Origin: Bacillota bacterium
GTDB taxonomy: Bacteria; Bacillota; Limnochordia; DTU087
Direction of reading: 5' to 3'
NCBI GenBank assembly: GCA_012798695.1
Contig: JAAZMR010000052.1
Coordinates: 1 to 64,000 of the forward strand
DNA length: 64,000 nt
A program made the translations under genes and the position numbers. Shown one piece after another: positions 1 through 64,000 of the stretch; position 1 is the first letter of the stretch, and every line of letters begins with the position of its first letter. The notes beneath the pieces were generated by a model, which was not told the DNA's origin, did not search any database, and saw nothing but the letters and a program-made list of their open reading frames with translations.

Positions 1-410
1 AGGCCTAAGAGTACTGCCATGGTGCCCTGACCGTCAGGCACAGCGGCCTCCATCAGCTGTCCCCGACGGGCCACTAAGCTGACTGCCGTCTCGAAATCTA
101 GACTGCCGGCCACTACCAATGCTGAGTATTCACCCAAACTATGCCCTGCAACTACATCCGGCCTTAGGCCCCGAGACAAAAGGATATGAGCCAACATCGT
201 GCTGACTGTCAGCAAAGCCGGCTGGGTATATTGGGTCTGTTTCAGCCTGAGCTCTGGACCCTGCCAGCACAAATCTGCCATATCATATCCCAGAATTCTG
301 CTGGCAGTATCAAGTAAGGCTTCGGCCCCTGGGTCTGCCTCAGCTATGCTCTGACCCATGCCTAGGTATTGGCTGCCCTGCCCGGGGAATACCCATGCGA
401 TCTTCCCCAT
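1..410 (-). CDS. fabD: Malonyl-CoA:ACP transacylase, N-terminal part (runs off window)
   Basis: The reading frame starts at ATG 410 and stays open to the window edge, giving 136 residues of an enzyme normally about 310 long. FabD moves the malonyl group from CoA to acyl carrier protein for fatty acid synthesis in the cytoplasm. The N-terminus has the family FPGQGSQ signature near residues 8-14. The nucleophile motif GHSLGEYSAL is at residues 89-98, with Ser91 as the predicted catalytic serine. The start lies one base past the fabH stop codon, so translation is probably coupled and the gene is the next member of the fapR-plsX-fabH-fabD operon. The malonyl-binding histidine and the C-terminus lie outside the window. 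Confidence 0.95.
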   Translation of the reverse strand, partial: MGKIAWVFPGQGSQYLGMGQSIAEADPGAEALLDTASRILGYDMADLCWQGPELRLKQTQYTQPALLTVSTMLAHILLSRGLRPDVVAGHSLGEYSALVVAGSLDFETAVSLVARRGQLMEAAVPDGQGTMAVLLG

Positions 411-411
411 G

Positions 412-1419
412 CTATCGACCCCACCGCAAGATGGCTGAGGCCCAGGTGAGGCCAGCCCCAAAACCGACTAAGGCAACAATATCATCATCCTTAACCTTAC
501 CGGACCGCACGACTTCATCGAGAGCTATGGGAATCGATGCCGCTGATGTATTGCCATACCGCTGCACATTTACAAAAACTTTCTCTTTCGGGATCGCCAA
601 TCGTTTGCGTGCCGCCTCGATTATCCGGATGTTTGCTTGATGGGGCACAAATACATCTATGTCATCTGGGCTGAGCCCACATTTGTTCAGCGAGTTTTGT
701 GCAGTTTCACCCATGATCCGCACCGCGAATTTGAACACTTCATTCCCTTGCATAACAATAAAGTGTTCACGGGCTTTGACCGTCTCCTCAGAAACCGGTT
801 TCCGAGAACCCCCTGCCGGAAGAGTAAGTAAATGACCTTGAGCACCGGTCGCTCCTAGATCTGCACCCAAGAGCCCGCGGTTTTCACTAACTGGGCCAAT
901 CACTGCTGCCCCTGCGCCATCTCCAAAGAGGACACAGGTACTGCGATCAGTCCAATCCGTAATCTTGCTCAAGATATCGGCACCTATGGCCAATACTCGA
1001 TGATAGGCACCGCTCTCAACAGCGCGTACCGCCATATCCAGGGCATAGACAAAGCCTGAACACCCAGCCGATAGATCAAAGGTTGCTGCATTAGTTGCCT
1101 CTAGCTGCATCTGTACCAAGCAAGCAGTAGCCGGGAAGCTCACATCGGGTGTTACTGTAGCTACGATCACCAGATCAATTTCTTCAGCATCAACACTGGC
1201 AGCTTCGAGGGCACGTCGACCCGCGGCAGCTGCCAAATCGCTGGTTGCCTGGCTATCAGCGGCAATTCGCCTCTCCTTAATGCCTGTACGAGTTGTAATC
1301 CACTCATCACTGGTATCTACCATCTTCTCTAGGTCAGCGTTGGTTAGCACCCTCTCCGGAACTGCCATACCGGTTCCCCAGATCCCTGCTGCCCGCAATT
1401 GTCTAGTCACTATTTTCAC
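412..1419 (-). CDS. fabH: Beta-ketoacyl-ACP synthase III
   Basis: FabH condenses acetyl-CoA (or a branched acyl-CoA) with malonyl-ACP to start each round of fatty acid synthesis. The 335-residue length is usual for the family. The catalytic triad is visible: Cys120 in SAGCSGF, His260 in VPHQAN and Asn290 in YGNTSA. The N-terminus aligns with the family pattern GxGxxxPERVLTN, supporting the ATG at 1419. That start overlaps the end of plsX by 17 bases, so the two are probably translationally coupled. The gene order plsX-fabH-fabD is common in clostridia and places the gene under FapR control from upstream. Confidence 0.96.
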   Translation of the reverse strand: MKIVTRQLRAAGIWGTGMAVPERVLTNADLEKMVDTSDEWITTRTGIKERRIAADSQATSDLAAAAGRRALEAASVDAEEIDLVIVATVTPDVSFPATACLVQMQLEATNAATFDLSAGCSGFVYALDMAVRAVESGAYHRVLAIGADILSKITDWTDRSTCVLFGDGAGAAVIGPVSENRGLLGADLGATGAQGHLLTLPAGGSRKPVSEETVKAREHFIVMQGNEVFKFAVRIMGETAQNSLNKCGLSPDDIDVFVPHQANIRIIEAARKRLAIPKEKVFVNVQRYGNTSAASIPIALDEVVRSGKVKDDDIVALVGFGAGLTWASAILRWGR

Positions 1420-2404
1420 CGCCTAGTCTCACTGCCGTACTGGCAATACTATCTCTTAAACCTGCCTGCACCGCGTCCTCTGCCACACTCAATGCGTTAC
1501 GAATGGCAATACTATTGGAGCTGCCATGGCAGATAATCGCAACTCCATCAATCCCCAACAGGGGAGCACCACCATATTCAGTATAGTCTAGTCGCCGTTT
1601 TGCCCGGTGAAGAGCCTGTTTGGCCAATAACCCACCGAACTGTGCGATTTTGCTTACGGCGAACTCTTCTTTCATGGTGTCAAAGAGCATCATACCCAGA
1701 CCCTCTGCCACCTTCAGCACTATGTTACCCACAAATCCATCGCAAACTAGTACATTAGTTTGCCCACTAAACACCTCCCTGCCTTCGATATTACCGGCGA
1801 AGTTCCAGCCACTTTGCTCTAGCAGTTGATAAGCTTTCACAGTCAGCTCATTACCTTTGGAGCCCTCGGAACCGATGTTTAGAAGTCCAATAGTTGGATT
1901 GGCAATGCCTCTTACTTTCTGCATATATGTCCGCCCCATGCCCGCAAACTGCAGCAGATGCTGTGGCCTGCAATCTACATTAGCACCGACATCCAAGATA
2001 ATGGCTTCTCCGGACACCACGGGCACAGGAACAGCAATAGCCGGACGCTCGATCCCGGGAACTCTTCCCATATACAATAAAGCTGCTGCCATGGCAGCCC
2101 CAGTATTGCCGGCGCTGACAAGAGCTTGAGCTTCACCTTCTCGAACTAACCGGGCTCCCACAACCAGCGATGAATTGGTTTTCTTGCGTACAGCTTGGAC
2201 AGGGTGTTCATCCATCTCTATGGTCTGTCTCGCCGGCACAATCACAAGCCGGTCAGTATTATATTGGGAAAGCAAGGGTTCGAGCCGGTTGGGATCACCC
2301 ACCAATAACACGGTAGAGGTGCGGGTCTGGGCATAAGCCGCTGCCCCTGCCACTATGGTCTTTGGACCAAAGTCACCACCCATTGCATCCAATGCAATCT
2401 TCAT
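1403..2404 (-). CDS. plsX: Phosphate acyltransferase PlsX
   Basis: PlsX makes acyl-phosphate from acyl-ACP, the first step of phospholipid synthesis in most Gram-positive bacteria. PlsY then uses the product. The protein begins with the family signature ALDAMGGDFGP and keeps the usual length (333 residues). A TTG codon directly precedes the ATG at 2404; I prefer the ATG. The ribosome site in front of it is weak, so translation may depend on upstream reading through about 100 bases separating it from fapR. It overlaps fabH at its 3' end. Function and operon context agree with lipid synthesis under FapR. Confidence 0.95.
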   Translation of the reverse strand: MKIALDAMGGDFGPKTIVAGAAAYAQTRTSTVLLVGDPNRLEPLLSQYNTDRLVIVPARQTIEMDEHPVQAVRKKTNSSLVVGARLVREGEAQALVSAGNTGAAMAAALLYMGRVPGIERPAIAVPVPVVSGEAIILDVGANVDCRPQHLLQFAGMGRTYMQKVRGIANPTIGLLNIGSEGSKGNELTVKAYQLLEQSGWNFAGNIEGREVFSGQTNVLVCDGFVGNIVLKVAEGLGMMLFDTMKEEFAVSKIAQFGGLLAKQALHRAKRRLDYTEYGGAPLLGIDGVAIICHGSSNSIAIRNALSVAEDAVQAGLRDSIASTAVRLGGENSD

Positions 2405-2505
2405 CAATACCGGGCCATCGCAACTCTGCCCTAAAGAAGCAGAAGGCGGCCCTTCACCTCTCTAACATGGAAAATCAGTCAACATCTCTTGCTTCCAAGC
2501 TGGCA

Positions 2506-3129
2506 TCACTTTTCCGAATGTTCTTTTTCCATCTCCTTGACTTCCCAAGTCTCGATGGCCGCCACCTGAAAGCTTCCCCAAAATACTTCTCTGCTGGCTA
2601 CTTTACTGGTTACATCTACAGTGAATCGGTTGCCCTTTCTGTTCTTGACTTCGGCTTGGCAGAAGATGGTCTCACCAACGTAAACTGGTCGGCGGAACCG
2701 TATTTCCGCACTGGCAGTCAACACAACCGGTGAGTCTACCAGAGCGACCGCCAACGAATTGGCCTGTGCAAAAATATGATGCCCCCGAACCACCTTGGTT
2801 AGGCTAAAACCCATGTCTTCAGTTGTATCCAAAAGGGAGCTGCCCCGCTTGCCGAGTTCTACATCCAACAGCCGTCCCACCAACTCACGGTCACTCATAG
2901 CCTTTAGCTGACCATATGCTGCCTCTGCTAGCACCTTAGTTCGCTCCCGCATTTCCGGTATGGATAGCTCCAGCCGGTCTAGGCGAATAGTTTGTACGCT
3001 GACACCGAACTGTTGTGCCAACTCCTCATCAGTGAGAAATGGCTGCTCGTTTACGAGTTCGATCAATTGCTCTTGGCGCTTTTTCTTGCTTTGCCTGCGG
3101 GCCATAGACTCAAGCAGCTTCCCTTCCAT
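2506..3129 (-). CDS. fapR: Fatty acid and phospholipid biosynthesis repressor FapR
   Basis: FapR is a malonyl-CoA-sensing repressor of lipid synthesis genes. The protein has a lysine/arginine-rich start, a DeoR-like helix-turn-helix (about residues 28-55, including DEELAQQFGVSVQTIRLDR), and a C-terminal hotdog-fold effector domain (about 90-195) with the family stretch GHHIFAQANSLAVAL. At 207 residues it is slightly longer than Bacillus FapR. An internal ATG at residue 9 (MARRQSKKKR) could be the true start, as neither has a strong ribosome site. It heads the lipid operon. A promoter and a FapR-like operator lie just upstream (3234-3289), suggesting it represses itself, as is known for the family. 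Confidence 0.94.
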   Translation of the reverse strand: MEGKLLESMARRQSKKKRQEQLIELVNEQPFLTDEELAQQFGVSVQTIRLDRLELSIPEMRERTKVLAEAAYGQLKAMSDRELVGRLLDVELGKRGSSLLDTTEDMGFSLTKVVRGHHIFAQANSLAVALVDSPVVLTASAEIRFRRPVYVGETIFCQAEVKNRKGNRFTVDVTSKVASREVFWGSFQVAAIETWEVKEMEKEHSEK

Positions 3130-3233
3130 AATATCGCTCTACTCACGTGCTGTTAGTCCGTATCATGCTCTATTCAACGGTCCCAGTTCACCCCTCGTAA
3201 CCAGGCTTCACCCCAAGTCTCTAAGGGCTCATC

Positions 3234-3250
3234 CTAGGACCAGGTCATAA
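3234..3250 (-). promoter_or_regulatory. Probable FapR operator
   Basis: On the minus strand this 17-base site reads TTATGACCTGGTCCTAG, an imperfect inverted repeat centred on ACCTGGT. It resembles the FapR operator form TTAGTACCTGGTACTAA as I remember it. It begins about 10 bases after the -10 element of the fapR promoter, so a bound repressor would cover the start of transcription. The position and the repressor gene beside it support the call. The match to the consensus was made by eye. Confidence 0.55.
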
Positions 3251-3260
3251 TCCTAGTCAT

Positions 3261-3289
3261 AGTTTAACTGATCTTCACGCATTTGGCAA
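3261..3289 (-). promoter_or_regulatory. Sigma-A-type promoter of fapR operon
   Basis: On the minus strand a -35 box TTGCCA (3289-3284) and a -10 box TAAACT (3266-3261) are separated by 17 bases. It lies just after the rpmF terminator and just before the putative FapR site, so it is the likely start point of the fapR-plsX-fabH-fabD transcript. Confidence 0.55.
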
Positions 3290-3298
3290 GGGCCAAAC

Positions 3299-3326
3299 AA
3301 AAAAAGACCGAGCAGACCTCCGGTCT
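3299..3326 (-). terminator. Rho-independent terminator after rpmF
   Basis: On the minus strand AGACCG (3326-3321) pairs with CGGTCT (3310-3305) around a 10-base loop. The stem is followed directly by a run of seven T. It lies about 35 bases past the rpmF stop and separates the DUF177-rpmF unit from the lipid operon. Confidence 0.8.
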
Positions 3327-3360
3327 CTCAGCCTCTTTTCGTCTAGATTCTATGCAACAG

Positions 3361-3543
3361 TTACTCGGCTTTCACCGACAGTACTTGACGACCTTTATAG
3401 TAGCCACAGCTCCTGCATACCCGGTGTGGCAACTTCGGTTCATGACACTGGGAGCACTCCACAGTGCCTGAAGCTGTAAGGGTCCAATTAGCACGGCGCT
3501 TACGTGTACGAGCCTTTGCCTGTCGACGCTTAGGAACCGCCAT
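3361..3543 (-). CDS. rpmF: 50S ribosomal protein L32
   Basis: L32 is a small protein of the large ribosomal subunit. The 60-residue product starts MAVPKRRQAKARTRKRR, the nearly invariant L32 N-terminus. It contains two CxxC pairs (Cys30/33 and Cys43/46), so it is the zinc-binding form. The ATG at 3543 has a strong site (GGAGGTGA) seven bases upstream; a longer upstream frame exists but lacks this support. It follows the DUF177 gene by 47 bases, a pairing conserved in most bacteria. A strong promoter lies upstream of that gene and a terminator follows rpmF. Confidence 0.97.
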   Translation of the reverse strand: MAVPKRRQAKARTRKRRANWTLTASGTVECSQCHEPKLPHRVCRSCGYYKGRQVLSVKAE

Positions 3544-3590
3544 AGATTCTGTCACCTCCTGTAGAGCTGCTGCCGATACTCGATTTATGG

Positions 3591-4142
3591 TCAATCGTTA
3601 TTGTCCAACAGCTGCCTCAGTTTGCTCATTCGGGGATTTGTGTCATCTATAGTGCAATCACATTCCCCGTCATTCAGATCCTGACCACACTGTGGGCAAA
3701 GACCACGGCAGTCTTCTTGGCAAAGGGGTTTGAGTGGCAGAGAAACAAGCAGGTTCTCCAATACCACGTCATCCAGGTCAATGGTTAACCCACGAAATTC
3801 CTGGATATCTTCGTGGTCCCATTCTTCCTCATCGGTCTGCTGATCTGGCAGGAAATCCTCATCCTGTGCCCGAGATGACCTTCGAAAACGCTCATTAGGC
3901 TGTGCAGTTATCTCTAACTGTATCGGGCGCAGACAGCGACCACAGTTCGTCTGTATGCTAGTGCTTACAGTGCCCTTTACCAGAAATAACTCCCCGGTAC
4001 AAGTAACTCTACCATCGAATACAACTGGACTGATACACTGGAGAGACTGACCGTCTCCACGCATGTTCGACCAATCTTCCACCAGGTGGAACCGAATCTC
4101 TCCACCCTTTTGGCCTTGGATCTCGCCAATGTTGACTTCCAC
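3591..4142 (-). CDS. DUF177 (YceD) family protein
   Basis: This 183-residue acidic protein belongs to the YceD/DUF177 family, nearly always encoded just before rpmF. In plants and E. coli the family has been linked to 23S rRNA accumulation. Visible features are a CGRC pair near the middle and a cysteine-rich C-terminal third (CQEDCRGLCPQCG, then CDC), which may bind zinc. The start is GTG at 4142 with a GAGGTGAG site six bases upstream. That site begins only about five bases after the -10 box of a perfect promoter, so the mRNA leader must be very short. A role in ribosome assembly is inferred from family and neighbour. Confidence 0.88.
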   Translation of the reverse strand: MEVNIGEIQGQKGGEIRFHLVEDWSNMRGDGQSLQCISPVVFDGRVTCTGELFLVKGTVSTSIQTNCGRCLRPIQLEITAQPNERFRRSSRAQDEDFLPDQQTDEEEWDHEDIQEFRGLTIDLDDVVLENLLVSLPLKPLCQEDCRGLCPQCGQDLNDGECDCTIDDTNPRMSKLRQLLDNND

Positions 4143-4159
4143 TGGCTCTCACCTCATAA

Positions 4160-4188
4160 ATTATAATGACCTGGGATCCGACTGTCAA
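4160..4188 (-). promoter_or_regulatory. Perfect-consensus sigma-A promoter of DUF177-rpmF
   Basis: On the minus strand TTGACA (4188-4183) and TATAAT (4165-4160) are separated by exactly 17 bases, a full match to the housekeeping consensus. It is the strongest-looking promoter in the window and fits a ribosomal protein gene. Confidence 0.9.
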
Positions 4189-4278
4189 GCAGTAGGAGGC
4201 CAGGATAGTTTGAACAAATGACTCTTTGACTAACTCGTCAACCTGATCTATCTTCTCCTGACTCCGCAAAACTCATCT

Positions 4279-5199
4279 CTAGCGAGAAGGCATCAGCCTC
4301 TCTGCATCCTGATTATACCTTGCAGCTTGCATTACAGCTGTCTGGTGCTCCTTGTCTGTTCGGCCCCGAGAGTGGAGGCGACTACCCAGGAAATGAAGGC
4401 AAAAATGTCCGGTAAACTCATTATCACTTATACTGCTCCTGCCATGTGGCACCCCATTCATCGAAGCTGCAATCCGAAAACCACTGTATTCTACCACTAT
4501 GGGTCTTCTCGCCCAAGACCACTTGCCCCCGATGGCCTTCTTCATAGTGCGGGTATCTGCTGCAGTCAAGGGTTCCACATCAGCATGATACGTACCAAAT
4601 AGACGTTTGACCTGAAAGCGAAGACCCGATTGCAAGTCCAGAACGGTTGCCGTTGCTGATTTAGGGAACAGTCGGTTGACCTCATCCCAATGCATCAAAC
4701 GGACTGCTGGAACACGTGTGCTTAGGCTCCCAGAACGACCCATAGGCACAACTAGTTCTTCTCCCACCATCAACCTATCTGGATTGGCGATACCGTTTAC
4801 GGCTGCTAGTTCAGAAACAGTCACATTCAGCTCTCGAGCGATCCCCCACAGTGTCTCGCCCGGCTGGACCACATGCACGCCTTGAGCAGCCTCTAGCAAC
4901 TCCTGTAATTTCTGCCATGTTTCCTTACCGACAATACCATCCGGATTCAACCCCGTTATTTGCTGCAGCTCTATGACTGCCCGCTGAGTTGAAGGACCGA
5001 ATATGCCATCGGCAGTTCCAACCAAATAACCCAACTCCGAAAGGCATTCCTGCAAGAACACCACGTCTGCCCCCACCATGTCCAGCTTAAGCTGGGCCAA
5101 ATCGGATAATCGCATGCCCAACGCGGGTACTAGGCTGCTTGCAGCAAGAATCAGAGAGAATAAGATACAAAAGACCAGGCACCGACTCAAGCTCTCCAT
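4279..5199 (-). CDS. Secreted peptidoglycan-binding protein with LysM domain
   Basis: The 306-residue protein starts at ATG 5199, which has an AAGGAG site; a longer upstream frame has none. It has a signal peptide or membrane anchor (about 8-28), a PG_binding_1 domain (about 40-98, with DGIFGPSTQRAV and PDGIVGKETW), one LysM repeat (about 108-152, HVVQPGETLWGIA...), and a C-terminal domain of about 130 residues. That last domain contains GHFCLHFLGSRLHSRGRTD, a pattern seen in other clostridial LysM proteins but without a function I can name. It should act at the cell wall. It is transcribed toward DUF177-rpmF and diverges from ylbJ. Confidence 0.85.
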   Translation of the reverse strand: MESLSRCLVFCILFSLILAASSLVPALGMRLSDLAQLKLDMVGADVVFLQECLSELGYLVGTADGIFGPSTQRAVIELQQITGLNPDGIVGKETWQKLQELLEAAQGVHVVQPGETLWGIARELNVTVSELAAVNGIANPDRLMVGEELVVPMGRSGSLSTRVPAVRLMHWDEVNRLFPKSATATVLDLQSGLRFQVKRLFGTYHADVEPLTAADTRTMKKAIGGKWSWARRPIVVEYSGFRIAASMNGVPHGRSSISDNEFTGHFCLHFLGSRLHSRGRTDKEHQTAVMQAARYNQDAERLMPSR

Positions 5200-5298
5200 T
5201 GTTCTCCTTCTTTCCGTGATGGATTCCGGCTGCGCGATATCAGCTCTAAGACGAAATACCATCCCGCCATGACCTCAGCATCTCCAGCATGCCTGGCG

Positions 5299-5326
5299 GC
5301 ATATTTCAACATGACCATCATATACA
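5299..5326 (+). promoter_or_regulatory. Possible sigma-E-like promoter of ylbJ
   Basis: GCATATT (5299-5305) fits the sigma-E -35 pattern KMATATT. CATATACA (5319-5326) is a partial match to the -10 pattern CATACAMT, with a spacer of 13 bases, one short of usual. In B. subtilis ylbJ belongs to the mother-cell sigma-E regulon, so this is plausible but unproven. Confidence 0.35.
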
Positions 5327-5376
5327 TATAACGTTTGTACGTCTTGTACTAACTTGCCATTGCCGGAGGGATAAAT

Positions 5377-6609
5377 TTGTCCAATAAGCAAACCCCATCA
5401 AGATGGTATACATATCTGTCCGCGGCCGCCGCCGTACTGCTAACCATTACTATCGTTCGTTACCCTCAGGTGGCCTTTACAGCTTCCCTAGATGGCCTCA
5501 GAATTTGGTTTAACATAGTCCTGCCAGCCTTGCTGCCTTTCTTCGCTATGGCTGAGCTGCTCATGGGCCTAGGTGTTGTGCATTTCATTGGAGTGCTCTT
5601 GGAGCCCTTAATGCAGCCCGTATTTCGCATCCCCGGGGTAGGTGCCTTCGCCGTTGCCATGGGCCTTGCATCGGGATATCCCATCGGTGCCAAGATCACT
5701 GGCCAGCTGCGCCGAGATGGCATGTGCACTGGCCCTGAAGGTGAACGGCTCATCGCCTTAGCAAATACCGCTGATCCACTTTTCATGGTGGGTGCAGTCG
5801 CCGTAGGCATGTTCGGGATCGAAGAACTTGGTTGGACCATCGCAGCCGCGCATTACTTGTCCGTGTTCATAGTAGGTTTCCTCATGCGATTCTCTCTTGA
5901 GCGAGGGGCCCCCACTACGAGGCTAGCACCCGCTCAACGCGGCAGCCTGCTCTCCAGAGCCTTCAATGAACTGGAACGGGCCCGTATTAGGGATGGGCGC
6001 CCCTTTGGTCAGCTATTCGGCGATGCCGTAAGAGACTCCTTCACATCAATGCTGTTCATCGGTGGTTGTATCATGATTTTTTCCGTGCTCAGCCGCATAC
6101 TAGATGTAGCTGGTATCACCGGCTTCTTACACGAATTTCTGGGCACTCTCCTCCGCCCTTTGGTAGATGAAGCCATCATCCCGCCCATTCTTCGGGGAAT
6201 AGTCGAGATTACCATCGGATGTCAAGCCGCCAGTCAAGCTAATAGTCCTTTACTGTGGCGAGCTGTCGCTACCAGTCTGATCATTGGTTGGAGCGGCCTT
6301 TCGGTGCATGCACAGGTGGCCACTATGGTTCGTGGTACAGATATCCATTTGGGACCATACATTTTGGCCCGTGCTATCCATGGCATTCTGGCTGCCATCC
6401 TTACCTTGGTTCTGTGGAATCCGATTACAGCAGTGCTGGCTTCTAGACCACCGACATCTCTCCCAGATCTGGGGCAGCTGACCTTTATTGCCCGCATAGG
6501 TTTGTCTCTGCGCACCCTTGCTATTGCTGGGGGCACACTAATCGTGCTTGGGGTTTTCGTAAACATCATTCGCAGTCTCAGGATCATTCTCATACGCACA
6601 AGGCGCTAA
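5377..6609 (+). CDS. ylbJ: Sporulation integral membrane protein YlbJ
   Basis: This 410-residue membrane protein has about eight to ten hydrophobic segments and two nucleoside-recognition (Gate) type halves. It matches the YlbJ family, with the conserved GLASGYPIGAKITGQLRRDG stretch near residue 105. YlbJ is needed for proper spore cortex or heat resistance in Bacillus and is produced in the mother cell. The start is TTG at 5377 with a GGAGGG site six bases upstream. It is the only plus-strand gene in this part, facing msrA. It lies near coaD and rsmD as in many Firmicutes. A sigma-E-like promoter may precede it. Confidence 0.9.
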   Translation: MSNKQTPSRWYTYLSAAAAVLLTITIVRYPQVAFTASLDGLRIWFNIVLPALLPFFAMAELLMGLGVVHFIGVLLEPLMQPVFRIPGVGAFAVAMGLASGYPIGAKITGQLRRDGMCTGPEGERLIALANTADPLFMVGAVAVGMFGIEELGWTIAAAHYLSVFIVGFLMRFSLERGAPTTRLAPAQRGSLLSRAFNELERARIRDGRPFGQLFGDAVRDSFTSMLFIGGCIMIFSVLSRILDVAGITGFLHEFLGTLLRPLVDEAIIPPILRGIVEITIGCQAASQANSPLLWRAVATSLIIGWSGLSVHAQVATMVRGTDIHLGPYILARAIHGILAAILTLVLWNPITAVLASRPPTSLPDLGQLTFIARIGLSLRTLAIAGGTLIVLGVFVNIIRSLRIILIRTRR

Positions 6610-6731
6610 CGCTAACTTGCTGTGGCACTGTATTAGTCAGCTGGCCGATTATCCTCGCTTTACCATATTCCCTTTTGGAATCAATGCTGCTGGGTCCCTA
6701 TACCCAACTTTCAGGTAGGAGCTATTTACCT

Positions 6732-7286
6732 CTATTCTTTCAGGCTATCTTCATATCGCTTGCGGAATTTCGCTACCTTAGGGCCAATTACTGCCCGACA
6801 GTAGGGCTGGTTGGGATTTAGCCGATAGTAATCAGTGTGATAGGCCTCAGCCGGATAAAACACCGTGAAGGGCACAACTTCAGTCACTATGGGTAAATCA
6901 AATACCGCCTTCGCCTCTAACTCAGCGATGACCGTCTCGGCAATCTGCCTCTGTTCTGTGGAATGGTAAAAAATGGCCGATCTATATTGTGTACCGACAT
7001 CCGGGCCCTGACGGTTCAAAGTAGTTGGATCGTGGATATTAAAAAACACTTCCAGCATGTTTCTAAAAGAGATCTCTTCGGGATCGAACACTATATGTAC
7101 AACCTCGGCATGCCCGGTCAGGCCTGTACACACCTGCTCATATGAAGGGTTCGCCAGTGTGCCGCCTGCAAAGCCAGAGCGTACACTCTCCACACCCCGC
7201 AAGCTAGCAAATATCGTTTCCAGGCACCAAAAACATCCCCCTGCTAGAGTTGCGATCTCCCAGTTCTGGCTAGAAGGCACAGCCAT
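6732..7286 (-). CDS. msrA: Peptide methionine-S-sulfoxide reductase MsrA
   Basis: MsrA repairs methionine S-sulfoxide in proteins using thioredoxin. The motif GGCFWCLE near residues 16-23 holds the catalytic cysteine (about Cys18). The conserved GxTGHAEVVHIVFDP and YRSAIFYHS stretches are present. The length (184 residues) fits a single MsrA domain, with no fused MsrB. The start is uncertain: ATG 7286 follows AAAGGAGGG with almost no spacing, while GTG 7280 sits at better spacing from the same site. The gene is convergent with ylbJ and is probably monocistronic. Confidence 0.93.
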   Translation of the reverse strand: MAVPSSQNWEIATLAGGCFWCLETIFASLRGVESVRSGFAGGTLANPSYEQVCTGLTGHAEVVHIVFDPEEISFRNMLEVFFNIHDPTTLNRQGPDVGTQYRSAIFYHSTEQRQIAETVIAELEAKAVFDLPIVTEVVPFTVFYPAEAYHTDYYRLNPNQPYCRAVIGPKVAKFRKRYEDSLKE

Positions 7287-7451
7287 CCCTCCTTTGCATT
7301 GTTCAGATTTTAACCATAATCCTGCCATCTTTTCACGCATGCATTGGCTTGAGCTGCCGCCCATAGACGAGGCGAGGCACTATATGCCTATGCCCATCAA
7401 GCGCCTACCCGACTCCTCGGCTCGGACCAGCTATGCCGCAGCCTCTGGCAT

Positions 7452-7907
7452 CTAGTCCATCTGGTTAAGGTGTTCCAAGCCACTCTCCACCACGGAAAGG
7501 TTCTCAGCTAGCGATTCCTGCAGTATCTCCAAAAGCTTCGCTGCATAGGCCTTGGCACCAGATTCCATCTCGTAGGCCTGCCTGCGGGCTTCCTCTACAA
7601 TTCGTTCTGCCTCTGCCTGTGCTAGTTTCATGATCTCGCTTTCCCTCAACAGCCTTGATGCATGTTCCTCAGCTTGGGCAATCATTCGTTCTGCCCGCCT
7701 CTGTCCATCTTCAAGGATCCGATCTCTTTCCGAAGCCAGAGCCTCTGCCCTCCGCATCTCTTCCGGCAACGAGTTGCGAATCTTGGCGATTAAATCCAGC
7801 ACCTCGTCTTCATCCACCATGCTGCGACCGGAAAGGGGGATCTTCGGTGCCGACTCCACCACTTCTTGTAATCGATCGAGCAAAATGACTAGGTTTCTAC
7901 GATTCAA
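7452..7907 (-). CDS. Conserved coiled-coil protein downstream of coaD
   Basis: The protein (151 residues from TTG 7907, which follows an AGGGGG site) is mostly charged alpha-helix. A long coiled coil runs from about residue 45 to 120, rich in Glu, Arg and Ala, like the peripheral stalk of ATP synthases, and such genes are often auto-annotated as ATPase. The N-terminal part (ILLDRLQEVVESAPKIPLSGRSMVDEDEVLDLI) is the conserved segment in clostridial homologues. It follows coaD almost directly, and this placement after rsmD-coaD is common in the class Clostridia. Its function is not known. A DivIVA-like or scaffolding role would be a guess. Confidence 0.75.
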   Translation of the reverse strand: MNRRNLVILLDRLQEVVESAPKIPLSGRSMVDEDEVLDLIAKIRNSLPEEMRRAEALASERDRILEDGQRRAERMIAQAEEHASRLLRESEIMKLAQAEAERIVEEARRQAYEMESGAKAYAAKLLEILQESLAENLSVVESGLEHLNQMD

Positions 7908-7936
7908 CCCAATAGCCCCCTTCGCAATGATCAAAA

Positions 7937-8437
7937 CTAGCTAATCCCAGCTTTGCGAGCATGGGAGTATTTCTTAGCCAAAGCCTCAGCAACACAACTT
8001 GGAACCCAGGCAGTTACATCACCACCAAGGCTAGCCACTTCTTTGACGGCACTAGAGCTGATAAATGAATACTCATTGCTGGTCATCATAAAGACTGTCT
8101 CCACATCTTTATCCAAATGATGGTTCATGGAGGCCATTTTCAGCTCAACCTCAAAATCGGTAACTGCCCGTAACCCTCTGACAATGGCGATGGCTCCCCG
8201 CAACTTCGCATAGTCCACCACCAACCCATCAAAGTGCTCACAAGTAACTATATCTAGGTGCTTTGTCGCCTTTGACAGCATCTCCACCCTCTCATCAGGT
8301 GTAAACAGAGCTTCTTTTGCTGGATTGGTCAAAACAGCTACATAGACCCGGTCGAAAATGTCACAGGCCCGGGTTATGATATCCAGATGCCCGTAGGTGA
8401 CCGGATCAAAACTCCCAGGGCAAACTGCAATTTTCAT
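7937..8437 (-). CDS. coaD: Pantetheine-phosphate adenylyltransferase
   Basis: CoaD transfers AMP from ATP to 4'-phosphopantetheine, the penultimate step of coenzyme A synthesis. The protein (166 residues, usual length) has the nucleotidyltransferase motif GSFDPVTYGHLD near residues 8-19, with His17 in the TxGH motif. It also has the C-terminal ISSSAVKEVA motif. The ATG at 8437 has an AAGGGGA site. It follows rsmD by 38 bases in the same direction, the conserved rsmD-coaD pair, and the coiled-coil gene follows it. Confidence 0.97.
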   Translation of the reverse strand: MKIAVCPGSFDPVTYGHLDIITRACDIFDRVYVAVLTNPAKEALFTPDERVEMLSKATKHLDIVTCEHFDGLVVDYAKLRGAIAIVRGLRAVTDFEVELKMASMNHHLDKDVETVFMMTSNEYSFISSSAVKEVASLGGDVTAWVPSCVAEALAKKYSHARKAGIS

Positions 8438-8475
8438 ATATTCCCCTTCTTCCCCACAAATTGCTCTATCCCTGT

Positions 8476-9042
8476 CTAAGAATCCAAGGAATCCTGTATG
8501 ATTAGGAAACTGATTTCCGTATCTCCGTACTTTTGAATACGAATCCGCCGTAAAGTCTCGATTCTTTCCGGTACAGGTTCGTCACGGCTGTGTTCTACTA
8601 TAACTAAGGTATCAGCCCCAGCCAAGCCGACTCTACTGATGGCTAAGAGGGTCTCCATTATCTTGCCCTGTCCATAAGGTGGATCCATGAAAATACAGCC
8701 AAATTGGATGTCTCTCTTAGCCAAAATCGCTATGGCCCGAGATACATCAGTATTATGGACTTCTGCGTGATCGGCCAGCCCCACTCGCTGAAGATTGCCC
8801 TTAATCACCTGTATCGCGGCCCGGCTGTTGTCGACGAAAACCGCACCCGGGGCGCCCCGGCTCAAAGCCTCAATCCCTATAGCACCCGACCCGGCATATA
8901 GATCTAGAAATCGCCCGGTCAAGACCCTCTCACCTAGAATGGAGAACAGCGATTCTTTGACCCGGTCCGCCGTGGGACGCGTTTTCCGGCCACTAACTGA
9001 TTCCAGCCTCCTACCCTTAGCAACACCGGTAATCACCCGCAT
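8476..9042 (-). CDS. rsmD: 16S rRNA (guanine966-N2)-methyltransferase RsmD
   Basis: RsmD methylates G966 of 16S rRNA. The 188-residue protein has the SAM-binding motif DLYAGSGAIGIEA at about 47-59 and the catalytic DPPYG motif at about 120-124. The start ATG 9042 gives the family N-terminus MRVITGxAKGRRL. The frame stays open about 110 codons further upstream, but that extension covers terminator hairpins and is low-quality sequence, so I leave it out. It heads the rsmD-coaD-coiled-coil unit. In many relatives recG lies just upstream; here there is a 376-base gap instead. Confidence 0.95.
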   Translation of the reverse strand: MRVITGVAKGRRLESVSGRKTRPTADRVKESLFSILGERVLTGRFLDLYAGSGAIGIEALSRGAPGAVFVDNSRAAIQVIKGNLQRVGLADHAEVHNTDVSRAIAILAKRDIQFGCIFMDPPYGQGKIMETLLAISRVGLAGADTLVIVEHSRDEPVPERIETLRRIRIQKYGDTEISFLIIQDSLDS

Positions 9043-9167
9043 GCTTCCACCGCCATTCCAGTTTTTCCCACCAACTTTCAGTGGTTTGATAAGCATACTG
9101 TTTCCTGGAAAAGCACACATTAATACCGGAGTACGGTTTAACCCTCCCCCAAATGCATAGGAGGTGC

Positions 9168-9187
9168 AATTGGTATAGATACCAATT
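9168..9187. promoter_or_regulatory. 20-bp perfect dyad, possible operator
   Basis: AATTGGTAT and ATACCAATT are perfect inverted copies around a 2-base centre. This short-centre symmetry is typical of a binding site for a dimeric regulator rather than of an RNA hairpin. It lies about 125 bases upstream of rsmD. The regulator is unknown. Confidence 0.4.
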
Positions 9188-9254
9188 TGCTCTTCCTCCG
9201 GTTTCTCCTCTCCCCCGATGGCGGTCTCTTGCAGCCGCCATCGTGCTTTCTCGA

Positions 9255-9285
9255 TAAAACAAAACGACCGGGTAGGGCTACCCGG
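9255..9285 (-). terminator. Rho-independent terminator after degV
   Basis: On the minus strand CCGGGTA pairs with TACCCGG (9285-9279 and 9274-9268) around a 4-base loop. It is followed by TCGTTTTGTTTTATC. It lies about 135 bases past the degV stop and ends the degV transcript. Confidence 0.75.
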
Positions 9286-9418
9286 CCTCAGAATAGTGCA
9301 GCCGCAGGGCCAACCCTTCGGCACCATATGCCACCACAGCCACCTCAGAGGCTGCTGTGGTTCAGTCCTCTGCAACCAACTGAGGGGCCAAAACTGTGTT
9401 GATCAGGGCAATCAGTGA

Positions 9419-10267
9419 TCATTGCTCTCCGGGCAAGGCCAACCGCCATGTCAGACCCAAAGTTCCGGGTCCTGAATGTGAACCGATGATGGGCCCGACG
9501 TAACCAAGATACGTCTCCACACAATCCACCAGCTCTTTGATCTCCTCCAGTAACTCCTGTGCAGCTTCCTCTGCGTCAGCATGCAGCATTGCTACATGCA
9601 CCTTATTGTCGCCCACTATCTCTTTGAAAAGCTCCAGCATACGCCGACGAGCCCTCTTGTTACCCCGCAGCTTTTCCTGTACTTCCACAGTTCCGTCAAC
9701 AAATGTCAGTACAGGCTTGATCTGCAGCAAGCTGCCAACTAGAGAGGCTGCCCTGCCAATCCTCCCGTTTTTTTCCATATACTCAAAAGTATCAACAAGA
9801 AAAAACAAACCCATATTTGCTTTGACAGCCATTACGGCTGCGCGGGCTTCGTCAAGAGTGCCATTGTGTTGAGCTGCCGCCAAAGCCATCAATCCTACAC
9901 CCATAGATACGGTCAGCGAATCCACCACAACGATATTCTCCGGATCCACCATCTCGGCTGCCAAGCAAGCCGCCTGATAGGTTCCACTGAGCTTACTGGA
10001 GATGTGGATAGAGAGTACTTGCCGTCCGGCATCTAACGCTTCCCTGTATACTTCTGCAAATCGGCCAGGTGGTGGTTGTGATGTCCGGGGCAGGACAGGA
10101 TTACTGCGCAGTTTGCCATAGAATTCAGCGGGAGTGAGATCAACCCCATCTACATAATGCTCATCCCCAAAGCTAACCGAAAGAGGCACAATTCGAATAT
10201 CGTGTTCCTGGGCAACATCTTGTGGCAGATCTGCTGTACTATCGGTGACTATCTGAATACCAGCCAT
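9419..10267 (-). CDS. degV: DegV family fatty-acid-binding protein
   Basis: DegV/FakB proteins bind a fatty acid and present it to the FakA kinase for phosphorylation. The 282-residue protein has the N-terminal VTDSTADLP motif and the family HISSKLSGTYQAA segment near residue 90. The C-terminal IGSHSGPGTLGL motif holds residues that contact the fatty acid head group. The start ATG 10267 has a strong GGAGGAG site; the longer upstream frame lacks one. It lies directly after the FakA-like gene in the same direction, which supports a FakA-FakB pair feeding host or environmental fatty acids toward PlsX products. Confidence 0.93.
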   Translation of the reverse strand: MAGIQIVTDSTADLPQDVAQEHDIRIVPLSVSFGDEHYVDGVDLTPAEFYGKLRSNPVLPRTSQPPPGRFAEVYREALDAGRQVLSIHISSKLSGTYQAACLAAEMVDPENIVVVDSLTVSMGVGLMALAAAQHNGTLDEARAAVMAVKANMGLFFLVDTFEYMEKNGRIGRAASLVGSLLQIKPVLTFVDGTVEVQEKLRGNKRARRRMLELFKEIVGDNKVHVAMLHADAEEAAQELLEEIKELVDCVETYLGYVGPIIGSHSGPGTLGLTWRLALPGEQ

Positions 10268-10358
10268 ATTTCTCCTCCCTTTACCCAAAACCCCATTCCT
10301 CGCCTGCAGCTGATGGGAATTCCACCTGCCCAAGCTGCCTAACTTTCCTGGGGCAGCC

Positions 10359-12092
10359 CTATTCCAGTGATACTAGATAATAGTAAAGCGGTTGACCCCC
10401 CTCGTAGAGTTCCCATTCCGGGTCAGGGAATTCAGCTTGCAGCTGCTGCAGAAGCTCTCGAGCGGCGGTCTGAATCACGTCTCGGCCATAGAACAAGCTG
10501 ACTATCTCTGGTTCGCGCGTGGCCAACAACCCTCTAACCAATTCTTTAGTTGTGGAAATCAAATCCCGGCCGGCAACCATCACTCGACCCTGCTGCAATC
10601 CGATGAAATCTCGCTTGTTAATCCGTATTCCATCAGTGGTAGCATCTCGAACAGCATAGGTCACTTCTCCGCTCACCACAGCCTGACTGGCATTGTCCAT
10701 CCTCTTAACCGCTTCGACAAATTCCAGCTTCTCATCATAGACTGCCGCGGCCGCTACACCTTGAGGCAAACCAGGTGTTGGGATCACCGATACCTGCTTA
10801 TCGACCACTTTGGCAGCTTGCTCTGCAGCGAATATGACATTCTTGTTGTTAGGTAGTACAATAACTCGATGGGCTGGCACACTCTCAATAGCTTCTATCA
10901 GCTCTTCAGTACTGGGGTTCATAGTCTGACCGCCGTTGAGCACCACATCTACCCCCAGACCTTGAAAGATGGCCTTCCATCCATCACCCAAAGTCACTGC
11001 TACAACGCCCGTTTCCTTGTGAACATCATCTGAAACAGTCTCATTGCGCATGGCCGCACCAACAGGTAACCTCGCTTGACCATTGCGACCGGGCTGTTCT
11101 ACATCCTGGCTGGCTGCGCGGTTCTGTTCTGCCATGTTGTTTATGTCTATATCCAACATTTCACCATGCTGGCCGCAAATCTCTAGGACCTGTCCAGGAT
11201 TGTTGCTGTGAACGTGAATTTTGGCTATCTCCCCATCGCCGACCACCAGCAAAGAATCTCCTAGTGAATGCAACTCTTCTCGCAACTCATCCAGAGGAAT
11301 CTCATTACCCTTCACGATCAGTTCAGTACAGTATCGGAACTCAAGCGATTCCACTGGTCTAATACCTCCAACGGTAGTACTTGAGCGGGTAGCGGTTGCT
11401 TCCTCGCCCGCCACCACTAACAGTACTGGGGCTTCCTCCTGCACCAAAGCAGAGTAGGCACCCGATAAAGCAGTCACTATACCCTGCCCTCCAGCATCGA
11501 CCACACCGGCTTCTGCCAAAGCTGGCAACATCTTGGTAGTCTCAGATAGAGCTTTGTTGGCCCCCTGCAGCACCACTTCCAGCCATGCAACCACATCGGT
11601 CTCCCGCCTCGCTGCCTGCTTCCCAGCCTCAGCGGCATAGCGAGCCACCGTGAGCATAGTACCCTCCACCGGCCGCATGACAGCCTTGTAAGCCATACTG
11701 GAAGCCTCCTGCAGACCCCGTACCAATTCCGGTATAGTCGCTGTAGGCCTATCCGGCATCTCTTGGGCAAAGCCTCTGAGCAGCTGAGAAAGAATGACAC
11801 CCGAGTTTCCCCTAGCTCCCATCAGGGAACCATTGGCTGCCGCTCTAGCTAGATCTCCTACAGAATCGGATTTGCACCTCTCAACTTCCTTGGCAGCCGC
11901 CAGTAAGGTCAGAGCCATATTGGTGCCGGTATCGCCATCAGGCACAGGGTAAACATTCAAGAAATCAATTTCTTCTTTTTTCTCGTTTAACAGGGTAGCA
12001 GCTGCATAGATCATGCTCCTCAGCATTCTGCCCCCCAAACGCTCTTTCTCCAATCCCAACCCCGCTCCTCCTACCAAATTCCACTGATTCAT
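10359..12092 (-). CDS. fakA: FakA-like DAK-domain fatty acid kinase
   Basis: The 577-residue protein matches the YloV/FakA family. It has an N-terminal Dak2-type nucleotide-binding domain (NVYPVPDGDTGTNM at about 46-59, GARGNSGVILSQLLRG at about 105-120), a middle domain, and a C-terminal domain with VLPNNKNVIFAAEQAA that interacts with FakB/DegV. It phosphorylates fatty acids bound by DegV-type partners. The start is most likely ATG 12092, five bases past the Asp23 stop; an in-frame ATG at 12107 overlaps that gene. The Asp23-FakA-DegV order is conserved in Firmicutes. The B. subtilis counterpart is yloV. Confidence 0.93.
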   Translation of the reverse strand: MNQWNLVGGAGLGLEKERLGGRMLRSMIYAAATLLNEKKEEIDFLNVYPVPDGDTGTNMALTLLAAAKEVERCKSDSVGDLARAAANGSLMGARGNSGVILSQLLRGFAQEMPDRPTATIPELVRGLQEASSMAYKAVMRPVEGTMLTVARYAAEAGKQAARRETDVVAWLEVVLQGANKALSETTKMLPALAEAGVVDAGGQGIVTALSGAYSALVQEEAPVLLVVAGEEATATRSSTTVGGIRPVESLEFRYCTELIVKGNEIPLDELREELHSLGDSLLVVGDGEIAKIHVHSNNPGQVLEICGQHGEMLDIDINNMAEQNRAASQDVEQPGRNGQARLPVGAAMRNETVSDDVHKETGVVAVTLGDGWKAIFQGLGVDVVLNGGQTMNPSTEELIEAIESVPAHRVIVLPNNKNVIFAAEQAAKVVDKQVSVIPTPGLPQGVAAAAVYDEKLEFVEAVKRMDNASQAVVSGEVTYAVRDATTDGIRINKRDFIGLQQGRVMVAGRDLISTTKELVRGLLATREPEIVSLFYGRDVIQTAARELLQQLQAEFPDPEWELYEGGQPLYYYLVSLE

Positions 12093-12096
12093 CGGG

Positions 12097-12468
12097 TTAT
12101 CTCTCATCTTGCGGCTGTGTGACTCTGACACCCTCAACCCGGACGTCAACACTCTGTACTGGTATACCACAGGCCGTCTCCACAGCATATTTTACCCTTT
12201 GCATAACATTATGAGCTACTTCCGAGATCTTGGTTCCATACTCCACCACAATGTGCAATCTGATGACCAGTGCTTCTCCCTTAGCCTCTACCTCTACACC
12301 GCGTTCATAATGCTCCTGGCGCAAGAGATCGATTAATCCATCCTGCACATTTCGGGCGGCCATACCAACCAACCCATAACACTCGGAAGCGGCCGTTCCC
12401 GCGATAACTGCTATTACCGCGTCAGAGATTTCCACTGTACCTAAGGTGGTCGAAAAATTACCTGCCAA
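12097..12468 (-). CDS. Asp23/Gls24 family protein (YloU-like)
   Basis: A 123-residue Asp23/Gls24 (DUF322) protein, of the type linked to envelope stress and membrane-associated scaffolding. It starts LGTVEISDAVIAVIAGTAASE, the family N-terminal pattern, and ends in the SVDVRVEGVRV stretch. TTG 12468 has a good GGAGG site seven bases upstream and gives the usual N-terminus (AGNFSTTLGTVEIS). The frame extends further upstream without support. It precedes the FakA-like gene with a 4-base gap and diverges from rpmB, exactly as yloU does in B. subtilis. Confidence 0.92.
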   Translation of the reverse strand: MAGNFSTTLGTVEISDAVIAVIAGTAASECYGLVGMAARNVQDGLIDLLRQEHYERGVEVEAKGEALVIRLHIVVEYGTKISEVAHNVMQRVKYAVETACGIPVQSVDVRVEGVRVTQPQDER

Positions 12469-12895
12469 GCCTCTCCCTCCAATTGTCTGGTAGCCTTTCC
12501 CGGTCCTTATCCTGTTAGCGAATATGTGATTGACCAATACTAAGCTAGACTATTCTCCAGAGTCCCTAGTATTTCCTTGTTACCTGTACCCGTTTGCCAT
12601 TCAACTGTACGTTCAAGTTACAAAGCTGCTATCTCGTCCAATCTTACCACATTGGTCACCCTCTGCAAAGACCCCTGCATCGTATCTATTCTATTAGAAC
12701 ACTTATGCAAGGATCAGCTGTAGTTTTCCTAAATGATCGTTATCTGTGACATGAAGTGGCTGCTGTCGACTAGAAGGGCGGTTTCATTAATCACAAGTCT
12801 TCATCAACTGATCGGCCTATACCTTAGCGACCGCATGGCACTAAGGGTCACCAAGAGGACACTAGCTTCATGAACTAATATCACTACGAAGTATC
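12469..12895. other. Intergenic region between asp23 and rpmB
   Basis: About 430 bases between divergent genes. I see no convincing gene, RNA motif or repeat. In B. subtilis the 26-codon spoVM lies near this junction, but no matching small frame was recognised on either strand by eye. It must contain the minus-strand promoter for the Asp23-FakA-DegV operon, but no clear pair of boxes stands out. Confidence 0.5.
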
Positions 12896-12925
12896 TTGCC
12901 CGAGGATAGGGCCTTGTGTTACAAT
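12896..12925 (+). promoter_or_regulatory. Promoter of rpmB
   Basis: TTGCCC (12896-12901) and TACAAT (12920-12925) are 18 bases apart, and a TGT just before the -10 box gives an extended -10. It lies about 60 bases before the rpmB start. Confidence 0.6.
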
Positions 12926-12985
12926 GGGAAAAGACTGCAACAAACGATGATGTTTCTTACCTGAAGCAAGGAGGTGCGGAAGAAT

Positions 12986-13177
12986 ATGGCCCGACGTTGT
13001 GTCGTATGTGATAAAGGTACTACAACTGGCAATCAGGTGTCCCATTCAAACAGAAGAAGCCGGCGTCGCTGGAATGCTAACCTCCAGCGCATTAGAATCA
13101 ACTGGAAAGGGACTGTTACCCGCCAGTACGTTTGCACTCGATGCCTCAAAGGAGGCAAAGTGAGCCGCGCTCTATAA
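12986..13177 (+). CDS. rpmB: 50S ribosomal protein L28
   Basis: L28 is a component of the large ribosomal subunit. The 63-residue product begins MARRCVVCDKG and ends with VCTRCLKGGKVSRAL. Two CxxC pairs (CVVC, CTRC) mark the zinc-binding form. The ATG at 12986 follows a GGAGGTG site at nine bases. A GTG at 12974 lies inside that site and is unlikely. It is monocistronic with its own promoter and a strong bidirectional terminator, and is divergent from the Asp23 gene and convergent with thiN. Confidence 0.97.
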   Translation: MARRCVVCDKGTTTGNQVSHSNRRSRRRWNANLQRIRINWKGTVTRQYVCTRCLKGGKVSRAL

Positions 13178-13224
13178 GGCTTCCCTTGCTTCTAGCTGCA
13201 ACCTTAACCAATATTCAAGTGATC

Positions 13225-13257
13225 AAAACAGGCGACAGTATGTCGCCTGTTTCTCTT
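13225..13257. terminator. Bidirectional terminator between rpmB and thiN
   Basis: AACAGGCGACA (13227-13237) and TGTCGCCTGTT (13241-13251) form an 11-bp perfect stem with a 3-base loop. T-rich sequence follows on the plus strand (TTCTCTT) and on the minus strand (TTTTGATC). It serves the converging rpmB and thiN genes. Confidence 0.85.
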
Positions 13258-13282
13258 AACTCTGCCTATTGGTAACCGAGGC

Positions 13283-13960
13283 TCATGAAGGGAGTTCGTT
13301 ATTTCGTTCAGTTCCAATAACAACCAAAATACCATCCCGCACCTCGACTTTGGCCTGAGCTGTGATCAGTTCATTACTCAACCCACGAGTATCGCCTAGG
13401 TAAAGGGTATTTTCCTGCAACGGATAATATAGCCCTGTAGTTGTCACACCGACCACGGTCGGGGTCAGTGGAAGCAGGGAAACATAATCTCCTGGCCTAC
13501 CACGCAGGTCAGTACTGTCTGGGCCATTTAGCATACGGACATATTGCCTATGGCCCACAAGCTGCATGGCTACACCTCGGCCAAGACATAACCAACACAG
13601 GAGGAGATTGCCGAGAGTGTGATCAAAACGGCCACCGAGACCACCAAACATCCAGATTTCTCGCACACCTGTATCAAGAGCATATTCTACTGCCAATTGG
13701 CCATCGGTCTTATCCTTTTGGATCGGATACTCGTAGATCTTTATGTGAGTTGGTGCCTGGTTTAGGTACCGTTGATGGGCACCACTTAACGAATCGAAAT
13801 CTCCTAGCACGACATGGGGTTCTATACCCACACTCATGGCATGCTCTAGTCCTCCGTCGGCACAGATCACTAGATCATTTGCTCTGAGTCTAGGCACACT
13901 TTCAGGCGAAAACTCGCCATTACAGAAAACCAGTGCTCTGTCGAAAAACTCTTTGCCCAC
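13283..13960 (-). CDS. thiN: Thiamine pyrophosphokinase
   Basis: ThiN converts thiamine to thiamine pyrophosphate with ATP. The 225-residue protein has the family motifs ICADGGLEHA, LGDFDSLS, KDKTDGQLAVEYAL and GGRFDHTLGN, which form the thiamine and magnesium-ATP sites. The start is GTG 13960 with a GGGGGAGA site seven bases upstream. It follows thiT by 24 bases, so uptake and activation of thiamine are co-transcribed under the TPP riboswitch. In B. subtilis thiN follows rpe; here the Tad operon and thiT lie between them. Confidence 0.95.
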   Translation of the reverse strand: MGKEFFDRALVFCNGEFSPESVPRLRANDLVICADGGLEHAMSVGIEPHVVLGDFDSLSGAHQRYLNQAPTHIKIYEYPIQKDKTDGQLAVEYALDTGVREIWMFGGLGGRFDHTLGNLLLCWLCLGRGVAMQLVGHRQYVRMLNGPDSTDLRGRPGDYVSLLPLTPTVVGVTTTGLYYPLQENTLYLGDTRGLSNELITAQAKVEVRDGILVVIGTERNNELPS

Positions 13961-13984
13961 AGCTGCTTCTCCCCCAACAAGTCT

Positions 13985-14521
13985 TCACATTCTTTGGCTA
14001 TCCGTCCCTCTGTTATTCGCTTTCAGGAGTGGGCTTTTCATCAACAGCACAATCACCAGCGCAGCCAAAATGGCGTTAGGAACGAGGTAGCTGGCATTGT
14101 AAGTTAGTGAATATACCCAGGGATTCATCCCCTCAGGCGCATAGCTGCCCCAGAAGATGACTCCAGCTAGTACATGTACTACACAACGAGCAGCAGTACC
14201 GGCGACCACGCCGGCAAGCGGTTGGTGGACAAACAAACCTGCTATACCTAGCACGGCATAGGGCAAGGGATAATCCATCACCAACTGTACCGGATGGATA
14301 ATATACGGATCCAACAGCAGCTTCAAGAGACCCACAACCAATCCAGACCAAGCACCGGACCGCACTCCATGACGAAGACTAACCACGAAGATGGGTACCA
14401 TCTCCAACGTCACTGAACCACCATATGGCATCCGATAGATCCGCAACATTCCCAAGATGAGAGATAGGGCGGCGGCTACCGCAATCTCCATCATGACCCG
14501 TAAGTCCCACTGCTTTTTCAT
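13985..14521 (-). CDS. thiT: Energy-coupled thiamine transporter ThiT
   Basis: ThiT is the thiamine-binding membrane (S) component of an ECF transporter and needs a shared EcfA-EcfA'-EcfT module encoded elsewhere. The 178-residue protein has about six membrane segments, and the ThiT-type GSVTLEMVPIFVVSLRHGVRSG segment includes residues of the thiamine site. The C-terminal half carries the NPWVYSLTYNASYL stretch. The start ATG 14521 has a GAGGA site. It is controlled by a TPP riboswitch and terminator just upstream, which strongly supports the substrate. Confidence 0.95.
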   Translation of the reverse strand: MKKQWDLRVMMEIAVAAALSLILGMLRIYRMPYGGSVTLEMVPIFVVSLRHGVRSGAWSGLVVGLLKLLLDPYIIHPVQLVMDYPLPYAVLGIAGLFVHQPLAGVVAGTAARCVVHVLAGVIFWGSYAPEGMNPWVYSLTYNASYLVPNAILAALVIVLLMKSPLLKANNRGTDSQRM

Positions 14522-14574
14522 AATAAATCCTCCTCTGTTCGGCCGTCTTCCCAGTGAAGGGTAGTCTTTAGGGA

Positions 14575-14606
14575 TGATAAAAGCCGTCACCAATGGGTCA
14601 CGGCTT
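14575..14606 (-). terminator. Terminator of the TPP riboswitch
   Basis: On the minus strand AAGCCGTGACC and GGTGACGGCTT pair around CATT with one G-G mismatch, followed by TTTTATC. It lies between the TPP aptamer and the thiT ribosome site, as expected for a ligand-dependent transcription attenuator. Confidence 0.8.
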
Positions 14607-14625
14607 CATGTTCAATGACTTCACC

Positions 14626-14708
14626 GCATTCCCTACGCAGGTACTAACCTACAGGTTCGAAGGGTTAGGAAACCAAAAGGTTCCACTCTCAGCCATATGC
14701 TCCCCTAG
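14626..14708 (-). ncRNA. TPP riboswitch (THI element)
   Basis: On the minus strand the conserved aptamer parts appear in order: CTAGGGGAGC, GGCTGAGAGTG, ACCCTTCGAACCTG, AGTACCTGCGTAGGGAATG. These match the TPP aptamer consensus (CUGAGA and ACCUGAU...GCGUAGGGAA parts). It lies upstream of thiT-thiN and is followed by a terminator, so thiamine pyrophosphate should switch the operon off. The AT-rich stretch just upstream (14710-14745, with TATAAT) may hold the promoter. Confidence 0.96.
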
Positions 14709-14830
14709 CGGACCGAACTATATTATATTGTGCACCTATATAATATGTTTCCGTGCTTGGCGTGGATTCTCCTGCCTAACAATGCAACCAAGAGTGCCTG
14801 ATAGCCAACCTACTGTATGCCATACCTGTT

Positions 14831-15694
14831 CTAGAAGGTTCCTCCCAAAAAGACAGGGCCAAACAGCACTACAAGCAAACTTGGGAATATGAATAACACC
14901 AAGGGAAACAGCAGCTTAACTGGAGCCTGATTGGCCTGCGCCTCGGCTCGATGAGCCTGGCTGATGCGAATCTGATTAGCCAAAAGCATCAGGGTCGAGG
15001 TAATGCTTGTCCCTAACTGATCTGCTTGAATCAAGGTCGCACAAACAGATCTGATATCCTGCTGCTGGTTTCTGGCAGCCATGCGCCTGAGGGCCTCTTG
15101 GCGGCTGTCCCCCATTCTCATATGGTGCAGCACTTGCTGGAACTCGTCGATCAGCGGATTGGGTTGAGTCTTTTCCACCATAATAGCTACTGCCGCGTCA
15201 AAGGTAAGCCCTGCTCCCGTACAGATGACCAAAAGATCCAATACTCCCGGTAATGCCCTCCGAATCGCTGCTTCCCGCTTACTAGCGGCACTAGCCAGCC
15301 ACAAGTAAGGTAGCCTGCTGCAAAGGCAACCACCCAAGCATGCGAGAAAGAACCCACCTTGGGAGACGTATATGTAAGTGGCTCCAACTATGGATAGAAC
15401 CAAACGCCAGCCCCATAATTCTTGTATACTCATGTTTCTTGGATAACCGGCCACACGTAAGCGCCGCCGGCTATCTTGCCCAGTCCCTGATGAATAGACC
15501 CTAACCCACAAAACTTCCCCCCAGGTCTCGAGCAATCCTCGCACTACCAATACGAGCAGATCCCATTGATTGCCCTCAAAGGCAGTGTCTGACCCAAAGC
15601 GTTGCCTAATCAACCAGCCGGATTCCATTTCACCGTACCATAGACACACCAAGGCCAAACAACTGCCATAAAAGGTCGCCAACAGCCAAACCAT
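14831..15694 (-). CDS. tadC: Tad pilus inner-membrane platform protein TadC
   Basis: The 287-residue protein is a type II secretion F (T2SSF) family platform subunit. The C-terminal domain (about 135-270) begins with RRALPGVLDLLVICTGAGLTFDAAV, the TadC pattern. Hydrophobic segments are near residues 3-20, 95-130 and 262-285. With TadB it anchors the secretion ATPase and moves pilin across the membrane. It is the last gene of the Tad operon, 12 bases after tadB. No clear terminator was found before the TPP riboswitch region. Confidence 0.9.
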   Translation of the reverse strand: MVWLLATFYGSCLALVCLWYGEMESGWLIRQRFGSDTAFEGNQWDLLVLVVRGLLETWGEVLWVRVYSSGTGQDSRRRLRVAGYPRNMSIQELWGWRLVLSIVGATYIYVSQGGFFLACLGGCLCSRLPYLWLASAASKREAAIRRALPGVLDLLVICTGAGLTFDAAVAIMVEKTQPNPLIDEFQQVLHHMRMGDSRQEALRRMAARNQQQDIRSVCATLIQADQLGTSITSTLMLLANQIRISQAHRAEAQANQAPVKLLFPLVLFIFPSLLVVLFGPVFLGGTF

Positions 15695-15706
15695 CTGATC
15701 ACCCCA

Positions 15707-16531
15707 TCAACTATCTATGCGGCAGATCCGACTGATCATCCACGCGCCTAAAATCTCCAGAGAAAACGCCACCCCTAGAAGTACCTGGCCTAAAGGATGG
15801 ACAAAAAGCGGTTCGATAAACCCGGGCATGACCAGGTACATCACCCCCGCCAGAGCTATTGGTAGGATTGAAACAATGATACCGGTGAGTCGTCCTTGTG
15901 AAGTGACACTTCTTAGTTTCGTCTTTAGGTTCATTTCTTGTCGTAATGACTCCCTGAGGGTACCAAGAATAAAGCCCAGATCACCACCCATCTGGCGTTG
16001 GATAACTACTGCTGTGACTAATTCCGAAAAAGTCTCGTTTGCTGTCTCTGCCCCGGCTCTCTCCCAAGCGACATCCATAGGTATACCTAAATGAACTTCT
16101 CCAACAATTCGATTAGCAATAGCAGCCAACGGGGGCTCCATTTCTCTAGCTACCAGCTCCAGTACCTGAAACAAGTTGAATCCCGCCCGCAAACCTCCTT
16201 GCATTAAGCTTAGGCCATCTAGCAGCTGCAGCTCTAGCTTAGCTTGTTGACTCCTTCGACGTTGTGAAGCGATGAGCACGGGAGCGAAACAGAACAAGAT
16301 TGCACCGATAAGGCTCCCCCAATGCTTCCCCACAAGCCACCCCAGCACGGCTCCTATAAACACCCGATAGCGTGGATTCGTCACAAAGCGTCTTCCCAGA
16401 CTTCTTAACCCCCGGCCGTGGTTCCATCGGGCCTGTATGGCGCCCGGGTTGCGGAGACTCAAACCTAGGCACAGCAAGCTCAGAAAGTAAACTAGATTCA
16501 TGCCAAACCACGGGGTATGAAAAGGTAACAT
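15707..16531 (-). CDS. tadB: Tad pilus inner-membrane platform protein TadB
   Basis: This T2SSF-domain membrane protein has 274 residues from ATG 16531, which has an AGGGGG site; an ATG two codons earlier overlaps that site. The cytoplasmic T2SSF domain (about 100-225) has LLDGLSLMQGGLRAGFNLFQ and the QRQMGGDLGFILGTL stretch conserved in TadB. Membrane segments are near the N-terminus, around residues 60-85, and in the C-terminal 60 residues. It pairs with TadC as the platform on which the CpaF ATPase domain works. It follows the CpaE-CpaF fusion gene by 83 bases. Confidence 0.91.
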   Translation of the reverse strand: MLPFHTPWFGMNLVYFLSLLCLGLSLRNPGAIQARWNHGRGLRSLGRRFVTNPRYRVFIGAVLGWLVGKHWGSLIGAILFCFAPVLIASQRRRSQQAKLELQLLDGLSLMQGGLRAGFNLFQVLELVAREMEPPLAAIANRIVGEVHLGIPMDVAWERAGAETANETFSELVTAVVIQRQMGGDLGFILGTLRESLRQEMNLKTKLRSVTSQGRLTGIIVSILPIALAGVMYLVMPGFIEPLFVHPLGQVLLGVAFSLEILGAWMISRICRIDS

Positions 16532-16614
16532 ACACATCCCCCTATTGAGTTAATCTTAACCTAGACATCGCACTTGATTTGATGTCAGCCAAGACTGTTT
16601 ACTAAAGCTAGACA

Positions 16615-18717
16615 TCAGCTAGCCTCTTGCTCTTGCATCTGCTCATGTAACATAGCAGGGCTATTGACTCTATCGAACTCGCCCTGAACCCTGCCATCCG
16701 CATCAGTGCCTGTTTGGCGAAATGCAAACAATGGAACCAATCTTACGTTGCCATCTTGCATCCCTTCAATCCAGGAGATCTCGGTTATCTTGCGACTACC
16801 ATCCCGAAATCGTTCCTGGTGAACCACTATGTCCAGAGCTGCAGTGATTTGTTCCCGAATGGCCACCAGGGGCAAGTCCACACTCCCCATCATCACCATG
16901 GTCTCCAATCTTGACATGAGATCCCGGGAGGAGTTGGCGTGCCCGGTGGTCATAGAACCATCGTGCCCGGTATTCATGGCCTGTAACATATCGAGAGCCT
17001 CTGGTCCTCGCACTTCCCCGATGATTATTCTGTCTGGACGCATCCTCAGTGCATTGCGCAACAGCTCCCTAATGCCGACTGCACCCTTCCCTTCGATATT
17101 GGCCGGCCGGGCCTCTAATCGTCCTACATGAGGCTGCTGTAGCCGCAGTTCCGCGGCGTCTTCGATGGTTATCACACGTTCATCAGTTGGTATGAAGCTG
17201 GAAAGCACGTTCAGCAGAGTGGTCTTGCCTGATCCCGTACCGCCTGAAACTACAAGGTTCATTCTATGACGGACACAGTCCTGGAGGAATTCAGCCATCT
17301 CCTTACTGAGGGAACCAAATCGAATCAAATCATCAATACCTAGAGACTCGTCAAAGAATTTACGGATAGTCAACATCGGACCATTCAGAGATAGGGGAGG
17401 AATGATCGCATTGACACGAGAACCATCGGCTAGTCGAGCATCGACCATAGGCGAGCTTTCATCGATCCGACGACCCAAAGGAGCAATGATCCGCTCGATG
17501 ATTTTGATCACTGCATTATCATTAGTGAACCGTTTGTCAGTTAATACCAACTGCCCTCGACGCTCCACATAAACTTGGTCACAACCATTAACCATGATTT
17601 CTGTGATTTTTGGGTCTCTGAGGAGGCCTTCCAAATGACCAAGCCCGAGAATCTCATCTACCATCTCTTCTCGAAACGTATGGTGCTCCTTCTGACTCCA
17701 CCGATTTCCGACCTGCTCCAACAACAGATCATCAATGACTTTGATCACTTGAGCTGTCAGTTGCGCTGTTGCTCTGCCCTCATCCTCACCATAATCCAGG
17801 CGGGTAGGGCCTACCTGCTCAATCACTCGTTGATGTACCAAACTCTGTAGAGTTTGTCGACATGGTTGGGTATCATCCTGTCCGGTTTCGGCATCTGCCC
17901 CCTCATTCTTAGTCTTATTCAGGTTGGAGATCAGAGGAAGTAAACGCCTTCCGATGAGTTGGGATGCCTCGGGCCCCTTCCCTGTAAGCTCTGTGAACAT
18001 TGTTTTCAATCCCTTGACGATCGTGGCCGGGTTCTTGCCGCCTTCCATCCACCTCTTCCGACCAGAGACTTCCGGAATGACATGGTCGAAAGGCTGGCCA
18101 GTTATGGTTTCCATCTCCGGTACTGTCAGAAATTCCTTGCTTGTTAGCCGGTTTAGTACCAAACGGGTGCGGCCTCCATAACCTAATAAGCGGAGGAGCT
18201 TGATCAGGTCACGTACGTTCTGTAATGCAATACCATCAGGTGTCACCAGCGTATAGATTCTGCTGCTGATTGGCAAAACCGCCAGTACACGATTGTCGAA
18301 ACTACTGGCCAAATCTACTATCACGAAATCATATTGGTAACGCAAAAGGTGGATCGCCTTTTCGACATGCCCCTCCCCGATCCGCTGCCAGCGATCAGGG
18401 CTTATCGGTGCTGCCAAGAGACGCATACCACTTTTGTGAGGCAGAAGATACTGCTCCATAGTTGTGGGAACTAACGTATCAATAGCTGGTAGCAGATCGG
18501 CGAAATTTGGGTCAGGCTCTAGTTCCAGCGATAGCGCCAAATCGCTTCCGAGGCGGAGAGTAAGATCCACCAATACCACCCTATATCCCGCTTCCGCTAG
18601 TAATGCGGCCAGCCCCGCGCAAACTGAAGTCTTGCCAACTCCACCTTGACCACCGTAAATCGAGACCACTTGTCCCAAGCTTCTTTCAGCCGGAACTCTT
18701 GCCGAAACTGCCGACAT
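16615..18717 (-). CDS. CpaE(TadZ)-CpaF(TadA) fusion: MinD-like ATPase joined to Tad secretion ATPase
   Basis: One 700-residue frame carries two Tad proteins that are normally separate. Residues 1-260 are a MinD/ParA-like domain (CpaE/TadZ, pilus localisation) with the P-loop [10 protein letters not shown] at 22-31, IVDLASS at 133-139 and LVLNR at 186-190. The signature lysine of deviant Walker A motifs is replaced by Gln24. A variable linker (about 260-290) follows. Residues 290-665 are a CpaF/TadA secretion ATPase with Walker [10 protein letters not shown] (492-500), GEVRG Walker B (567-571) and the His box [13 protein letters not shown] (583-595). ATG 18717 has a GGAGGTGTG site. There is no frameshift or internal stop, so the fusion is a real coding unit. 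The MinD-like part would place or regulate the motor in cis. Confidence 0.92.
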
Positions 18718-18752
18718 GGCATCACACCTCCGTCTTCAGACAGTCATAGATC

Positions 18753-21692
18753 TCATGGTTCTACGGACACATCACTCCACAAGCAATCTGAGACTTGCAC
18801 TAACCGTGGACTAACCAACACGATCAAGTCCGTTTTCTGGTTTGTCTTTGCTTCACTGCGAAATAGCGCACCTAGGATTGGCAACTCACCTAAGACTGGC
18901 ACTTGTCTTTGCACAGTATTTTCCTTTTCTGATAGCAGACCACCGATCACGAGCGCTTTCCCTGGCTCAACCGCTGCCTGTGTACGCCAACGCCTAGTGC
19001 GCACCCCTGGTACGTAAGAATCCTCTAGTTGAACAGCATTCTCCCAATCAAGAGAGCTGACTTCCGGTTCTACCTGCAAATGAATACTACCATTGCCCAA
19101 GATGGTTGGAGTAACGGTCAGTCCCACCCCGTAGGACTTCCATTCTATTCCCTGAGATTCGGCCGGAACCGGTATTTCACCCCCGGCAAGAAACTCAGCT
19201 TGTTTGCCGTTTTCAGTGAGTAGAGAGGGTGATGCCAGAATACGAGCCTCGCCAGTATGCAAAAGGCTTCTCAGGTGGGCTTCGGCCCATAAAGGCCCAA
19301 CTATGAGACTAGATGCCGACCTTGCATCTAGCGTTACGGCATTTTCAGATAGTCTACTCGGCAATTCTACCGACTCGCCCGACTGCCGCTCATCAGCTCC
19401 TAAACCCACCTCCCATTCGATCCCTATCTCTCGACCCCGGCTCTGTGAGAGTTCCAGCATACATACATCTACCCAAACCTGTCTGACCTCATCTGTTACA
19501 GTGAGAAAACTCTGTACCGGTATACCAAAAACCTCGGCCAACGTCTCTATGCGTTGCTGCTCCCCAATTGATGTAACCGACCCCTGCAAGACTAAAGTGT
19601 CTTCTAGATAATGGCACTGGATATCGGGATTTGCCAATGCAGACTTAACTAAGGATATTGGCGGTGGTGGGGCAGGGGGTGGTGGGATTAGGGAAAGGTT
19701 GTTAATCCAAAAAGAGAACTCGCTGTCTAACAGTGATTCTAGATAGTCGCCATTACGTGAAGTCACTACTCCCTCTAACACCGGTATGGAGCCCACTTTA
19801 TATAACCGTGCTCCCTGTGCAGATGCCTCTTGGGCTAAGGATTCCCAGTTTCCATCCACAGGCTCGGGGGTGACCGTAACCTGGATGAGATCGATCACCT
19901 TCTCTCCGAAGGCTCCGGCAATGATTTCGGCTCTGACTTTACTATCAGGATTCTCTACCTCACCTTCGAGCAAGATGGTTCCATTTACAATGCGAACCTT
20001 GACCAATTCCAATCCTATAGCTTCTTCCACATCAGCAGCTGTAAAAACCGGCATCTCCTCATGCTCATGCACCACCATCATGCCATCGATTACTGGGTAT
20101 CCAAAGACTGAAGCAGCAGCGAGCATCGCCTCTCTTTGCTCAACTGAAGCAACTTCTCCTCGTAAAACTACAGTATCCCCTATGGCAGTTACTGCCACAG
20201 TATCGCTGGCCAGCAGGGCCTCAATCTCGGCTAAGGTCAAAGCTGAAAGACTTTTTCCTGAGATCAGATCGATTACTTGGGAGCTATATTGAGTCGCAAG
20301 CGCTACCGCGGCAGTGTGTGCTTCTTGAGATAGAGAGCCGGCCAGTACAAGCTGGTCTCCCACCCACCGTACCACTAATCCGGGTATGCCTATCTCTGCC
20401 TGAATTAGAGAAGCTGGAGGTTTAGTCACCTCTACTTCCGGAATGCAAAGTAGATTGGAGACCTTTAGCCCTAACGGGGTCCCATAATCTTCTACTAACT
20501 CCTGGGCTAGTTCTATGGTCGATCGATCTCTTCCATGGCCCTCAATGATCAACCGGCTTCCCTTCTGAACGAGGGTTACATCTTTGAGGCCAGGCAGCTC
20601 CTGCAGCATCGCTTGGAGATGGGGTAAATCGGCTGTGCTTGGCTGCGGTGCTCTCACAGTTGTGTTATCTATATAGGCAAAATCATGAGCTGCCAAGAGT
20701 TCTATTACCGCGGCTTTCTGGGTTGTATCATATGCCTCTCCCTCTAACATGAGAATCTCACCAATTGGGTTTAATGTATACCCCCATGTCGCGCATAGAG
20801 CCCGGATATCTTCCAGGACCTCGACCGAACCTTCGGCGTTTTCGGTATCGTCAATGGCGTCTAATCCTACGTCAGAGGCATCTATTGCGGCATCCGTTGT
20901 CACTGGTAGTTGCGAGATTCGAACCAAATTCAGCACCTCCGGTACGAACTGCCGCGCAATCTCCCCCGCTCGCAGGCGCTGTCCAGGATCCGCCACCTCT
21001 CCTTCCAGAATCGCGAGGTTCTTGACTACTTGAACTTGAATCTCAGGCATACCTAGGGCTGCTTGAAGCTCTTGGGCTGAAAAGTACTCTATTGGCTCAT
21101 CTGTGACCTCGATAAACTGCTCAGCATCATCCTCTACGATAACTAAACTAATCACCGGGTCCCAAACAGATTGAACTATGTTTTCAACAGTAGATTTTTC
21201 CACCTCCGAGGACACTGTGCCGCGAAGAACTAGATACTCTTGCCACCAACTTGGTCTCACACCCCATGCTTCCACTAATTTCGCTACGTACTCTAGGTCT
21301 AGCGGAGGCCGAGCTGTAACAACCAGATTAACAGTCTCTAGGCCATCGGCGTCCCAAATCATCAAGGTTGTGTGACCTGGCCCTACCCCATTAATCAGGA
21401 ACGCATCTTCTTCGAAAATCTTGACATCAGCCACCTCTTGATCACCAACCGCCACTCGCTGCAGACCATGGGCTGACTGAATGATGCTCTCACCGGCATA
21501 AAGATAAATACCGGGACTGTTGCTAGACCTTCGTTCGGCGGCAGCTGAGGACAATGACTCCATCGGAACCAAATTACTAGCACCAGCCTGCATCACAGTC
21601 AAGAACAAGGCCATTAGCTGCATTAACCCCAGGACCCAAATGCGCTGCATTCTCCGTTCCTTATCTTTGATCAACTTTCTTGTCCACTGCAC
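18753..21692 (-). CDS. Secretin-like Tad protein with tandem BON-like modules (CpaC/RcpA-type)
   Basis: The start is GTG 21692 with a strong GGAGGTGA site seven bases upstream; a longer frame lacks one. The 979-residue protein has a basic N-terminus and signal segment (about 16-38), a CpaC-type N-terminal domain (about 64-127, with VGDQEVADVKIF), and about nine repeated 55-residue BON-like modules (roughly 131-187, 206-261, 291-346, 356-417, 426-479, 487-542, 551-607, 616-669, 679-733). A proline-rich stretch lies at 670-678. A C-terminal type II/III secretin domain (about 737-969) has ARILASPSLLTENG, GVGLTVTPTI, VIGGLLS and VPVLGELPILGALF. Secretins normally form outer-membrane pores, so its place in this apparently monoderm lineage is unclear. 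It may form a cell-wall conduit. Confidence 0.88.
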   Translation of the reverse strand: MQWTRKLIKDKERRMQRIWVLGLMQLMALFLTVMQAGASNLVPMESLSSAAAERRSSNSPGIYLYAGESIIQSAHGLQRVAVGDQEVADVKIFEEDAFLINGVGPGHTTLMIWDADGLETVNLVVTARPPLDLEYVAKLVEAWGVRPSWWQEYLVLRGTVSSEVEKSTVENIVQSVWDPVISLVIVEDDAEQFIEVTDEPIEYFSAQELQAALGMPEIQVQVVKNLAILEGEVADPGQRLRAGEIARQFVPEVLNLVRISQLPVTTDAAIDASDVGLDAIDDTENAEGSVEVLEDIRALCATWGYTLNPIGEILMLEGEAYDTTQKAAVIELLAAHDFAYIDNTTVRAPQPSTADLPHLQAMLQELPGLKDVTLVQKGSRLIIEGHGRDRSTIELAQELVEDYGTPLGLKVSNLLCIPEVEVTKPPASLIQAEIGIPGLVVRWVGDQLVLAGSLSQEAHTAAVALATQYSSQVIDLISGKSLSALTLAEIEALLASDTVAVTAIGDTVVLRGEVASVEQREAMLAAASVFGYPVIDGMMVVHEHEEMPVFTAADVEEAIGLELVKVRIVNGTILLEGEVENPDSKVRAEIIAGAFGEKVIDLIQVTVTPEPVDGNWESLAQEASAQGARLYKVGSIPVLEGVVTSRNGDYLESLLDSEFSFWINNLSLIPPPPAPPPPISLVKSALANPDIQCHYLEDTLVLQGSVTSIGEQQRIETLAEVFGIPVQSFLTVTDEVRQVWVDVCMLELSQSRGREIGIEWEVGLGADERQSGESVELPSRLSENAVTLDARSASSLIVGPLWAEAHLRSLLHTGEARILASPSLLTENGKQAEFLAGGEIPVPAESQGIEWKSYGVGLTVTPTILGNGSIHLQVEPEVSSLDWENAVQLEDSYVPGVRTRRWRTQAAVEPGKALVIGGLLSEKENTVQRQVPVLGELPILGALFRSEAKTNQKTDLIVLVSPRLVQVSDCLWSDVSVEP

Positions 21693-21717
21693 TAACCAGT
21701 CACCTCCGAACTCTTGC

Positions 21718-22602
21718 CTACCGTTCAGCCATAATCGATTGCAGAGAGGATGTCTTGGTAACTGATGCACTTTCTAGCGAGGCAGCAGTACCTCTGATCA
21801 CTTCGATAGTCTTGAGTGGTATGTTCGCCACACCTGGTGAAGATCTATCAGGTGTCTCTCTTTCCAATGTAGCGGCAAATGCATTCAAATCACCTCGTTC
21901 ATGACCGAGAATATCCCTCGTGGTCATGGCGCCCTGATCTTGAATGCAAGATTCCTGTGCGCCTTCAGGCCGCAGGAGCAACTGTAAAGAGCCACTAGAA
22001 CCAAATAGTGCCAGCCTCTTGGCCTGTTCAGGTGAGACTGCCAGGACCACATTTTGCTTTGCCCAATCTGTGCCATACCCATATGGATCATGATTTTCAA
22101 TAATGTCCAGCAGCATTATGTTCTCAAGCACCATGAGACTATGTTCCAGCCCCGAGCCATAATCCAGCAGGGTACCAAGAATATCTACCCGACTGCCCGC
22201 AGTCAGTTCTGCCTCCAACCCCCCAATATTACTGACTGAGACTACTATAGCTCGTTCCCTGGGCGCCAATTGCCAAACCAGACTCTGTTCCCCTTCAGCT
22301 ACAAGCCGGTCAGCTAAGATGACCTCTCCCGGTACAAAATCTACTGAAGCGAATTGGCCTTCTATTTCGCTTTGCCGGGCGATAGCCCCTTGAGGTACCA
22401 TAGCGACTGGCCACATCTTGGTTTCGACTAGATTTGCCTGCATCTCTGTCCCTTTCGATATGGCAGTCTTGGCCACAACCACCTGAGCTCGTGGCCCTTG
22501 GCCAGTGGCCTGCTGCTCCAGCTTGCGGATATGACTAGCGGTGAGTCTAGTACCCACGAGGGCCAAGATTATGGCAACTAATAGATATCGATAACGAAAC
22601 AT
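21718..22602 (-). CDS. cpaB: Flp pilus assembly protein CpaB/RcpC
   Basis: The 294-residue protein has one N-terminal membrane segment (about 5-20) and a SAF domain (about 38-110, from AQVVVAKTAISKGTEMQ to VPGEVILADRLV). An RcpC/CpaB domain follows (about 110-230, with GSRVDILGTL and VVLAVSPEQAKRLALF). CpaB is thought to act with the CpaC secretin in the envelope. The gene precedes the secretin gene by 25 bases and follows the unknown secreted protein. The last 60 residues are low-complexity and Ser/Thr-rich with no known role. Confidence 0.9.
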   Translation of the reverse strand: MFRYRYLLVAIILALVGTRLTASHIRKLEQQATGQGPRAQVVVAKTAISKGTEMQANLVETKMWPVAMVPQGAIARQSEIEGQFASVDFVPGEVILADRLVAEGEQSLVWQLAPRERAIVVSVSNIGGLEAELTAGSRVDILGTLLDYGSGLEHSLMVLENIMLLDIIENHDPYGYGTDWAKQNVVLAVSPEQAKRLALFGSSGSLQLLLRPEGAQESCIQDQGAMTTRDILGHERGDLNAFAATLERETPDRSSPGVANIPLKTIEVIRGTAASLESASVTKTSSLQSIMAER

Positions 22603-22632
22603 GTCATCACCATTCCTCGCAGTGGATTGATC

Positions 22633-23430
22633 CTAGAAAACATGCTCGGAGCCAATGGTATAGGAGACAATACCCGCCTTAGCTAAAGGTGGTTCGATAT
22701 AGAGAAATAGCCCAGCCGCTTCGCTTCCACCAAATGTTCCCCAGACACCTAACGAATAGGTTGCCCATCCAGGCAACCGAGCATAATGATCCACCACGGT
22801 GTCCATCGGTTGCGCAGTCCTGAATCGGTAGAATCCCCTTGTTATCGGCTGATTGATGGGAATATACGCCTGTACTAGCTGTGATCCAGGCACCGGGTGG
22901 CAATGAGTAGGCAATACTCCGTCCAGATTCGCCCTTAAGTTGGGCTCATGGTTGAGAATTGCTAGGTAGTCGTAGGTATCACCACGGTCGCTGTCCGCTT
23001 CCCCAACAAACGCTACCAACTGCCAAGATCCAAGGGTTGCCTTAGTTTTGAAACCGGAGAAACTGAGGTCATCTAATGATATGATCCCGAAAATATCCAA
23101 CCTGAGTAGCTCATCCCAAAAATCCATGTCGTTGAGAGTATCGGTCTGTATAGTGATGCTCCTCCAACCTGCTCTTCTTAGGTCATCATGAAGTAAGTGT
23201 CTAGTGCGCGACGACAACTCTCCGGTTTCTACATAGACCCATTTCTGGTCATTGGCACACCAACCCGCAGTCACAATTTCCCCTGTTTTTTTCCATATAA
23301 CCGGGACTTCTAATGTCGGAATTGGTAGTGATGCATCCACTATGCTAGGCAGGGCCACTATCAAACAGATAACACAGAGAACTAGCTTCAGATGGACAGA
23401 TCTGGTCCAAACCCCATTCATCGCTCTCAT
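22633..23430 (-). CDS. Secreted protein of unknown function in the Tad operon
   Basis: I do not recognise this 265-residue protein. It has a signal peptide (about 12-34, ending near VDAS), two cysteines in the mature part and many aromatic residues, but no motif I can name. It begins inside the ATGA overlap with the upstream TadE-like gene, and cpaB follows by 30 bases. Translational coupling and position suggest a pilus or envelope part made with the machine. It could be a lineage-specific stand-in for RcpB or TadG-type accessory proteins, but this is inference only. Confidence 0.7.
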   Translation of the reverse strand: MRAMNGVWTRSVHLKLVLCVICLIVALPSIVDASLPIPTLEVPVIWKKTGEIVTAGWCANDQKWVYVETGELSSRTRHLLHDDLRRAGWRSITIQTDTLNDMDFWDELLRLDIFGIISLDDLSFSGFKTKATLGSWQLVAFVGEADSDRGDTYDYLAILNHEPNLRANLDGVLPTHCHPVPGSQLVQAYIPINQPITRGFYRFRTAQPMDTVVDHYARLPGWATYSLGVWGTFGGSEAAGLFLYIEPPLAKAGIVSYTIGSEHVF

Positions 23431-23903
23431 TGACGTCGTTTGCCCCCTCGTAAATACTCTCTAAAGCTCTTTAGACCATCCAGATCTGGGATGCGTCTTA
23501 TATCGAATAATTCTCTATTTAGACTCATGGAGGCTGTAATCACAGGCGGTTCACCAAAGAAATCCATTAGTGGCAGCATCAATGGTGTGCATTTGAGCAG
23601 TATGGTTGCCATGAAAGTGCTCTCGATCACGAAACTTTGGACTGACTCGGTGTCCATGAATGGATACTGTCCAAAATATTCGATCATCTCTTCTTGGATA
23701 GCTCGCCGTCCTCCACCATCCAGATAGACTTGAGCCGCATGCCTTACAGCCATATGTGTCACGAGGTTGGCCTCACAGATTAGGGCCAACTGAAAGACAC
23801 CCCATAGCAGTATCAACAGAATAGGTGAAATGAGCACGAATTCTATCAATGCCTGTCCGGAATCCAATTCCACGCAGTTACAGGTGTTGTATACTAATCG
23901 CAA
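23427..23903 (-). CDS. TadE-like minor pilin (second copy)
   Basis: This is a 158-residue protein from TTG 23903, which has a GGAGGGG site six bases upstream. A TadE-type prepilin segment (GQALIEFVLISPILLILLWG) is at about residues 15-34, the hydrophobic helix expected to be cut by the prepilin peptidase before QALIEF. The rest is a small extracellular domain. It resembles the other TadE-like gene (24656-25075) only in the N-terminal helix. TadE proteins act as pseudopilins in Flp pilus assembly. It ends overlapping the unknown secreted protein by 4 bases. Confidence 0.82.
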   Translation of the reverse strand: MRLVYNTCNCVELDSGQALIEFVLISPILLILLWGVFQLALICEANLVTHMAVRHAAQVYLDGGGRRAIQEEMIEYFGQYPFMDTESVQSFVIESTFMATILLKCTPLMLPLMDFFGEPPVITASMSLNRELFDIRRIPDLDGLKSFREYLRGGKRRQ

Positions 23904-23994
23904 GATGAGCCCCTCCCGCTCACGTGTGGTAAACACGTCTAGAAGGTTCGTCAGTGTGAAGCAGCGACAATAATATATTTCGGCTTCATATGCC

Positions 23995-24654
23995 CTAGCG
24001 CAACTTACCCAAGCCCCCGCCGAACTTGGGAAGGGCTAACCCCTTGCCGTGCACGACGGCTTCTGCCGATGCTGTAGGGCAAAATGCTAGGTCCGGTGCA
24101 GTCCGATCCCTCACTAAGGCCCTAACCCATTCCGGTAGCTCAATTTTGGTGGCGGCTACCACCCGTACAAAACGATTACCTATGCGCCCTTTCAGCCGAT
24201 CTTTATAGTACCCAACCCTACCAAAAAGCCGGATACGGCGTTCAGTGACCCCTAGGTCGGGATTGTGAATCGGCAAAACGAGAGCTTCATTGGCTAACCC
24301 AACCTGTATCGCCCTGCCATTGACTATGGCGGCAGCATCCTTGATTACCTCCCTCGCCAGCATTTCTGCCGTCCTTCGTGCTTCCCTTCCCCAATGGGGA
24401 ATTAGATGCGAACTGATACGAATCCAGTTGACATAAACAATCAAGTCCAAACTATCGGCCATCATGCCCGCCCCAGCCATGGCAGCCGCATCAGCCGCAT
24501 TTTGAGCTTTGATTTTGCCAACAGCGATCTGTGAGGTAAGGTATATACCAACAGCAAAAGCTAAGATAGCTCCAAGAGTGAGCAGTAAGAAAACCATGGC
24601 GTGCCCGCGCTCATCCATAAGAACCACTTTTCTCCCAGTAGTCACTCGCACCAC
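23995..24654 (-). CDS. TadG-like Flp pilus-assembly protein
   Basis: The 219-residue protein has an N-terminal segment DERGHAMVFLLLTLGAILAFAVGIYL (about 14-40), then NAADAAAMAGAG, the pattern of the putative Flp pilus-assembly TadG N-terminal domain. The C-terminal von Willebrand-like part found in longer TadG proteins is absent, so it is a short version. GTG 24654 has a GGAGGGGG site at seven bases and overlaps the stop of the preceding TadE gene. A longer start within that gene is possible but less supported. Confidence 0.78.
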   Translation of the reverse strand: MVRVTTGRKVVLMDERGHAMVFLLLTLGAILAFAVGIYLTSQIAVGKIKAQNAADAAAMAGAGMMADSLDLIVYVNWIRISSHLIPHWGREARRTAEMLAREVIKDAAAIVNGRAIQVGLANEALVLPIHNPDLGVTERRIRLFGRVGYYKDRLKGRIGNRFVRVVAATKIELPEWVRALVRDRTAPDLAFCPTASAEAVVHGKGLALPKFGGGLGKLR

Positions 24655-24655
24655 A

Positions 24656-25075
24656 TCACCGCCCCCTCCCAATGGCATAGGCTACGAATAGCTGATTGAA
24701 AGTTTGATCGAGTGCCGGTCGCCCTGCTACCCATGCCAAGAATCTAGCAAACCGAGTTTCTTCCCGACCAATCTCCACATCTACCCGTTTTCCTCGCTTT
24801 TCCACCTTGAGCTGTCTGCCGCTAAGTTTGCGAATTGGCTCGGAAAACCAGAAAAGTTCACGACGTGAGATGGCCAGGAAATTGGCGGCGGCATTCTCTC
24901 CAGCCTCCGAACCATCAGTCAAGGCCGTGCGAGCCGCCACATAGGCCGCAAAATGCAGCATGTGTGACTCTATCACATATAGAGCAAAAGCCAAGATGCC
25001 CCAGACAAATAGAAGTAACAGAGGCAGTACTAGGCAAAACTCTAGGAGAGCTACTCCCTGTTCACTTGTATTCAC
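24656..25075 (-). CDS. TadE-like minor pilin (first copy)
   Basis: The 139-residue protein begins with the segment GVALLEFCLVLPLLLLFVWG (about 7-26), a TadE-type prepilin-like helix with the conserved Glu five residues after the likely cut. A basic, mostly helical extracellular part follows. The start is GTG 25075 with a GGAGAT site. It lies 27 bases after the prepilin peptidase gene and is coupled to the TadG-like gene. It probably serves as a minor pilin or pseudopilin for the Flp fibre. Confidence 0.84.
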   Translation of the reverse strand: MNTSEQGVALLEFCLVLPLLLLFVWGILAFALYVIESHMLHFAAYVAARTALTDGSEAGENAAANFLAISRRELFWFSEPIRKLSGRQLKVEKRGKRVDVEIGREETRFARFLAWVAGRPALDQTFNQLFVAYAIGRGR

Positions 25076-25102
25076 GAATCTCCAGCCTCCCGTCCAAGAT
25101 CT

Positions 25103-25570
25103 CTATGGAACTGGTAAGTCCCTAATGATTGTGATCATCTGTACCAAGAGCACCCCTAGCGAATAAGCTGCAGCATAAGGTACCATAATGATCTGTTCCT
25201 TCTGTTCACTTGTCCTAGCTCTACTGAGCACTAGACTGGTCAGACTAACGATCCCTCCACCGAAAGTACCGCATAGAAAGTAAGTCATAGCCAACTCTTC
25301 ACCGGCGACTATGCTTGTCGCTATGACTAACTTGACATCGCCTCCGCCCATCCAGCCTCTTTCGAAACCGTAATATAAGGGATAGGAGACTACCAATGAC
25401 AGCAGGATTGTCTTAATCAATACCTCGAGCCCCTCTACTCCGGCTAACACCAATCCTACAATCAGTGCCAACCCGATCAGGAAGTTAGGTACGATGCGGT
25501 ACCGTAAATCGCAAAAGACAGCCCCAGTTGATAGGATAGTCAACACCAACTGCCTAGTCAGATTCAGCAT
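25103..25570 (-). CDS. cpaA: A24-type prepilin peptidase (CpaA/TadV)
   Basis: This is an aspartic protease in the membrane that trims Flp and TadE prepilins. The 155-residue protein has four to five membrane segments. The two catalytic aspartates are visible: Asp21 in VFCDLRYRIVPN and the Asp in GWMGGGDVKL (about residue 77). It lacks the N-methyltransferase domain, as usual for CpaA/TadV. It lies between the pilin genes (207 bases upstream) and the TadE genes, inside the Tad operon. Confidence 0.93.
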   Translation of the reverse strand: MLNLTRQLVLTILSTGAVFCDLRYRIVPNFLIGLALIVGLVLAGVEGLEVLIKTILLSLVVSYPLYYGFERGWMGGGDVKLVIATSIVAGEELAMTYFLCGTFGGGIVSLTSLVLSRARTSEQKEQIIMVPYAAAYSLGVLLVQMITIIRDLPVP

Positions 25571-25700
25571 CTCGCGTAGATCACAAGATAACTAGAACCA
25601 CCGTAAGTCAAGTCCACAGTCATCCCCCTCTTTCCAGTCTGCTCATCAACTACCAGTGAAGACACTGCCCCAGTACCGTATCGGCACCGAGGCAGCATCT

Positions 25701-25716
25701 GTGCCTTTTCGGGCAC
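25701..25716 (-). other. Intercistronic hairpin between flp and cpaA
   Basis: GTGCC and GGCAC form a short stem in the 207-base gap after the Flp pilin gene, with no T run. It could slow or stabilise the 3' end of the pilin mRNA so that the pilin is made in excess over the machine. This is an inference from position. Confidence 0.35.
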
Positions 25717-25776
25717 TTGTCATCCTAACCCAGGTATGTCCTTTATCACCAGCCATGCCCTGAAGAGGTATTTGAT

Positions 25777-25962
25777 TTAATTTGCTGTAGCTTTGACGCT
25801 ACTCAAGGATGCACTCATTTCCTCAAATTTCTGTTTGAGGTTCTCTCCCAGAGTTCTTACTGCAACCAATGCTGCAATGGCAATCAATGCGGTCAACAAT
25901 CCATATTCAGCCATACCCTGACCACCTTGGTCTGACCATAGCTGGGAGAGTCTTCGACCCAT
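25777..25962 (-). CDS. flp: Flp-type major pilin
   Basis: The 61-residue prepilin starts at ATG 25962 with a GGAGGAT site. The leader ends in GG, and the hydrophobic helix QGMAEYGLLTALIAIAALVAV (split here as QGMAEYG then LLTALIAIAAL) follows. The cut would fall before QGMAEY, with the Flp-typical Glu5-Tyr6 pair. It is the likely main subunit of the fibre. It lies 34 bases after a second pilin-like gene, both behind the operon promoter. Confidence 0.93.
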   Translation of the reverse strand: MGRRLSQLWSDQGGQGMAEYGLLTALIAIAALVAVRTLGENLKQKFEEMSASLSSVKATAN

Positions 25963-25996
25963 CGATATCCTCCTTTCACAATCGAATTCTGGAGTA

Positions 25997-26179
25997 TTAG
26001 GCACCTATGGGCCACAGTGACACGGTATTGACGACATGCCGGAGGAAGGCCACCATCTCACTTCGCATATGTTTAGCCACCAAGATCAGTGGGAGAGCCA
26101 CAGCACTAAGTACCAATACGTACTCTAGCATGGCTTGGCCCTTTTCCCCCAGCCAGTAGGTTTGATTGAATACCGACAA
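25997..26179 (-). CDS. Second Flp-like pilin or pseudopilin
   Basis: The 60-residue protein starts at TTG 26179, five bases after a GGGGGTGG site; an in-frame GTG overlaps that site. It has the prepilin pattern EKGQAMLEYVLVLSAVALPL, with a Gly before the cut and Glu-Tyr at the positions seen in Flp pilins. Unlike the next gene, its tail has an HMRSEM...RHVVNTVSLW segment. It is the first gene of the Tad operon. It could be a tip or priming pilin, or a co-subunit. Confidence 0.8.
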   Translation of the reverse strand: MSVFNQTYWLGEKGQAMLEYVLVLSAVALPLILVAKHMRSEMVAFLRHVVNTVSLWPIGA

Positions 26180-26217
26180 GTTTTCCACCCCCTTATATGA
26201 TTTAACCTACCTTTTTC

Positions 26218-26254
26218 CTGGAAACTGCGGCTCCTTAGAAGCCTGTCTTTCCAG
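26218..26254 (-). ncRNA. Structured leader of the Tad operon
   Basis: In the predicted 5' leader, CTGGAAA and TTTCCAG form a 7-bp closing stem. Inside it, GGCT and AGCC form a second stem with a 7-base loop, flanked by internal loops GACA and GCAG. It does not match a riboswitch class I know, including the cyclic-di-GMP types. It could be a regulatory element or a stabilising 5' hairpin. Confidence 0.45.
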
Positions 26255-26265
26255 TTGGTGAGTAT

Positions 26266-26293
26266 ATTTTAACATATGCCCTGTAAATGTCAA
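26266..26293 (-). promoter_or_regulatory. Promoter of the Tad operon
   Basis: On the minus strand TTGACA (26293-26288) and TAAAAT (26271-26266) are 16 bases apart, in an AT-rich stretch. It lies about 90 bases before the first pilin-like gene and after the rpe terminator, so the Tad genes have their own transcription start. Confidence 0.75.
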
Positions 26294-26343
26294 GTATTAT
26301 TTTACTTGGATCTCGTTTATGTTGCCCAGTCTCTTTCTACAAG

Positions 26344-26378
26344 CAAAAAAATAGCTACCACTGTGCATGATAGCTATC
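26344..26378 (-). terminator. Terminator after rpe
   Basis: On the minus strand ATAGCTATC and GGTAGCTAT pair around ATGCACAGT with one mismatch, followed by seven T. It ends the rlmN-to-rpe operon before the Tad promoter. Confidence 0.8.
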
Positions 26379-26454
26379 TACACGAGTTCAAAATTCAATT
26401 GAAACACAAGACGAGGCGGATGTGAACTACTCGAGATCACCCATCAGTTAACTT

Positions 26455-27117
26455 TCACTTAACCTCAGCCGCTTTACGCAATTCGTCGATCACCAGTTGT
26501 GGGTGGGTGGACCCAAAGATAGCCGATCCTGCCACCAGGATTCCAGCCCCAGCCGCCACCACCAACTTTGATGTCTCGGGATCGATGCCTCCATCAACTT
26601 CAATCTCACTCGCTATTCCTGCGAGCTCCAACATCTGAGCCGTTTCCCTGATCTTAGGAACGGTTTCCCCTAGGAAGTCCTGACCACCAAAACCTGGATT
26701 CACAGTCATGACTAAGATTCGATCTAATAAGGGCAGTACGTATCTTAAATCACTTACCGGTGTAGCCGGATTCAAGGCTACACCCGCCTTCACCTCTAGA
26801 TTCTTAATTAACTGCAAGGTGCGATGTAAATGTTGGCAGGCCTCAGCATGAACTGTTATGCAGTCGATTTTCCCCCGCCCTGCGGCAAAGATATCTCCCA
26901 GCAAGCGTTCGGGTTCTTCGATCATCAGATGGACATCCAGGGGCACGGGAGTGACTCGGGCGATGTGAGCAATCACTGGTGGCCCAAAACTGATATTAGG
27001 AACAAACTGGCCATCCATCACATCTATATGCAGGTAATCCGCATTGGCTACTCTCATAATGTCGTGCTTCAAACAGGCAAAATCAGCAGCAAGGAGTGAA
27101 GGAGCGATTTTCAACAT
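26455..27117 (-). CDS. rpe: Ribulose-phosphate 3-epimerase
   Basis: Rpe interconverts ribulose 5-phosphate and xylulose 5-phosphate in the pentose phosphate pathway. The 220-residue TIM barrel shows PSLLAADF near the N-terminus, HIDVMDGQFVPN with the metal-binding His and catalytic Asp, HLMIEEPER, NPGFGGQ and VDGGI with the second catalytic Asp. The start is ATG 27117 with a GGTGG site; a GTG three codons earlier overlaps it. It follows rsgA by 30 bases as the last gene of the cell-wall and signalling operon and has a terminator downstream. Confidence 0.96.
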   Translation of the reverse strand: MLKIAPSLLAADFACLKHDIMRVANADYLHIDVMDGQFVPNISFGPPVIAHIARVTPVPLDVHLMIEEPERLLGDIFAAGRGKIDCITVHAEACQHLHRTLQLIKNLEVKAGVALNPATPVSDLRYVLPLLDRILVMTVNPGFGGQDFLGETVPKIRETAQMLELAGIASEIEVDGGIDPETSKLVVAAGAGILVAGSAIFGSTHPQLVIDELRKAAEVK

Positions 27118-27147
27118 GGGGTCCACCTTTTCCTATGAATTGAATGC

Positions 27148-28032
27148 TTAGTAACGAGTACGAGCTTGTACCAATTCTTCCAATAACACTTGGTAACTAT
27201 TGTATCGGCTGGGCGATATGAGGCCATGCCGAATAGCTGTCCGTACCCCACAACCGGGTTCCTGGCGGTGGAGGCAATCAGCAAAGCGACAATCCCCCTT
27301 GTGCTGGTGCAGATCGGGGAAATATTGATCCAAGTCTAACTCATCAATGCCCTCGAGGCGGAGCTGGCCAAAGCCGGGGGTATCTGCTACATAACCGCCA
27401 AAAGAAAGGGGGAGCAGCTCTACCTGCCGAGTGGTCTGTCGCCCTCGCCCCGTCCTGGGGCTAACCGCCCCAGTACTCAAGCATAGACCTGGCTCTATCG
27501 CATTCAGCAGTGAGGATTTGCCTACACCTGACGGCCCTGCGCAACTGCTTAGCTTTCCCTTCAGGCACTGACTCAGCAGATCGAGGCCATCTCGGGTCTT
27601 GGCAGAACACCTAAACACCTGATAACCAGCCCTCTCATAAATTCCGGCTAGCTCCTCAGGCACCGTGTCAGATACAAGATCAATCTTATTCAAACAGATC
27701 ACTGGATGAATGTGGCGACTTTCTGCCAGCACCAGCAATTTATCTATCAATAAAAGCTGCGGTTCCGGCTGAGCACAAGCCGTGACCACCACGAGCTGCT
27801 CGACATTAGCTACCGCTGGACGCAACAGCATGGTACTCCGAGGCAGCACTGCTTCAATTACGCCTTCTTGTTTATTAATTAAGACATATTCAACCTGGTC
27901 CCCAGCCAGAATAACTAAACTCTCTTGCTTAAATCGCCCGCGGGGACGGCAGCGAGTGACTTCACCGACAGCATTCTGCACATCATATAGTCCACCTACT
28001 CCCCGCAAGACTACACCAATCTCCGGCTCCAC
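27148..28032 (-). CDS. rsgA: Ribosome small subunit-dependent GTPase RsgA
   Basis: RsgA is a circularly permuted GTPase that helps 30S subunit maturation. The 294-residue protein (GTG 28032, with a GGGGAGGA site) has an N-terminal OB domain. Its G motifs come in permuted order: NKIDLV (G4), SAKT (G5), GPSGVGKSS (G1) and DTPGFG (G3). A C-terminal zinc site follows (CRFADC, H, GCGV). The prkC-rsgA-rpe order is conserved in Bacillota, and in B. subtilis RsgA (CpgA) is phosphorylated by PrkC. Confidence 0.96.
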   Translation of the reverse strand: MEPEIGVVLRGVGGLYDVQNAVGEVTRCRPRGRFKQESLVILAGDQVEYVLINKQEGVIEAVLPRSTMLLRPAVANVEQLVVVTACAQPEPQLLLIDKLLVLAESRHIHPVICLNKIDLVSDTVPEELAGIYERAGYQVFRCSAKTRDGLDLLSQCLKGKLSSCAGPSGVGKSSLLNAIEPGLCLSTGAVSPRTGRGRQTTRQVELLPLSFGGYVADTPGFGQLRLEGIDELDLDQYFPDLHQHKGDCRFADCLHRQEPGCGVRTAIRHGLISPSRYNSYQVLLEELVQARTRY

Positions 28033-28060
28033 GCCTCTCCTCCCCTCTAGAGACAATTAC

Positions 28061-30088
28061 CTATTCTGGAAAACCAGTCTCTGAAACCTTGAAATTGTCA
28101 ATATAGACTTGGATGCGAGCCTCACTGCCATATCCTCTCACATGACGGGTAACTGTGGTCTCGCCGGCATGTGTGCCTCGATAGGCTTCCCGGGCACCGA
28201 GAGCGTCAACAACCACAACCACCACTTCTTGGTCTGGTCCCGGCGGAACAGTAACCTGTACACTTGCCTCCCGAACATGCTCTCCGCCGGCTCCCATCGA
28301 TAGGTTACCACTACCCTCTGCCGAGTTTCCTGTAGTCTCGTCGCCATAGGTTGGGAAGCCTTCTGGCGGTTTTTGAGCAGGCTGTCCTGTACCCCAGCTG
28401 TTGAAGAGAAAATCTATGGGACTGTCCTGTGGCACCTGCTCCCCTGGTCTGGGGTTCTGTGAGATGACTTCCCAAGGTGCCAATGACTGATCTACATCAC
28501 TCCACACATTGCCGATGACTAGCCCCAATCGTCTCACTCGGGCCTTTGCCTCTTCCAGAGGCTGTCCCACTAGATCGGGAACGACCACCAATGGGCGGTC
28601 TGCATCCTTTCGGCTGACCATCAGATCAACCGCCAACCCTTCTGCCAGGAAAGTCTCGGGCTGGGGGCTTTGACTAACTACATAATCTTCCAGCACTGTC
28701 GGCTCAACAACTGGTGTTTCGACACCCACGGTCAATCTCGCTTCAGTGATCCGCTTCCTTGCCTCTTCTATATGCAATCCGACCACATCGGGCACCGGAA
28801 TCAGATGAGGCCCGCGGCTGACCACCACCCATACAGTACGCCCTTCTTTCACCCGCCGATTCGCCGCTGGGTCTTGTCTAATCACCCTTCCAGCAGGCAC
28901 ATCCAGGGTCTCCACTTCCTTATCTACAGCCATTTTTAATGACCGTTTCTCTAAGGTTAATCTCGCTTCGGTTAAGGTCATTCCTGTGATATCTGGCACA
29001 CTGACTTCTTCCGGAAAAATAAGTTGGGGCAGGTATGAAATCGCCCAAAAAAGGCCACCAAGAAACGCGATAAGAAACAAGATAACAAAAGTCCTGGTCC
29101 TCCGCCCTTTGGGAGAGCGGGAACGCTTGCCCTTACTCACTGTCTCCCCCCTCTCCAATTCGTGAACCCGAGTAGCTTCTTCTGATTGGGCAGCAGGGAC
29201 CATACGGGTCGCTTCCCAGGTCCCCAAGGGCTCCCCTGGCTCCCCATTTGCCCAGGCTACCGATACACCTGTCTCTATACCGGTTCTCTGCAAAGCCTGA
29301 ATAAAGTCCTCAGCTGAGCGAAACCGCTCCTGGGGTTCTTTGGCCAAAGCCTTAAAGATGGCATCCTCCAGGGATTTGGGAATACTAGGGTCTAGCTTCC
29401 GGGGAGATGGCACTGGTTCCTGCAGCTGCTGTAAAGCAACAGCAATAGGGGTCTCACCAGTGAAAGGTACTTTGCCGGTAAGCATTTCGTAGAGAACAAT
29501 CCCTAGAGAATAGATATCAGATTGTTCACTGGTTATTCTTCCCCGAGCTTGTTCAGGAGAGAAGTAGTGCACTGAACCAATTACAAGCCCTGTTTGGGTC
29601 AGTGAAGCCGCGCTTGCTGCACGGGCGATGCCAAAATCCGTAACCTTTACTCTGCCCTCATCGGTAATCAGGATGTTGTGGGGTTTGATATCCCTATGCA
29701 CCAGATGATTGCGATGGGCATGACCCAGAGCTGCTGCTACCTGCAAAGCGATCCCGACACTCTGCTCAGGAGACAGGCGGCCTTCTTTGCGAATTAGCTC
29801 CTTGAGATTGATACCCCGAACGTACTCCATCACGATATAATAAGTGCCCTTTACCTCTCCCACATCATAGATATTTACTACATTGGGATGGGACAAACTA
29901 GCTGCTGCTTGAGCTTCTCTCCGAAAACGCTCGACAAAATCCTCATCACTGGCATACTGCTCCCTTAGTACTTTGACAGCTACCCATCGGTGCAAGAGTC
30001 GATCCTTAGCTCTATAAACTAGAGCCATGCCACCTTCACCAATGCGTTCCTCTATCTCATAACGGTTAGATAGAATTTCTCCTTCCAT
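28061..30088 (-). CDS. prkC: Serine/threonine protein kinase with PASTA repeats
   Basis: This is a membrane kinase that senses muropeptides and controls cell-wall synthesis and spore germination. In 675 residues it has a Hanks-type kinase domain (1-270: glycine loop GEGGMALVY at 17-25, Lys39, HRDIKPHN at 131-138, DFG at 151-153) and a juxtamembrane linker. One membrane segment is at about 333-355, and three PASTA domains are at about 362-427, 430-493 and 501-563. A C-terminal tail of about 110 residues follows that is not PASTA and looks beta-rich. It lies after the PBP gene and before rsgA. The PP2C protein at 32890-33591 is its likely partner phosphatase. Confidence 0.95.
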   Translation of the reverse strand: MEGEILSNRYEIEERIGEGGMALVYRAKDRLLHRWVAVKVLREQYASDEDFVERFRREAQAAASLSHPNVVNIYDVGEVKGTYYIVMEYVRGINLKELIRKEGRLSPEQSVGIALQVAAALGHAHRNHLVHRDIKPHNILITDEGRVKVTDFGIARAASAASLTQTGLVIGSVHYFSPEQARGRITSEQSDIYSLGIVLYEMLTGKVPFTGETPIAVALQQLQEPVPSPRKLDPSIPKSLEDAIFKALAKEPQERFRSAEDFIQALQRTGIETGVSVAWANGEPGEPLGTWEATRMVPAAQSEEATRVHELERGETVSKGKRSRSPKGRRTRTFVILFLIAFLGGLFWAISYLPQLIFPEEVSVPDITGMTLTEARLTLEKRSLKMAVDKEVETLDVPAGRVIRQDPAANRRVKEGRTVWVVVSRGPHLIPVPDVVGLHIEEARKRITEARLTVGVETPVVEPTVLEDYVVSQSPQPETFLAEGLAVDLMVSRKDADRPLVVVPDLVGQPLEEAKARVRRLGLVIGNVWSDVDQSLAPWEVISQNPRPGEQVPQDSPIDFLFNSWGTGQPAQKPPEGFPTYGDETTGNSAEGSGNLSMGAGGEHVREASVQVTVPPGPDQEVVVVVVDALGAREAYRGTHAGETTVTRHVRGYGSEARIQVYIDNFKVSETGFPE

Positions 30089-30153
30089 CTTCGCACCTCA
30101 CTCCACCCACCGATGACCGCAGCAACCGGTGTGCTGTGCATCTCTATCTCTAT

Positions 30154-31563
30154 CTAGTTTGACGGTCTCCCCTCAAAATAGGCCCTGAAAACCTCACGCG
30201 CTATCGGCGCCGCCACACTGCCACCACTGCCGCCGTTTTCTACAACCACTGCCAAACATATTGCTGGTCTTGTCACCGGTGCCATTCCTACAAACCAGGC
30301 ATGCGCTGGCCCCTGCGGGTTTTCCGCCGAACCGGTCTTCCCGGCTATCTTTATTGTGCTTAGTGCTGCCTTCTGCCCTGTACCCCGAATCACTGATTCA
30401 GCCATGGCCACTCTGATCTGCCGGGCAACTTGTGCACTAATCACATGTCTCGCTGGCTGGGGCCTGCTCACCCAGACCTGATTCTGCCTCGGAGCCTGAA
30501 CCGATTCTACCAGTAGAGGTTGCATCATTAGGCCATCATTGGCAATAGTCTGTGCCACTATTGCCATTTGGAGAGGTGTTGTAATCAGGCCATACTGTCC
30601 AATCGCCATCTGGGCCAGCTCCAAGGAGGACAACTCGCCGGCAGGGAGCCTCCCTCCTGAAGCACTGCCTCCCACAAGAGGCGGTTTTCGGCCCAACCCA
30701 AAACTACTGGCCATCTGCAACAGGTTCTCACTGCCAATCTGCCGAGCAACCTCGACAAATACTACATTAGATGAAACAGCCAAGCCGTCCAATAGGGAAA
30801 TCCGGCCCCAGGCTTGATGGTTTGCATTAGCTATTTGATGGCCCTCAACCATAATGCTGCCATAATCATCATACCAACTCTCCAGCTCAACAGTGTCCAA
30901 AGCCAATCCAGCAGCGAGCACTATTAGCTTGAAAGTGGAGCCAGGAGGGTAAAAACCCGCCAGAGCTCTATTATACAAAGGACTATTGGCATCAGCTGTA
31001 ATCACAAGCCACTTGGCTTCCAAGTCATTGGGGTCAAAACCCGGAAGACTGGCCATTGCCAATATGCGGCCGGTTTTCACTTCCATGACCACAGCAGCGC
31101 CCTTACGCCCGGCGAAAGCTCGCTCTACACTTCTTTGCAGTGACAAATCGAGGGTGGTGTTGAGAGCATAGCCAGAAGCCTGCTCTGACAGCAGGTGCCG
31201 AATTCGCCCGATTACAGACACCCCCGGATATTGCTGTCCCATAAGAACCCCGTTGAAAGCCTTCTCCAATCCAGCGGTACCATACCGCTGGCTGCAATAT
31301 CCAATGATTGGCGCCAGGCCAGAAGTCCCCCGATATACTCTTTGAAACCCGTTAGGCTGCTGCAAACTTTCCGATATCACTTCTCCACGTCTATCAAATA
31401 TCCCTCCCCTGTGCACTGAGCGCCACTGGTGCAAGTATTGGGGATTCGCAGGATGGGCGACCAAAACTTGCCTTTGCCCTACTTGCCAATACAAAGCCCC
31501 GGCAATCAGGACCAAGAAACCGATCACTAAGGCCTTTCTTAGGAAAGCAGCTGGCCCGATCAT
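30154..31563 (-). CDS. Class B penicillin-binding protein (PbpA-type transpeptidase)
   Basis: This D,D-transpeptidase cross-links peptidoglycan. The 469-residue protein has an N-terminal membrane anchor (about 12-28), a short linker domain and a transpeptidase domain with STFK (Ser209), SSN (264-266) and KTGSA (409-413), all three active-site motifs. It is shorter than FtsI/PBP2 and like the PbpA of Actinobacteria. The start ATG 31563 overlaps the stop of the SEDS gene (ATGA), so the two are coupled and should form a SEDS-PBP polymerase/cross-linking pair. Known PBPs of this kind act in elongation, division or sporulation; which applies here is open. Confidence 0.93.
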   Translation of the reverse strand: MIGPAAFLRKALVIGFLVLIAGALYWQVGQRQVLVAHPANPQYLHQWRSVHRGGIFDRRGEVISESLQQPNGFQRVYRGTSGLAPIIGYCSQRYGTAGLEKAFNGVLMGQQYPGVSVIGRIRHLLSEQASGYALNTTLDLSLQRSVERAFAGRKGAAVVMEVKTGRILAMASLPGFDPNDLEAKWLVITADANSPLYNRALAGFYPPGSTFKLIVLAAGLALDTVELESWYDDYGSIMVEGHQIANANHQAWGRISLLDGLAVSSNVVFVEVARQIGSENLLQMASSFGLGRKPPLVGGSASGGRLPAGELSSLELAQMAIGQYGLITTPLQMAIVAQTIANDGLMMQPLLVESVQAPRQNQVWVSRPQPARHVISAQVARQIRVAMAESVIRGTGQKAALSTIKIAGKTGSAENPQGPAHAWFVGMAPVTRPAICLAVVVENGGSGGSVAAPIAREVFRAYFEGRPSN

Positions 31564-32870
31564 GACCAAAGCTCCTGCCTGGAAATGTTGAGCAGCAAAC
31601 CCAAGCTAAACAGATTTGTCACCATGGCAGTACCCCCATAACTGACGAACGGGGTAACCAATCCCGTCAAGGGCACCAGTCTCAGCATACCACCAGTAAC
31701 GAGAAACACACTTAATCCCCAGCCCAACACAACAGCCAGGCCCAGCAGCTGCAGAAAATCCTGCCTGCAGCGAAAAGAAAGGTAAATTCCTCTTCCCACC
31801 AATAGAAAATGTCCGGTGAGACCTGCCACCAAACCGACAAATCCCAGTTCTTCTGCAATAATGGCAAAAGGCAAATCTGTATATGAGGCTGGGGCGAACC
31901 GAGCATATCCCCCACCAAGCCCCCTGCCCAACCAACCTCCATTAGCCAGTGCAAACATGGCTTGAATTATCTGGTATCCGGCCCCTTGAGGAGTTGCCCA
32001 GGGATCGAGCCAAACACTGAATCTTGCTTGCACATGATGAAAATAGGCGGCTGCCATAGCGCCCCCTATACATCCCATCAGGACGGGAACTACTAGATAA
32101 ACCGGTTGTCCTGTTGCGCAAAAACCGAGCAAGGCAAAGAGCGCATAATAAAGTACTGCCGACCCCAAATCTCTTTGCACTACCAATACAAAGAGAAACA
32201 GAATCCACATGATCAAGAGTGGCACTAAATGCCGAGGTTCTGGAATACTGATGGGGCCAAGCCGTGCTGTAGGATGAGCGAACAACTGCAGGTTCTCACT
32301 GTAGATGGCGGAAAGAAAAACACCCAACCCCAGACGCACTATTTCCCCAGGCTGAAATCTAATAGCACCCACCGACAGCCACAGGCGAGCCCCCCCTTGT
32401 TCTATCCCAAAAAAGGCCGTGACAAAAAGCAGTACAAGGCCTCCCATACCGATAAGGTATCGATATTCAGCTAAATCACGCCAATGCCGAGGCAGTGCCG
32501 CCACAGGGATCAGTGCCAATCCGATCAAGATCCAGCAAAGCTGCCGCCAGGCTAGTGACGGCGAAATGCCACACAGCATTGCCAAACTCAGGGAGCACAA
32601 GAAACCACATAAAGGCAGTAGACTTTCATCCCCGGTGAAGCCTACAAGACAGAAAAGGAAGTGCAGTAAGAAAAGACCCGCTCCCAAGCTTCCAGACAGA
32701 CACATGACCCAATACCAAGCCTGAGTATGTGAGCGGCAGCTTAGGAAAATGCCGAGCAAGGAGATCAGCATTATCAACACCAGCTGGCTTCTCTCCCGCT
32801 TCCTGACTCGATACCTGTCGAGTAAATTAGTCTGGTGGCTTCTTCCAGACATTGACGTATATCCTTTCAT
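31560..32870 (-). CDS. SEDS-family peptidoglycan glycosyltransferase (FtsW/RodA)
   Basis: This 436-residue membrane protein has about ten hydrophobic segments and matches the SEDS family: GGARLWLSVGAIRFQPGEIVRLG (the conserved FQPSE-like loop has GE), VVQRDLGSAVLYY with the catalytic Asp region, and TGLVTPFVSYGGTAMV near the C-terminus. It polymerises glycan strands from lipid II with its partner PBP encoded next. ATG 32870 has a modest site; ATG 32852 is an alternative. The order phosphatase-SEDS-PBP-kinase mirrors pstP-rodA-pbpA-pknB of Actinobacteria, so RodA is the closer name, but FtsW cannot be excluded. Confidence 0.93.
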   Translation of the reverse strand: MKGYTSMSGRSHQTNLLDRYRVRKRERSQLVLIMLISLLGIFLSCRSHTQAWYWVMCLSGSLGAGLFLLHFLFCLVGFTGDESLLPLCGFLCSLSLAMLCGISPSLAWRQLCWILIGLALIPVAALPRHWRDLAEYRYLIGMGGLVLLFVTAFFGIEQGGARLWLSVGAIRFQPGEIVRLGLGVFLSAIYSENLQLFAHPTARLGPISIPEPRHLVPLLIMWILFLFVLVVQRDLGSAVLYYALFALLGFCATGQPVYLVVPVLMGCIGGAMAAAYFHHVQARFSVWLDPWATPQGAGYQIIQAMFALANGGWLGRGLGGGYARFAPASYTDLPFAIIAEELGFVGLVAGLTGHFLLVGRGIYLSFRCRQDFLQLLGLAVVLGWGLSVFLVTGGMLRLVPLTGLVTPFVSYGGTAMVTNLFSLGLLLNISRQELWS

Positions 32871-32889
32871 TCAATCCTTACCCTTCCAC

Positions 32890-33591
32890 CTAGTTCCCGA
32901 TTGCCGCTACCAAAGCTGTAATATTATCGTAACCTCCCCGCTCATTGGCCATGGCCACCAACCGTTCAGCGATGGCCTGTGGCTCGACCGAAGTGCTCAC
33001 CACTTCTGCCATTTCTTGATCAGTGATCAGTGAATAAAGGCCATCCGTGCAAAAGATCAAGATATCCCCTGCTTGCAAGACCTCTTCCCCCATATCGAAG
33101 GATACCTCCGGGGCCGTACCTAGTGCCCTAGTGAGGACATTGCGATGAGGATGTACTTGTGCTTCTGTTTCACTTAGAGCCCCACTGCGCACTAGTTCTG
33201 CTACCACCGAATGGTCCTCGGTAAGTCGCTGAAGCTGGTAGCCATCAGATTTATAAATGCGACTGTCTCCTATGTGAGCTATATAAGCGCGCCCATCCAA
33301 TAACAAGGCCATAGATAAAGTGGTGCCCATCCCCTTAAGTTCCGTATTCCCTTCCGCTCTGGCAAGTATCTCCGCATTAGCTTGGCTCATAGCCTGGTGC
33401 AGCGATTCTTGTGGATGCTGCCAATCAAAAGGCCAGGTTGCTATAACTCCCAGTGCAAGGGAACTGGCTACTTCTCCTGCCTTATGGCCTCCCATGCCAT
33501 CGGCCACTGCCAATATTGATTCTTGTGCCAGGTAACCATCCTGGTTCACCATCCTGACCTGTCCGACATGAGTCATTGCTCCAACCCGCAT
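32890..33591 (-). CDS. prpC: PP2C-family protein phosphatase (PrpC/Stp-like)
   Basis: This metal-dependent phosphatase reverses PrkC phosphorylation. The 233-residue protein has the PP2C motifs NQDGYL, ADGMGGHKAGEVAS, GDSRIY, DHSVV, LTRALG, CTDGLY and GGYDNIT, which supply the metal-binding aspartates. The start ATG 33591 has an AGGGTGA site; an ATG three codons earlier overlaps the FHA gene. It lies between an FHA gene and the SEDS gene, in the same operon as the PASTA kinase. Confidence 0.95.
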   Translation of the reverse strand: MRVGAMTHVGQVRMVNQDGYLAQESILAVADGMGGHKAGEVASSLALGVIATWPFDWQHPQESLHQAMSQANAEILARAEGNTELKGMGTTLSMALLLDGRAYIAHIGDSRIYKSDGYQLQRLTEDHSVVAELVRSGALSETEAQVHPHRNVLTRALGTAPEVSFDMGEEVLQAGDILIFCTDGLYSLITDQEMAEVVSTSVEPQAIAERLVAMANERGGYDNITALVAAIGN

Positions 33592-33596
33592 CGCCG

Positions 33597-34034
33597 TCAC
33601 CCTTTTCCTACGGGAGAATTGGGGGAGGTGTGGAAAACGACCACAGCATTGCCTATAGTAATCAATGCCACCTGCTTCAACATTCGTGGCCCATTCACAA
33701 GTTCCCCATTTACATATGTACGGTTCGTACTGCCCAAATCCTCCAACCAGTATTCTTCTCTGTCAAAATAGATGCGGGCATGAATGTTTGAAACAAAGGG
33801 ATCATCTAGAACTAGATCATTAGTGGAACCCCGACCTAACCGAATATCACCCGTGATGGGCAATACTTGTGGCAACTGTTGACTCCCCGGGAGCGGGATC
33901 TGTAATAGATAGGCTGGCGGTGATAATGACATAGGAGCCGACTCTACTTTGAAAGAGCTAATGACTTCTCGCAAGAAAGCCACCAGCAAGCCGAGAAAGG
34001 TCATATGTAATGGCCACCACAACCATTTCCCCAT
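33597..34034 (-). CDS. Membrane-anchored FHA-domain protein (FhaB-like)
   Basis: The 145-residue protein has one N-terminal membrane segment (about 5-22) and a C-terminal FHA domain (about 60-135). The phosphothreonine-binding residues stand out in IRLGRGSTNDLVLDDPFVSNIHARI and STNRTYVNGELV. FHA domains bind phosphothreonine made by kinases such as PrkC. The size and layout match FhaB/FipA of Actinobacteria, which links PknB signalling to the division and elongation machinery. It lies between the FhaA-like gene (one base apart) and the phosphatase. Confidence 0.9.
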   Translation of the reverse strand: MGKWLWWPLHMTFLGLLVAFLREVISSFKVESAPMSLSPPAYLLQIPLPGSQQLPQVLPITGDIRLGRGSTNDLVLDDPFVSNIHARIYFDREEYWLEDLGSTNRTYVNGELVNGPRMLKQVALITIGNAVVVFHTSPNSPVGKG

Positions 34035-34035
34035 A

Positions 34036-34818
34036 CTACTTCACCATACGAAACTGGAGCTGGATAGTACCTAACTGCACTATGTCACCATCAGATAGGA
34101 CGGCGTTTTTGATCAATTCATTATTGACTCTCGTCCCATTGGTGCTTGCATTATCCTCGATCCAATAACGGCCTTGACTCAACCGGATCACGGCATGGCA
34201 GCGGGAAACACCGGGGTCACCCAACTGTATATGTTGTTCGCGACTTCTTCCTATAGAAACAGGCTCATCACTCAATATCCATGTCTGCCCTCGATGGGAA
34301 CCATTCATAGCCAGCAGCTCCGCCCGTGCATCATCTCTAGCTGCCCCCGGCGGCAGTTTATATACCTGTGTGCCATTGGCGCTGTTTTTAGAGCCCCCCA
34401 TGGCATGCCTTTGCCCATTATCCGCAATGTTGGCTTGAATATCGCCTTCCCTTTCCCGAAAAACGGCCTCCACCCGCACGGCCCCCGGTGAAAGGCTGTC
34501 TTCTGCCGCAAACTCAATATGTACCGGAGCCACGAAACTCACCCCACTGCGTCGCGCCCGATCAGCTAGATAGTCACCCATATCGCTGACAATAGTGAGG
34601 CTCAGGGGTTTTAACTTCTCCCAATCCTGGGGACTTACATAGACAGTGAATTCATTGGGAACATATACATTGACGGTCGAGACCCTTCGATCAGCCAGCA
34701 TCGCCTTAGTCAACTGTCGACCGATTTCTACCGGTTGAACCGAACGCTGTACTCCTGGACCAGCCAGGGACCGCAGGAATCTTTCCAGGAAGGCCTCCAA
34801 TCTGCGAAGAAACCCCAT
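34036..34818 (-). CDS. FhaA-like protein with DUF3662 and FHA domains
   Basis: The 260-residue protein has an N-terminal DUF3662/FhaA domain (about 1-120, from LRRLEAFLERFLRS through VYVPNEFTVYVSP) and a C-terminal FHA domain (about 170-255, with VSIGRSREQHIQLGDPGVSRCHAVI and STNGTRVNNELI). In Mycobacterium FhaA binds phosphorylated PknB and regulates cell-wall synthesis. ATG 34818 gives MGFLRRLEAFLER, the family start; a longer in-frame start overlaps rlmN. The next gene is the FhaB-like protein. Confidence 0.91.
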   Translation of the reverse strand: MGFLRRLEAFLERFLRSLAGPGVQRSVQPVEIGRQLTKAMLADRRVSTVNVYVPNEFTVYVSPQDWEKLKPLSLTIVSDMGDYLADRARRSGVSFVAPVHIEFAAEDSLSPGAVRVEAVFREREGDIQANIADNGQRHAMGGSKNSANGTQVYKLPPGAARDDARAELLAMNGSHRGQTWILSDEPVSIGRSREQHIQLGDPGVSRCHAVIRLSQGRYWIEDNASTNGTRVNNELIKNAVLSDGDIVQLGTIQLQFRMVK

Positions 34819-34820
34819 TT

Positions 34821-35870
34821 TCAAGTCTCCTCCCACTGACCTCGAAGTTGCCCACAGGCAGCCTCTATATCCCCACCCCGTTCCTTGCGAATACTCACTT
34901 GCAGACCTCCTCGCCGCAGAAGGGATTGAAACCTCTCTACCTCATCTAGGCGCGGCCTCTTATGCCTTCCCCCGCGGATGGGGTTGACCGGTATCAGATT
35001 GACGTGACACAAAAGGCCCCCCAGGAGCCTAACTAGCTGTGCGGCATCTATCTCGCTGTCATTGAACCCAGCCATTAGCGCATATTCTATAGTTATCCGG
35101 CGATTAGTATCTCTTACATAGTCATGCAGGGCCTGCATTAATGACTCCAGGCCGTAATTTGCATTGATGGGCATGATCCGGGTCCGCTTCTGGTCATCAG
35201 CTGCATGCAGCGAGACAGCCAAGGTGATGCCAAGACCGACCTTCCCCAGGCGCCGAATAACCGGAACCAATCCACAAGTAGATACAGTAATCTGACGTAT
35301 TCCTATGTTGAGGCCCCAAGGAGCATTAATGATCTCAATACTCTTAAGCAGCGCTGCATAATTAGCCAACGGTTCCCCCATTCCCATGAATACAACGTTA
35401 CTAGGTGTATGTCCCATATCTAGGGCCACCTGCAGCACCTGATCAACTATTTCCCCCGCGGTGAGATTGCGAACCATTCCCTGAGCACCAGTAGCACAGA
35501 AGGTGCACCCCATGCTACAGCCCACTTGTGATGAGATACATATTGTGGACCTGTCGGTTTCCGGTATGAACACCGATTCGATCAGTTCCCCGTCATCCAA
35601 CGATAGTAGGTATTTGCGAGTGCCATCACGAGAATGCCGTATAGCTTGTATTGAGCAGGGGTGATGAATGGTCTCTTCGGCCAGCTGATCTCGCAATCGG
35701 ACCGGCAGGTTACTCATCTCGTCCAGACTGGCCACTGGCCTGTACAACCATTGAGCCAGCTGGTCAGCCCGATAGCTAGGTTCACCCCACCGTCTCATCA
35801 GCTCTTCCAATTCCTCAAGCGTCTGTCCTATCAAGGCTTCTTGTCGCGACATTATTGCTGACATCTCCAC
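34821..35870 (-). CDS. rlmN: 23S rRNA (adenine2503-C2)/tRNA methyltransferase RlmN
   Basis: RlmN is a radical SAM enzyme that methylates A2503 of 23S rRNA and A37 of some tRNAs. The 349-residue protein has the CxxxCxxC cluster in GCSMGCTFCATG (about 115-126) and GMGEPLANY. A conserved late cysteine (AACGQLRGQW, near residue 340) is the resolving cysteine. The start may be GTG 35870 (spaced five bases from AGGAG) or ATG 35864. It heads the FHA-phosphatase-SEDS-PBP-kinase-rsgA-rpe operon, as in B. subtilis, where rlmN precedes prpC. Confidence 0.96.
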   Translation of the reverse strand: MEMSAIMSRQEALIGQTLEELEELMRRWGEPSYRADQLAQWLYRPVASLDEMSNLPVRLRDQLAEETIHHPCSIQAIRHSRDGTRKYLLSLDDGELIESVFIPETDRSTICISSQVGCSMGCTFCATGAQGMVRNLTAGEIVDQVLQVALDMGHTPSNVVFMGMGEPLANYAALLKSIEIINAPWGLNIGIRQITVSTCGLVPVIRRLGKVGLGITLAVSLHAADDQKRTRIMPINANYGLESLMQALHDYVRDTNRRITIEYALMAGFNDSEIDAAQLVRLLGGLLCHVNLIPVNPIRGGRHKRPRLDEVERFQSLLRRGGLQVSIRKERGGDIEAACGQLRGQWEET

Positions 35871-35919
35871 TCATGCTCCTATTATGCCAAACAAAGTGGC
35901 AAAGTATGCCAATGCCCCT

Positions 35920-35931
35920 GGTAGCGCTACC
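35920..35931. promoter_or_regulatory. 12-bp palindrome, possible LacI-type operator
   Basis: GGTAGCGCTACC is a perfect palindrome with the central CG pair typical of LacI/GalR-family operators. It lies in the divergent region between rlmN and the small gene at 36012. The regulator is unknown and a chance palindrome cannot be ruled out. Confidence 0.35.
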
Positions 35932-36011
35932 GTTACCTGTCTCTCCATAATTCTCTGCTGCCCTACTTGGGCAGACTATGGTATGAAATATCTTAGGGAG
36001 GTGGAGTACGG

Positions 36012-36278
36012 ATGGCGAGCAAGGGCAAAGTATATTTTCTTACAGCATATATCGAATTCCTCTTAGATACGGGGATCAAGTCGGAAGAGTACTATCTAGG
36101 TGATGCCAGCCGTTTTCTGCGATTTCTCCTCACCCGGGTTGAAGAAGGCGACATTGAGGCTTTTCTGGAGCCTTCCTCACCCAGCTACCAGAAACGACTG
36201 CGCAAGACTTTAAGGAAATTCTACAGTTTTGCGCATGAGGAACTAAAGATCACCAATACAGCCCTAGAACGGGTATGA
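36012..36278 (+). CDS. Small protein resembling an integrase SAM-like core-binding domain
   Basis: The 88-residue helical protein starts at ATG 36012 with a strong GGAGGTGG site. The pattern [16 protein letters not shown]...[15 protein letters not shown]...[19 protein letters not shown] resembles the N-terminal SAM-like DNA-binding domain of tyrosine recombinases (XerC/D type). No catalytic domain follows: the frame ends and a tRNA-Pro gene begins 70 bases on. It may be a stand-alone DNA-binding protein or the leftover start of an integrase next to a tRNA attachment site. The good ribosome site and intact frame favour a working small gene. Confidence 0.6.
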
Positions 36279-36294
36279 AGGTGGCGCAAAAGGT

Positions 36295-36324
36295 TTGACA
36301 AGACAAAGGGCCTCGGGTTATAAT
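36295..36324 (+). promoter_or_regulatory. Promoter of tRNA-Pro
   Basis: TTGACA (36295-36300) and TATAAT (36319-36324) are both perfect, 18 bases apart, 24 bases before the tRNA. It fits a strong constitutive tRNA promoter. Confidence 0.85.
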
Positions 36325-36347
36325 AAACGTTGTTAAGACTCGTACCC

Positions 36348-36424
<77 letters not shown>

Positions 36425-36426
36425 AC

Positions 36427-36467
36427 AAACCCGCTGCAGAGACAACAGATACTGCCGCGGGTTTTTG
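36427..36467 (+). terminator. Terminator after tRNA-Pro
   Basis: AAACCCGC and GCGGGTTT pair, extended by GCAG/CTGC inside after a T-C mismatch, and a run of five T ends the structure. It follows the tRNA CCA end directly. Confidence 0.85.
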
Positions 36468-36529
36468 ATATCTCTTTTCTTTTCGCTTGTTGTAAAAGTA
36501 CACAGTTTGGAGTAGGAGAACCTATACCT

Positions 36530-37321
36530 TCAACTGCTCAGGCGAGCCTTATACTTGACCTGGTCGGCCAACTTGGCAATGATCAGTGAATTGGTAGGAA
36601 ACCGACCTTTGCTGGTTCTTCCCGTCAATTCCTCCAAGAAAACGCGGTTGCCATGATCCCAAGCCGTGATCACCGCATTACGGATCGCCGCCTCAACCCC
36701 TCCAGGCGTCGTGTTGTATTTCTCCGCCAGTTGTGGGTAAAGCTCCTTCGTTAGGGAACCACCGAACAATCCCTCTTCCTCCAACACCACCAACACAGCA
36801 TCCCGCAAGTAATTGTAACCCTTGAAGTGGGCAGGAATGCCGATCTTATGCAGCAGCTCGGTCACCATAGCTTCCCGATTGATGGTGGTCCGGCCCGTCA
36901 TCCGCGGCAGCTGGTTGAGTTCACTATCCCTCACCGGGGTATCTTCTTTAGCATCACCGGCAAACTGCCGGATACGATCGGCCAAGACATCTAGATCGAA
37001 AGGTTTCACCACAAAATAATCGGCACCTAGATCCGTGAATCGTCGGATGATGTCTTCCCTGCCAAATGCGGTCAAGACGATAATCTTTGGCCTGTGAGCC
37101 AAACGAAGTTGAGAGAGCCGCTCCATTACACCCAGCCCATCAAGATGCGGCATAGTTATATCCAGGAGCACTACATCTGGTTCTCGCTCTTCAATCAAGG
37201 CCAAGGTCTCCTCACCATCATGAGCAACACCCACCACCTGCATAGCTTCTTGGCGTTCCAGGAAAGCTTCCAGAGTCTCACAAAGCCCTACATTATTGTC
37301 CGCTATGAGAATTTTGAGCAT
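36530..37321 (-). CDS. spo0A: Sporulation master regulator Spo0A
   Basis: Spo0A is the response regulator that starts sporulation. The 263-residue protein has an N-terminal receiver (phospho-Asp54 in VVLLDITMP, acidic pocket ADNN at 7-10 where the second Asp is Asn, and the switch Lys in VVKPFD). Its C-terminal Spo0A domain (about 150-255) has the recognition helix stretch YNTTPGGVEAAIRNAVITAWDHGN. The start ATG 37321 has a GGGAGG site at eight bases. Here it stands alone; the usual upstream neighbour spoIVB is not present. A sigma-H-like promoter and a 0A-box-like site lie upstream. Confidence 0.97.
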   Translation of the reverse strand: MLKILIADNNVGLCETLEAFLERQEAMQVVGVAHDGEETLALIEEREPDVVLLDITMPHLDGLGVMERLSQLRLAHRPKIIVLTAFGREDIIRRFTDLGADYFVVKPFDLDVLADRIRQFAGDAKEDTPVRDSELNQLPRMTGRTTINREAMVTELLHKIGIPAHFKGYNYLRDAVLVVLEEEGLFGGSLTKELYPQLAEKYNTTPGGVEAAIRNAVITAWDHGNRVFLEELTGRTSKGRFPTNSLIIAKLADQVKYKARLSS

Positions 37322-37390
37322 TACTTCTGCCTCCCAGTGCACAATTTGCCCAAAATGCAGGCATTACTTCATTATGAAGCACTCGGTAAG

Positions 37391-37419
37391 TTTTTCGACA
37401 TCTGTCATAATATTCCTGC
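37391..37419 (-). promoter_or_regulatory. Sigma-H-like spo0A promoter with overlapping 0A box
   Basis: On the minus strand GCAGGAATA (37419-37411) resembles the sigma-H -35 element. GTCGAAAAA (37399-37391) resembles its -10 element (CGAAA against HGAAT), with normal spacing. The -10 region contains TGTCGAA (37400-37394), a full match to the Spo0A box core TGNCGAA. Both sigma-H control and Spo0A feedback of spo0A are known in B. subtilis. Confidence 0.5.
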
Positions 37420-37528
37420 GAGTTTTTTAAGGAAAGGTCTAAAAATTGGGACTTTATATTAGCGTGGTTGAGAAGTACTTGATGCCGAGGTATGTTCTCA
37501 AAGCTACTCGTTCATACTACAAGTAGGA

Positions 37529-37690
37529 CTACTCAGGCCAGGCGGGTGGGATGACCCGGTCGCATCCCGGCGAGGTTACGTAGAACAGGCCGGTCACTTC
37601 GCTCAACCGGCCCGCCACCTGGGTAGCTAGGTGGTTACCACCGGCAGCGGCAGACGCAGCAATTCTGCCGCTGCTCTCACCAGGTCTCGG
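37529..37690. other. GC-rich multi-hairpin element between a zinc peptidase gene and spo0A
   Basis: Four perfect inverted repeats occur within 130 bases: GGGATG/CATCCC (37548-37568), GGCCGGT/ACCGGCC (37588-37612), CCACCT/AGGTGG (37615-37634) and GCAGCGGCAG/CTGCCGCTGC (37644-37674). AGGTGGT can pair instead with ACCACC (37637-37642), so two of the folds exclude each other. The stretch is much richer in GC than its flanks. On the minus strand one frame is open for 63 codons (37720-37529) but has no ATG, GTG or usual start early on. A structured RNA or a palindromic mobile remnant is more likely than a gene. Confidence 0.5.
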
Positions 37691-37727
37691 AGTGTTTTCT
37701 ATCTGTGGAGGTAAACCTAATTATCGG

Positions 37728-38420
37728 CTAATCGTCACGGGCGCCCCTCAGGAGCAGTAGCCTAAACAGCTGAGAAGCGGCCATGGCTGCGGCTGCCACA
37801 TAAGTCAATGCTGCAGCACTGAGTACCCTCTTAGCCTTGGGAACTTCGGTCTGGGTCAAATAACCACCACTATCAAGCATAGCTAGTGCCCGGCGGCTAG
37901 CATTAAACTCCACTGGCAGCGTCACCAGCTGAAAAGCCAATGCCGCAATAAACAACCATATTCCCACGTTCATTATTGTCTGGGACCAAGTAATAAACCC
38001 TATAAAAAATAGCGGAAAAGCCATCCGCGAACCAATGTTAGCTACAGGATATAGATTATTGCGAATACCTAGGGGAATATAAGCTTGCGCGTGCTGAACA
38101 GCATGCCCTGTTTCATGAGCTGCTACGCCCAACGCGGCCACTGATGTGCTCTGGTAAACCTGTGGAGAAAGGCGCATTTTTCTAGTACGAGGATCATAGT
38201 GATCTGATAGTGTACCCGGGATCAACTCCACCGGCACATCGTGCAAACCATTAGCATCAAGCAGTTTCCTTGCTACTTGCGCGCCGGTCATGCCCGCCTG
38301 GGAGTGCTCATACATATATCGCCTAAAAGTAGTCTGGACCTTCCCTTGAGCATAGATGGCCAAGATCAAGGCCGGGATCAGCAGAATGTAGGTCGGATCA
38401 AAATACAGAGGGAAGAACAC
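37728..38420 (-). CDS. Zinc metallopeptidase of the YugP type
   Basis: The 230-residue membrane protein has the zinc protease motif HETGHAVQH (about residue 101) and four to five hydrophobic segments. It matches the putative neutral zinc metallopeptidase family that includes B. subtilis YugP. The third metal ligand is probably the Glu in LPVEFNASRRA, which follows the motif in family members. The start is GTG 38420 with an AAGGTG site. It lies after DUF116, in the clostridial def-fmt-DUF116-peptidase order. The substrate is not known. Confidence 0.88.
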   Translation of the reverse strand: MFFPLYFDPTYILLIPALILAIYAQGKVQTTFRRYMYEHSQAGMTGAQVARKLLDANGLHDVPVELIPGTLSDHYDPRTRKMRLSPQVYQSTSVAALGVAAHETGHAVQHAQAYIPLGIRNNLYPVANIGSRMAFPLFFIGFITWSQTIMNVGIWLFIAALAFQLVTLPVEFNASRRALAMLDSGGYLTQTEVPKAKRVLSAAALTYVAAAAMAASQLFRLLLLRGARDD

Positions 38421-38529
38421 AACAACACCTTCTTTCTTATCCGTTTTTCAGCGAAATAGGCCCCCATTCCTTTTCGCCCTCGTTATCAACTATATACCAA
38501 CTCCCGCCATATTGTCCAGAGGCTGTGCC

Positions 38530-39351
38530 CTACTCAAGCTTTCCAGAGTCTTGCATACTGCCTTGGTCACTCATTGCGTTAACATGCTGTCTGTTATTAC
38601 CGGGAAGCAAGCAAGACCTTAGTGCAGCCTCCACCTTTTCCAAATCCACTTGGGTATTGAAGCAAGGTCCATGGGGCCGTTGATTGGTAATGCCTCGGAC
38701 CGTAATACGCCGACTGTCCTGCAAACCGCTGACCAAGTCTCTTTCACAGGCGATCGCAACCACTACTTGCGGGCGCAAGTCGCGCAGCAATTGCCGGGCC
38801 TTTGTCCCACCGGTAGCAATGGCGGCATGAACCCCATACCGTTCTGCTAGTTCAAGCAATCCTCCTACCGAACAGCGACCACAACGGCGGCATTGCCAGA
38901 TATCACTCGTTACTTTGCGGGGACACTCCGCCTGCTGCAAACATACCGGTGCGAGAATAAGCAGCTCTTCCGGGTTTACCCGCCTCTGTCGCTGCCTGAT
39001 CAACTGATTGTTCACTTCGATAAACGAGGCACGAATCCGATCTTGGTCTATCCCGAGCAGTCCCCCCAAACGCAGTGCTATCGGCAAAAACGCAAAGGCA
39101 GCTCTTTGGCGGGCCTTGCTCAAGACAGAGATATTCTGACCAGTAATCAAAGATACTAGAAGGCTGAAAATGCCGGCGGCGGCATAAATCAAGAAACCGC
39201 TCAAGAGTAAAATGGCCACAAACCACAACCAACGCCCTACCTGAGATTCAGTGCGAAAAAGGTACCAGATGAGTCCCGCTATGGCCGCCATCACCAAGAG
39301 GCTGATTATGATTAAACCCATAAAGACTCGCTTTTTCTCATTACCCTTCAT
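38530..39351 (-). CDS. DUF116 membrane protein
   Basis: The 273-residue protein has two N-terminal membrane segments (about 10-30 and 42-66). A DUF116 domain then has conserved cysteines (CLQQAECPRKV, CRRCGRCSVG, and VAIACERDLVSG), which may bind a metal or iron-sulfur cluster. The function of DUF116 is not known. Its start overlaps the end of fmt by 11 bases, and the zinc peptidase gene follows by 109 bases. The fmt-DUF116-peptidase block is common in clostridia. Confidence 0.85.
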   Translation of the reverse strand: MKGNEKKRVFMGLIIISLLVMAAIAGLIWYLFRTESQVGRWLWFVAILLLSGFLIYAAAGIFSLLVSLITGQNISVLSKARQRAAFAFLPIALRLGGLLGIDQDRIRASFIEVNNQLIRQRQRRVNPEELLILAPVCLQQAECPRKVTSDIWQCRRCGRCSVGGLLELAERYGVHAAIATGGTKARQLLRDLRPQVVVAIACERDLVSGLQDSRRITVRGITNQRPHGPCFNTQVDLEKVEAALRSCLLPGNNRQHVNAMSDQGSMQDSGKLE

Positions 39352-40288
39352 CTGAAGAGCCTCCTACGATTTCTCCAGGCTCTACATGATAGCCATTAGC
39401 GTAGTCTCTACCCCGCATTCGGGGGCGATTGGCGGGCTGCACAACCTCTAGGCAAACACAGCCAGAGCCGGTCGCTACTTCAATACCATCCTCGACGACA
39501 CCCAGGATAGTACCAGGGGCCTCGGAAACTTCCCGTTCTGCACTACTGGCCTTCCATATTTTGAGCAGCTCCCCTCGATGAGATGTGAAAGCTCCCGGCC
39601 AAGGAACAACTCCCCGCACTAGATTTACAATCTCGTCGGTTGAGGCATCCCACGAAACCTGACCACACTCTTTGGTTAGCCTATGCGCATAACTGGCCTG
39701 TGCGTCATCTTGAGGCACGAGTTTGAGGTTTCCCTCGGCCAAGCGGTCCAGAGTTTCCGTTAGCAATTTAGCCCCTAGTTGAGCCAATTTCTCTTCCAGG
39801 GTCTCGGCAGTATCTGCAGCCTCTATGTTCAACTCTCGCTGAAGTAGAATGTCGCCTGTATCCCAACCTTCATCAAGCAACATTGTAGTCACACCGGTTT
39901 TCTGGCAGCCATCGATGATCACTTGCTGTATCGGTGATGCCCCTCGGTACTTAGGTAATAGCGAAGCATGTACATTGATACACCCATGGGGCGGCATGTT
40001 CAGGATTGCAGGAGGAATTAGCTGACCAAAGGCTACCACCACTATCACATCTGGGCTGAATGCTAGCAACCTTTCGACGAAACTCTGCTCAGAGACTCTC
40101 TCGGGCTGGAGGACTGGCAATCCAGCCGCCAGAGCCACCTCTTTAATGGGAGAATACCGCAACTTGTGGCCCCGACCTCGACGTCGATCTGGCTGTGTCA
40201 CCACCGCTTGAATCTGGTAATCTCCGGAAATAAGGGCTTCCAGGCTGGGTACAGAGAACTGCGGAGTGCCCATGAATACTAGTTTCAT
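39341..40288 (-). CDS. fmt: Methionyl-tRNA formyltransferase
   Basis: Fmt formylates initiator Met-tRNA with 10-formyl-THF. The 315-residue protein has MGTPQFSVPSLEALI at the start and NVHASLLPKYRGASPIQ (about 108-124) with the catalytic Asn and His. DEGWDTGDILLQ with the catalytic Asp follows, then a C-terminal OB-like domain from about residue 205. ATG 40288 has a GGAGGTGAT site. It follows def by 23 bases; the two act at opposite ends of protein synthesis and are co-transcribed with priA. Confidence 0.97.
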   Translation of the reverse strand: MKLVFMGTPQFSVPSLEALISGDYQIQAVVTQPDRRRGRGHKLRYSPIKEVALAAGLPVLQPERVSEQSFVERLLAFSPDVIVVVAFGQLIPPAILNMPPHGCINVHASLLPKYRGASPIQQVIIDGCQKTGVTTMLLDEGWDTGDILLQRELNIEAADTAETLEEKLAQLGAKLLTETLDRLAEGNLKLVPQDDAQASYAHRLTKECGQVSWDASTDEIVNLVRGVVPWPGAFTSHRGELLKIWKASSAEREVSEAPGTILGVVEDGIEVATGSGCVCLEVVQPANRPRMRGRDYANGYHVEPGEIVGGSSDEG

Positions 40289-40311
40289 TCAATCACCTCC
40301 CTACCCAAAGC

Positions 40312-40773
40312 CTACTCTTCAGCTTCAGCTTGAATCTCGATCACTCGGTCGATAAAGAGTACTCCCTCCAAATGATCAATCTCATGCTGTAATGCTCGGG
40401 CAAAAAAGCCTTCCGCTCGAATACGGGTATTGCGGCCAGACTCGTTCTGACCGGTGACCAATACCTCTTGGGCTCGCCGCACATAACCGAAAGCACCGGG
40501 AATGCTGAGACAGCCTTCTACATCGATCTCCTCTCCTGAAGCCTCTTCGATTTCAGGATTAATCAAGGCTACCGGGCCTTCGCCCACATCTACAACAATG
40601 ATTCGCTGACTAACACCCACCTGAGGAGCGGCTAAACCCACTCCATCGGCACTATACATGGTCTCTAGCATGTCCTTGATCAACTTCCGTATCCGTTTAG
40701 TGACTTGGGTCACAGGCTCGGCTTGCTGCCGTAAGACCGGGTCTCCCTCTTTGACTATTTCTAGAATTGCCAC
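40312..40773 (-). CDS. def: Peptide deformylase
   Basis: Def removes the formyl group from new proteins. The 153-residue protein has all three family motifs: GVGLAAPQVG (about 44-53), EGCLSIPG (about 89-96) with the metal-binding Cys, and QHEIDHLEG (about 131-139) with both His ligands and the catalytic Glu. It is a type 1B-like short form. The start is GTG 40773. It lies between priA and fmt as in B. subtilis. Confidence 0.97.
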   Translation of the reverse strand: MAILEIVKEGDPVLRQQAEPVTQVTKRIRKLIKDMLETMYSADGVGLAAPQVGVSQRIIVVDVGEGPVALINPEIEEASGEEIDVEGCLSIPGAFGYVRRAQEVLVTGQNESGRNTRIRAEGFFARALQHEIDHLEGVLFIDRVIEIQAEAEE

Positions 40774-40840
40774 GTGTCCCGTCCTCTCTCATAGATTTTT
40801 CATCAATCTCTACTACATATGATGTACCAGCATAACGTGA

Positions 40841-43303
40841 TCATAGCAAAGAGCAGGGAGACACGTCAATACTGACATTGCAGTCATCTGTGTTGAGACT
40901 AGCAGTGGTTAAGTGGGTGAGCGTCTCACGGACGGTCGCCTCCTCACCTTTAAGCAAGACATGCCACCGGTAGCGATTTCTCACCATAGAAAGCGGTGCC
41001 GGCGAAGGGCCCAGGATAGACACCCTGGCCTCCAATTCCCCTGCATGCACGTACCCGCGCATGACGTCCGCGACCCGATGAGCAACCTTGACTACCTCTT
41101 CTTCAACTGTCCCAGACACGAGGAGCCGTGCTAAAAGACTGTATGGCGGGTATCCCATTTCGTGCCGAAAAGCCAGCTCCTTACGATAAAATGCCATGTA
41201 ATCTTGCTGGGCCGCGGCTTGTATGCTGTAGTGCTCTGGCGTATATGTCTGGATGATAACTTCGCCTTCTTTGTCTCCCCGACCAGCCCGGCCGCTTACT
41301 TGGGTTAGAAGCTGAAAGGTGCGTTCTCCAGCCCGAAAATCCGGGATGTTGAGGGCTGTATCGGCAGTAATCACTCCCACCAGGGTAACATTGGTAAAAT
41401 CCAGCCCCTTGGCGATCATTTGTGTACCGAGAAGGATATCGGCATTACCCTGCCCGAATCTACTCAGGATCGCCCCATGGGCACCTTTACGGCGAGTGGT
41501 ATCCATATCCATGCGCAATACCCGCACACCGGGAAATTCAGCTCTTAATACCTCTTCTACCCGCTGGGTTCCTACACCAAAGCGCCGCAGATACCGGCTG
41601 CGGCATTCCGGACAAAGCCTGGGTATCGGCAATTCCAAACCACAATAGTGGCATCTTACAGTCTGGTCTGATTCATGGTACGTTAAGCTAACCCGGCAGT
41701 TGGTGCACTGCAGAACATGACCACATCCTCTGCACAGAACACATGTAGCGTAACCCCGTCGATTGAGGAAAATGATGATCTGCTCACGGCGAAGCAAACG
41801 CCCGCGGATAGCTTCCCGCAATCTTTGACTCAAGATCGTCCGATTGCCGCTGCGCAACTCATCTCTCATATCAATAATCTCTACTTCTGGCAACGGACGT
41901 TCTTCGATCCTTTGCGGCAAAAGCAAAGTTCTGTAGGTCTCGGTTTCTGCCTGATAAGTAGACTCCACGGCTGGAGTAGCACTACCTAAGACCACCACTG
42001 CCTCATGCCGTTCTGCTCTCCAAAGAGCCACATCCCTCGCATGATAACGCGGCATTTCTTCCTGTTTATAGGTCTGTTCATGCTCCTCATCGATTACGAT
42101 TAACCCTAGATTGGTGAAGGGAGCAAAAACGGCCGAGCGCGCACCGACGGCAATATCTGCACCACCACTGCGTATCCGCCGCCACTCATCGAAACGCTCC
42201 CCCGGACTCAAGGCACTATGCAGGACGGCCACGCGTTCGCCAAATCGAGCTTTGAAGCGTCGAACCGTCTGGGGAGTAAGCGCAATCTCAGGGACAAGCA
42301 CAATCGCTTGTTTTCCCAACTGCAAAGTCTTGGCTATGGCCTGCAAATACACTTCGGTTTTTCCACTACCTGTTACTCCCAAAAGTAGGAACACACCATG
42401 CCGAACATCGTCTAGAGCTTGGTTTATCTCCTGCAAGGCCGCAGCTTGAGCAGGATTAGGGGTAAGGGGAAGGCTCACAGCTGCCTTACCGCTGTAAGGA
42501 TCTCGGTATACCTCCTTCCAGTACCGCCGAACCAAGCCTTTTGCCTCCAAGGCCCGGACTGTACTAGGCGAAGTCTCAGCCTTGTCAGCCAGTTCGGAGG
42601 CACTGAGCCCATGGTTTCCTGCCAAAAGGCAGGCGATTACGGCTGCCTGTTTAGGTGCCCGTCTGTGGTTGGCATCAATCCAGGTTTTGGCTTGTTCTCT
42701 AGGAAGAGCGAGGCGGCAAACCTGGATGCGTTTGATCCTCACTGCAGGATTGGTCCAGCGATGCCGGACACCAATATAGCCCTTGTCCACCAAAGCTGTG
42801 ATACTGCCGGACCCACACCCGGTTGCCTCCATAATATCATCAAAGAGAGCTTCACCCTCGGCATCCAGCAAATAGCGTAGTACAGCTGCTTGTTTCGGGG
42901 CTCGGCTTTCGAGATCGATAATCAGCTTCAGAGCAGCTTTCGGTTCAGTCCCTAAAACCGCGTATTTCTCACTTCTGATATGTATGCCGGCAGGCAAAAT
43001 GCAGCGGAGCGCATCCACTAACCGGCTGTAGGTATGATCGGCCAGCCATATGGCAAGATCAACCATTTCTCTGGTAAGCAGCGGCTCCTCATCTAGCAAT
43101 TTCAGAATAGGCTTTACTTGATCTACAGGGCTCTCATCTACAATGCGAATGACGTACCCGACTAACGTTTGGGGACCAAAAGGGACAATAACCCTATGGC
43201 CCGGCTGTACACTGCCTTGCAGCCCGGGCGGAATGACATAATGAAAAGGCCGATCAACGGCCCGGCTCTGCAAATCAACTATTACCTCTGCATATTTCCC
43301 CAA
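40841..43303 (-). CDS. priA: Primosomal protein N' (replication restart helicase)
   Basis: PriA reloads the replicative helicase at stalled forks. The 820-residue protein has a 3'-binding domain at the N-terminus and a helicase core with Walker A GVTGSGKTEVYLQ (about 308-320) and DEEH box. The zinc region has CVLCRGCGHVLQCTNC, CHYC and CPEC. Motifs V and VI are GTQMIAKGLDF and QVSGRAGRGD. The start is TTG 43303 with an AGGAGAGG site. coaBC, often just upstream in relatives, is missing; rpoZ is the next gene upstream. Confidence 0.96.
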   Translation of the reverse strand: MGKYAEVIVDLQSRAVDRPFHYVIPPGLQGSVQPGHRVIVPFGPQTLVGYVIRIVDESPVDQVKPILKLLDEEPLLTREMVDLAIWLADHTYSRLVDALRCILPAGIHIRSEKYAVLGTEPKAALKLIIDLESRAPKQAAVLRYLLDAEGEALFDDIMEATGCGSGSITALVDKGYIGVRHRWTNPAVRIKRIQVCRLALPREQAKTWIDANHRRAPKQAAVIACLLAGNHGLSASELADKAETSPSTVRALEAKGLVRRYWKEVYRDPYSGKAAVSLPLTPNPAQAAALQEINQALDDVRHGVFLLLGVTGSGKTEVYLQAIAKTLQLGKQAIVLVPEIALTPQTVRRFKARFGERVAVLHSALSPGERFDEWRRIRSGGADIAVGARSAVFAPFTNLGLIVIDEEHEQTYKQEEMPRYHARDVALWRAERHEAVVVLGSATPAVESTYQAETETYRTLLLPQRIEERPLPEVEIIDMRDELRSGNRTILSQRLREAIRGRLLRREQIIIFLNRRGYATCVLCRGCGHVLQCTNCRVSLTYHESDQTVRCHYCGLELPIPRLCPECRSRYLRRFGVGTQRVEEVLRAEFPGVRVLRMDMDTTRRKGAHGAILSRFGQGNADILLGTQMIAKGLDFTNVTLVGVITADTALNIPDFRAGERTFQLLTQVSGRAGRGDKEGEVIIQTYTPEHYSIQAAAQQDYMAFYRKELAFRHEMGYPPYSLLARLLVSGTVEEEVVKVAHRVADVMRGYVHAGELEARVSILGPSPAPLSMVRNRYRWHVLLKGEEATVRETLTHLTTASLNTDDCNVSIDVSPCSLL

Positions 43304-43397
43304 AGCAAAGCCTCTCCTATCTATGCCTACCGTCCGCTAATCCCCTCCACGGCTCACCACAAAGAAGCCCCTAGCCTTGGCGGCCGGGGCCTGGAGT

Positions 43398-43604
43398 CTA
43401 CTGGCCTTTGCGTTTCTCCCTGATTGGTATAATCTTTCTTTCGTCTATTTCCCAAAGGGCGATGGTTACGGGCTTAGGCGAATTTGCCTCTATGAGCTGA
43501 GGACTGCCGTCCAAGAGCTGACGTGCCCGCCGGGCCGCACTTACTACTAAAGTATAACGACTATCAACCTTATCTAGCAACTCCTCAATAGGTGGCTGGT
43601 TCAT
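43398..43604 (-). CDS. rpoZ: RNA polymerase omega subunit
   Basis: The omega subunit helps RNA polymerase assembly. The 68-residue protein begins MNQPPIEELLDKVDSRYTLVV and continues with AARRARQLLDG, the conserved omega core. Two start codons stand side by side (43607 and 43604); both overlap the gmk end by about 20 bases. The gmk-rpoZ pair is conserved in Bacillota. About 94 bases separate it from priA, with a weak GC-rich hairpin but no clear terminator. Confidence 0.93.
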   Translation of the reverse strand: MNQPPIEELLDKVDSRYTLVVSAARRARQLLDGSPQLIEANSPKPVTIALWEIDERKIIPIREKRKGQ

Positions 43605-44238
43605 CATCTTCGCTGATCACTCCCTGTTCCCCAACTATCTCCTCGAGTAGTTCAGAATATTCACTGCGCCGGACCCGGCATCGCTCGGCAATAATGATTG
43701 CCTGCAACTTCGCTGCAGCTCGCTCGAGTTGATCATTACGGATCGCATAATCATACTCGATACCGGCTTTAAGCTCCGCTAGCGCTGTATTTAATCTGCG
43801 TCTAATCGCCTCATCACTATCCGAGGATCTTCCCCGCAGACGCTTTTCCAACTCCGCCATGGTCGGTGGCAATAGGAAGACAAAGACAGCCTCCGGCATC
43901 TTCTTTTTGACCTGCCGAGCCCCTTGAATATCGATATCCATAACCACTACCTGACCTTTATCCAAAGATTCACGAATATGAATCAGGGGTGTGCCATAGC
44001 AGTGGCCGCAGAATTCGGCCCATTCTAGGAACTCTCCCGCTTCTACGCGCTGCTGAAACTCATCTTTCGTAAGAAAAAAATAATCTCGGCCGTCCTTTTC
44101 CAATGGACGGCAGGGCCGAGTTGTCGCCGATACCGAATAGACAAGATCTGGGCATCGTTTCCTCACCGCATCCAGTACTGTATTCTTGCCGGCCCCTGAT
44201 GGACCAGACAAGATCAAAAGAAAACCCCGTTGCTGCAC
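43585..44238 (-). CDS. gmk: Guanylate kinase
   Basis: Gmk phosphorylates GMP to GDP. The 217-residue protein has the P-loop GPSGAGKN (about 12-19), TTRPCRPLEKDGRDYFF for GMP binding, EWAEFCGHCYGTP, and DIDIQGARQVK. The start is GTG 44238, near a GGGG-rich site. It follows the remA gene by 29 bases, and its last 20 bases overlap rpoZ. The remA-gmk-rpoZ order matches B. subtilis. Confidence 0.97.
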   Translation of the reverse strand: MQQRGFLLILSGPSGAGKNTVLDAVRKRCPDLVYSVSATTRPCRPLEKDGRDYFFLTKDEFQQRVEAGEFLEWAEFCGHCYGTPLIHIRESLDKGQVVVMDIDIQGARQVKKKMPEAVFVFLLPPTMAELEKRLRGRSSDSDEAIRRRLNTALAELKAGIEYDYAIRNDQLERAAAKLQAIIIAERCRVRRSEYSELLEEIVGEQGVISEDDEPATY

Positions 44239-44267
44239 CTCTAGCCCCCCAAACCGCCATCCTAGGT

Positions 44268-44534
44268 CTACTCCACCGATTCTCCAGCACCCTCTTTACT
44301 GGCTAAACGGTGGGCTACAGTCTCTGGCTGAACAGCCGAAAGAATAACATGATCACTATCGGTAATAATCACTGCTCGGGTACGTCGCCCATAGGTAGCA
44401 TCCACCAAAACACCCTGTTCCCGAGCCTCTTGGATAATCCGCTTAATCGGCGCTGATTCCGGGCTGACGATGGCAATAATCCGGTTGGCCGCAACAATAT
44501 TCCCAAACCCTATGTTAGCGAGTTTAATATTCAA
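44268..44534 (-). CDS. remA: Extracellular matrix regulator RemA (DUF370)
   Basis: RemA is a DNA-binding activator of biofilm matrix genes in B. subtilis. The 88-residue protein starts [26 protein letters not shown] and contains [23 protein letters not shown], a close fit to the DUF370/RemA family. The start is TTG 44534 with a GGGTGAT site. It sits between mihF and gmk, and the yicC-remA-gmk order is conserved. Whether it controls matrix or the Tad pilus here is not known. Confidence 0.95.
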
Positions 44535-44555
44535 ATCACCCGTCCCCCCAAGTGC

Positions 44556-44864
44556 CTACCCAAGTTTCCGCAAAAGAGCCTCGACTTGACGCTTTCCGAG
44601 ACCCCGAACACGCCGATTCTCATGAATGCCGATCTCATCCATAATTCGTCTACTAGTTACTTTACCAATTTGGGGCAGGGATTGCAAGAGATATGAGACC
44701 CGCATGCGACCGATAACATCATCATCGACATTATCCAAAACATCCTGCAAGGTCATTTGACCTGATTTCAGCTTTCCCCGGATATCTGCCCGCTGACTCC
44801 TCACAGCTTGAGCTTTTTGAAGAGCCTTCAGCTTTTCACCAGGTGTAAGCTTTGGTAGTGTCAC
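44556..44864 (-). CDS. mihF: Integration host factor, actinobacterial type (MihF)
   Basis: The 102-residue protein matches the mIHF family, a nucleoid protein unrelated in fold to E. coli IHF. It has an N-terminal helix rich in Lys and a helix-two-turn-helix region (VSYLLQSLPQIGKVTSRRIMDEIGI) with the LPQIGK turn. RRVRGLGKRQVEALL follows at the end. The start is GTG 44864 with a GGGGGTGA site. The family is best known in Actinobacteria but also occurs next to gmk in many clostridia. It is inserted between yicC and remA. Confidence 0.9.
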   Translation of the reverse strand: MTLPKLTPGEKLKALQKAQAVRSQRADIRGKLKSGQMTLQDVLDNVDDDVIGRMRVSYLLQSLPQIGKVTSRRIMDEIGIHENRRVRGLGKRQVEALLRKLG

Positions 44865-44876
44865 TCTTTCACCCCC

Positions 44877-45758
44877 TCACTCCACATTCTGAACCTGTTC
44901 CCTCAGTTTTTCTATCACGCTCTTGGCGTCCACCACCCACCGCGATATACTCACATTATTCGATTTCGAACCTATCGTATTTACTTCTCGATTCATTTCC
45001 TGAATCAGAAAATCGAGTTTGCGCCCCGCAGGCTCGTCCCCTTCTAGAGTTGAACGAAACTCGGTTAGGTGGCTCTGCAGTCGTACCAGCTCCTCATCAA
45101 TATTGGATCGATCAGCCAGGATGGCAGCTTCGACAGCCAGACGATTGGGATCAACCGGCATCTCTCCTACGAGTTCCGCGATGCGGGCATCCAATCGCTC
45201 CCGGTATTCTGCAGGCAAGACCTGGGCCAAAGCAACTACCCCGTGCAGGCTGTCTTCTAGATAATCGAGATATTCCCGAAGCATCACAGTCAACCTTTGC
45301 CCCTCTGCCATCCGCATGTCAATCAGAACAACAGCGGCCGCCTGTGTCGCTCTTTCTACAAGGTCTTCCAACAGCTCTGCATCTTTGTCATCCACCGCTA
45401 TCGGCTCCAACACCCCCGGTAGTGAGAGCAGGTAGTCTGCGCGATTAGTAAGATCCATATCCAAGCGCTCTGCTACTTGCACGACTGCCTCATTGTATCC
45501 CTGCAGCAGTCCCCAGTCTATCTTCACCGTTCTAGCATCTTCCCGAAAATCCTCTATGGTCACTGAAGCTTCTACTCTACCCCGCCGGACGTTTTTCAAG
45601 ACTGTACTGCGAACAACTTCTTCCAAGAAACCGTATTCTCGGGGCAAGCGAATAAAAACATCGCAATAGCGGTGATTCACCGATCGGAGCTCTACCGTAA
45701 CCACCACGCGGTCCCCTACTTCTCCATATCCGTAGCCGGTCATACTGCATAAACCCAT
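44877..45758 (-). CDS. YicC/YloC family endoribonuclease-like protein
   Basis: The 293-residue protein starts with SMTGYGYGE and contains VELRSVNHRYCDVFIRLP, the YicC N-terminal pattern. It ends with GRKLDFLIQEMNREVNTIGSKSN, the DUF1732 signature. Members of the family have been reported to act as RNases in E. coli. ATG 45758 has a GAGG site. It is followed by mihF within 12 bases and leads the yicC-mihF-remA-gmk-rpoZ-priA run, matching B. subtilis yloC. Confidence 0.95.
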   Translation of the reverse strand: MGLCSMTGYGYGEVGDRVVVTVELRSVNHRYCDVFIRLPREYGFLEEVVRSTVLKNVRRGRVEASVTIEDFREDARTVKIDWGLLQGYNEAVVQVAERLDMDLTNRADYLLSLPGVLEPIAVDDKDAELLEDLVERATQAAAVVLIDMRMAEGQRLTVMLREYLDYLEDSLHGVVALAQVLPAEYRERLDARIAELVGEMPVDPNRLAVEAAILADRSNIDEELVRLQSHLTEFRSTLEGDEPAGRKLDFLIQEMNREVNTIGSKSNNVSISRWVVDAKSVIEKLREQVQNVE

Positions 45759-45842
45759 CTTATGGCCTCGTTTCTTTCCTTGTGTACAATTGCGGCTGAA
45801 TCTCTTTATACGTACCTTCTTCCCGGCCTCCTGAACTCCTTC

Positions 45843-48665
45843 TCATACCCGTATCCAGGTCAAGCGACGCCGTATATGCTCATAGATTGATACAGCCACA
45901 TCTCCCCATACAGCACATAAGCCAGAGAAGAAAAGTACCAACGCCCATTGGCCGTAAACAAGCGGTACGGTTTTGAATATCGGCTGAAGGGTCGGAATAT
46001 ATAGTACGGCCAAATGCATAGCAGTGGAGACAATCACTGCTCCCAACAGCCATGGGTTGCCCAACAATCCAACTTCCCAAACTCTATGATGCTCAGAGCG
46101 GCACTGAAACACAAAGAGCAGCTGAGACATGACCAAAGCGGAAAAAGCCATAGTCCGAGCGCACTCCAGCTTCCCACTCCCCCAGAAAAGCTCCAGAACA
46201 AATACCATTAAGCTGCAGATACCGATCAGAAGACCCTGGGAGGCGATCCTCAGATACAATCCCCGCGCGAAAATCCCTTCTTCAGGCGAACGAGGGCTGC
46301 GCTCCATAATATCTGGATCCCCCGGATCGACACTAAGGGCTATAGCCGGCAGGCCATCAGTAACGAGATTCATCCAAAGGATCTGAATAGGCAAGAGGGG
46401 TAAAGGCAGACCAACCAACGTGGCAAACAGCATCGTCAATACTTCTCCTACGTTGCACCCCAGTAGATAGCGAATGAACTTACGGATGTTGTCATAGATC
46501 GCTCGTCCCTCTTCAATAGCAGCGACAATAGTGGCGAAATTGTCATCTGCCAACACGATATCTGAGGCTTCCCTACTGACATCTGTCCCTACTTTCCCCA
46601 TGGCTATGCCGATATCAGCTTCTTTGACGGCCGGGCCGTCATTCACCCCATCACCGGTCATCCCCACTATCTCCCCTTGTGCCTTGAGAGCCCGCACAAT
46701 ACGCACCTTGTGTTCAGGTTGAACCCTGGCAAACACATTGATGTGACTCACTACCCGCTGCAGCTCTGTATCATCCATCTTCTCTAGCTCCGCTCCGCTG
46801 ACGGCAGACCCTTGACCCACCGACAGCCCCAATTCGCACGCGATGGCTACAGCTGTATTGGCATGATCACCAGTGACCAGAATCGTCCTAATCCCCGCCC
46901 GACGAGCAGATGCGATAGCCTTCACTGCCTCAGGTCGGGGAGGATCGATCATACCGACTAGTCCTAGGAATGTCAAACCCCGCTCGATTTCTGCCTCACT
47001 CATCCTGCGGAGCTGTCCGACTGTACCAGGAAGAAGCTGCCTTTCGGCAAGCGCCAATACCCTCAACGCCGAACTAGACATATCTTCGTAATTGCGTTTG
47101 ATCCTCTGTTTGTCCCAGGAACTGAGAAGAACCCCTTCACCGTTTTTCCGGATGTGTGTGCATAAATCTAAGATAACATCTGGTGCACCTTTGACCCAAG
47201 CCATAGGATTCTTGCCTGGGGCTTGGGTTATGATCGTCATACGCTTGCGCCGGGAATCGAAGGGAAGCTCACCAACAACTCTGTTGCCGGATTCCAAATC
47301 TTCTTTGTAAAGATTAGCTTTGGCAGCAGCCACTAGCAAAGCTCCTTCTGTAGGATCACCAATCAAACTCCACTCTCCATCCTTTTGGCTGCCCACGTTT
47401 CCTATTCTTAGCTTGCGCCAAAGGCCCTTCATCCCTCCACTTCTTCCCATCGGAGGATAGATACGGGCATTGTTGCATAGAGCTCCGGCCATCAACGCCC
47501 GTTCCAAGTCTTTGCCCACTGCGTTTATAGGGTGCCCGTCAAGTGCAAGTATGTCTCCCTCAGGGGTGTATCCCGTGCCTGTTATTTGGTAAACTGCGCT
47601 GGATAAGCGAATCTCCCGAACGGTCATCACATTCTGAGTGAGAGTGCCGGTCTTGTCGGAGCAAATTACGGTAGCACACCCTAAAGTCTCTACTGCCGGC
47701 AGGTGCCGAACGATAGCATGGCGGCGGCTCATTCGCTGCACTCCCATGGCCAGAGCAATGGTCACCACGGCCGGTAGACCCTCTGGTATGGCCGCCACCG
47801 CAAGACTAACCCCGGTCAGGAACATTCTATAGATGGGGAATCCCTGGAGAACCCCAACCAGGAAGACTACTCCTACGACTAGAGAACAACCGGCTACCAG
47901 CCACTTGCCCAGCTGCTCCAGGCGTCTTTGCAGTGGGGTTGCTTCCACTGGTACTGCATGAATCATTGCCGCTATCCTACCGATTTCTGTGCCCATGCCA
48001 GTGGCTGTTACGATGAATCTGCCCTTGCCCCGCACAACCGTAGTCCCCATGAAAACACTATTGCGCCTGTCACCTAAGGGAACGGGATCAGAGAATACAT
48101 ATTCGGTACCTTTCTCCACCGGATGAGATTCACCAGTCAGAGTGGCTTCCTCTACAGCCAGAAGATTGGCATCCAAGAGACGTCCATCAGCGGGAACACG
48201 TTGTCCGCTGGTAAGAAAGACGATATCTCCTGGAACCAGTTGAACTGCTTCTATCTTCGTCTCCCGACCATCTCGCAAGACTACACAAGTGGGTGCCACC
48301 ATTTCCTGCAAAGCTTCCAGAGAGCGTTCAGCTTTATACTCCTGAATGAAACCTAAGAAGGCGTTGCAGACTATTATCGCCAAAATCGCCAATGCATCTG
48401 GTACTTCTCCCAGTAGGGCTGAAATCACGGTAGCACCGATCAGCACCATGACCATGAAGTCCTGAAATTGACGCAGAAAACAGAGCAGCAAAGATGGGTA
48501 AGATGGTTCCGCCAATTGATTGCCGCCAAACTGCTTTATCCTCTTTTCTGCCTCACTAGTTGAAAGGCCTATACTCGCGTTACTGGCTAGTTCCCGTATG
48601 ACAGCATCTACTGATAGCTGATAGTATCCCATTGCTGGGACATAGCCTATTTCCCCGCTGCCCAT
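45843..48665 (-). CDS. Calcium-type P-type ATPase (P2A)
   Basis: This 940-residue cation pump has an N-terminal cation ATPase domain, TGES actuator loop ([11 protein letters not shown]), phosphorylation site DKTGTLT (in [12 protein letters not shown]), nucleotide-binding KGAPD and hinge [20 protein letters not shown]. About ten membrane segments include [13 protein letters not shown], whose PEGLP with the nearby Glu and Asn residues is typical of calcium pumps. ATG 48665 has a GGGAGGTC site; ATG at codon 12 is an alternative. It precedes yicC by 84 bases in the same direction. It probably exports Ca2+ or Mn2+. Confidence 0.93.
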
Positions 48666-48937
48666 GGACCGACCTCCCTTAGATCATGCTTTCACCTCTC
48701 ATGGGCCTACCGCAAAATTAAACGCGTCCAGTCCATAATCCATATTCCTGACGCCAAGGGAACATTCATCCCATAGTAAAGACTGGGGAGGTTGACAAAA
48801 TGCTTCTAGCCAAGCAAATGCAGGAAATGACTATAGTTTTGCATAAGTTTGATTTAGCACATAGACCGGGTGGCCAAGCCATGCATAGGCTAGACTGCCA
48901 CAAGACAACGATGTAAACGAGGAGATGAGAAAATCCA

Positions 48938-49690
48938 ATGCGAGTCGCTATTGTGACTGGAGGAGCCCGGGGAATTGGCTACGGTATTGCTCAAGCCTTA
49001 GCTAAAGAGGGCTATTCTTTAGCAATTCTCGGACGTTCTAGCCATACTGATGTTAAGGAAAGGATCGCTCAACTGCCAGCGGCTGCCCAACCCCACCTGT
49101 ACTTCCAGGGGGACCTGGCCAATGCGCAACACCGCACTGCTTTTTGCCGACGGATTATGGATACCTTTGGCCAGATAGATGTCCTGGTAAATAATGCAGG
49201 AGTGGCACCGAAAGTCAGGATGGATTTGCTAGAGACAACCGAGGAGAGTTTCGATTTTGTCATGGATATTAACCTCAAAGGCACGTTCTTCCTAACCCAA
49301 CAAGTGGCCAACTTGATGATCCAGCAAAATCGGCCAGGGAAAATCATTAACATTTCTTCACTTTCCGCATATGCAGCTTCTACAAATCGGCCGGAGTATT
49401 GTCTCTCCAAAGCGGGTATAAGTATGGTTACCAAACTCTTTGCCCTTCGTTTGGCGGACCATGGGATCAATGTCTATGAAGTGCGGCCAGGGATAATCAA
49501 TACCGAAATGACTGCCCCGGCAAAAACAAAGTATGATGCTCTCATCGCTGAAGGCTTGACCCCGATTAGGCGCTGGGGTACCCCACAAGATGTCGCCAAT
49601 ACTGTCTCGGCACTTTGCTCTGGCAAATTCAGCTTTTCCACCGGTGAAGTCATCAATGTCGACGGTGGATTTCACTTGCGAGAATTATAA
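48938..49690 (+). CDS. Short-chain dehydrogenase/reductase
   Basis: The 250-residue classical SDR has the cofactor motif TGGARGIGYG at 7-16, NNAG at 85-88 and the catalytic Ser141-Tyr154-Lys158 (YCLSK). It ends in GEVINVDGGFHL, as in FabG-like and sugar dehydrogenase-like members. Arg33 after the second strand suggests NADP(H). The substrate is not clear; convergence with two Gfo/Idh/MocA genes suggests carbohydrate or polyol metabolism rather than fatty acid synthesis. The GAGGAG site is 13 bases from the ATG, a long spacing. It is divergent from the P-type ATPase. Confidence 0.9.
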   Translation: MRVAIVTGGARGIGYGIAQALAKEGYSLAILGRSSHTDVKERIAQLPAAAQPHLYFQGDLANAQHRTAFCRRIMDTFGQIDVLVNNAGVAPKVRMDLLETTEESFDFVMDINLKGTFFLTQQVANLMIQQNRPGKIINISSLSAYAASTNRPEYCLSKAGISMVTKLFALRLADHGINVYEVRPGIINTEMTAPAKTKYDALIAEGLTPIRRWGTPQDVANTVSALCSGKFSFSTGEVINVDGGFHLREL

Positions 49691-49760
49691 ATCCGCACTC
49701 GAGATCAGACCCCGAGATGGTCAACATCTCTTCAACGCTGAGCAAGCTGCGATAATCTAA

Positions 49761-49786
49761 AGCCGCCCTTCCGAGCGAGGGCGGCT
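49761..49786. terminator. Hairpin between converging SDR and oxidoreductase genes
   Basis: AGCCGCCCT and AGGGCGGCT form a 9-bp perfect stem. The tails are only moderately T-rich (TTTAGATTAT on the minus strand). Position between converging genes supports a shared terminator. Confidence 0.65.
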
Positions 49787-49811
49787 GCATAGCATTTCGG
49801 TTAGTCATTAC

Positions 49812-51101
49812 TCAGAACGTGACTAGATCATCTATATCGATGGCCTGGCCTGTCTGAATAGATTTGTTAGCTGCAATGCCGACAAGAATGCTTAAGGCCC
49901 CATCTAAGTGCGAAGCTGCCCTCTGGAAACGATCCTCTGTCGGTGTGCCAAACAGATCATTGAGTAGTACGGGATCGCCTCCACCGTGACCGCCTTTCGT
50001 CTCCTTTACCGGCACTTCATACGGCTCGTCAAACATGGGGAATACAGTAATATCTTTGGTCTCTACTGCTCCTTCGGCCGCAACATGTGCTCCTCCACTT
50101 ATATAACTGCGTTCACAGACATTGACTTGGATCCTTCCCTTAGTCCCGTTAAAAGCCACCCTATATCCTTCCCAGGGCATATAAGTACTGAGCGAATAAG
50201 TCAGTATAGCCTTGCTGTCATATCTGACCATTACTCCCATTGTATCCTCGATACTGATCCCATCACCAAAAACACTCTGGTCTCTTAAATATCCATCATC
50301 CACTTCTGCCTGCAGGTACATCTGGTCGAGCTGAGGATTTAATCTGAGATCTAGTGCGAAGGGATCATCCTTGGCTGCCTCACTACCGGTACCCCGATAG
50401 TAGAATTGGCGCATGCCACGGTTTTCAGCATTTTCTCTACCATAGAATCGCAAATCACCCATGGCATATACAGTCTTCGGCCGAGTCCCCAACCAGAAAT
50501 TGACCAGGTCAAAATGATGGGTTGACTTATGCACCAAAAGGCCGCCGCTATTGCGTTTGTCCCGATGCCAACGGCGGAAATAATCCGCTCCATGTTGTGT
50601 GTCAAGCAACCATTCAAAATGAACGGAGGTAACATCTCCGATCACCCCATCCATGATCAGCTCGCGGATCTTTGTGTTGTATGGGGCATAGCGATAGTTG
50701 AATGTGACTCTCAGGTCACGCTGAGTCCGTTTCACTGTATCAAGAATGGACTGACACTTTTCGGCATCAGTCGTCATTGGTTTCTCTGTGATCACATCAC
50801 AGCCTAGCTCCATTGCCTTGATTATATACTTGTGGTGGGTGCGGTCGATAGTAGTGACAATAATTGTATCCGGCTTTGCCTCATTGACCATTCTCTCAAA
50901 ATCCCAAGCCAGATAGGTAGCCACCGGCTCCAAACCATATTCCTTCGAAAGGATACTATTGGCATAATCCATGCGCGTCTGGTTTACATCACAGAACGCG
51001 ACGATCTCACTAGTATCCTTGAAAGTGGAAGCAATCGCTCGGTAGAAAAAGCGAGCCCTACTTCCCACACCTACAAGTGCGTATCTTTTTCTCCCACTCA
51101 T
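49812..51101 (-). CDS. Gfo/Idh/MocA family oxidoreductase (downstream copy)
   Basis: The 429-residue protein has an N-terminal Rossmann fold (ALVGVGSRARFFYRAI near 8-23), EKPMTTDAEKC (the conserved EKP motif with catalytic Lys) and a C-terminal GFO/IDH/MocA domain. GGLLVHKSTHHFDLVNF carries the family His residues. Such enzymes oxidise or reduce sugars and cyclitols with NAD(P). The start is ATG 51101 with an AGGAGGCC site. The upstream copy at 51289-52518 has a nearly identical initiation region but a different sequence. The exact sugar is unknown. Confidence 0.9.
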   Translation of the reverse strand: MSGRKRYALVGVGSRARFFYRAIASTFKDTSEIVAFCDVNQTRMDYANSILSKEYGLEPVATYLAWDFERMVNEAKPDTIIVTTIDRTHHKYIIKAMELGCDVITEKPMTTDAEKCQSILDTVKRTQRDLRVTFNYRYAPYNTKIRELIMDGVIGDVTSVHFEWLLDTQHGADYFRRWHRDKRNSGGLLVHKSTHHFDLVNFWLGTRPKTVYAMGDLRFYGRENAENRGMRQFYYRGTGSEAAKDDPFALDLRLNPQLDQMYLQAEVDDGYLRDQSVFGDGISIEDTMGVMVRYDSKAILTYSLSTYMPWEGYRVAFNGTKGRIQVNVCERSYISGGAHVAAEGAVETKDITVFPMFDEPYEVPVKETKGGHGGGDPVLLNDLFGTPTEDRFQRAASHLDGALSILVGIAANKSIQTGQAIDIDDLVTF

Positions 51102-51288
51102 TACTTGGCCTCCTGTTTCCATTTGTTCTGTAATTCTCCCTAACCTATCCATCTAGTTCTGGTTCATCAGCAAGATGAAGCTGCTTAGAGGATGTGGGCC
51201 TCCGTACGGTCCTCAGTGTCATTGATCGGGGGTTATATAAGGCTAAGCCGTTGTTCGCCTCCTGTGATTGTTCAACAAATACCTATGT

Positions 51289-52518
51289 CTATCTTGACTT
51301 TCTCCTCCCAGCGAAGTGGGTATAGTTAGACAACGGCCACCCTCGATTGCGGCTAACCCAAGCGGCGTCTCGTTCAACCGGAAGGCGCCAGTCATGGTAC
51401 GCACCTTGCATAACTTCAGCTAAGCCGTTAACCCAAGTGAGCTCGCGTTCGGCATCATATTGCAGAAATTCTGGTGGAAAATGCGGAATATCAGGGATAG
51501 CTTCCTGTATGCCATTTATGCATATGGTGTGGGAGCTAGCCGCCCAGACTCCACAGATATCCAGTTCCTTACCCTCTATGATGCTCTCGATCATCAACCA
51601 TAGGTGCCGCATCTGCTCAGCATTTGGACCTCCATAGTCGATCAGGGTTCCATCTCTAGACCTACCCACGATTCTGGGCACATGCTTCCCGTCCTCACTT
51701 AAACCATAGTGGATTGTCCCACCAGTAAATTCGAAAAGAAACGTTGGATCAAGTTGCTCCTTAACTGCATGAGTCGTATAAAACAAAAGCTCCACATCAT
51801 TATCGGTAACGACGCGCAGCATGGCCGTATCGAAGTTTTCTATCTCGTTTGCCGCATATAGCTGTCCCTCGATATACCCGGGTCGAGCAGCACTACCTAT
51901 CTTGTCTCCCAAAACATAGAGCATGTTATGTAGGTAATGAGCAGTGGCGTTGTTGGCCACACTATCGAGAACCCATCTGCCAGATGGATCTTGCCTCCTA
52001 CCAGCCCAAGCCCGGCGGTAGTACTCGGCAGCTCGAGGCCATAAGACCAAGGTCTTTAGCCTCAGGGGGCGTCCCCATTTTCCCTGGAGAATATCGGATT
52101 TCAGTTCTTGAACTGCCCGGCTGTAAGACCATTGATATCCAATCGCCAGGTTCTTCCCAGCCTCTTCTTTAGCTCGTTGCATATCCATGGCTTCCTGGAT
52201 GCGTGCACTAACTGGTTTTTCGCACAAGACATGGCTGCCTTTGGCCAAAGCTAAGCAACTATGCTCATGGTGAAATTGAATCGGTGAAGAGATAACTGCC
52301 AAGTCAGCCGCATGCTCTGCATAAAACTCTTCTAACTCCACATATATGGGAATCTTTTTCTGCTTCAGTTCATGATAGCGGTCACATCCCTCTGGGTAGG
52401 GGTCCACCACTCCAGTGATGTGGAACCGTTGGTCATCCTCATGATCAAGCAACGCCCGCACATAATTGTTGCCATAGCCTCCAATCCCGACTAATACAAC
52501 AGATACTTGATTACTCAC
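51289..52518 (-). CDS. Gfo/Idh/MocA family oxidoreductase (upstream copy)
   Basis: The 409-residue protein starts at GTG 52518, seven bases from a GGAGG site. It has the NAD(P) motif VLVGIGGYGNNYVRAL at about 6-21, CEKPVSARI with the EKP motif, and a C-terminal domain with SVANNATAHYLHNMLY in place of the usual GGG..D..H stretch. It is distantly related to the downstream copy, so the pair may act in successive steps on one sugar or inositol compound. The 187-base gap between the two shows no terminator. Confidence 0.88.
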   Translation of the reverse strand: MSNQVSVVLVGIGGYGNNYVRALLDHEDDQRFHITGVVDPYPEGCDRYHELKQKKIPIYVELEEFYAEHAADLAVISSPIQFHHEHSCLALAKGSHVLCEKPVSARIQEAMDMQRAKEEAGKNLAIGYQWSYSRAVQELKSDILQGKWGRPLRLKTLVLWPRAAEYYRRAWAGRRQDPSGRWVLDSVANNATAHYLHNMLYVLGDKIGSAARPGYIEGQLYAANEIENFDTAMLRVVTDNDVELLFYTTHAVKEQLDPTFLFEFTGGTIHYGLSEDGKHVPRIVGRSRDGTLIDYGGPNAEQMRHLWLMIESIIEGKELDICGVWAASSHTICINGIQEAIPDIPHFPPEFLQYDAERELTWVNGLAEVMQGAYHDWRLPVERDAAWVSRNRGWPLSNYTHFAGRRKSR

Positions 52519-52639
52519 TGTTTGGCCTCCCATTTTCGCTACTATGTCATCACCCATTACTGATTCGATTAGTAAGCCGCTCCATATCCCATATAGTGAT
52601 TTCTCTGCTTATTCTCAGATTCCTATTTGGCAGGGCTGC

Positions 52640-52790
52640 CTTATAGTGGTTAGTTGGCCGGCCGTTTTCTGCATCCGCTAAACAGGTTGCTAGCTAGAGT
52701 GACGACTCCCCGGACCAAAGTCCGAGGCTTCTCGGTTCATCTAGCCTGCTACCGCCGGACTATCCCCGATGGCCCCGCCCCGGCCTGAGC
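52640..52790. repeat. GC-rich intergenic stretch with IS200/IS605-end-like hairpin
   Basis: The segment ACGACTCCCCGGAC-CAAA-GTCCGAGGCTTCTCGG (52702-52736) forms a hairpin (CGGAC/GTCCG) flanked by CTCCC and GAGGCTTCTC. It is similar in style to the imperfect palindromes at the ends of IS200/IS605 elements. No transposase gene or second end is seen within the gap. It may be a solo end or a palindrome-associated short element. Confidence 0.3.
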
Positions 52791-52792
52791 GT

Positions 52793-52836
52793 TTTTAAAT
52801 AAGAAGGATGCCCTATCTTTGGAAGCAGAGCATCCC
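52793..52836 (-). terminator. Terminator after the TPR gene
   Basis: On the minus strand GGATGC and GCATCC (52835-52830 and 52811-52806) pair across an 18-base loop, followed by a T-rich tail TTCTTATTT. It lies about 40 bases past the TPR gene stop. Confidence 0.65.
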
Positions 52837-52873
52837 TTGGATTCAATCCTTTGCTCGGTTACCAGATCCAATC

Positions 52874-53647
52874 TCACGGAGCAACCATTTCTCGGTCCAG
52901 CATACCCTCTAAGTTCTTCAGCTCCCGGCGTGCACCGGCATGACTTCTTTCCAGCTGCAATACCCTGTCAAATTCGTGCTCAGCTCTAATATAGTCTTCC
53001 TTTTCCAGGTAAAGCAGTCCCCATTGATAGTGCAGCTCTGGATTCCGAGGATTATATCGATTGGCTTCACTGACCACCTCTAAAGCATCATCTATGGCAT
53101 CATTCTTTCTGAGAAGATGCGCCAGCCGTAACGCAGCATCAGTATGATCAGGAGCAGCCGTGAGCACTGCTTGATAGTGCTCAATCGCCAGCTCTGTGTC
53201 ACCCGCGTCTTCTGCCAGTACACCTAGCCCATAGCACGGGATGGCCAATAGTTCTGGATCTTCCCTGGCTTTTAGGTAATGGGCCTGTGCCTTGTTACCA
53301 TCCCCTTTGGCACGATAAACATCACCAATAAGTCCGTGAACGTGCAGCAAACTGCTATCAATGCGCAAGGCTTCTTCATAGGCCTTCAGAGCAGCATTTA
53401 GGTCACCTTTCGCCTGGTGGGCGATCCCCAGAGCAACCCGAACCTCACTATTGGCGGGCTCCAATTCACACACACGCTGAAACTCTTTGGTGGCCATCTC
53501 TGTGAAGCCCAGGGCGTAATATACTAATCCATTGGCAAAATGTACATTGGGCAGATCCCGATCCGCACCAGAAACTGGGCTTATGCTTAGACAAACCGCG
53601 AGTATCCCGGCGAGGATCAACAGCAGATACCTTCGCAAATACAACAC
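52874..53647 (-). CDS. Secreted tetratricopeptide-repeat protein
   Basis: The 257-residue protein has an N-terminal signal segment (about 7-27, ending near VSGAD) and six to seven TPR units from about residue 35 to 250 (for example AALKAYEEALRID and AIEHYQAVLTAAPDHTDAAL). TPR proteins act as scaffolds. It could support an envelope machine such as the Tad pilus, as TadD does, but it is encoded far from that locus, so this is only a possibility. It diverges from rqcH. Confidence 0.82.
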   Translation of the reverse strand: MLYLRRYLLLILAGILAVCLSISPVSGADRDLPNVHFANGLVYYALGFTEMATKEFQRVCELEPANSEVRVALGIAHQAKGDLNAALKAYEEALRIDSSLLHVHGLIGDVYRAKGDGNKAQAHYLKAREDPELLAIPCYGLGVLAEDAGDTELAIEHYQAVLTAAPDHTDAALRLAHLLRKNDAIDDALEVVSEANRYNPRNPELHYQWGLLYLEKEDYIRAEHEFDRVLQLERSHAGARRELKNLEGMLDREMVAP

Positions 53648-53841
53648 CCCTCAACTGCCCCCCCGAATACCACTTTAGAGAGCCTGATTTCAGAACACAA
53701 TCAATATTACAGCCAATATCGTAGCTGGATGCGTTACTTATTTCGGCATCGAGCTACGACTTCCTCCAACCTTTATGCTATACTTAGAGGGAATTCCGAC
53801 CTTCTAGCGACCGATAATCTCTTGGAGGAAGTGTAAGTAAT

Positions 53842-55614
53842 ATGGCTATTGATGGAATTGCCCTAGCCGCAATTACAGCGGAAATGCAGCAACTGCAGGG
53901 CTCCCGGATCACCAAGATATACCAACCGGGGAAGCGAGATATCGTATTACATTGCCGCCAACCAGGTATTAGCTTACCAGTGGTATTATCTGCTGATCCG
54001 CAGAACCCCAGGGCATACATCGCAAGTGCAGTTCCAGACAATCCACTTAACCCGCCTTCATTTTGCATGCTCCTGAGAAAGTACTTGGAAGGCGGCAAAA
54101 TCCTGTCTGTACTGCAACCTGATCTGGAAAGAATTCTGGAGATTACAATAGAGAATACGGGTGAGGCCGGCGAATTGGCTCAGTATCGCCTGATCACAGA
54201 AATAATGGGCCGACACAGCAACATTGTTCTGATCGATTGCTCTGATACCATTCTTGATGCCATCAACCGAGTGGATAGTCGAGTGAATCGCTATCGCCAG
54301 ATCCTCCCCGGAGCTGTCTATATCCCGCCCCCTGATCAGGGCAAAATCTCTCCATTGCTACTGGACTGGCAGAGATTCCTAGATCGCGTGGGACCAACGT
54401 CACCCAAGGCTAGACTCTCCCGTATTATTTTGGATAATTTCGCGGGGATAGGCCCCCGGACAGCCCAAGAGCTAGTACATCAAGCAGGCTACAACCCCAA
54501 GGACCTCAAAGAAGAGATTGATGACCAGGGATTGCGCTTTCTCTATAATTCCCTGACGAGCCTGGCTAAGGTGCTTGAACAACGAGGGTATACGCCTCAA
54601 GTAATTCTGGATACAGAGGGGCATCCACAAGCTGTGTCCGCCATTCCTCTATACCATCTATCTCAACCGGCTCAGATTTTTGATTCAATGTCCGCGGCTG
54701 TAGAGAATTATTTTACGAAAAAGATAGCAGAGCAGAGGATGGCCAGTTGGCGAAACAACCTGTTGCGCGTAATTGAGGCACATCAAGGCCGTGTGGCAAA
54801 GAAGCTTCGAGTTCAAAAAGCCGCTCTCCAACAGGCAGAGGCAGCGGATAGCCACCGGGTTCTTGGTGAGCTGCTCACAGCTAACCTATATCGAGTCGAC
54901 AAGGGAATGAAGGCTATTACTGTACCAAATTTCTATGACCCTAACCAAACTGAGATTACTATACCATTGAATCCCAGGCTTACTCCCTCAGGCAATGCTC
55001 AGGCCTATTTTCGCCGCTACAACAAAGCGAAGAAGACCAAAGTTGCAGGTCTCTATCAGTACAATCGTACTCTAGATGAGCAAAGATATTTAGACCAGGT
55101 ACAAGCAAGTTTGGAGCTGGCGGTTGACCTATCGGATATCATGGAGATTCGCAGCGAATTGATCGAACAGGGATATATGCGCACCAGGAGAGAGCCAGAG
55201 CAAAAGCGTCCTACCTTCTCCCGGCCACAGCCTCTCCGGTTTACATCTCAAGACGGACTGGAGATTTTGGTGGGCAGAAATAACCGTCAAAACGATTTTG
55301 TCACGTTTAAGCTAGGCCGGAGCGAGGATATGTGGCTGCATGTAAAGGACATACCCGGCTCACATGTAATCATCAAAGCTCAGGGAGGCAGCATACCCGC
55401 TCAAACCCTAGAAGAAGCAGCATTGCTAGCTGCCTACTACAGCAAGGCTCGTACAGGCCAAAATGTGTCGGTGGACTACACGCTTCGCAAACATGTTCGC
55501 AAACCACGTGGCGCCAAACCGGGAATGGTAATTTATGATCACCATAATACTCTATTCGTCACACCCGGCCCGCAAGTCATGAAGATTCTCCAGACAAGCC
55601 AGGTGAATGGATAG
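53842..55614 (+). CDS. rqcH: Rqc2 homologue RqcH (NFACT family)
   Basis: RqcH binds stalled 50S subunits carrying peptidyl-tRNA and adds alanine tails for degradation. The 590-residue protein has an NFACT-N domain (about 1-210), a helix-hairpin-helix and coiled-coil middle (about 210-440), and an NFACT-R domain at the C-terminus (about 455-580, with SEDMWLHVKDIPGSHVII). It begins MAIDGIALAAITAEMQ, a typical start. ATG 53842 has a GGAGGAAG site. It is a single gene ending at a strong terminator. It was earlier called a fibronectin-binding protein. Confidence 0.95.
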   Translation: MAIDGIALAAITAEMQQLQGSRITKIYQPGKRDIVLHCRQPGISLPVVLSADPQNPRAYIASAVPDNPLNPPSFCMLLRKYLEGGKILSVLQPDLERILEITIENTGEAGELAQYRLITEIMGRHSNIVLIDCSDTILDAINRVDSRVNRYRQILPGAVYIPPPDQGKISPLLLDWQRFLDRVGPTSPKARLSRIILDNFAGIGPRTAQELVHQAGYNPKDLKEEIDDQGLRFLYNSLTSLAKVLEQRGYTPQVILDTEGHPQAVSAIPLYHLSQPAQIFDSMSAAVENYFTKKIAEQRMASWRNNLLRVIEAHQGRVAKKLRVQKAALQQAEAADSHRVLGELLTANLYRVDKGMKAITVPNFYDPNQTEITIPLNPRLTPSGNAQAYFRRYNKAKKTKVAGLYQYNRTLDEQRYLDQVQASLELAVDLSDIMEIRSELIEQGYMRTRREPEQKRPTFSRPQPLRFTSQDGLEILVGRNNRQNDFVTFKLGRSEDMWLHVKDIPGSHVIIKAQGGSIPAQTLEEAALLAAYYSKARTGQNVSVDYTLRKHVRKPRGAKPGMVIYDHHNTLFVTPGPQVMKILQTSQVNG

Positions 55615-55682
55615 CCAGTAGGCCCGGTGCAGGCCTAAGAACACTAACTTAACATCTTCTTGACGTTTCTACTCAAAAGCCA

Positions 55683-55712
55683 CAGGACCCCACCTCTATC
55701 GGTAGGGTCCTG
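55683..55712 (+). terminator. Terminator after rqcH
   Basis: CAGGACCC and GGGTCCTG form an 8-bp stem, extended by ACC/GGT after one bulge, followed by CTTATCT. It lies 70 bases past the rqcH stop. Confidence 0.75.
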
Positions 55713-55943
55713 CTTATCTGCAGAAAATGGGCGAGTTCTCCGTCACCTGATCAGTATCCTATAGCATTCCGGCCGTCTGCACCCACCCTCTGTCTATGTA
55801 GGCTATGCCCTTGCGAGCGTCACCTAATGCACCGTCAGCACCTGATGCCCTCAAATGTGACGGCTGTAGCAAGCATTCGGGTTACTAAAGCCTTTTCCTG
55901 CTGTGGCGGAGTAAACTTATCGTTAAAAAGAGTTACTCTGGCT
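55713..55943. other. Intergenic region between rqcH and purH
   Basis: Between converging genes. I see no RNA motif or strong hairpin. On the minus strand one frame is open for about 41 codons and ends in a TAG near 55758, but it has no start or ribosome site, and no family was recognised. Confidence 0.4.
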
Positions 55944-57533
55944 TTAATGCCGAAAATGCCTTCTGCCAGTGAAGACCATGGCTATACCTGCCTCATTAGC
56001 CGCAGTGATCGAATCCTTGTCTCTAATTGAACCACCAGGCTGAATGATGGCACTTATTCCATATTCTGCGGCCAATTTCACTACATCATCAAAGGGGAAG
56101 AAAGCATCAGACGCTATAATCGCACCTTTCGCCTTGTCTTTGGCTTGCTTTAACGCAATTCTTGCCGCCTCCACCCGGTTCATCTGGCCGGCCCCTACTC
56201 CCAGTGTCATACCATCCTTTGCCACTACAATGGCATTGGACTTAACGTATTTCACTACTTTCCAGCCAAATTGCAGGTCTGTCCAGGCAGCTTCCTCTGG
56301 TGCAGTCGTGGTCACTACTTCCCATTCATCTCTTACATCCTCTGCCGTATCTGCTTCCTGAACCAACCAGCCACCTTTTACCCGCTTCCAATCCCACCAG
56401 CTGTCTTTTGGCGGATTAGCCAGTGCGGGTAGTCTCAAAAGTCGCAAGTTCTTTTTCTGCTGCAGGATCTCGAGTGCATCCGACTCAAAATCGGGAGCGA
56501 TAATCACCTCTAAGAAGATCTCTGTCATTTCTCTGGCAGTAAGCACATCTACTGGACGATTACAGGCGATAATCCCCCCAAAGATACTCACAGGGTCTCC
56601 CTCATAGGCCTTTTGGAAAGCTTCTGCTAGACTGTCGGCCACTGCCCATCCACAAGGGTTGGCGTGCTTGATGGCCACCACGGCCGGTTCAGCAAATACT
56701 TTAGCCATTTCCACCGCTGCAGCACCATCATTGATGTTGTTGAAAGATAGCTCCTTGCCATGCAGCTGTTCGGCCTGGCATAGAGAGTCAGCGGGAGGAT
56801 AGATATCTCCATAGAAAGCGGCTCGTTGATGGGGGTTCTCGCCATAGCGTAGGTGTTGATGCAGCAATACCGGTGTAAATCCTTGACCGGGGAAAACCGT
56901 ATCCACAGGTGCATCTGTACCCAAGGGGCGGTTGGCTTGGCCAGCTTCTCGGGCTAGATAGCTATAGATCACCGCGTCATATTGAGCCGTGTGCCCGAAA
57001 GCCTCTAGAGCCAGTTCCCGGCGCACGCTTTCAGACAAGGTCCCCTCACCAGCCTGAAGCAGCTTGAGTATCTGTGGGTAACGCTCGGGATTCACCACCA
57101 CCGCCACCCCTGGGAAATTCTTGGCTGCAGCCCGGATCATGGTTGGCCCACCAATATCGATATTCTCCAATGCCTCTGCCAAAGTAACATCAGGCCTTGC
57201 TGCTGTAGCAGCAAAAGGATATAGATTTACTACCACGAGATCAATCGGCTTGATCCCCATCGCCTGAAGCTCTTCTAGGTGGGCCGGTATGTCTCGCCTA
57301 GCCAGAATACCTGCATGTACGGTGGGATGTAATGTCTTGACCCTACCAGCCAAGCACTCAGGAAAATTCGTTATGTCCTGAATGGCCGTAACAGGGATGC
57401 CTGCTTTGGTCAGAGCTGCATGAGTACCCCCGGTGGAAATAATCTCCACTCCTAGGTCTGCCAGACCACGGGAGAAATCCTCAATACCTTGTTTGTCGGA
57501 AACACTGATCAATGCTCGGTGAATACGCATCAT
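55944..57533 (-). CDS. purH: Bifunctional AICAR transformylase/IMP cyclohydrolase
   Basis: PurH performs the last two steps of IMP synthesis. The 529-residue protein has an N-terminal MGS-like IMP cyclohydrolase domain (about 1-190, with STGGTHAAL, KTLHPTVHAGIL and MGIKPIDLVVVNLYPF). The C-terminal AICAR transformylase domain (about 200-529) has KHANPCG with catalytic Lys and His, and ASDAFFPFDD. Two adjacent ATG codons follow AGGAGA; the first is used here. It is transcribed alone from its own promoter through a ZTP riboswitch; no purD follows inside the window. Confidence 0.97.
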   Translation of the reverse strand: MMRIHRALISVSDKQGIEDFSRGLADLGVEIISTGGTHAALTKAGIPVTAIQDITNFPECLAGRVKTLHPTVHAGILARRDIPAHLEELQAMGIKPIDLVVVNLYPFAATAARPDVTLAEALENIDIGGPTMIRAAAKNFPGVAVVVNPERYPQILKLLQAGEGTLSESVRRELALEAFGHTAQYDAVIYSYLAREAGQANRPLGTDAPVDTVFPGQGFTPVLLHQHLRYGENPHQRAAFYGDIYPPADSLCQAEQLHGKELSFNNINDGAAAVEMAKVFAEPAVVAIKHANPCGWAVADSLAEAFQKAYEGDPVSIFGGIIACNRPVDVLTAREMTEIFLEVIIAPDFESDALEILQQKKNLRLLRLPALANPPKDSWWDWKRVKGGWLVQEADTAEDVRDEWEVVTTTAPEEAAWTDLQFGWKVVKYVKSNAIVVAKDGMTLGVGAGQMNRVEAARIALKQAKDKAKGAIIASDAFFPFDDVVKLAAEYGISAIIQPGGSIRDKDSITAANEAGIAMVFTGRRHFRH

Positions 57534-57583
57534 ACATTCTCCTCTCAGAGCAAATCTGCTTCCATCGACTTATTTCCGTGAAA

Positions 57584-57617
57584 CAAAAAAACCACCTGAG
57601 CTATTCATGCCCAGGCG
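57584..57617 (-). terminator. Terminator of the ZTP riboswitch
   Basis: On the minus strand CCGCCTGGGC pairs with GCTCAGGTGG around a 7-base loop, followed by seven T. The first strand is the conserved 3' part of the ZTP aptamer, so ligand binding and termination compete. Confidence 0.85.
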
Positions 57618-57690
57618 GTCGGCAAACAATCTATTCCCTGCTCCCCAGTGGTTAATCCACCTCTATCCGCCAGTTGCAGGGCTGATTTCT
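57605..57690 (-). ncRNA. ZTP riboswitch (pfl motif)
   Basis: On the minus strand the conserved parts appear in order: AACTGGCGGA, GGTGG-ATTA-ACCACTGGGGAGC, then after a variable linker CCGCCTGGGC. These match the ZTP/ZMP aptamer, which senses the AICAR-related alarmone of folate shortage and turns on purine and folate genes. It precedes purH, a classic target. Confidence 0.92.
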
Positions 57691-57701
57691 TTTATGCCTC
57701 T

Positions 57702-57731
57702 ATTTTAGCCAAACCAACCAGTACTTGTCAA
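57702..57731 (-). promoter_or_regulatory. Promoter of purH
   Basis: On the minus strand TTGACA (57731-57726) and TAAAAT (57707-57702) are 18 bases apart, just upstream of the ZTP aptamer. Confidence 0.7.
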
Positions 57732-57860
57732 GACAAGAATTAACTCGTTGTTCCTTTCGTGAGGTATTTGCGTACTAGTCTTAGCTGAGTATGAAAGGAA
57801 TTACTGAGTATTTGCCGAATCTTTGCCTAAACACTTATTATGGGAAAAAGGGGTGATAGA

Positions 57861-58154
57861 ATGCCAATACGTAACTCTATTCTCGATGAGGTTCAATATC
57901 AGGTTAGTCGCTACCTGAGCCAACATGGAGAGGCTCTTGCCTGCTCGTGCCAGCGCTGCCAAGATGATGTAGTAGCACTAGCCGCAAGCCAATTGCCTAC
58001 TAGATACAGTACATCTTTCCAAGGCCACTTCTTGATCGGAGTAGAACTGCAAAGCAAGCAAGTACAATTGGATATTTTACAGGCCATCCTAACCGCAATC
58101 GAAACAGTAAATCGTTCACCCCGCCACGACCCAAACCGAGGGGTATGCCTCTAG
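57861..58154 (+). CDS. ComFB-like late competence development protein
   Basis: The 97-residue protein starts at ATG 57861 with an AAGGGGTGAT site; an ATG seven codons earlier has none. It begins with a helix (NSILDEVQYQVSRYLSQH), then CSCQRCQDDVVALAASQLPTRYST, which matches the ComFB pattern of paired cysteines, a conserved Asp and LPxxY. ComFB is a small protein of the B. subtilis comF operon with no settled function. Cyanobacterial members bind cyclic dinucleotides and affect pili and motility. Here it is a single gene with no comFA or comFC nearby. Confidence 0.78.
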   Translation: MPIRNSILDEVQYQVSRYLSQHGEALACSCQRCQDDVVALAASQLPTRYSTSFQGHFLIGVELQSKQVQLDILQAILTAIETVNRSPRHDPNRGVCL

Positions 58155-58262
58155 ACACTCCATTACAGTTTCCCCAGATGAGCTAGGTCATCATGCTGCC
58201 ACCCATCGATGCTTGTGCATGCAGCGTTCCGCCGAAGTCGCTGCAGCCCTGGGAGAGATCTC

Positions 58263-58289
58263 CTAGGGGAGGATGTTCTCCTCCCCTAG
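58263..58289. terminator. Strong hairpin between comFB-like gene and uraA
   Basis: CTAGGGGAGGA and TCCTCCCCTAG form an 11-bp perfect stem with a 5-base loop between converging genes. No T run follows on either strand, so it is an imperfect terminator or an mRNA 3'-end stabiliser. Confidence 0.5.
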
Positions 58290-58322
58290 TGTCTGATCAA
58301 CCGCCTTACCAGGCAGGAGGCC

Positions 58323-59585
58323 CTATTGGGAGTCCACATCAGCAGGCAGTATCAGGTTCAGCACAATACCGGCGATAGCTGCCAAAGCCATTCCCGCCAA
58401 TGTAATTCTGCCCAGTTGGAGCTGGGCTCCGCCAATGCCGAGAACTAGAATCACAGAGGAGATCATGAGATTCCTTTTGTTGCCAAAATCAATGCCACTT
58501 TCCACTAGAGTCCTTATTCCTGAAGAGGCAATTACTCCAAACAACATAATGCTGATCCCACCCATCACCGGCTCTGGAATTGTCTGAATGAGAACCCCGA
58601 TTTTTTGCACAAAGGATAGAATTACTGCCATAACCGCCGCTGTGGCAATCACCCAAACCGAGTACACACCGGTGATAGCCATAACGCCGATGTTCTCCCC
58701 ATAGGTAGTGTTGGGAGGGCCACCCAGCAGCCCAGCCAGAAGTGTAGCCAAACCATCCCCTAAGATGGTGCGATGCAATCCAGGATCCCGATAAAAGTCT
58801 TTATCCACTACTTTGCTAATAACGAGAACATCACCAAGATGCTCAGCAATGGTCACCAATGCTACCGGCAAAATCATGGCAATGGCTGGCCAAGAGAAAG
58901 CTACACGATGTCCCACGGGTAGAGCAAACCAAGCAGCCTCACGCACCGGGCTCAAGTCCACAGCCCCTTGCAGCAAAGCAAATATATAGCCGGCTGTGAT
59001 GCCTATCAAGATAGGAATGACCGCAAAAAACCCTTTGAGAAGCACCGAGGACAGAATGGTCACCACCAGCGTAAAAAGGGAGATTCGTACATTCACATTG
59101 GTCAGACTCACATTGTCACCAGCAAGGCCTGCCATACTTACACCGGTAGAGGCTAAGCCCAAACCAATCACCACTATTACAGAGCCGATGACCACTGGAG
59201 GCAATACTCGATCCAGCCAATCGACTCCAATAATGGAAATGACCAGGGCCACCACTGCATATAAGAGTCCCACCGCCACAGCACCACCCAGAGCATTGCC
59301 GGGGCCGAACTCGCTAGCCACAGCAATCAACGGTGCGATAAAGGCAAAAGATGAACCTAGATAAGCAGGGACCTTAAATCTAGTTATCACCAAGAAAAGC
59401 AGTGTACCTATTCCAGAGGTCAACAGCGCCACACCTGGAGGTATAACCATCATGCCTGTCCCACTGTTAACCAATAGTGGGACTAAGACCGTTGCACCAA
59501 ACATCGCAAATAAGTGCTGCAAACCCAGAGGTATCATCTGGGTGATGGGTAGTTTCTCATGAATACCAATACGGCTATGTGCCAT
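58323..59585 (-). CDS. uraA: Uracil-xanthine permease (UraA type)
   Basis: The 420-residue NCS2-family membrane protein has about 12-14 hydrophobic segments and the conserved GGPPNTTYGENIGVMAITGVYS stretch (around residue 280). NTTYGEN is typical of uracil carriers. It has PLGLQHLFAMFGATVLVPLL near the start. ATG 59585 has a GGAGGCAG site. It lies after pyrR in the same direction and is preceded by a PyrR attenuator, so uptake of uracil should fall when UMP is plentiful. Confidence 0.95.
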   Translation of the reverse strand: MAHSRIGIHEKLPITQMIPLGLQHLFAMFGATVLVPLLVNSGTGMMVIPPGVALLTSGIGTLLFLVITRFKVPAYLGSSFAFIAPLIAVASEFGPGNALGGAVAVGLLYAVVALVISIIGVDWLDRVLPPVVIGSVIVVIGLGLASTGVSMAGLAGDNVSLTNVNVRISLFTLVVTILSSVLLKGFFAVIPILIGITAGYIFALLQGAVDLSPVREAAWFALPVGHRVAFSWPAIAMILPVALVTIAEHLGDVLVISKVVDKDFYRDPGLHRTILGDGLATLLAGLLGGPPNTTYGENIGVMAITGVYSVWVIATAAVMAVILSFVQKIGVLIQTIPEPVMGGISIMLFGVIASSGIRTLVESGIDFGNKRNLMISSVILVLGIGGAQLQLGRITLAGMALAAIAGIVLNLILPADVDSQ

Positions 59586-59762
59586 GTCACTGCCTCCTAA
59601 TATGTATACTACCTAGTCAGTATTTTGCCCTAAGATTGCCTTAATCCCTCCAGCAAAGCTTGTCCGTTAGCCTCCTCTCATAGTTTGAAGTACATCACCA
59701 CGGTCATGCCCTTTCAAGATAACTACTTGCTTCTGGAATCAACACAGATTGCCCTCATGTAT

Positions 59763-59795
59763 ACAAAAAAACCTGCCCCCGTAATGGCAGCAGGA
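59763..59795 (-). terminator. Attenuator terminator upstream of uraA
   Basis: On the minus strand CCTGCTGCC and GGGGGCAGG pair imperfectly around a short loop and are followed by seven T. It stands about 30 bases after the PyrR-binding motif and before uraA, giving a UMP-dependent stop. Confidence 0.75.
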
Positions 59796-59825
59796 ATCTC
59801 GTCAAAGAGTAGCCCTACCCTTCCC

Positions 59826-59839
59826 AGCCTCACGGGACT
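59826..59839 (-). promoter_or_regulatory. PyrR-binding loop of the uraA leader
   Basis: On the minus strand AGTCCCGTGAGGCT fits the known PyrR RNA-binding motif ARUCCNGNGAGGYU at all fixed positions. It lies between pyrR and uraA, upstream of a terminator. Confidence 0.88.
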
Positions 59840-59888
59840 GTCATTAAAGGGATCAGTCATCACTATTCGATTGTCGGATAATGACATG

Positions 59889-60452
<564 letters not shown>

Positions 60453-60544
60453 CTAGTTACAACACAGAACGTAGGATGACAAACATCGTTGGTTCGCCTT
60501 CTCTCCTCGGGAATGAATACCAGGGTTTCCCCGGCAACTCTCGA

Positions 60545-60580
60545 CAAAAAATCCCCTGTCCAGTATACGACAAGGGATCT
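60545..60580 (-). terminator. Attenuator terminator upstream of pyrR
   Basis: On the minus strand ATCCC-TT-GTC pairs with GAC-AG-GGGAT, followed by six T. It lies between the PyrR-binding motif and the pyrR start. Confidence 0.75.
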
Positions 60581-60603
60581 TATTACTCCGTCAATACCTT
60601 GCC

Positions 60604-60617
60604 GACCTCACAGGACC
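60604..60617 (-). promoter_or_regulatory. PyrR-binding loop of the pyrR leader
   Basis: On the minus strand GGTCCTGTGAGGTC keeps the core UCCNGNGAGG of the PyrR RNA motif, with a change at the first and last position. Together with the next terminator it makes a self-regulating attenuator. Confidence 0.75.
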
Positions 60618-60667
60618 GGATTAAAGGCTAAGTTTCATTCCAAGTGTACCACTAGGCACCAGCTTTG

Positions 60668-61627
60668 TCAACAGATACATCTCCTCCTGAGCTTATCAAC
60701 TACTTCGGCCATATCTGGTGCCAATGGTGCCGAGAAACTGAGCGGCTCACCCGTCCGGGGGTGCCGAAAACCCAGATGGTAGGCGTGTAGAGCCTGTCGG
60801 GTCATACCCAATCGGTCCCGGTGCCTGCTGTATACAGGGTCACCCAGTACCGGGTGGTGAATATATGCCATGTGCACCCGGATTTGATGGGTTCGGCCCG
60901 TCTCTAAGCGACATTCCACTAAAGTATATCTACCGAATCGCGCCTGAACCTGGTACCAAGTCCGAGCAGGGCGTCCTTTTTCTACTACTGCCATCCGCTT
61001 GCGATTGACTGGGTGTCTAGCAATTGGTGCATCGATCCATCCTTCCGCCTCAGGAATATTACCATGTATCAGGGCCAGATACCAACGCTTTGCGGTATGC
61101 TCCTTGATCTGTCCTGCCAAAGAAAGATGGGCACTATCATTCTTTGCAGCTACAATAGCCCCCGATGTATCTTTATCCAAACGATGCACGATGCCTGGGC
61201 GAAAGGTGCCACCGATTCCCGATAGATCTTGGCAATGTGCGAGCAAAGCATGGACTAGAGTTCCTGCATAGTTGCCAGCGGCCGGGTGGACCACCATGCC
61301 AGGAGGCTTGTTTATTACGATAATATCAGCATCCTCATAGAGTATGTCTAAGGGAATAGCCTCAGGCTCCAGTGTCAGAGATCTAGTCGGCGGTATCTCC
61401 AGCCGGATAGCATCCCCCACACTGACGAGATAGCCGGCTTTTACCTGTCGCCCATTGACTCGTACTAATCCTTGATCCATGAGTCTGCGTATGTGGGAAC
61501 GTGACGGGCCATCAGCCTCCTTTGTGAGATACCGATCCAGGCGCAGGCCTGTATCAGCCTCCTGGACCACGAACTGAAGAATCCTCCCTGGCTCCCCCAC
61601 CTTATTCACCTCATACTTATACTGCAT
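60668..61627 (-). CDS. RluD-type pseudouridine synthase
   Basis: The 319-residue protein has an N-terminal S4 RNA-binding domain (about 28-75) and a RluA/RluD catalytic domain. The motif HRLDKDTSG (about 143-151) contains the catalytic Asp, and RLETGRTHQIRVH follows. Members modify 23S rRNA or tRNA uridines. The ATG at 61627 has no good ribosome site, so a start some codons later is possible. It lies 28 bases after lspA; the lspA-rluD-pyrR order is conserved in Bacillota. Confidence 0.94.
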   Translation of the reverse strand: MQYKYEVNKVGEPGRILQFVVQEADTGLRLDRYLTKEADGPSRSHIRRLMDQGLVRVNGRQVKAGYLVSVGDAIRLEIPPTRSLTLEPEAIPLDILYEDADIIVINKPPGMVVHPAAGNYAGTLVHALLAHCQDLSGIGGTFRPGIVHRLDKDTSGAIVAAKNDSAHLSLAGQIKEHTAKRWYLALIHGNIPEAEGWIDAPIARHPVNRKRMAVVEKGRPARTWYQVQARFGRYTLVECRLETGRTHQIRVHMAYIHHPVLGDPVYSRHRDRLGMTRQALHAYHLGFRHPRTGEPLSFSAPLAPDMAEVVDKLRRRCIC

Positions 61628-61655
61628 GCTTGTGTATTTTCCTAAGACGAAATAC

Positions 61656-62096
61656 CTAACTCCTGCTTCGCCCCGTCACCCAGATTAACAAACATACCCC
61701 TGAGAAGATGCTCATATCAGCCACATTGAAAACCGGCCAGAATCGCAGATCAATGAAATCAATCACGTAACCCAACCGTAATCGGTCAATCAGATTGCCT
61801 ACCGCCCCTGCCAATCCTAGTGTGAGTCCCAGCTTAAAGGCTAGGGATTGTGTGGCTATCTTGCGCCGGTTAAGCCAAACAACTGCTAGTACAGCGCCGG
61901 TCAAGATAACTAGAAAGGGAGTAGCATGGGCTAGAATACCAAATGCAGCTCCCGGATTGTGCACTAGAGTTAAGTGAACCAGGTGGCCAGGTAGAACCAA
62001 AGACACTCCCGGCTGCAGATTCCTTGTTGCAAGTAGCTTGGTAGCCTGATCCATAAGAACAAGCAAGATACCTACCACCACGAAGCGCACAGCCAT
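61656..62096 (-). CDS. lspA: Lipoprotein signal peptidase
   Basis: LspA cuts signal peptides of prolipoproteins in the membrane. The 146-residue protein has four membrane segments. The two catalytic aspartates are visible in GNLIDRLRLGYVIDFID (about 111-127). The NPGAAFGI motif is near residue 48. ATG 62096 has a GGGAGG site four bases upstream. It lies between the DksA-like gene and rluD. Confidence 0.97.
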   Translation of the reverse strand: MAVRFVVVGILLVLMDQATKLLATRNLQPGVSLVLPGHLVHLTLVHNPGAAFGILAHATPFLVILTGAVLAVVWLNRRKIATQSLAFKLGLTLGLAGAVGNLIDRLRLGYVIDFIDLRFWPVFNVADMSIFSGVCLLIWVTGRSRS

Positions 62097-62157
62097 TTAA
62101 CCTCCCTCATGGGCAACTCCCCGCCCAATATTAGCATATAGTGCTAATCTCGACAAG

Positions 62158-62829
62158 TCACGGCTCTTCAAGAATCCTGCGGTTAGAGCGCTGTTTTGGG
62201 GAAGGATAGACACTATCCCAATTAGTGGTGGTCAAACCCTCACTCTCGATAGCCTCTAGGGGTGTTACTACTCCAATATCTTCATCAGCATTAATATAAG
62301 CATCATCGTAATCATGAGCACCTGGCACATCCTGTGGTGTATTGGCTGTGCCCCACTGGGCGACAGCTTGCCAGGTATCTTCTGCATCAAATCCAACCGT
62401 ATCGGGCGTGGTCAGTTCAAAAGGTATGACCCGTTCTTCCACTGGGCGCTCCCACTCGTCTCGTACGGTCTCCTCTGCAGTTTTGCATGAAAAGCACATT
62501 GTGGTCGAGGGAATTGCTCTCAGGCGCTGCTCATCGATAGGACGGCCGCATCCTTGGCAAATGCCGTACTCGCCTCTGTCCATTAGCTCTAATGCGGTAT
62601 TGACATCTGCCAGCAAGCGGCGAGTGTTGTCCCTGAGGCCTAAGTCTTTACTCCGTTCGAAGGTCTCTTGCCCCAGATCTGCTGGATGTTGATCATAGGC
62701 TGACAGTTCCCCAATCGAATCAGTGAGCCGTTCCGCTAAGCCGTTATTGATAAAATCCAGAGTTTTTTCCAGCTGGTCTTTTTCTGTTTGCAGCCGTTCT
62801 CGCAACTCATCAAAGAAGCCTCCACTCAC
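62158..62829 (-). CDS. DksA/TraR-type zinc-finger protein (YteA-like)
   Basis: The 223-residue protein starts at GTG 62829, eight bases after a strong GGAGGAGG site; an upstream ATG has none. It has an N-terminal coiled coil (about 5-60) and a DksA C4 zinc finger (CQGCGRPIDEQRL...CFSCK, about 89-113). A C-terminal acidic segment is typical of YteA proteins. YteA-type proteins are linked to sporulation in Bacillus and usually lie beside ileS and lspA, as here. Confidence 0.9.
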   Translation of the reverse strand: MSGGFFDELRERLQTEKDQLEKTLDFINNGLAERLTDSIGELSAYDQHPADLGQETFERSKDLGLRDNTRRLLADVNTALELMDRGEYGICQGCGRPIDEQRLRAIPSTTMCFSCKTAEETVRDEWERPVEERVIPFELTTPDTVGFDAEDTWQAVAQWGTANTPQDVPGAHDYDDAYINADEDIGVVTPLEAIESEGLTTTNWDSVYPSPKQRSNRRILEEP

Positions 62830-62886
62830 TGAATTGCCCTCCTCCATCATTTGCTTGTAGCCTTACTTGTGACATTTTTACTGACC

Positions 62887-63195
62887 TCATCGAGGCAGAT
62901 GACGCAGCTCTAGTTCAACTATGTGGGCGATCTCCGCTACAAAGTGACCAATCAGTGGCAGATTCAATGCAGCTATCTTGCCCAGCAGATAGAGGAAAAT
63001 AGCCCCTACTGCTGTGAATCCTACAGCAATGCCAAACCCCCTCACGATGCCAACCAGGAAGTTCAAATAGAGCAGTTGCCTAGGACGCCGAAAGAGCTCA
63101 ATGTATTCGGCGATACTGGCTTTTTCCAGGCTTTCGCCCAGCTGATCCAATCTGCGGATCAGTGTAGCAACTAATTTGTCATTTACTTCTGCCAT
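62887..63195 (-). CDS. DUF5665 membrane protein
   Basis: The 102-residue protein has an N-terminal helical part (about 5-35) and one or two hydrophobic segments (about 42-75, with GFGIAVGFTAVGAIFLYLLG). It then ends with IGHFVAEIAHIVELELRH. This matches DUF5665, a small family encoded beside ileS in Bacillota. Function unknown. It follows ileS across a terminator and precedes the DksA-like gene. Confidence 0.8.
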   Translation of the reverse strand: MAEVNDKLVATLIRRLDQLGESLEKASIAEYIELFRRPRQLLYLNFLVGIVRGFGIAVGFTAVGAIFLYLLGKIAALNLPLIGHFVAEIAHIVELELRHLPR

Positions 63196-63315
63196 TGCCT
63201 TTTGCTCTCCACTTCACTGACTTTTTGTCACCTATAGCTTTCCCACAGGCGGGGGCAAAATCACCGCCAGAGAACTGCTTACTTCTCCAAGAGATTGGCA
63301 GAAATCCCCCAGCAG

Positions 63316-63376
63316 AAAAAAGATGCACCCAATACACCGGTCTTCTGATCTGGTGACCGATTAGATGGATGCATCT
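63316..63376 (-). terminator. Terminator after ileS
   Basis: On the minus strand AGATGCATCC pairs with GGGTGCATCT, enclosing an inner CGGT/ACCG stem, and is followed by six T. It lies about 55 bases after the ileS stop. Confidence 0.85.
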
Positions 63377-63430
63377 CTCTATGCTCTCAAGCACTACATG
63401 ACTCTTGGGCACTTTACTCTTTTCTATTGC

Positions 63431-64000
63431 TCAAAACACTAATTCTACTACCTCATGGCAACGTTCGCAGAGCTCCGGGTGTGTTTTGCTGGTACCTACA
63501 AAAGTAGAATAGCGCCAGCATCTTTCACACTTATCTCCTTGTGGTGCATGGACTAGAACTTTCATGCTACCCTCGAGGCCTTCCCAGGCGGTATCGGGAG
63601 CCTCTTGCCCAGGCTCAGCCATGTGCACCTCTGAGACGATGAAAAGAGCCTCCAATTCCGAGGTCTCAAACTCGCCGAGCACTTGACGCAGATTCTCGTC
63701 AGGATAAAGTGTAACCGCAGCATCATTGGAACTGCCAATCGCTTTGTCGCTTCTGGCGAGCTCTAGAGCCCTAGCTACTTCTCGCCTAATGCTCATGAAA
63801 CCAGCCCACTTCTCTTCCAACGCTGCTTCTAGGAAATCAGTATCGATTGAGGGCCACTCGCTAAAGTGGACACTAGGGCCGTCCTTCAGCTCAGCTGGTA
63901 GATGCTGCCAAGCTTCTTCCGCAGTATGAACCAAAACCGGGGCAATCAAGCGAACTAACCCTACCAGTATTTCAGCGATGACTGTCTGCGCCGCCCGCCG
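63431..64000 (-). CDS. ileS: Isoleucyl-tRNA synthetase, C-terminal part (runs off window)
   Basis: The frame is open from the window edge to the stop at 63431 (189 residues of an enzyme normally about 920 long). IleS charges tRNA-Ile. The visible part covers the end of the anticodon-binding domain (LVRLIAPVLVHTAEEAWQHL) and the C-terminal zinc site CERCWRYS...CERCHEVVELVF. The catalytic core lies outside. A strong terminator follows. Any T-box leader would be further upstream and cannot be seen. Confidence 0.95.
   Translation of the reverse strand, partial: RRAAQTVIAEILVGLVRLIAPVLVHTAEEAWQHLPAELKDGPSVHFSEWPSIDTDFLEAALEEKWAGFMSIRREVARALELARSDKAIGSSNDAAVTLYPDENLRQVLGEFETSELEALFIVSEVHMAEPGQEAPDTAWEGLEGSMKVLVHAPQGDKCERCWRYSTFVGTSKTHPELCERCHEVVELVF

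Follow-up and report, generated by a model that had tools for sequence, protein, structure and literature searches.

A Tad secretin with nine BON modules in a diderm member of the Bacillota

Within the window, a stretch of 64,000 nucleotides from a member of the Limnochordia (Bacillota), a Tad operon encodes a 979-residue secretin of the CpaC/RcpA type in which nine modules of predicted BON fold lie between the N-terminal domain and the secretin core. Known Tad secretins have no such module or a single N3/BON domain, and the protein, which breaks this norm, is therefore a variant of the Tad secretin. Among diderm Bacillota the number of BON copies is graded (1 to 9, and 12), and the host of the window is itself diderm. 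By analogy with ring-building domains of other secretion machines we propose, with a probability of roughly 60%, that the nine modules form stacked rings that would lengthen the periplasmic collar of the secretin.

Layout of the secretin and fold of its modules

The open reading frame starts at a GTG codon with a strong Shine-Dalgarno sequence (GGAGGTGA) 7 nt upstream, and the following parts were assigned to it.

18753..21692, minus strand: Tad secretin CpaC/RcpA with nine BON modules, 979 aa (Pfam, orthologues, AlphaFold2 model)
21315..21512, minus strand: N-domain, residues 61-126, T2SS-T3SS_pil_N with a match to the RcpA N-domain (Pfam, model, sequence search)
21135..21296, minus strand: BON module B1, residues 133-186 (profile comparison, copy counting, model)
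20916..21089, minus strand: BON module B2, residues 202-259, the strongest Pfam BON stretch (Pfam, profile comparison, model)
20655..20846, minus strand: BON module B3, residues 283-346 (profile comparison, model), absent in the relative L024
20445..20630, minus strand: BON module B4, residues 355-416 (intermediate by profile comparison, clear in the model)
20262..20414, minus strand: BON module B5, residues 427-477 (profile comparison, full model and B5-B7 model)
20073..20243, minus strand: BON module B6, residues 484-540 (profile comparison, full model and B5-B7 model)
19878..20039, minus strand: BON module B7, residues 552-605 (profile comparison, full model and B5-B7 model)
19686..19853, minus strand: BON module B8, residues 614-669 (weak by sequence, clear in the model)
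19659..19685, minus strand: Pro-rich hinge PPPPAPPPP, residues 670-678, between modules 8 and 9 (sequence)
19497..19658, minus strand: BON module B9, residues 679-732, in the N3 position directly before the secretin core (profile comparison, model)
18789..19481, minus strand: secretin core, residues 738-968 (Pfam, structure match, sequence search)

Pfam placed T2SS-T3SS_pil_N at residues 64-124 (E 4.5e-12), BON with an E-value of 3.2e-16 (three stretches significant individually) and Secretin (PF00263) at residues 813-965 (E 9.1e-43), with the conserved C-terminal core present. The solved chain nearest in sequence to the secretin core was RcpA (E 2.8e-31), and a search with the N-domain sequence found the RcpA N-domain (E 9.4e-6). 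The AlphaFold2 model of the full-length protein, built from 12 sequences, has a mean pLDDT of 67.5 and a pTM of 0.29, and module packing in it is unreliable; its predicted order is a seven-strand N-domain, exactly nine alpha-beta-beta-alpha-beta modules and the secretin domain, and in a comparison with the PDB secretins ranked first, with RcpA (8odn) within the top three. Modules 3 to 8 are nearly contiguous in the model, with scarcely any linker between them, and the linkers at residues 189-204 and 261-288, the latter acidic and preceding B3, are disordered. A first-pass annotation had described a 979-residue secretin with a CpaC N-terminal domain, about nine BON-like units and an intact secretin domain, a description borne out by these searches, by the profile comparison below and by the model; the Pro-rich hinge, which it had placed between the array and the secretin, is found one module earlier.

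For a profile-profile comparison, units B1-B9 were excised from an alignment of 11 orthologues. B1, B2, B3, B5, B6, B7 and B9 were mutually linked, with high probability for most pairs; the links of B4 were intermediate and those of B8 weak, and windows of the secretin domain, used as controls, gave 0-11% against the BON units. A separate AlphaFold2 model of B5-B7 (pLDDT 84.5, pTM 0.41) is confident for the domains and not reliable for their arrangement, and its best matches in the PDB were the T3SS ring proteins YscD, CdsD and PrgH together with the BON proteins OsmY, DolP and BonA. Failure of the repeat units to match the BON fold had been named beforehand as refuting; Pfam BON and the nine predicted modules agree that they match it. 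The other refuting condition concerned the C-terminal domain, where an intact secretin domain was recognised. Each of the nine units is thus predicted to have the BON fold, B4 and B8 on the basis of the model and weak profile links.

The T3SS inner-ring proteins YscD, CdsD and PrgH share tandem BON-like alpha-beta-beta-alpha-beta domains with the window secretin, but they have three such domains, belong to the inner membrane and have no secretin fused to them. OsmY, DolP and BonA are periplasmic tandem BON proteins whose fold is like that of the window modules, but they have two modules and lie outside any secretin or pilus machine. In Thermus thermophilus, with its deep periplasm, the type IVa pilus secretin PilQ is lengthened by several periplasmic ring domains; its N-domains are of other kinds, and it is not known to have a BON array or a Tad N-domain.

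Every one of the 11 genomes in the GTDB family has an orthologue of the secretin, which makes contamination an unlikely source of the gene, and the open frames of the orthologues (930-1041 codons) are all similar in length, for which reason an assembly, frameshift or fusion artefact was rejected. The orthologues are 45-59% identical and the array is held at about nine modules across the 11 genomes, one member (G012) having lost a module. In unit-against-unit alignment, pairs of modules from the window secretin show about 20-35% identity where the alignments are longer; recent tandem duplication inside the protein is therefore not supported, and the modules are old. A search for viral relatives of the secretin found none.

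The Tad operon and other secretins of the genome

The secretin gene sits in a complete tad locus beside genes for CpaB/RcpC, TadZ, TadA, TadB, TadC and Flp. The order on the minus strand is two pilin-like genes, TadV, TadE-like, TadG-like, TadE-like, a 265-aa protein, CpaB, the secretin, TadZ-TadA, TadB and TadC, and it is the same in the three family members examined (L044, L045 and L046).

26349-26379: terminator-like hairpin, before the promoter-like site (consensus match only)
26266..26293, minus strand: promoter-like site TTGACA-16-TAAAAT, 11/12, upstream of the operon (consensus match only)
25997..26188, minus strand: second pilin-like gene, 63 aa (sequence, conserved order)
25777..25962, minus strand: Flp-type pilin, 61 aa, with the motif GMAEYGLL (sequence, conserved order)
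25103..25570, minus strand: TadV prepilin peptidase (family search)
24656..25075, minus strand: second TadE-like protein (family search)
23995..24678, minus strand: TadG-like protein, Pfam Tad (family search)
23427..23936, minus strand: TadE-like protein (family search)
22633..23430, minus strand: 265-aa exported-looking protein without a family match, conserved in the operon (family search, conserved order)
21718..22602, minus strand: CpaB/RcpC (SAF and RcpC), 294 aa, of ordinary size, the part of the conduit on the inner-membrane side (family search)
16615..18717, minus strand: TadZ-TadA fusion, 700 aa (family search, conserved order)
15707..16537, minus strand: TadB-like platform protein (operon place, conserved order, orthologues)
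14831..15694, minus strand: TadC-like platform protein (operon place, conserved order, orthologues)

The N-domain, the secretin core and the partners Flp, TadV, CpaB, TadZ, TadA, TadB and TadC are shared with the systems of RcpA (P. aeruginosa, PDB 8odn) and CpaC (C. crescentus). The window secretin differs from both in its nine BON modules and in being about twice as long, and the operon differs in the fusion of TadZ to TadA and in lacking a recognised TadD-, CpaD- or CpaI-like gene. The fusion also occurs in L044, L045 and L046; in the second Tad operon of the genome and at other Bacillota loci the two are separate genes. The 265-aa protein is encoded directly before cpaB in all family operons examined, and it is a candidate new part of the envelope machinery of the Tad system.

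RcpA of P. aeruginosa has one N-domain and no N3, and other Tad secretin homologues, including Caulobacter CpaC, have the N-domain and one N3 (PMC10499894, PMC13170226); a 2012 study assigned a single BON to CpaC (PMC3459982). B9 of the window secretin occupies the place of this single N3 domain. We found no report of a multi-BON secretin in the open-access literature, which gave at most a single BON in CpaC or RhcC2. RcpC of P. aeruginosa, the orthologue of CpaB, is an inner-membrane-anchored dodecamer that binds the RcpA N-domain, and the periplasmic part of the RcpC-RcpA complex, as modelled, measures 21 nm, against about 24 nm for the periplasm (PMC12307814).

The genome has a second, distinct Tad operon (L009:4231-17507, G000:C121) with its own multi-BON secretin of 1004 aa, in which eight modules were recognised and the linkers are longer than in the window secretin; this operon also encodes a TadZ with a receiver domain and a 1127-aa protein in which beta-helix and FlgD-Ig domains occur. 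Three short secretins of 392-413 aa lie outside any Tad operon (L008:671-1912, L010:7372-8574 and L011:2-1177). The two that were scanned have Secretin_N and Secretin, and the neighbours are exported proteins without a known family.

The host envelope and BON copy number among relatives

The host genome (2.68 Mb in 130 contigs, with a listed completeness of 100% and contamination of 5%) encodes BamA with POTRA domains, LpxC, LptA and LptC, and contig C99 carries LpxD, LptF/G, TamB and OmpH/Skp. A 794-aa open reading frame adjoining LptC/LptA has the place and size of an LptD and no Pfam match. An OmpM/SlpA-type tether of 1057 aa (L184:1437-4610, G000:C54) consists of an SLH domain at residues 61-104, a coil at about 116-489 and a barrel-like end that terminates in F; a second tether resembles Omp-alpha and is without a barrel. 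Because BamA, LpxC, LpxD, LptA, LptC, LptF/G, TamB, OmpH and an SLH tether are all encoded in the genome, the host is an LPS-diderm member of the Bacillota, and published Limnochordia are diderm (PMC11456536). The coil of the C54 tether is unusually long, with about 370 residues between SLH and barrel. A SpoIVB-type peptidase (Peptidase_S55, 721 aa; L007:15162-17327, G000:C99) is encoded beside TamB and BamA in the outer-membrane gene cluster.

The host had been taken for an apparent monoderm in the first-pass annotation, which held one of the diderm Bacillota in reserve and proposed a genome search for bamA, lptD, lpxC and OmpM. Of these bamA, lpxC and, as the OmpM/SlpA-type tether, OmpM were found, and the 794-aa open reading frame is a candidate for LptD. 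An array that spans the thick Gram-positive wall of a monoderm would agree with the Bacillota-like look of the neighbouring genes in the window. Against it stand the outer-membrane genes of the host and the presence of BamA in all family members tested and, among 398 genomes sampled across the phylum (secretin hit threshold E <= 1e-20), in 86 of the 87 secretin-positive genomes versus 16 of the 311 others; we give a monoderm host practically no credence, and the reserve reading has replaced it. The lone secretin genome without BamA (G425) is fragmented, and its family otherwise has BamA. The monoderm host might be rescued if contig C99 were contamination, against which co-occurrence across the family argues.

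BON modules were counted with an iterated profile seeded on the family of the window, which detects seven of the nine modules of the window secretin; the loci named are the best 80 of at least 595 candidates, ranked by likeness to the query. The Bacillota Tad secretins counted have 1, 2, 3, 4, 5, 6, 7, 8 and 12 modules. Those counted from Proteobacteria, Desulfovibrio-type bacteria, Phycisphaerae and Acidobacteria have 0 or 1, although single modules outside the seed family may be undercounted; the first-pass annotation had credited known CpaC/RcpA proteins with one or two. This graded copy number, set against 0-1 in the non-Bacillota Tad secretins counted, is what is new here. CpaB is mostly 269-322 aa in the Bacillota loci whatever the module number, and a shrinking of CpaB in exchange for BON modules was rejected.

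The twelve-module secretins, of 1115 and 1144 aa, are those of G056 and G057, and all twelve modules are strong (Pfam BON on the G056 protein, E 6e-69). In unit-against-unit alignment modules 5, 7 and 9 of the G056 secretin are 65-69% identical and modules 4, 6 and 8 are 55-64% identical; from these alternating sets it follows that a pair of modules was duplicated. In a tree of secretin cores the multi-BON proteins fall in several places, members with 2, 5 and 6 modules stand close together in one supported clade, and the window type and C121 type are apart; its deep branches are weak.

Such spread within a single clade, the copied pairs of G056 and the module lost in G012 are what would be expected if modules multiplied by slippage or recombination, with a copy number that has no function and only the secretin core and N-domain mattering. 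The array of the window family sits poorly with such drift: about nine modules have been kept in 11 genomes despite the divergence of the orthologues, and under drift some loss of modules as old as these would be expected. We consider functionless copy number improbable.

Proposed stacked rings or flexible arms, and envelope depth

Known Tad secretins form an outer-membrane pore of 12 to 14 subunits, as the window secretin would. In the mechanism that we favour, the C-terminal secretin domain would be the gate in the outer membrane, and the N-domain would dock, as in RcpA, to a CpaB/RcpC ring rising from the inner membrane. Each BON module would form a ring with its counterparts in the neighbouring subunits; stacked on one another, the rings would each make the periplasmic collar one storey taller. 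The conduit would be lengthened on the secretin side only, with CpaB staying at its usual size, and the number of storeys would evolve through gain, loss and pairwise duplication of modules. One ring would be some 2.5-3 nm high, an estimate from other secretin N-rings; nine modules, if they form rings of about this spacing, would add some 22-27 nm. The first-pass annotation had pictured a collar reaching through a thick wall. The thick Gram-positive wall falls away with a diderm host, and the stacked periplasmic collar stays as the best mechanism because both BON proteins and ring-building domains of T3SS are among the PDB matches of the modules.

The two disordered linkers and the Pro hinge count against one rigid tube. 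They would suit modules that hang as flexible arms from the base of the secretin and bind peptidoglycan, lipid or partners, anchoring the gate, as would the longer linkers of the C121 secretin and the place of DolP and OsmY among the close structural matches. In Caulobacter such anchoring is the job proposed for CpaD and CpaI; the operon showed no recognisable TadD-, CpaD- or CpaI-like gene, so another anchor may be needed. The modules match three-domain T3SS ring proteins too, however, modules 3 to 8 are almost free of linkers, and B9 replaces N3, which in Caulobacter is a globular domain below the secretin tunnel. On this balance flexible arms seem to us unlikely, though they deserve to be kept in view.

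If the modules do form a stacked collar, length may be the property of the array that is selected, and BON copy number may match the gate to the envelope's depth. An evolvable ruler, in which each module is one ring and pair duplication tunes the array to the gap that separates CpaB from the outer membrane, is a tentative extension that we consider possible rather than probable. Two proxies for envelope depth were compared with module number. The coil of the SLH tether, with length estimated from the change in composition and averaged by family, rises with module number in 10 of 12 families (Spearman 0.89, p 6e-4, for few families, with kinship uncorrected and f3 and f6 set aside after the data were seen); with f3 and f6 included the coefficient is 0.50 (p 0.10, 12 families). 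Family mean coils are about 28-39 residues at one module (f44 and f54), 214 at four, 305 at seven and 363 at nine. Families f3 and f6 break the trend, having very long tethers and few BON modules. The SLH proteins L243 (G003), L261 (G002) and L260 (G018) end in barrel-like segments, and their coils, estimated at 663-1232 residues, by far exceed those of other families; despite these long coils the Tad secretins counted in G003 and G018 have only 3 and 1 BON modules.

TamB length does not rise with BON copy number. Its open frames span 613-936 codons in the window family (f1), 1035-1167 in f8, about 1450 in f54 and f44 and more than 2300 in f64, and the one-module families f54 and f44 thus exceed the window family. 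Between f1 and f64 the length of TamB differs more than 3-fold among diderm Bacillota. The two rulers conflict, the SLH tether speaking for and TamB against, and a match of the array to a deeper periplasm is not established.

Should the stacked collar be correct, the window family would build one of the tallest secretin collars known, with nine BON storeys, and a related family would build twelve. The series of 1 to 12 modules with CpaB constant makes the length-ruler hypothesis testable and offers a natural comparative system for the fitting of trans-envelope machines to envelope depth, which has otherwise been approached mainly through engineering. With it the deep-branching diderm Bacillota, central to the debate on the diderm-to-monoderm transition, enter pilus biology with Tad machines built unlike the model ones.
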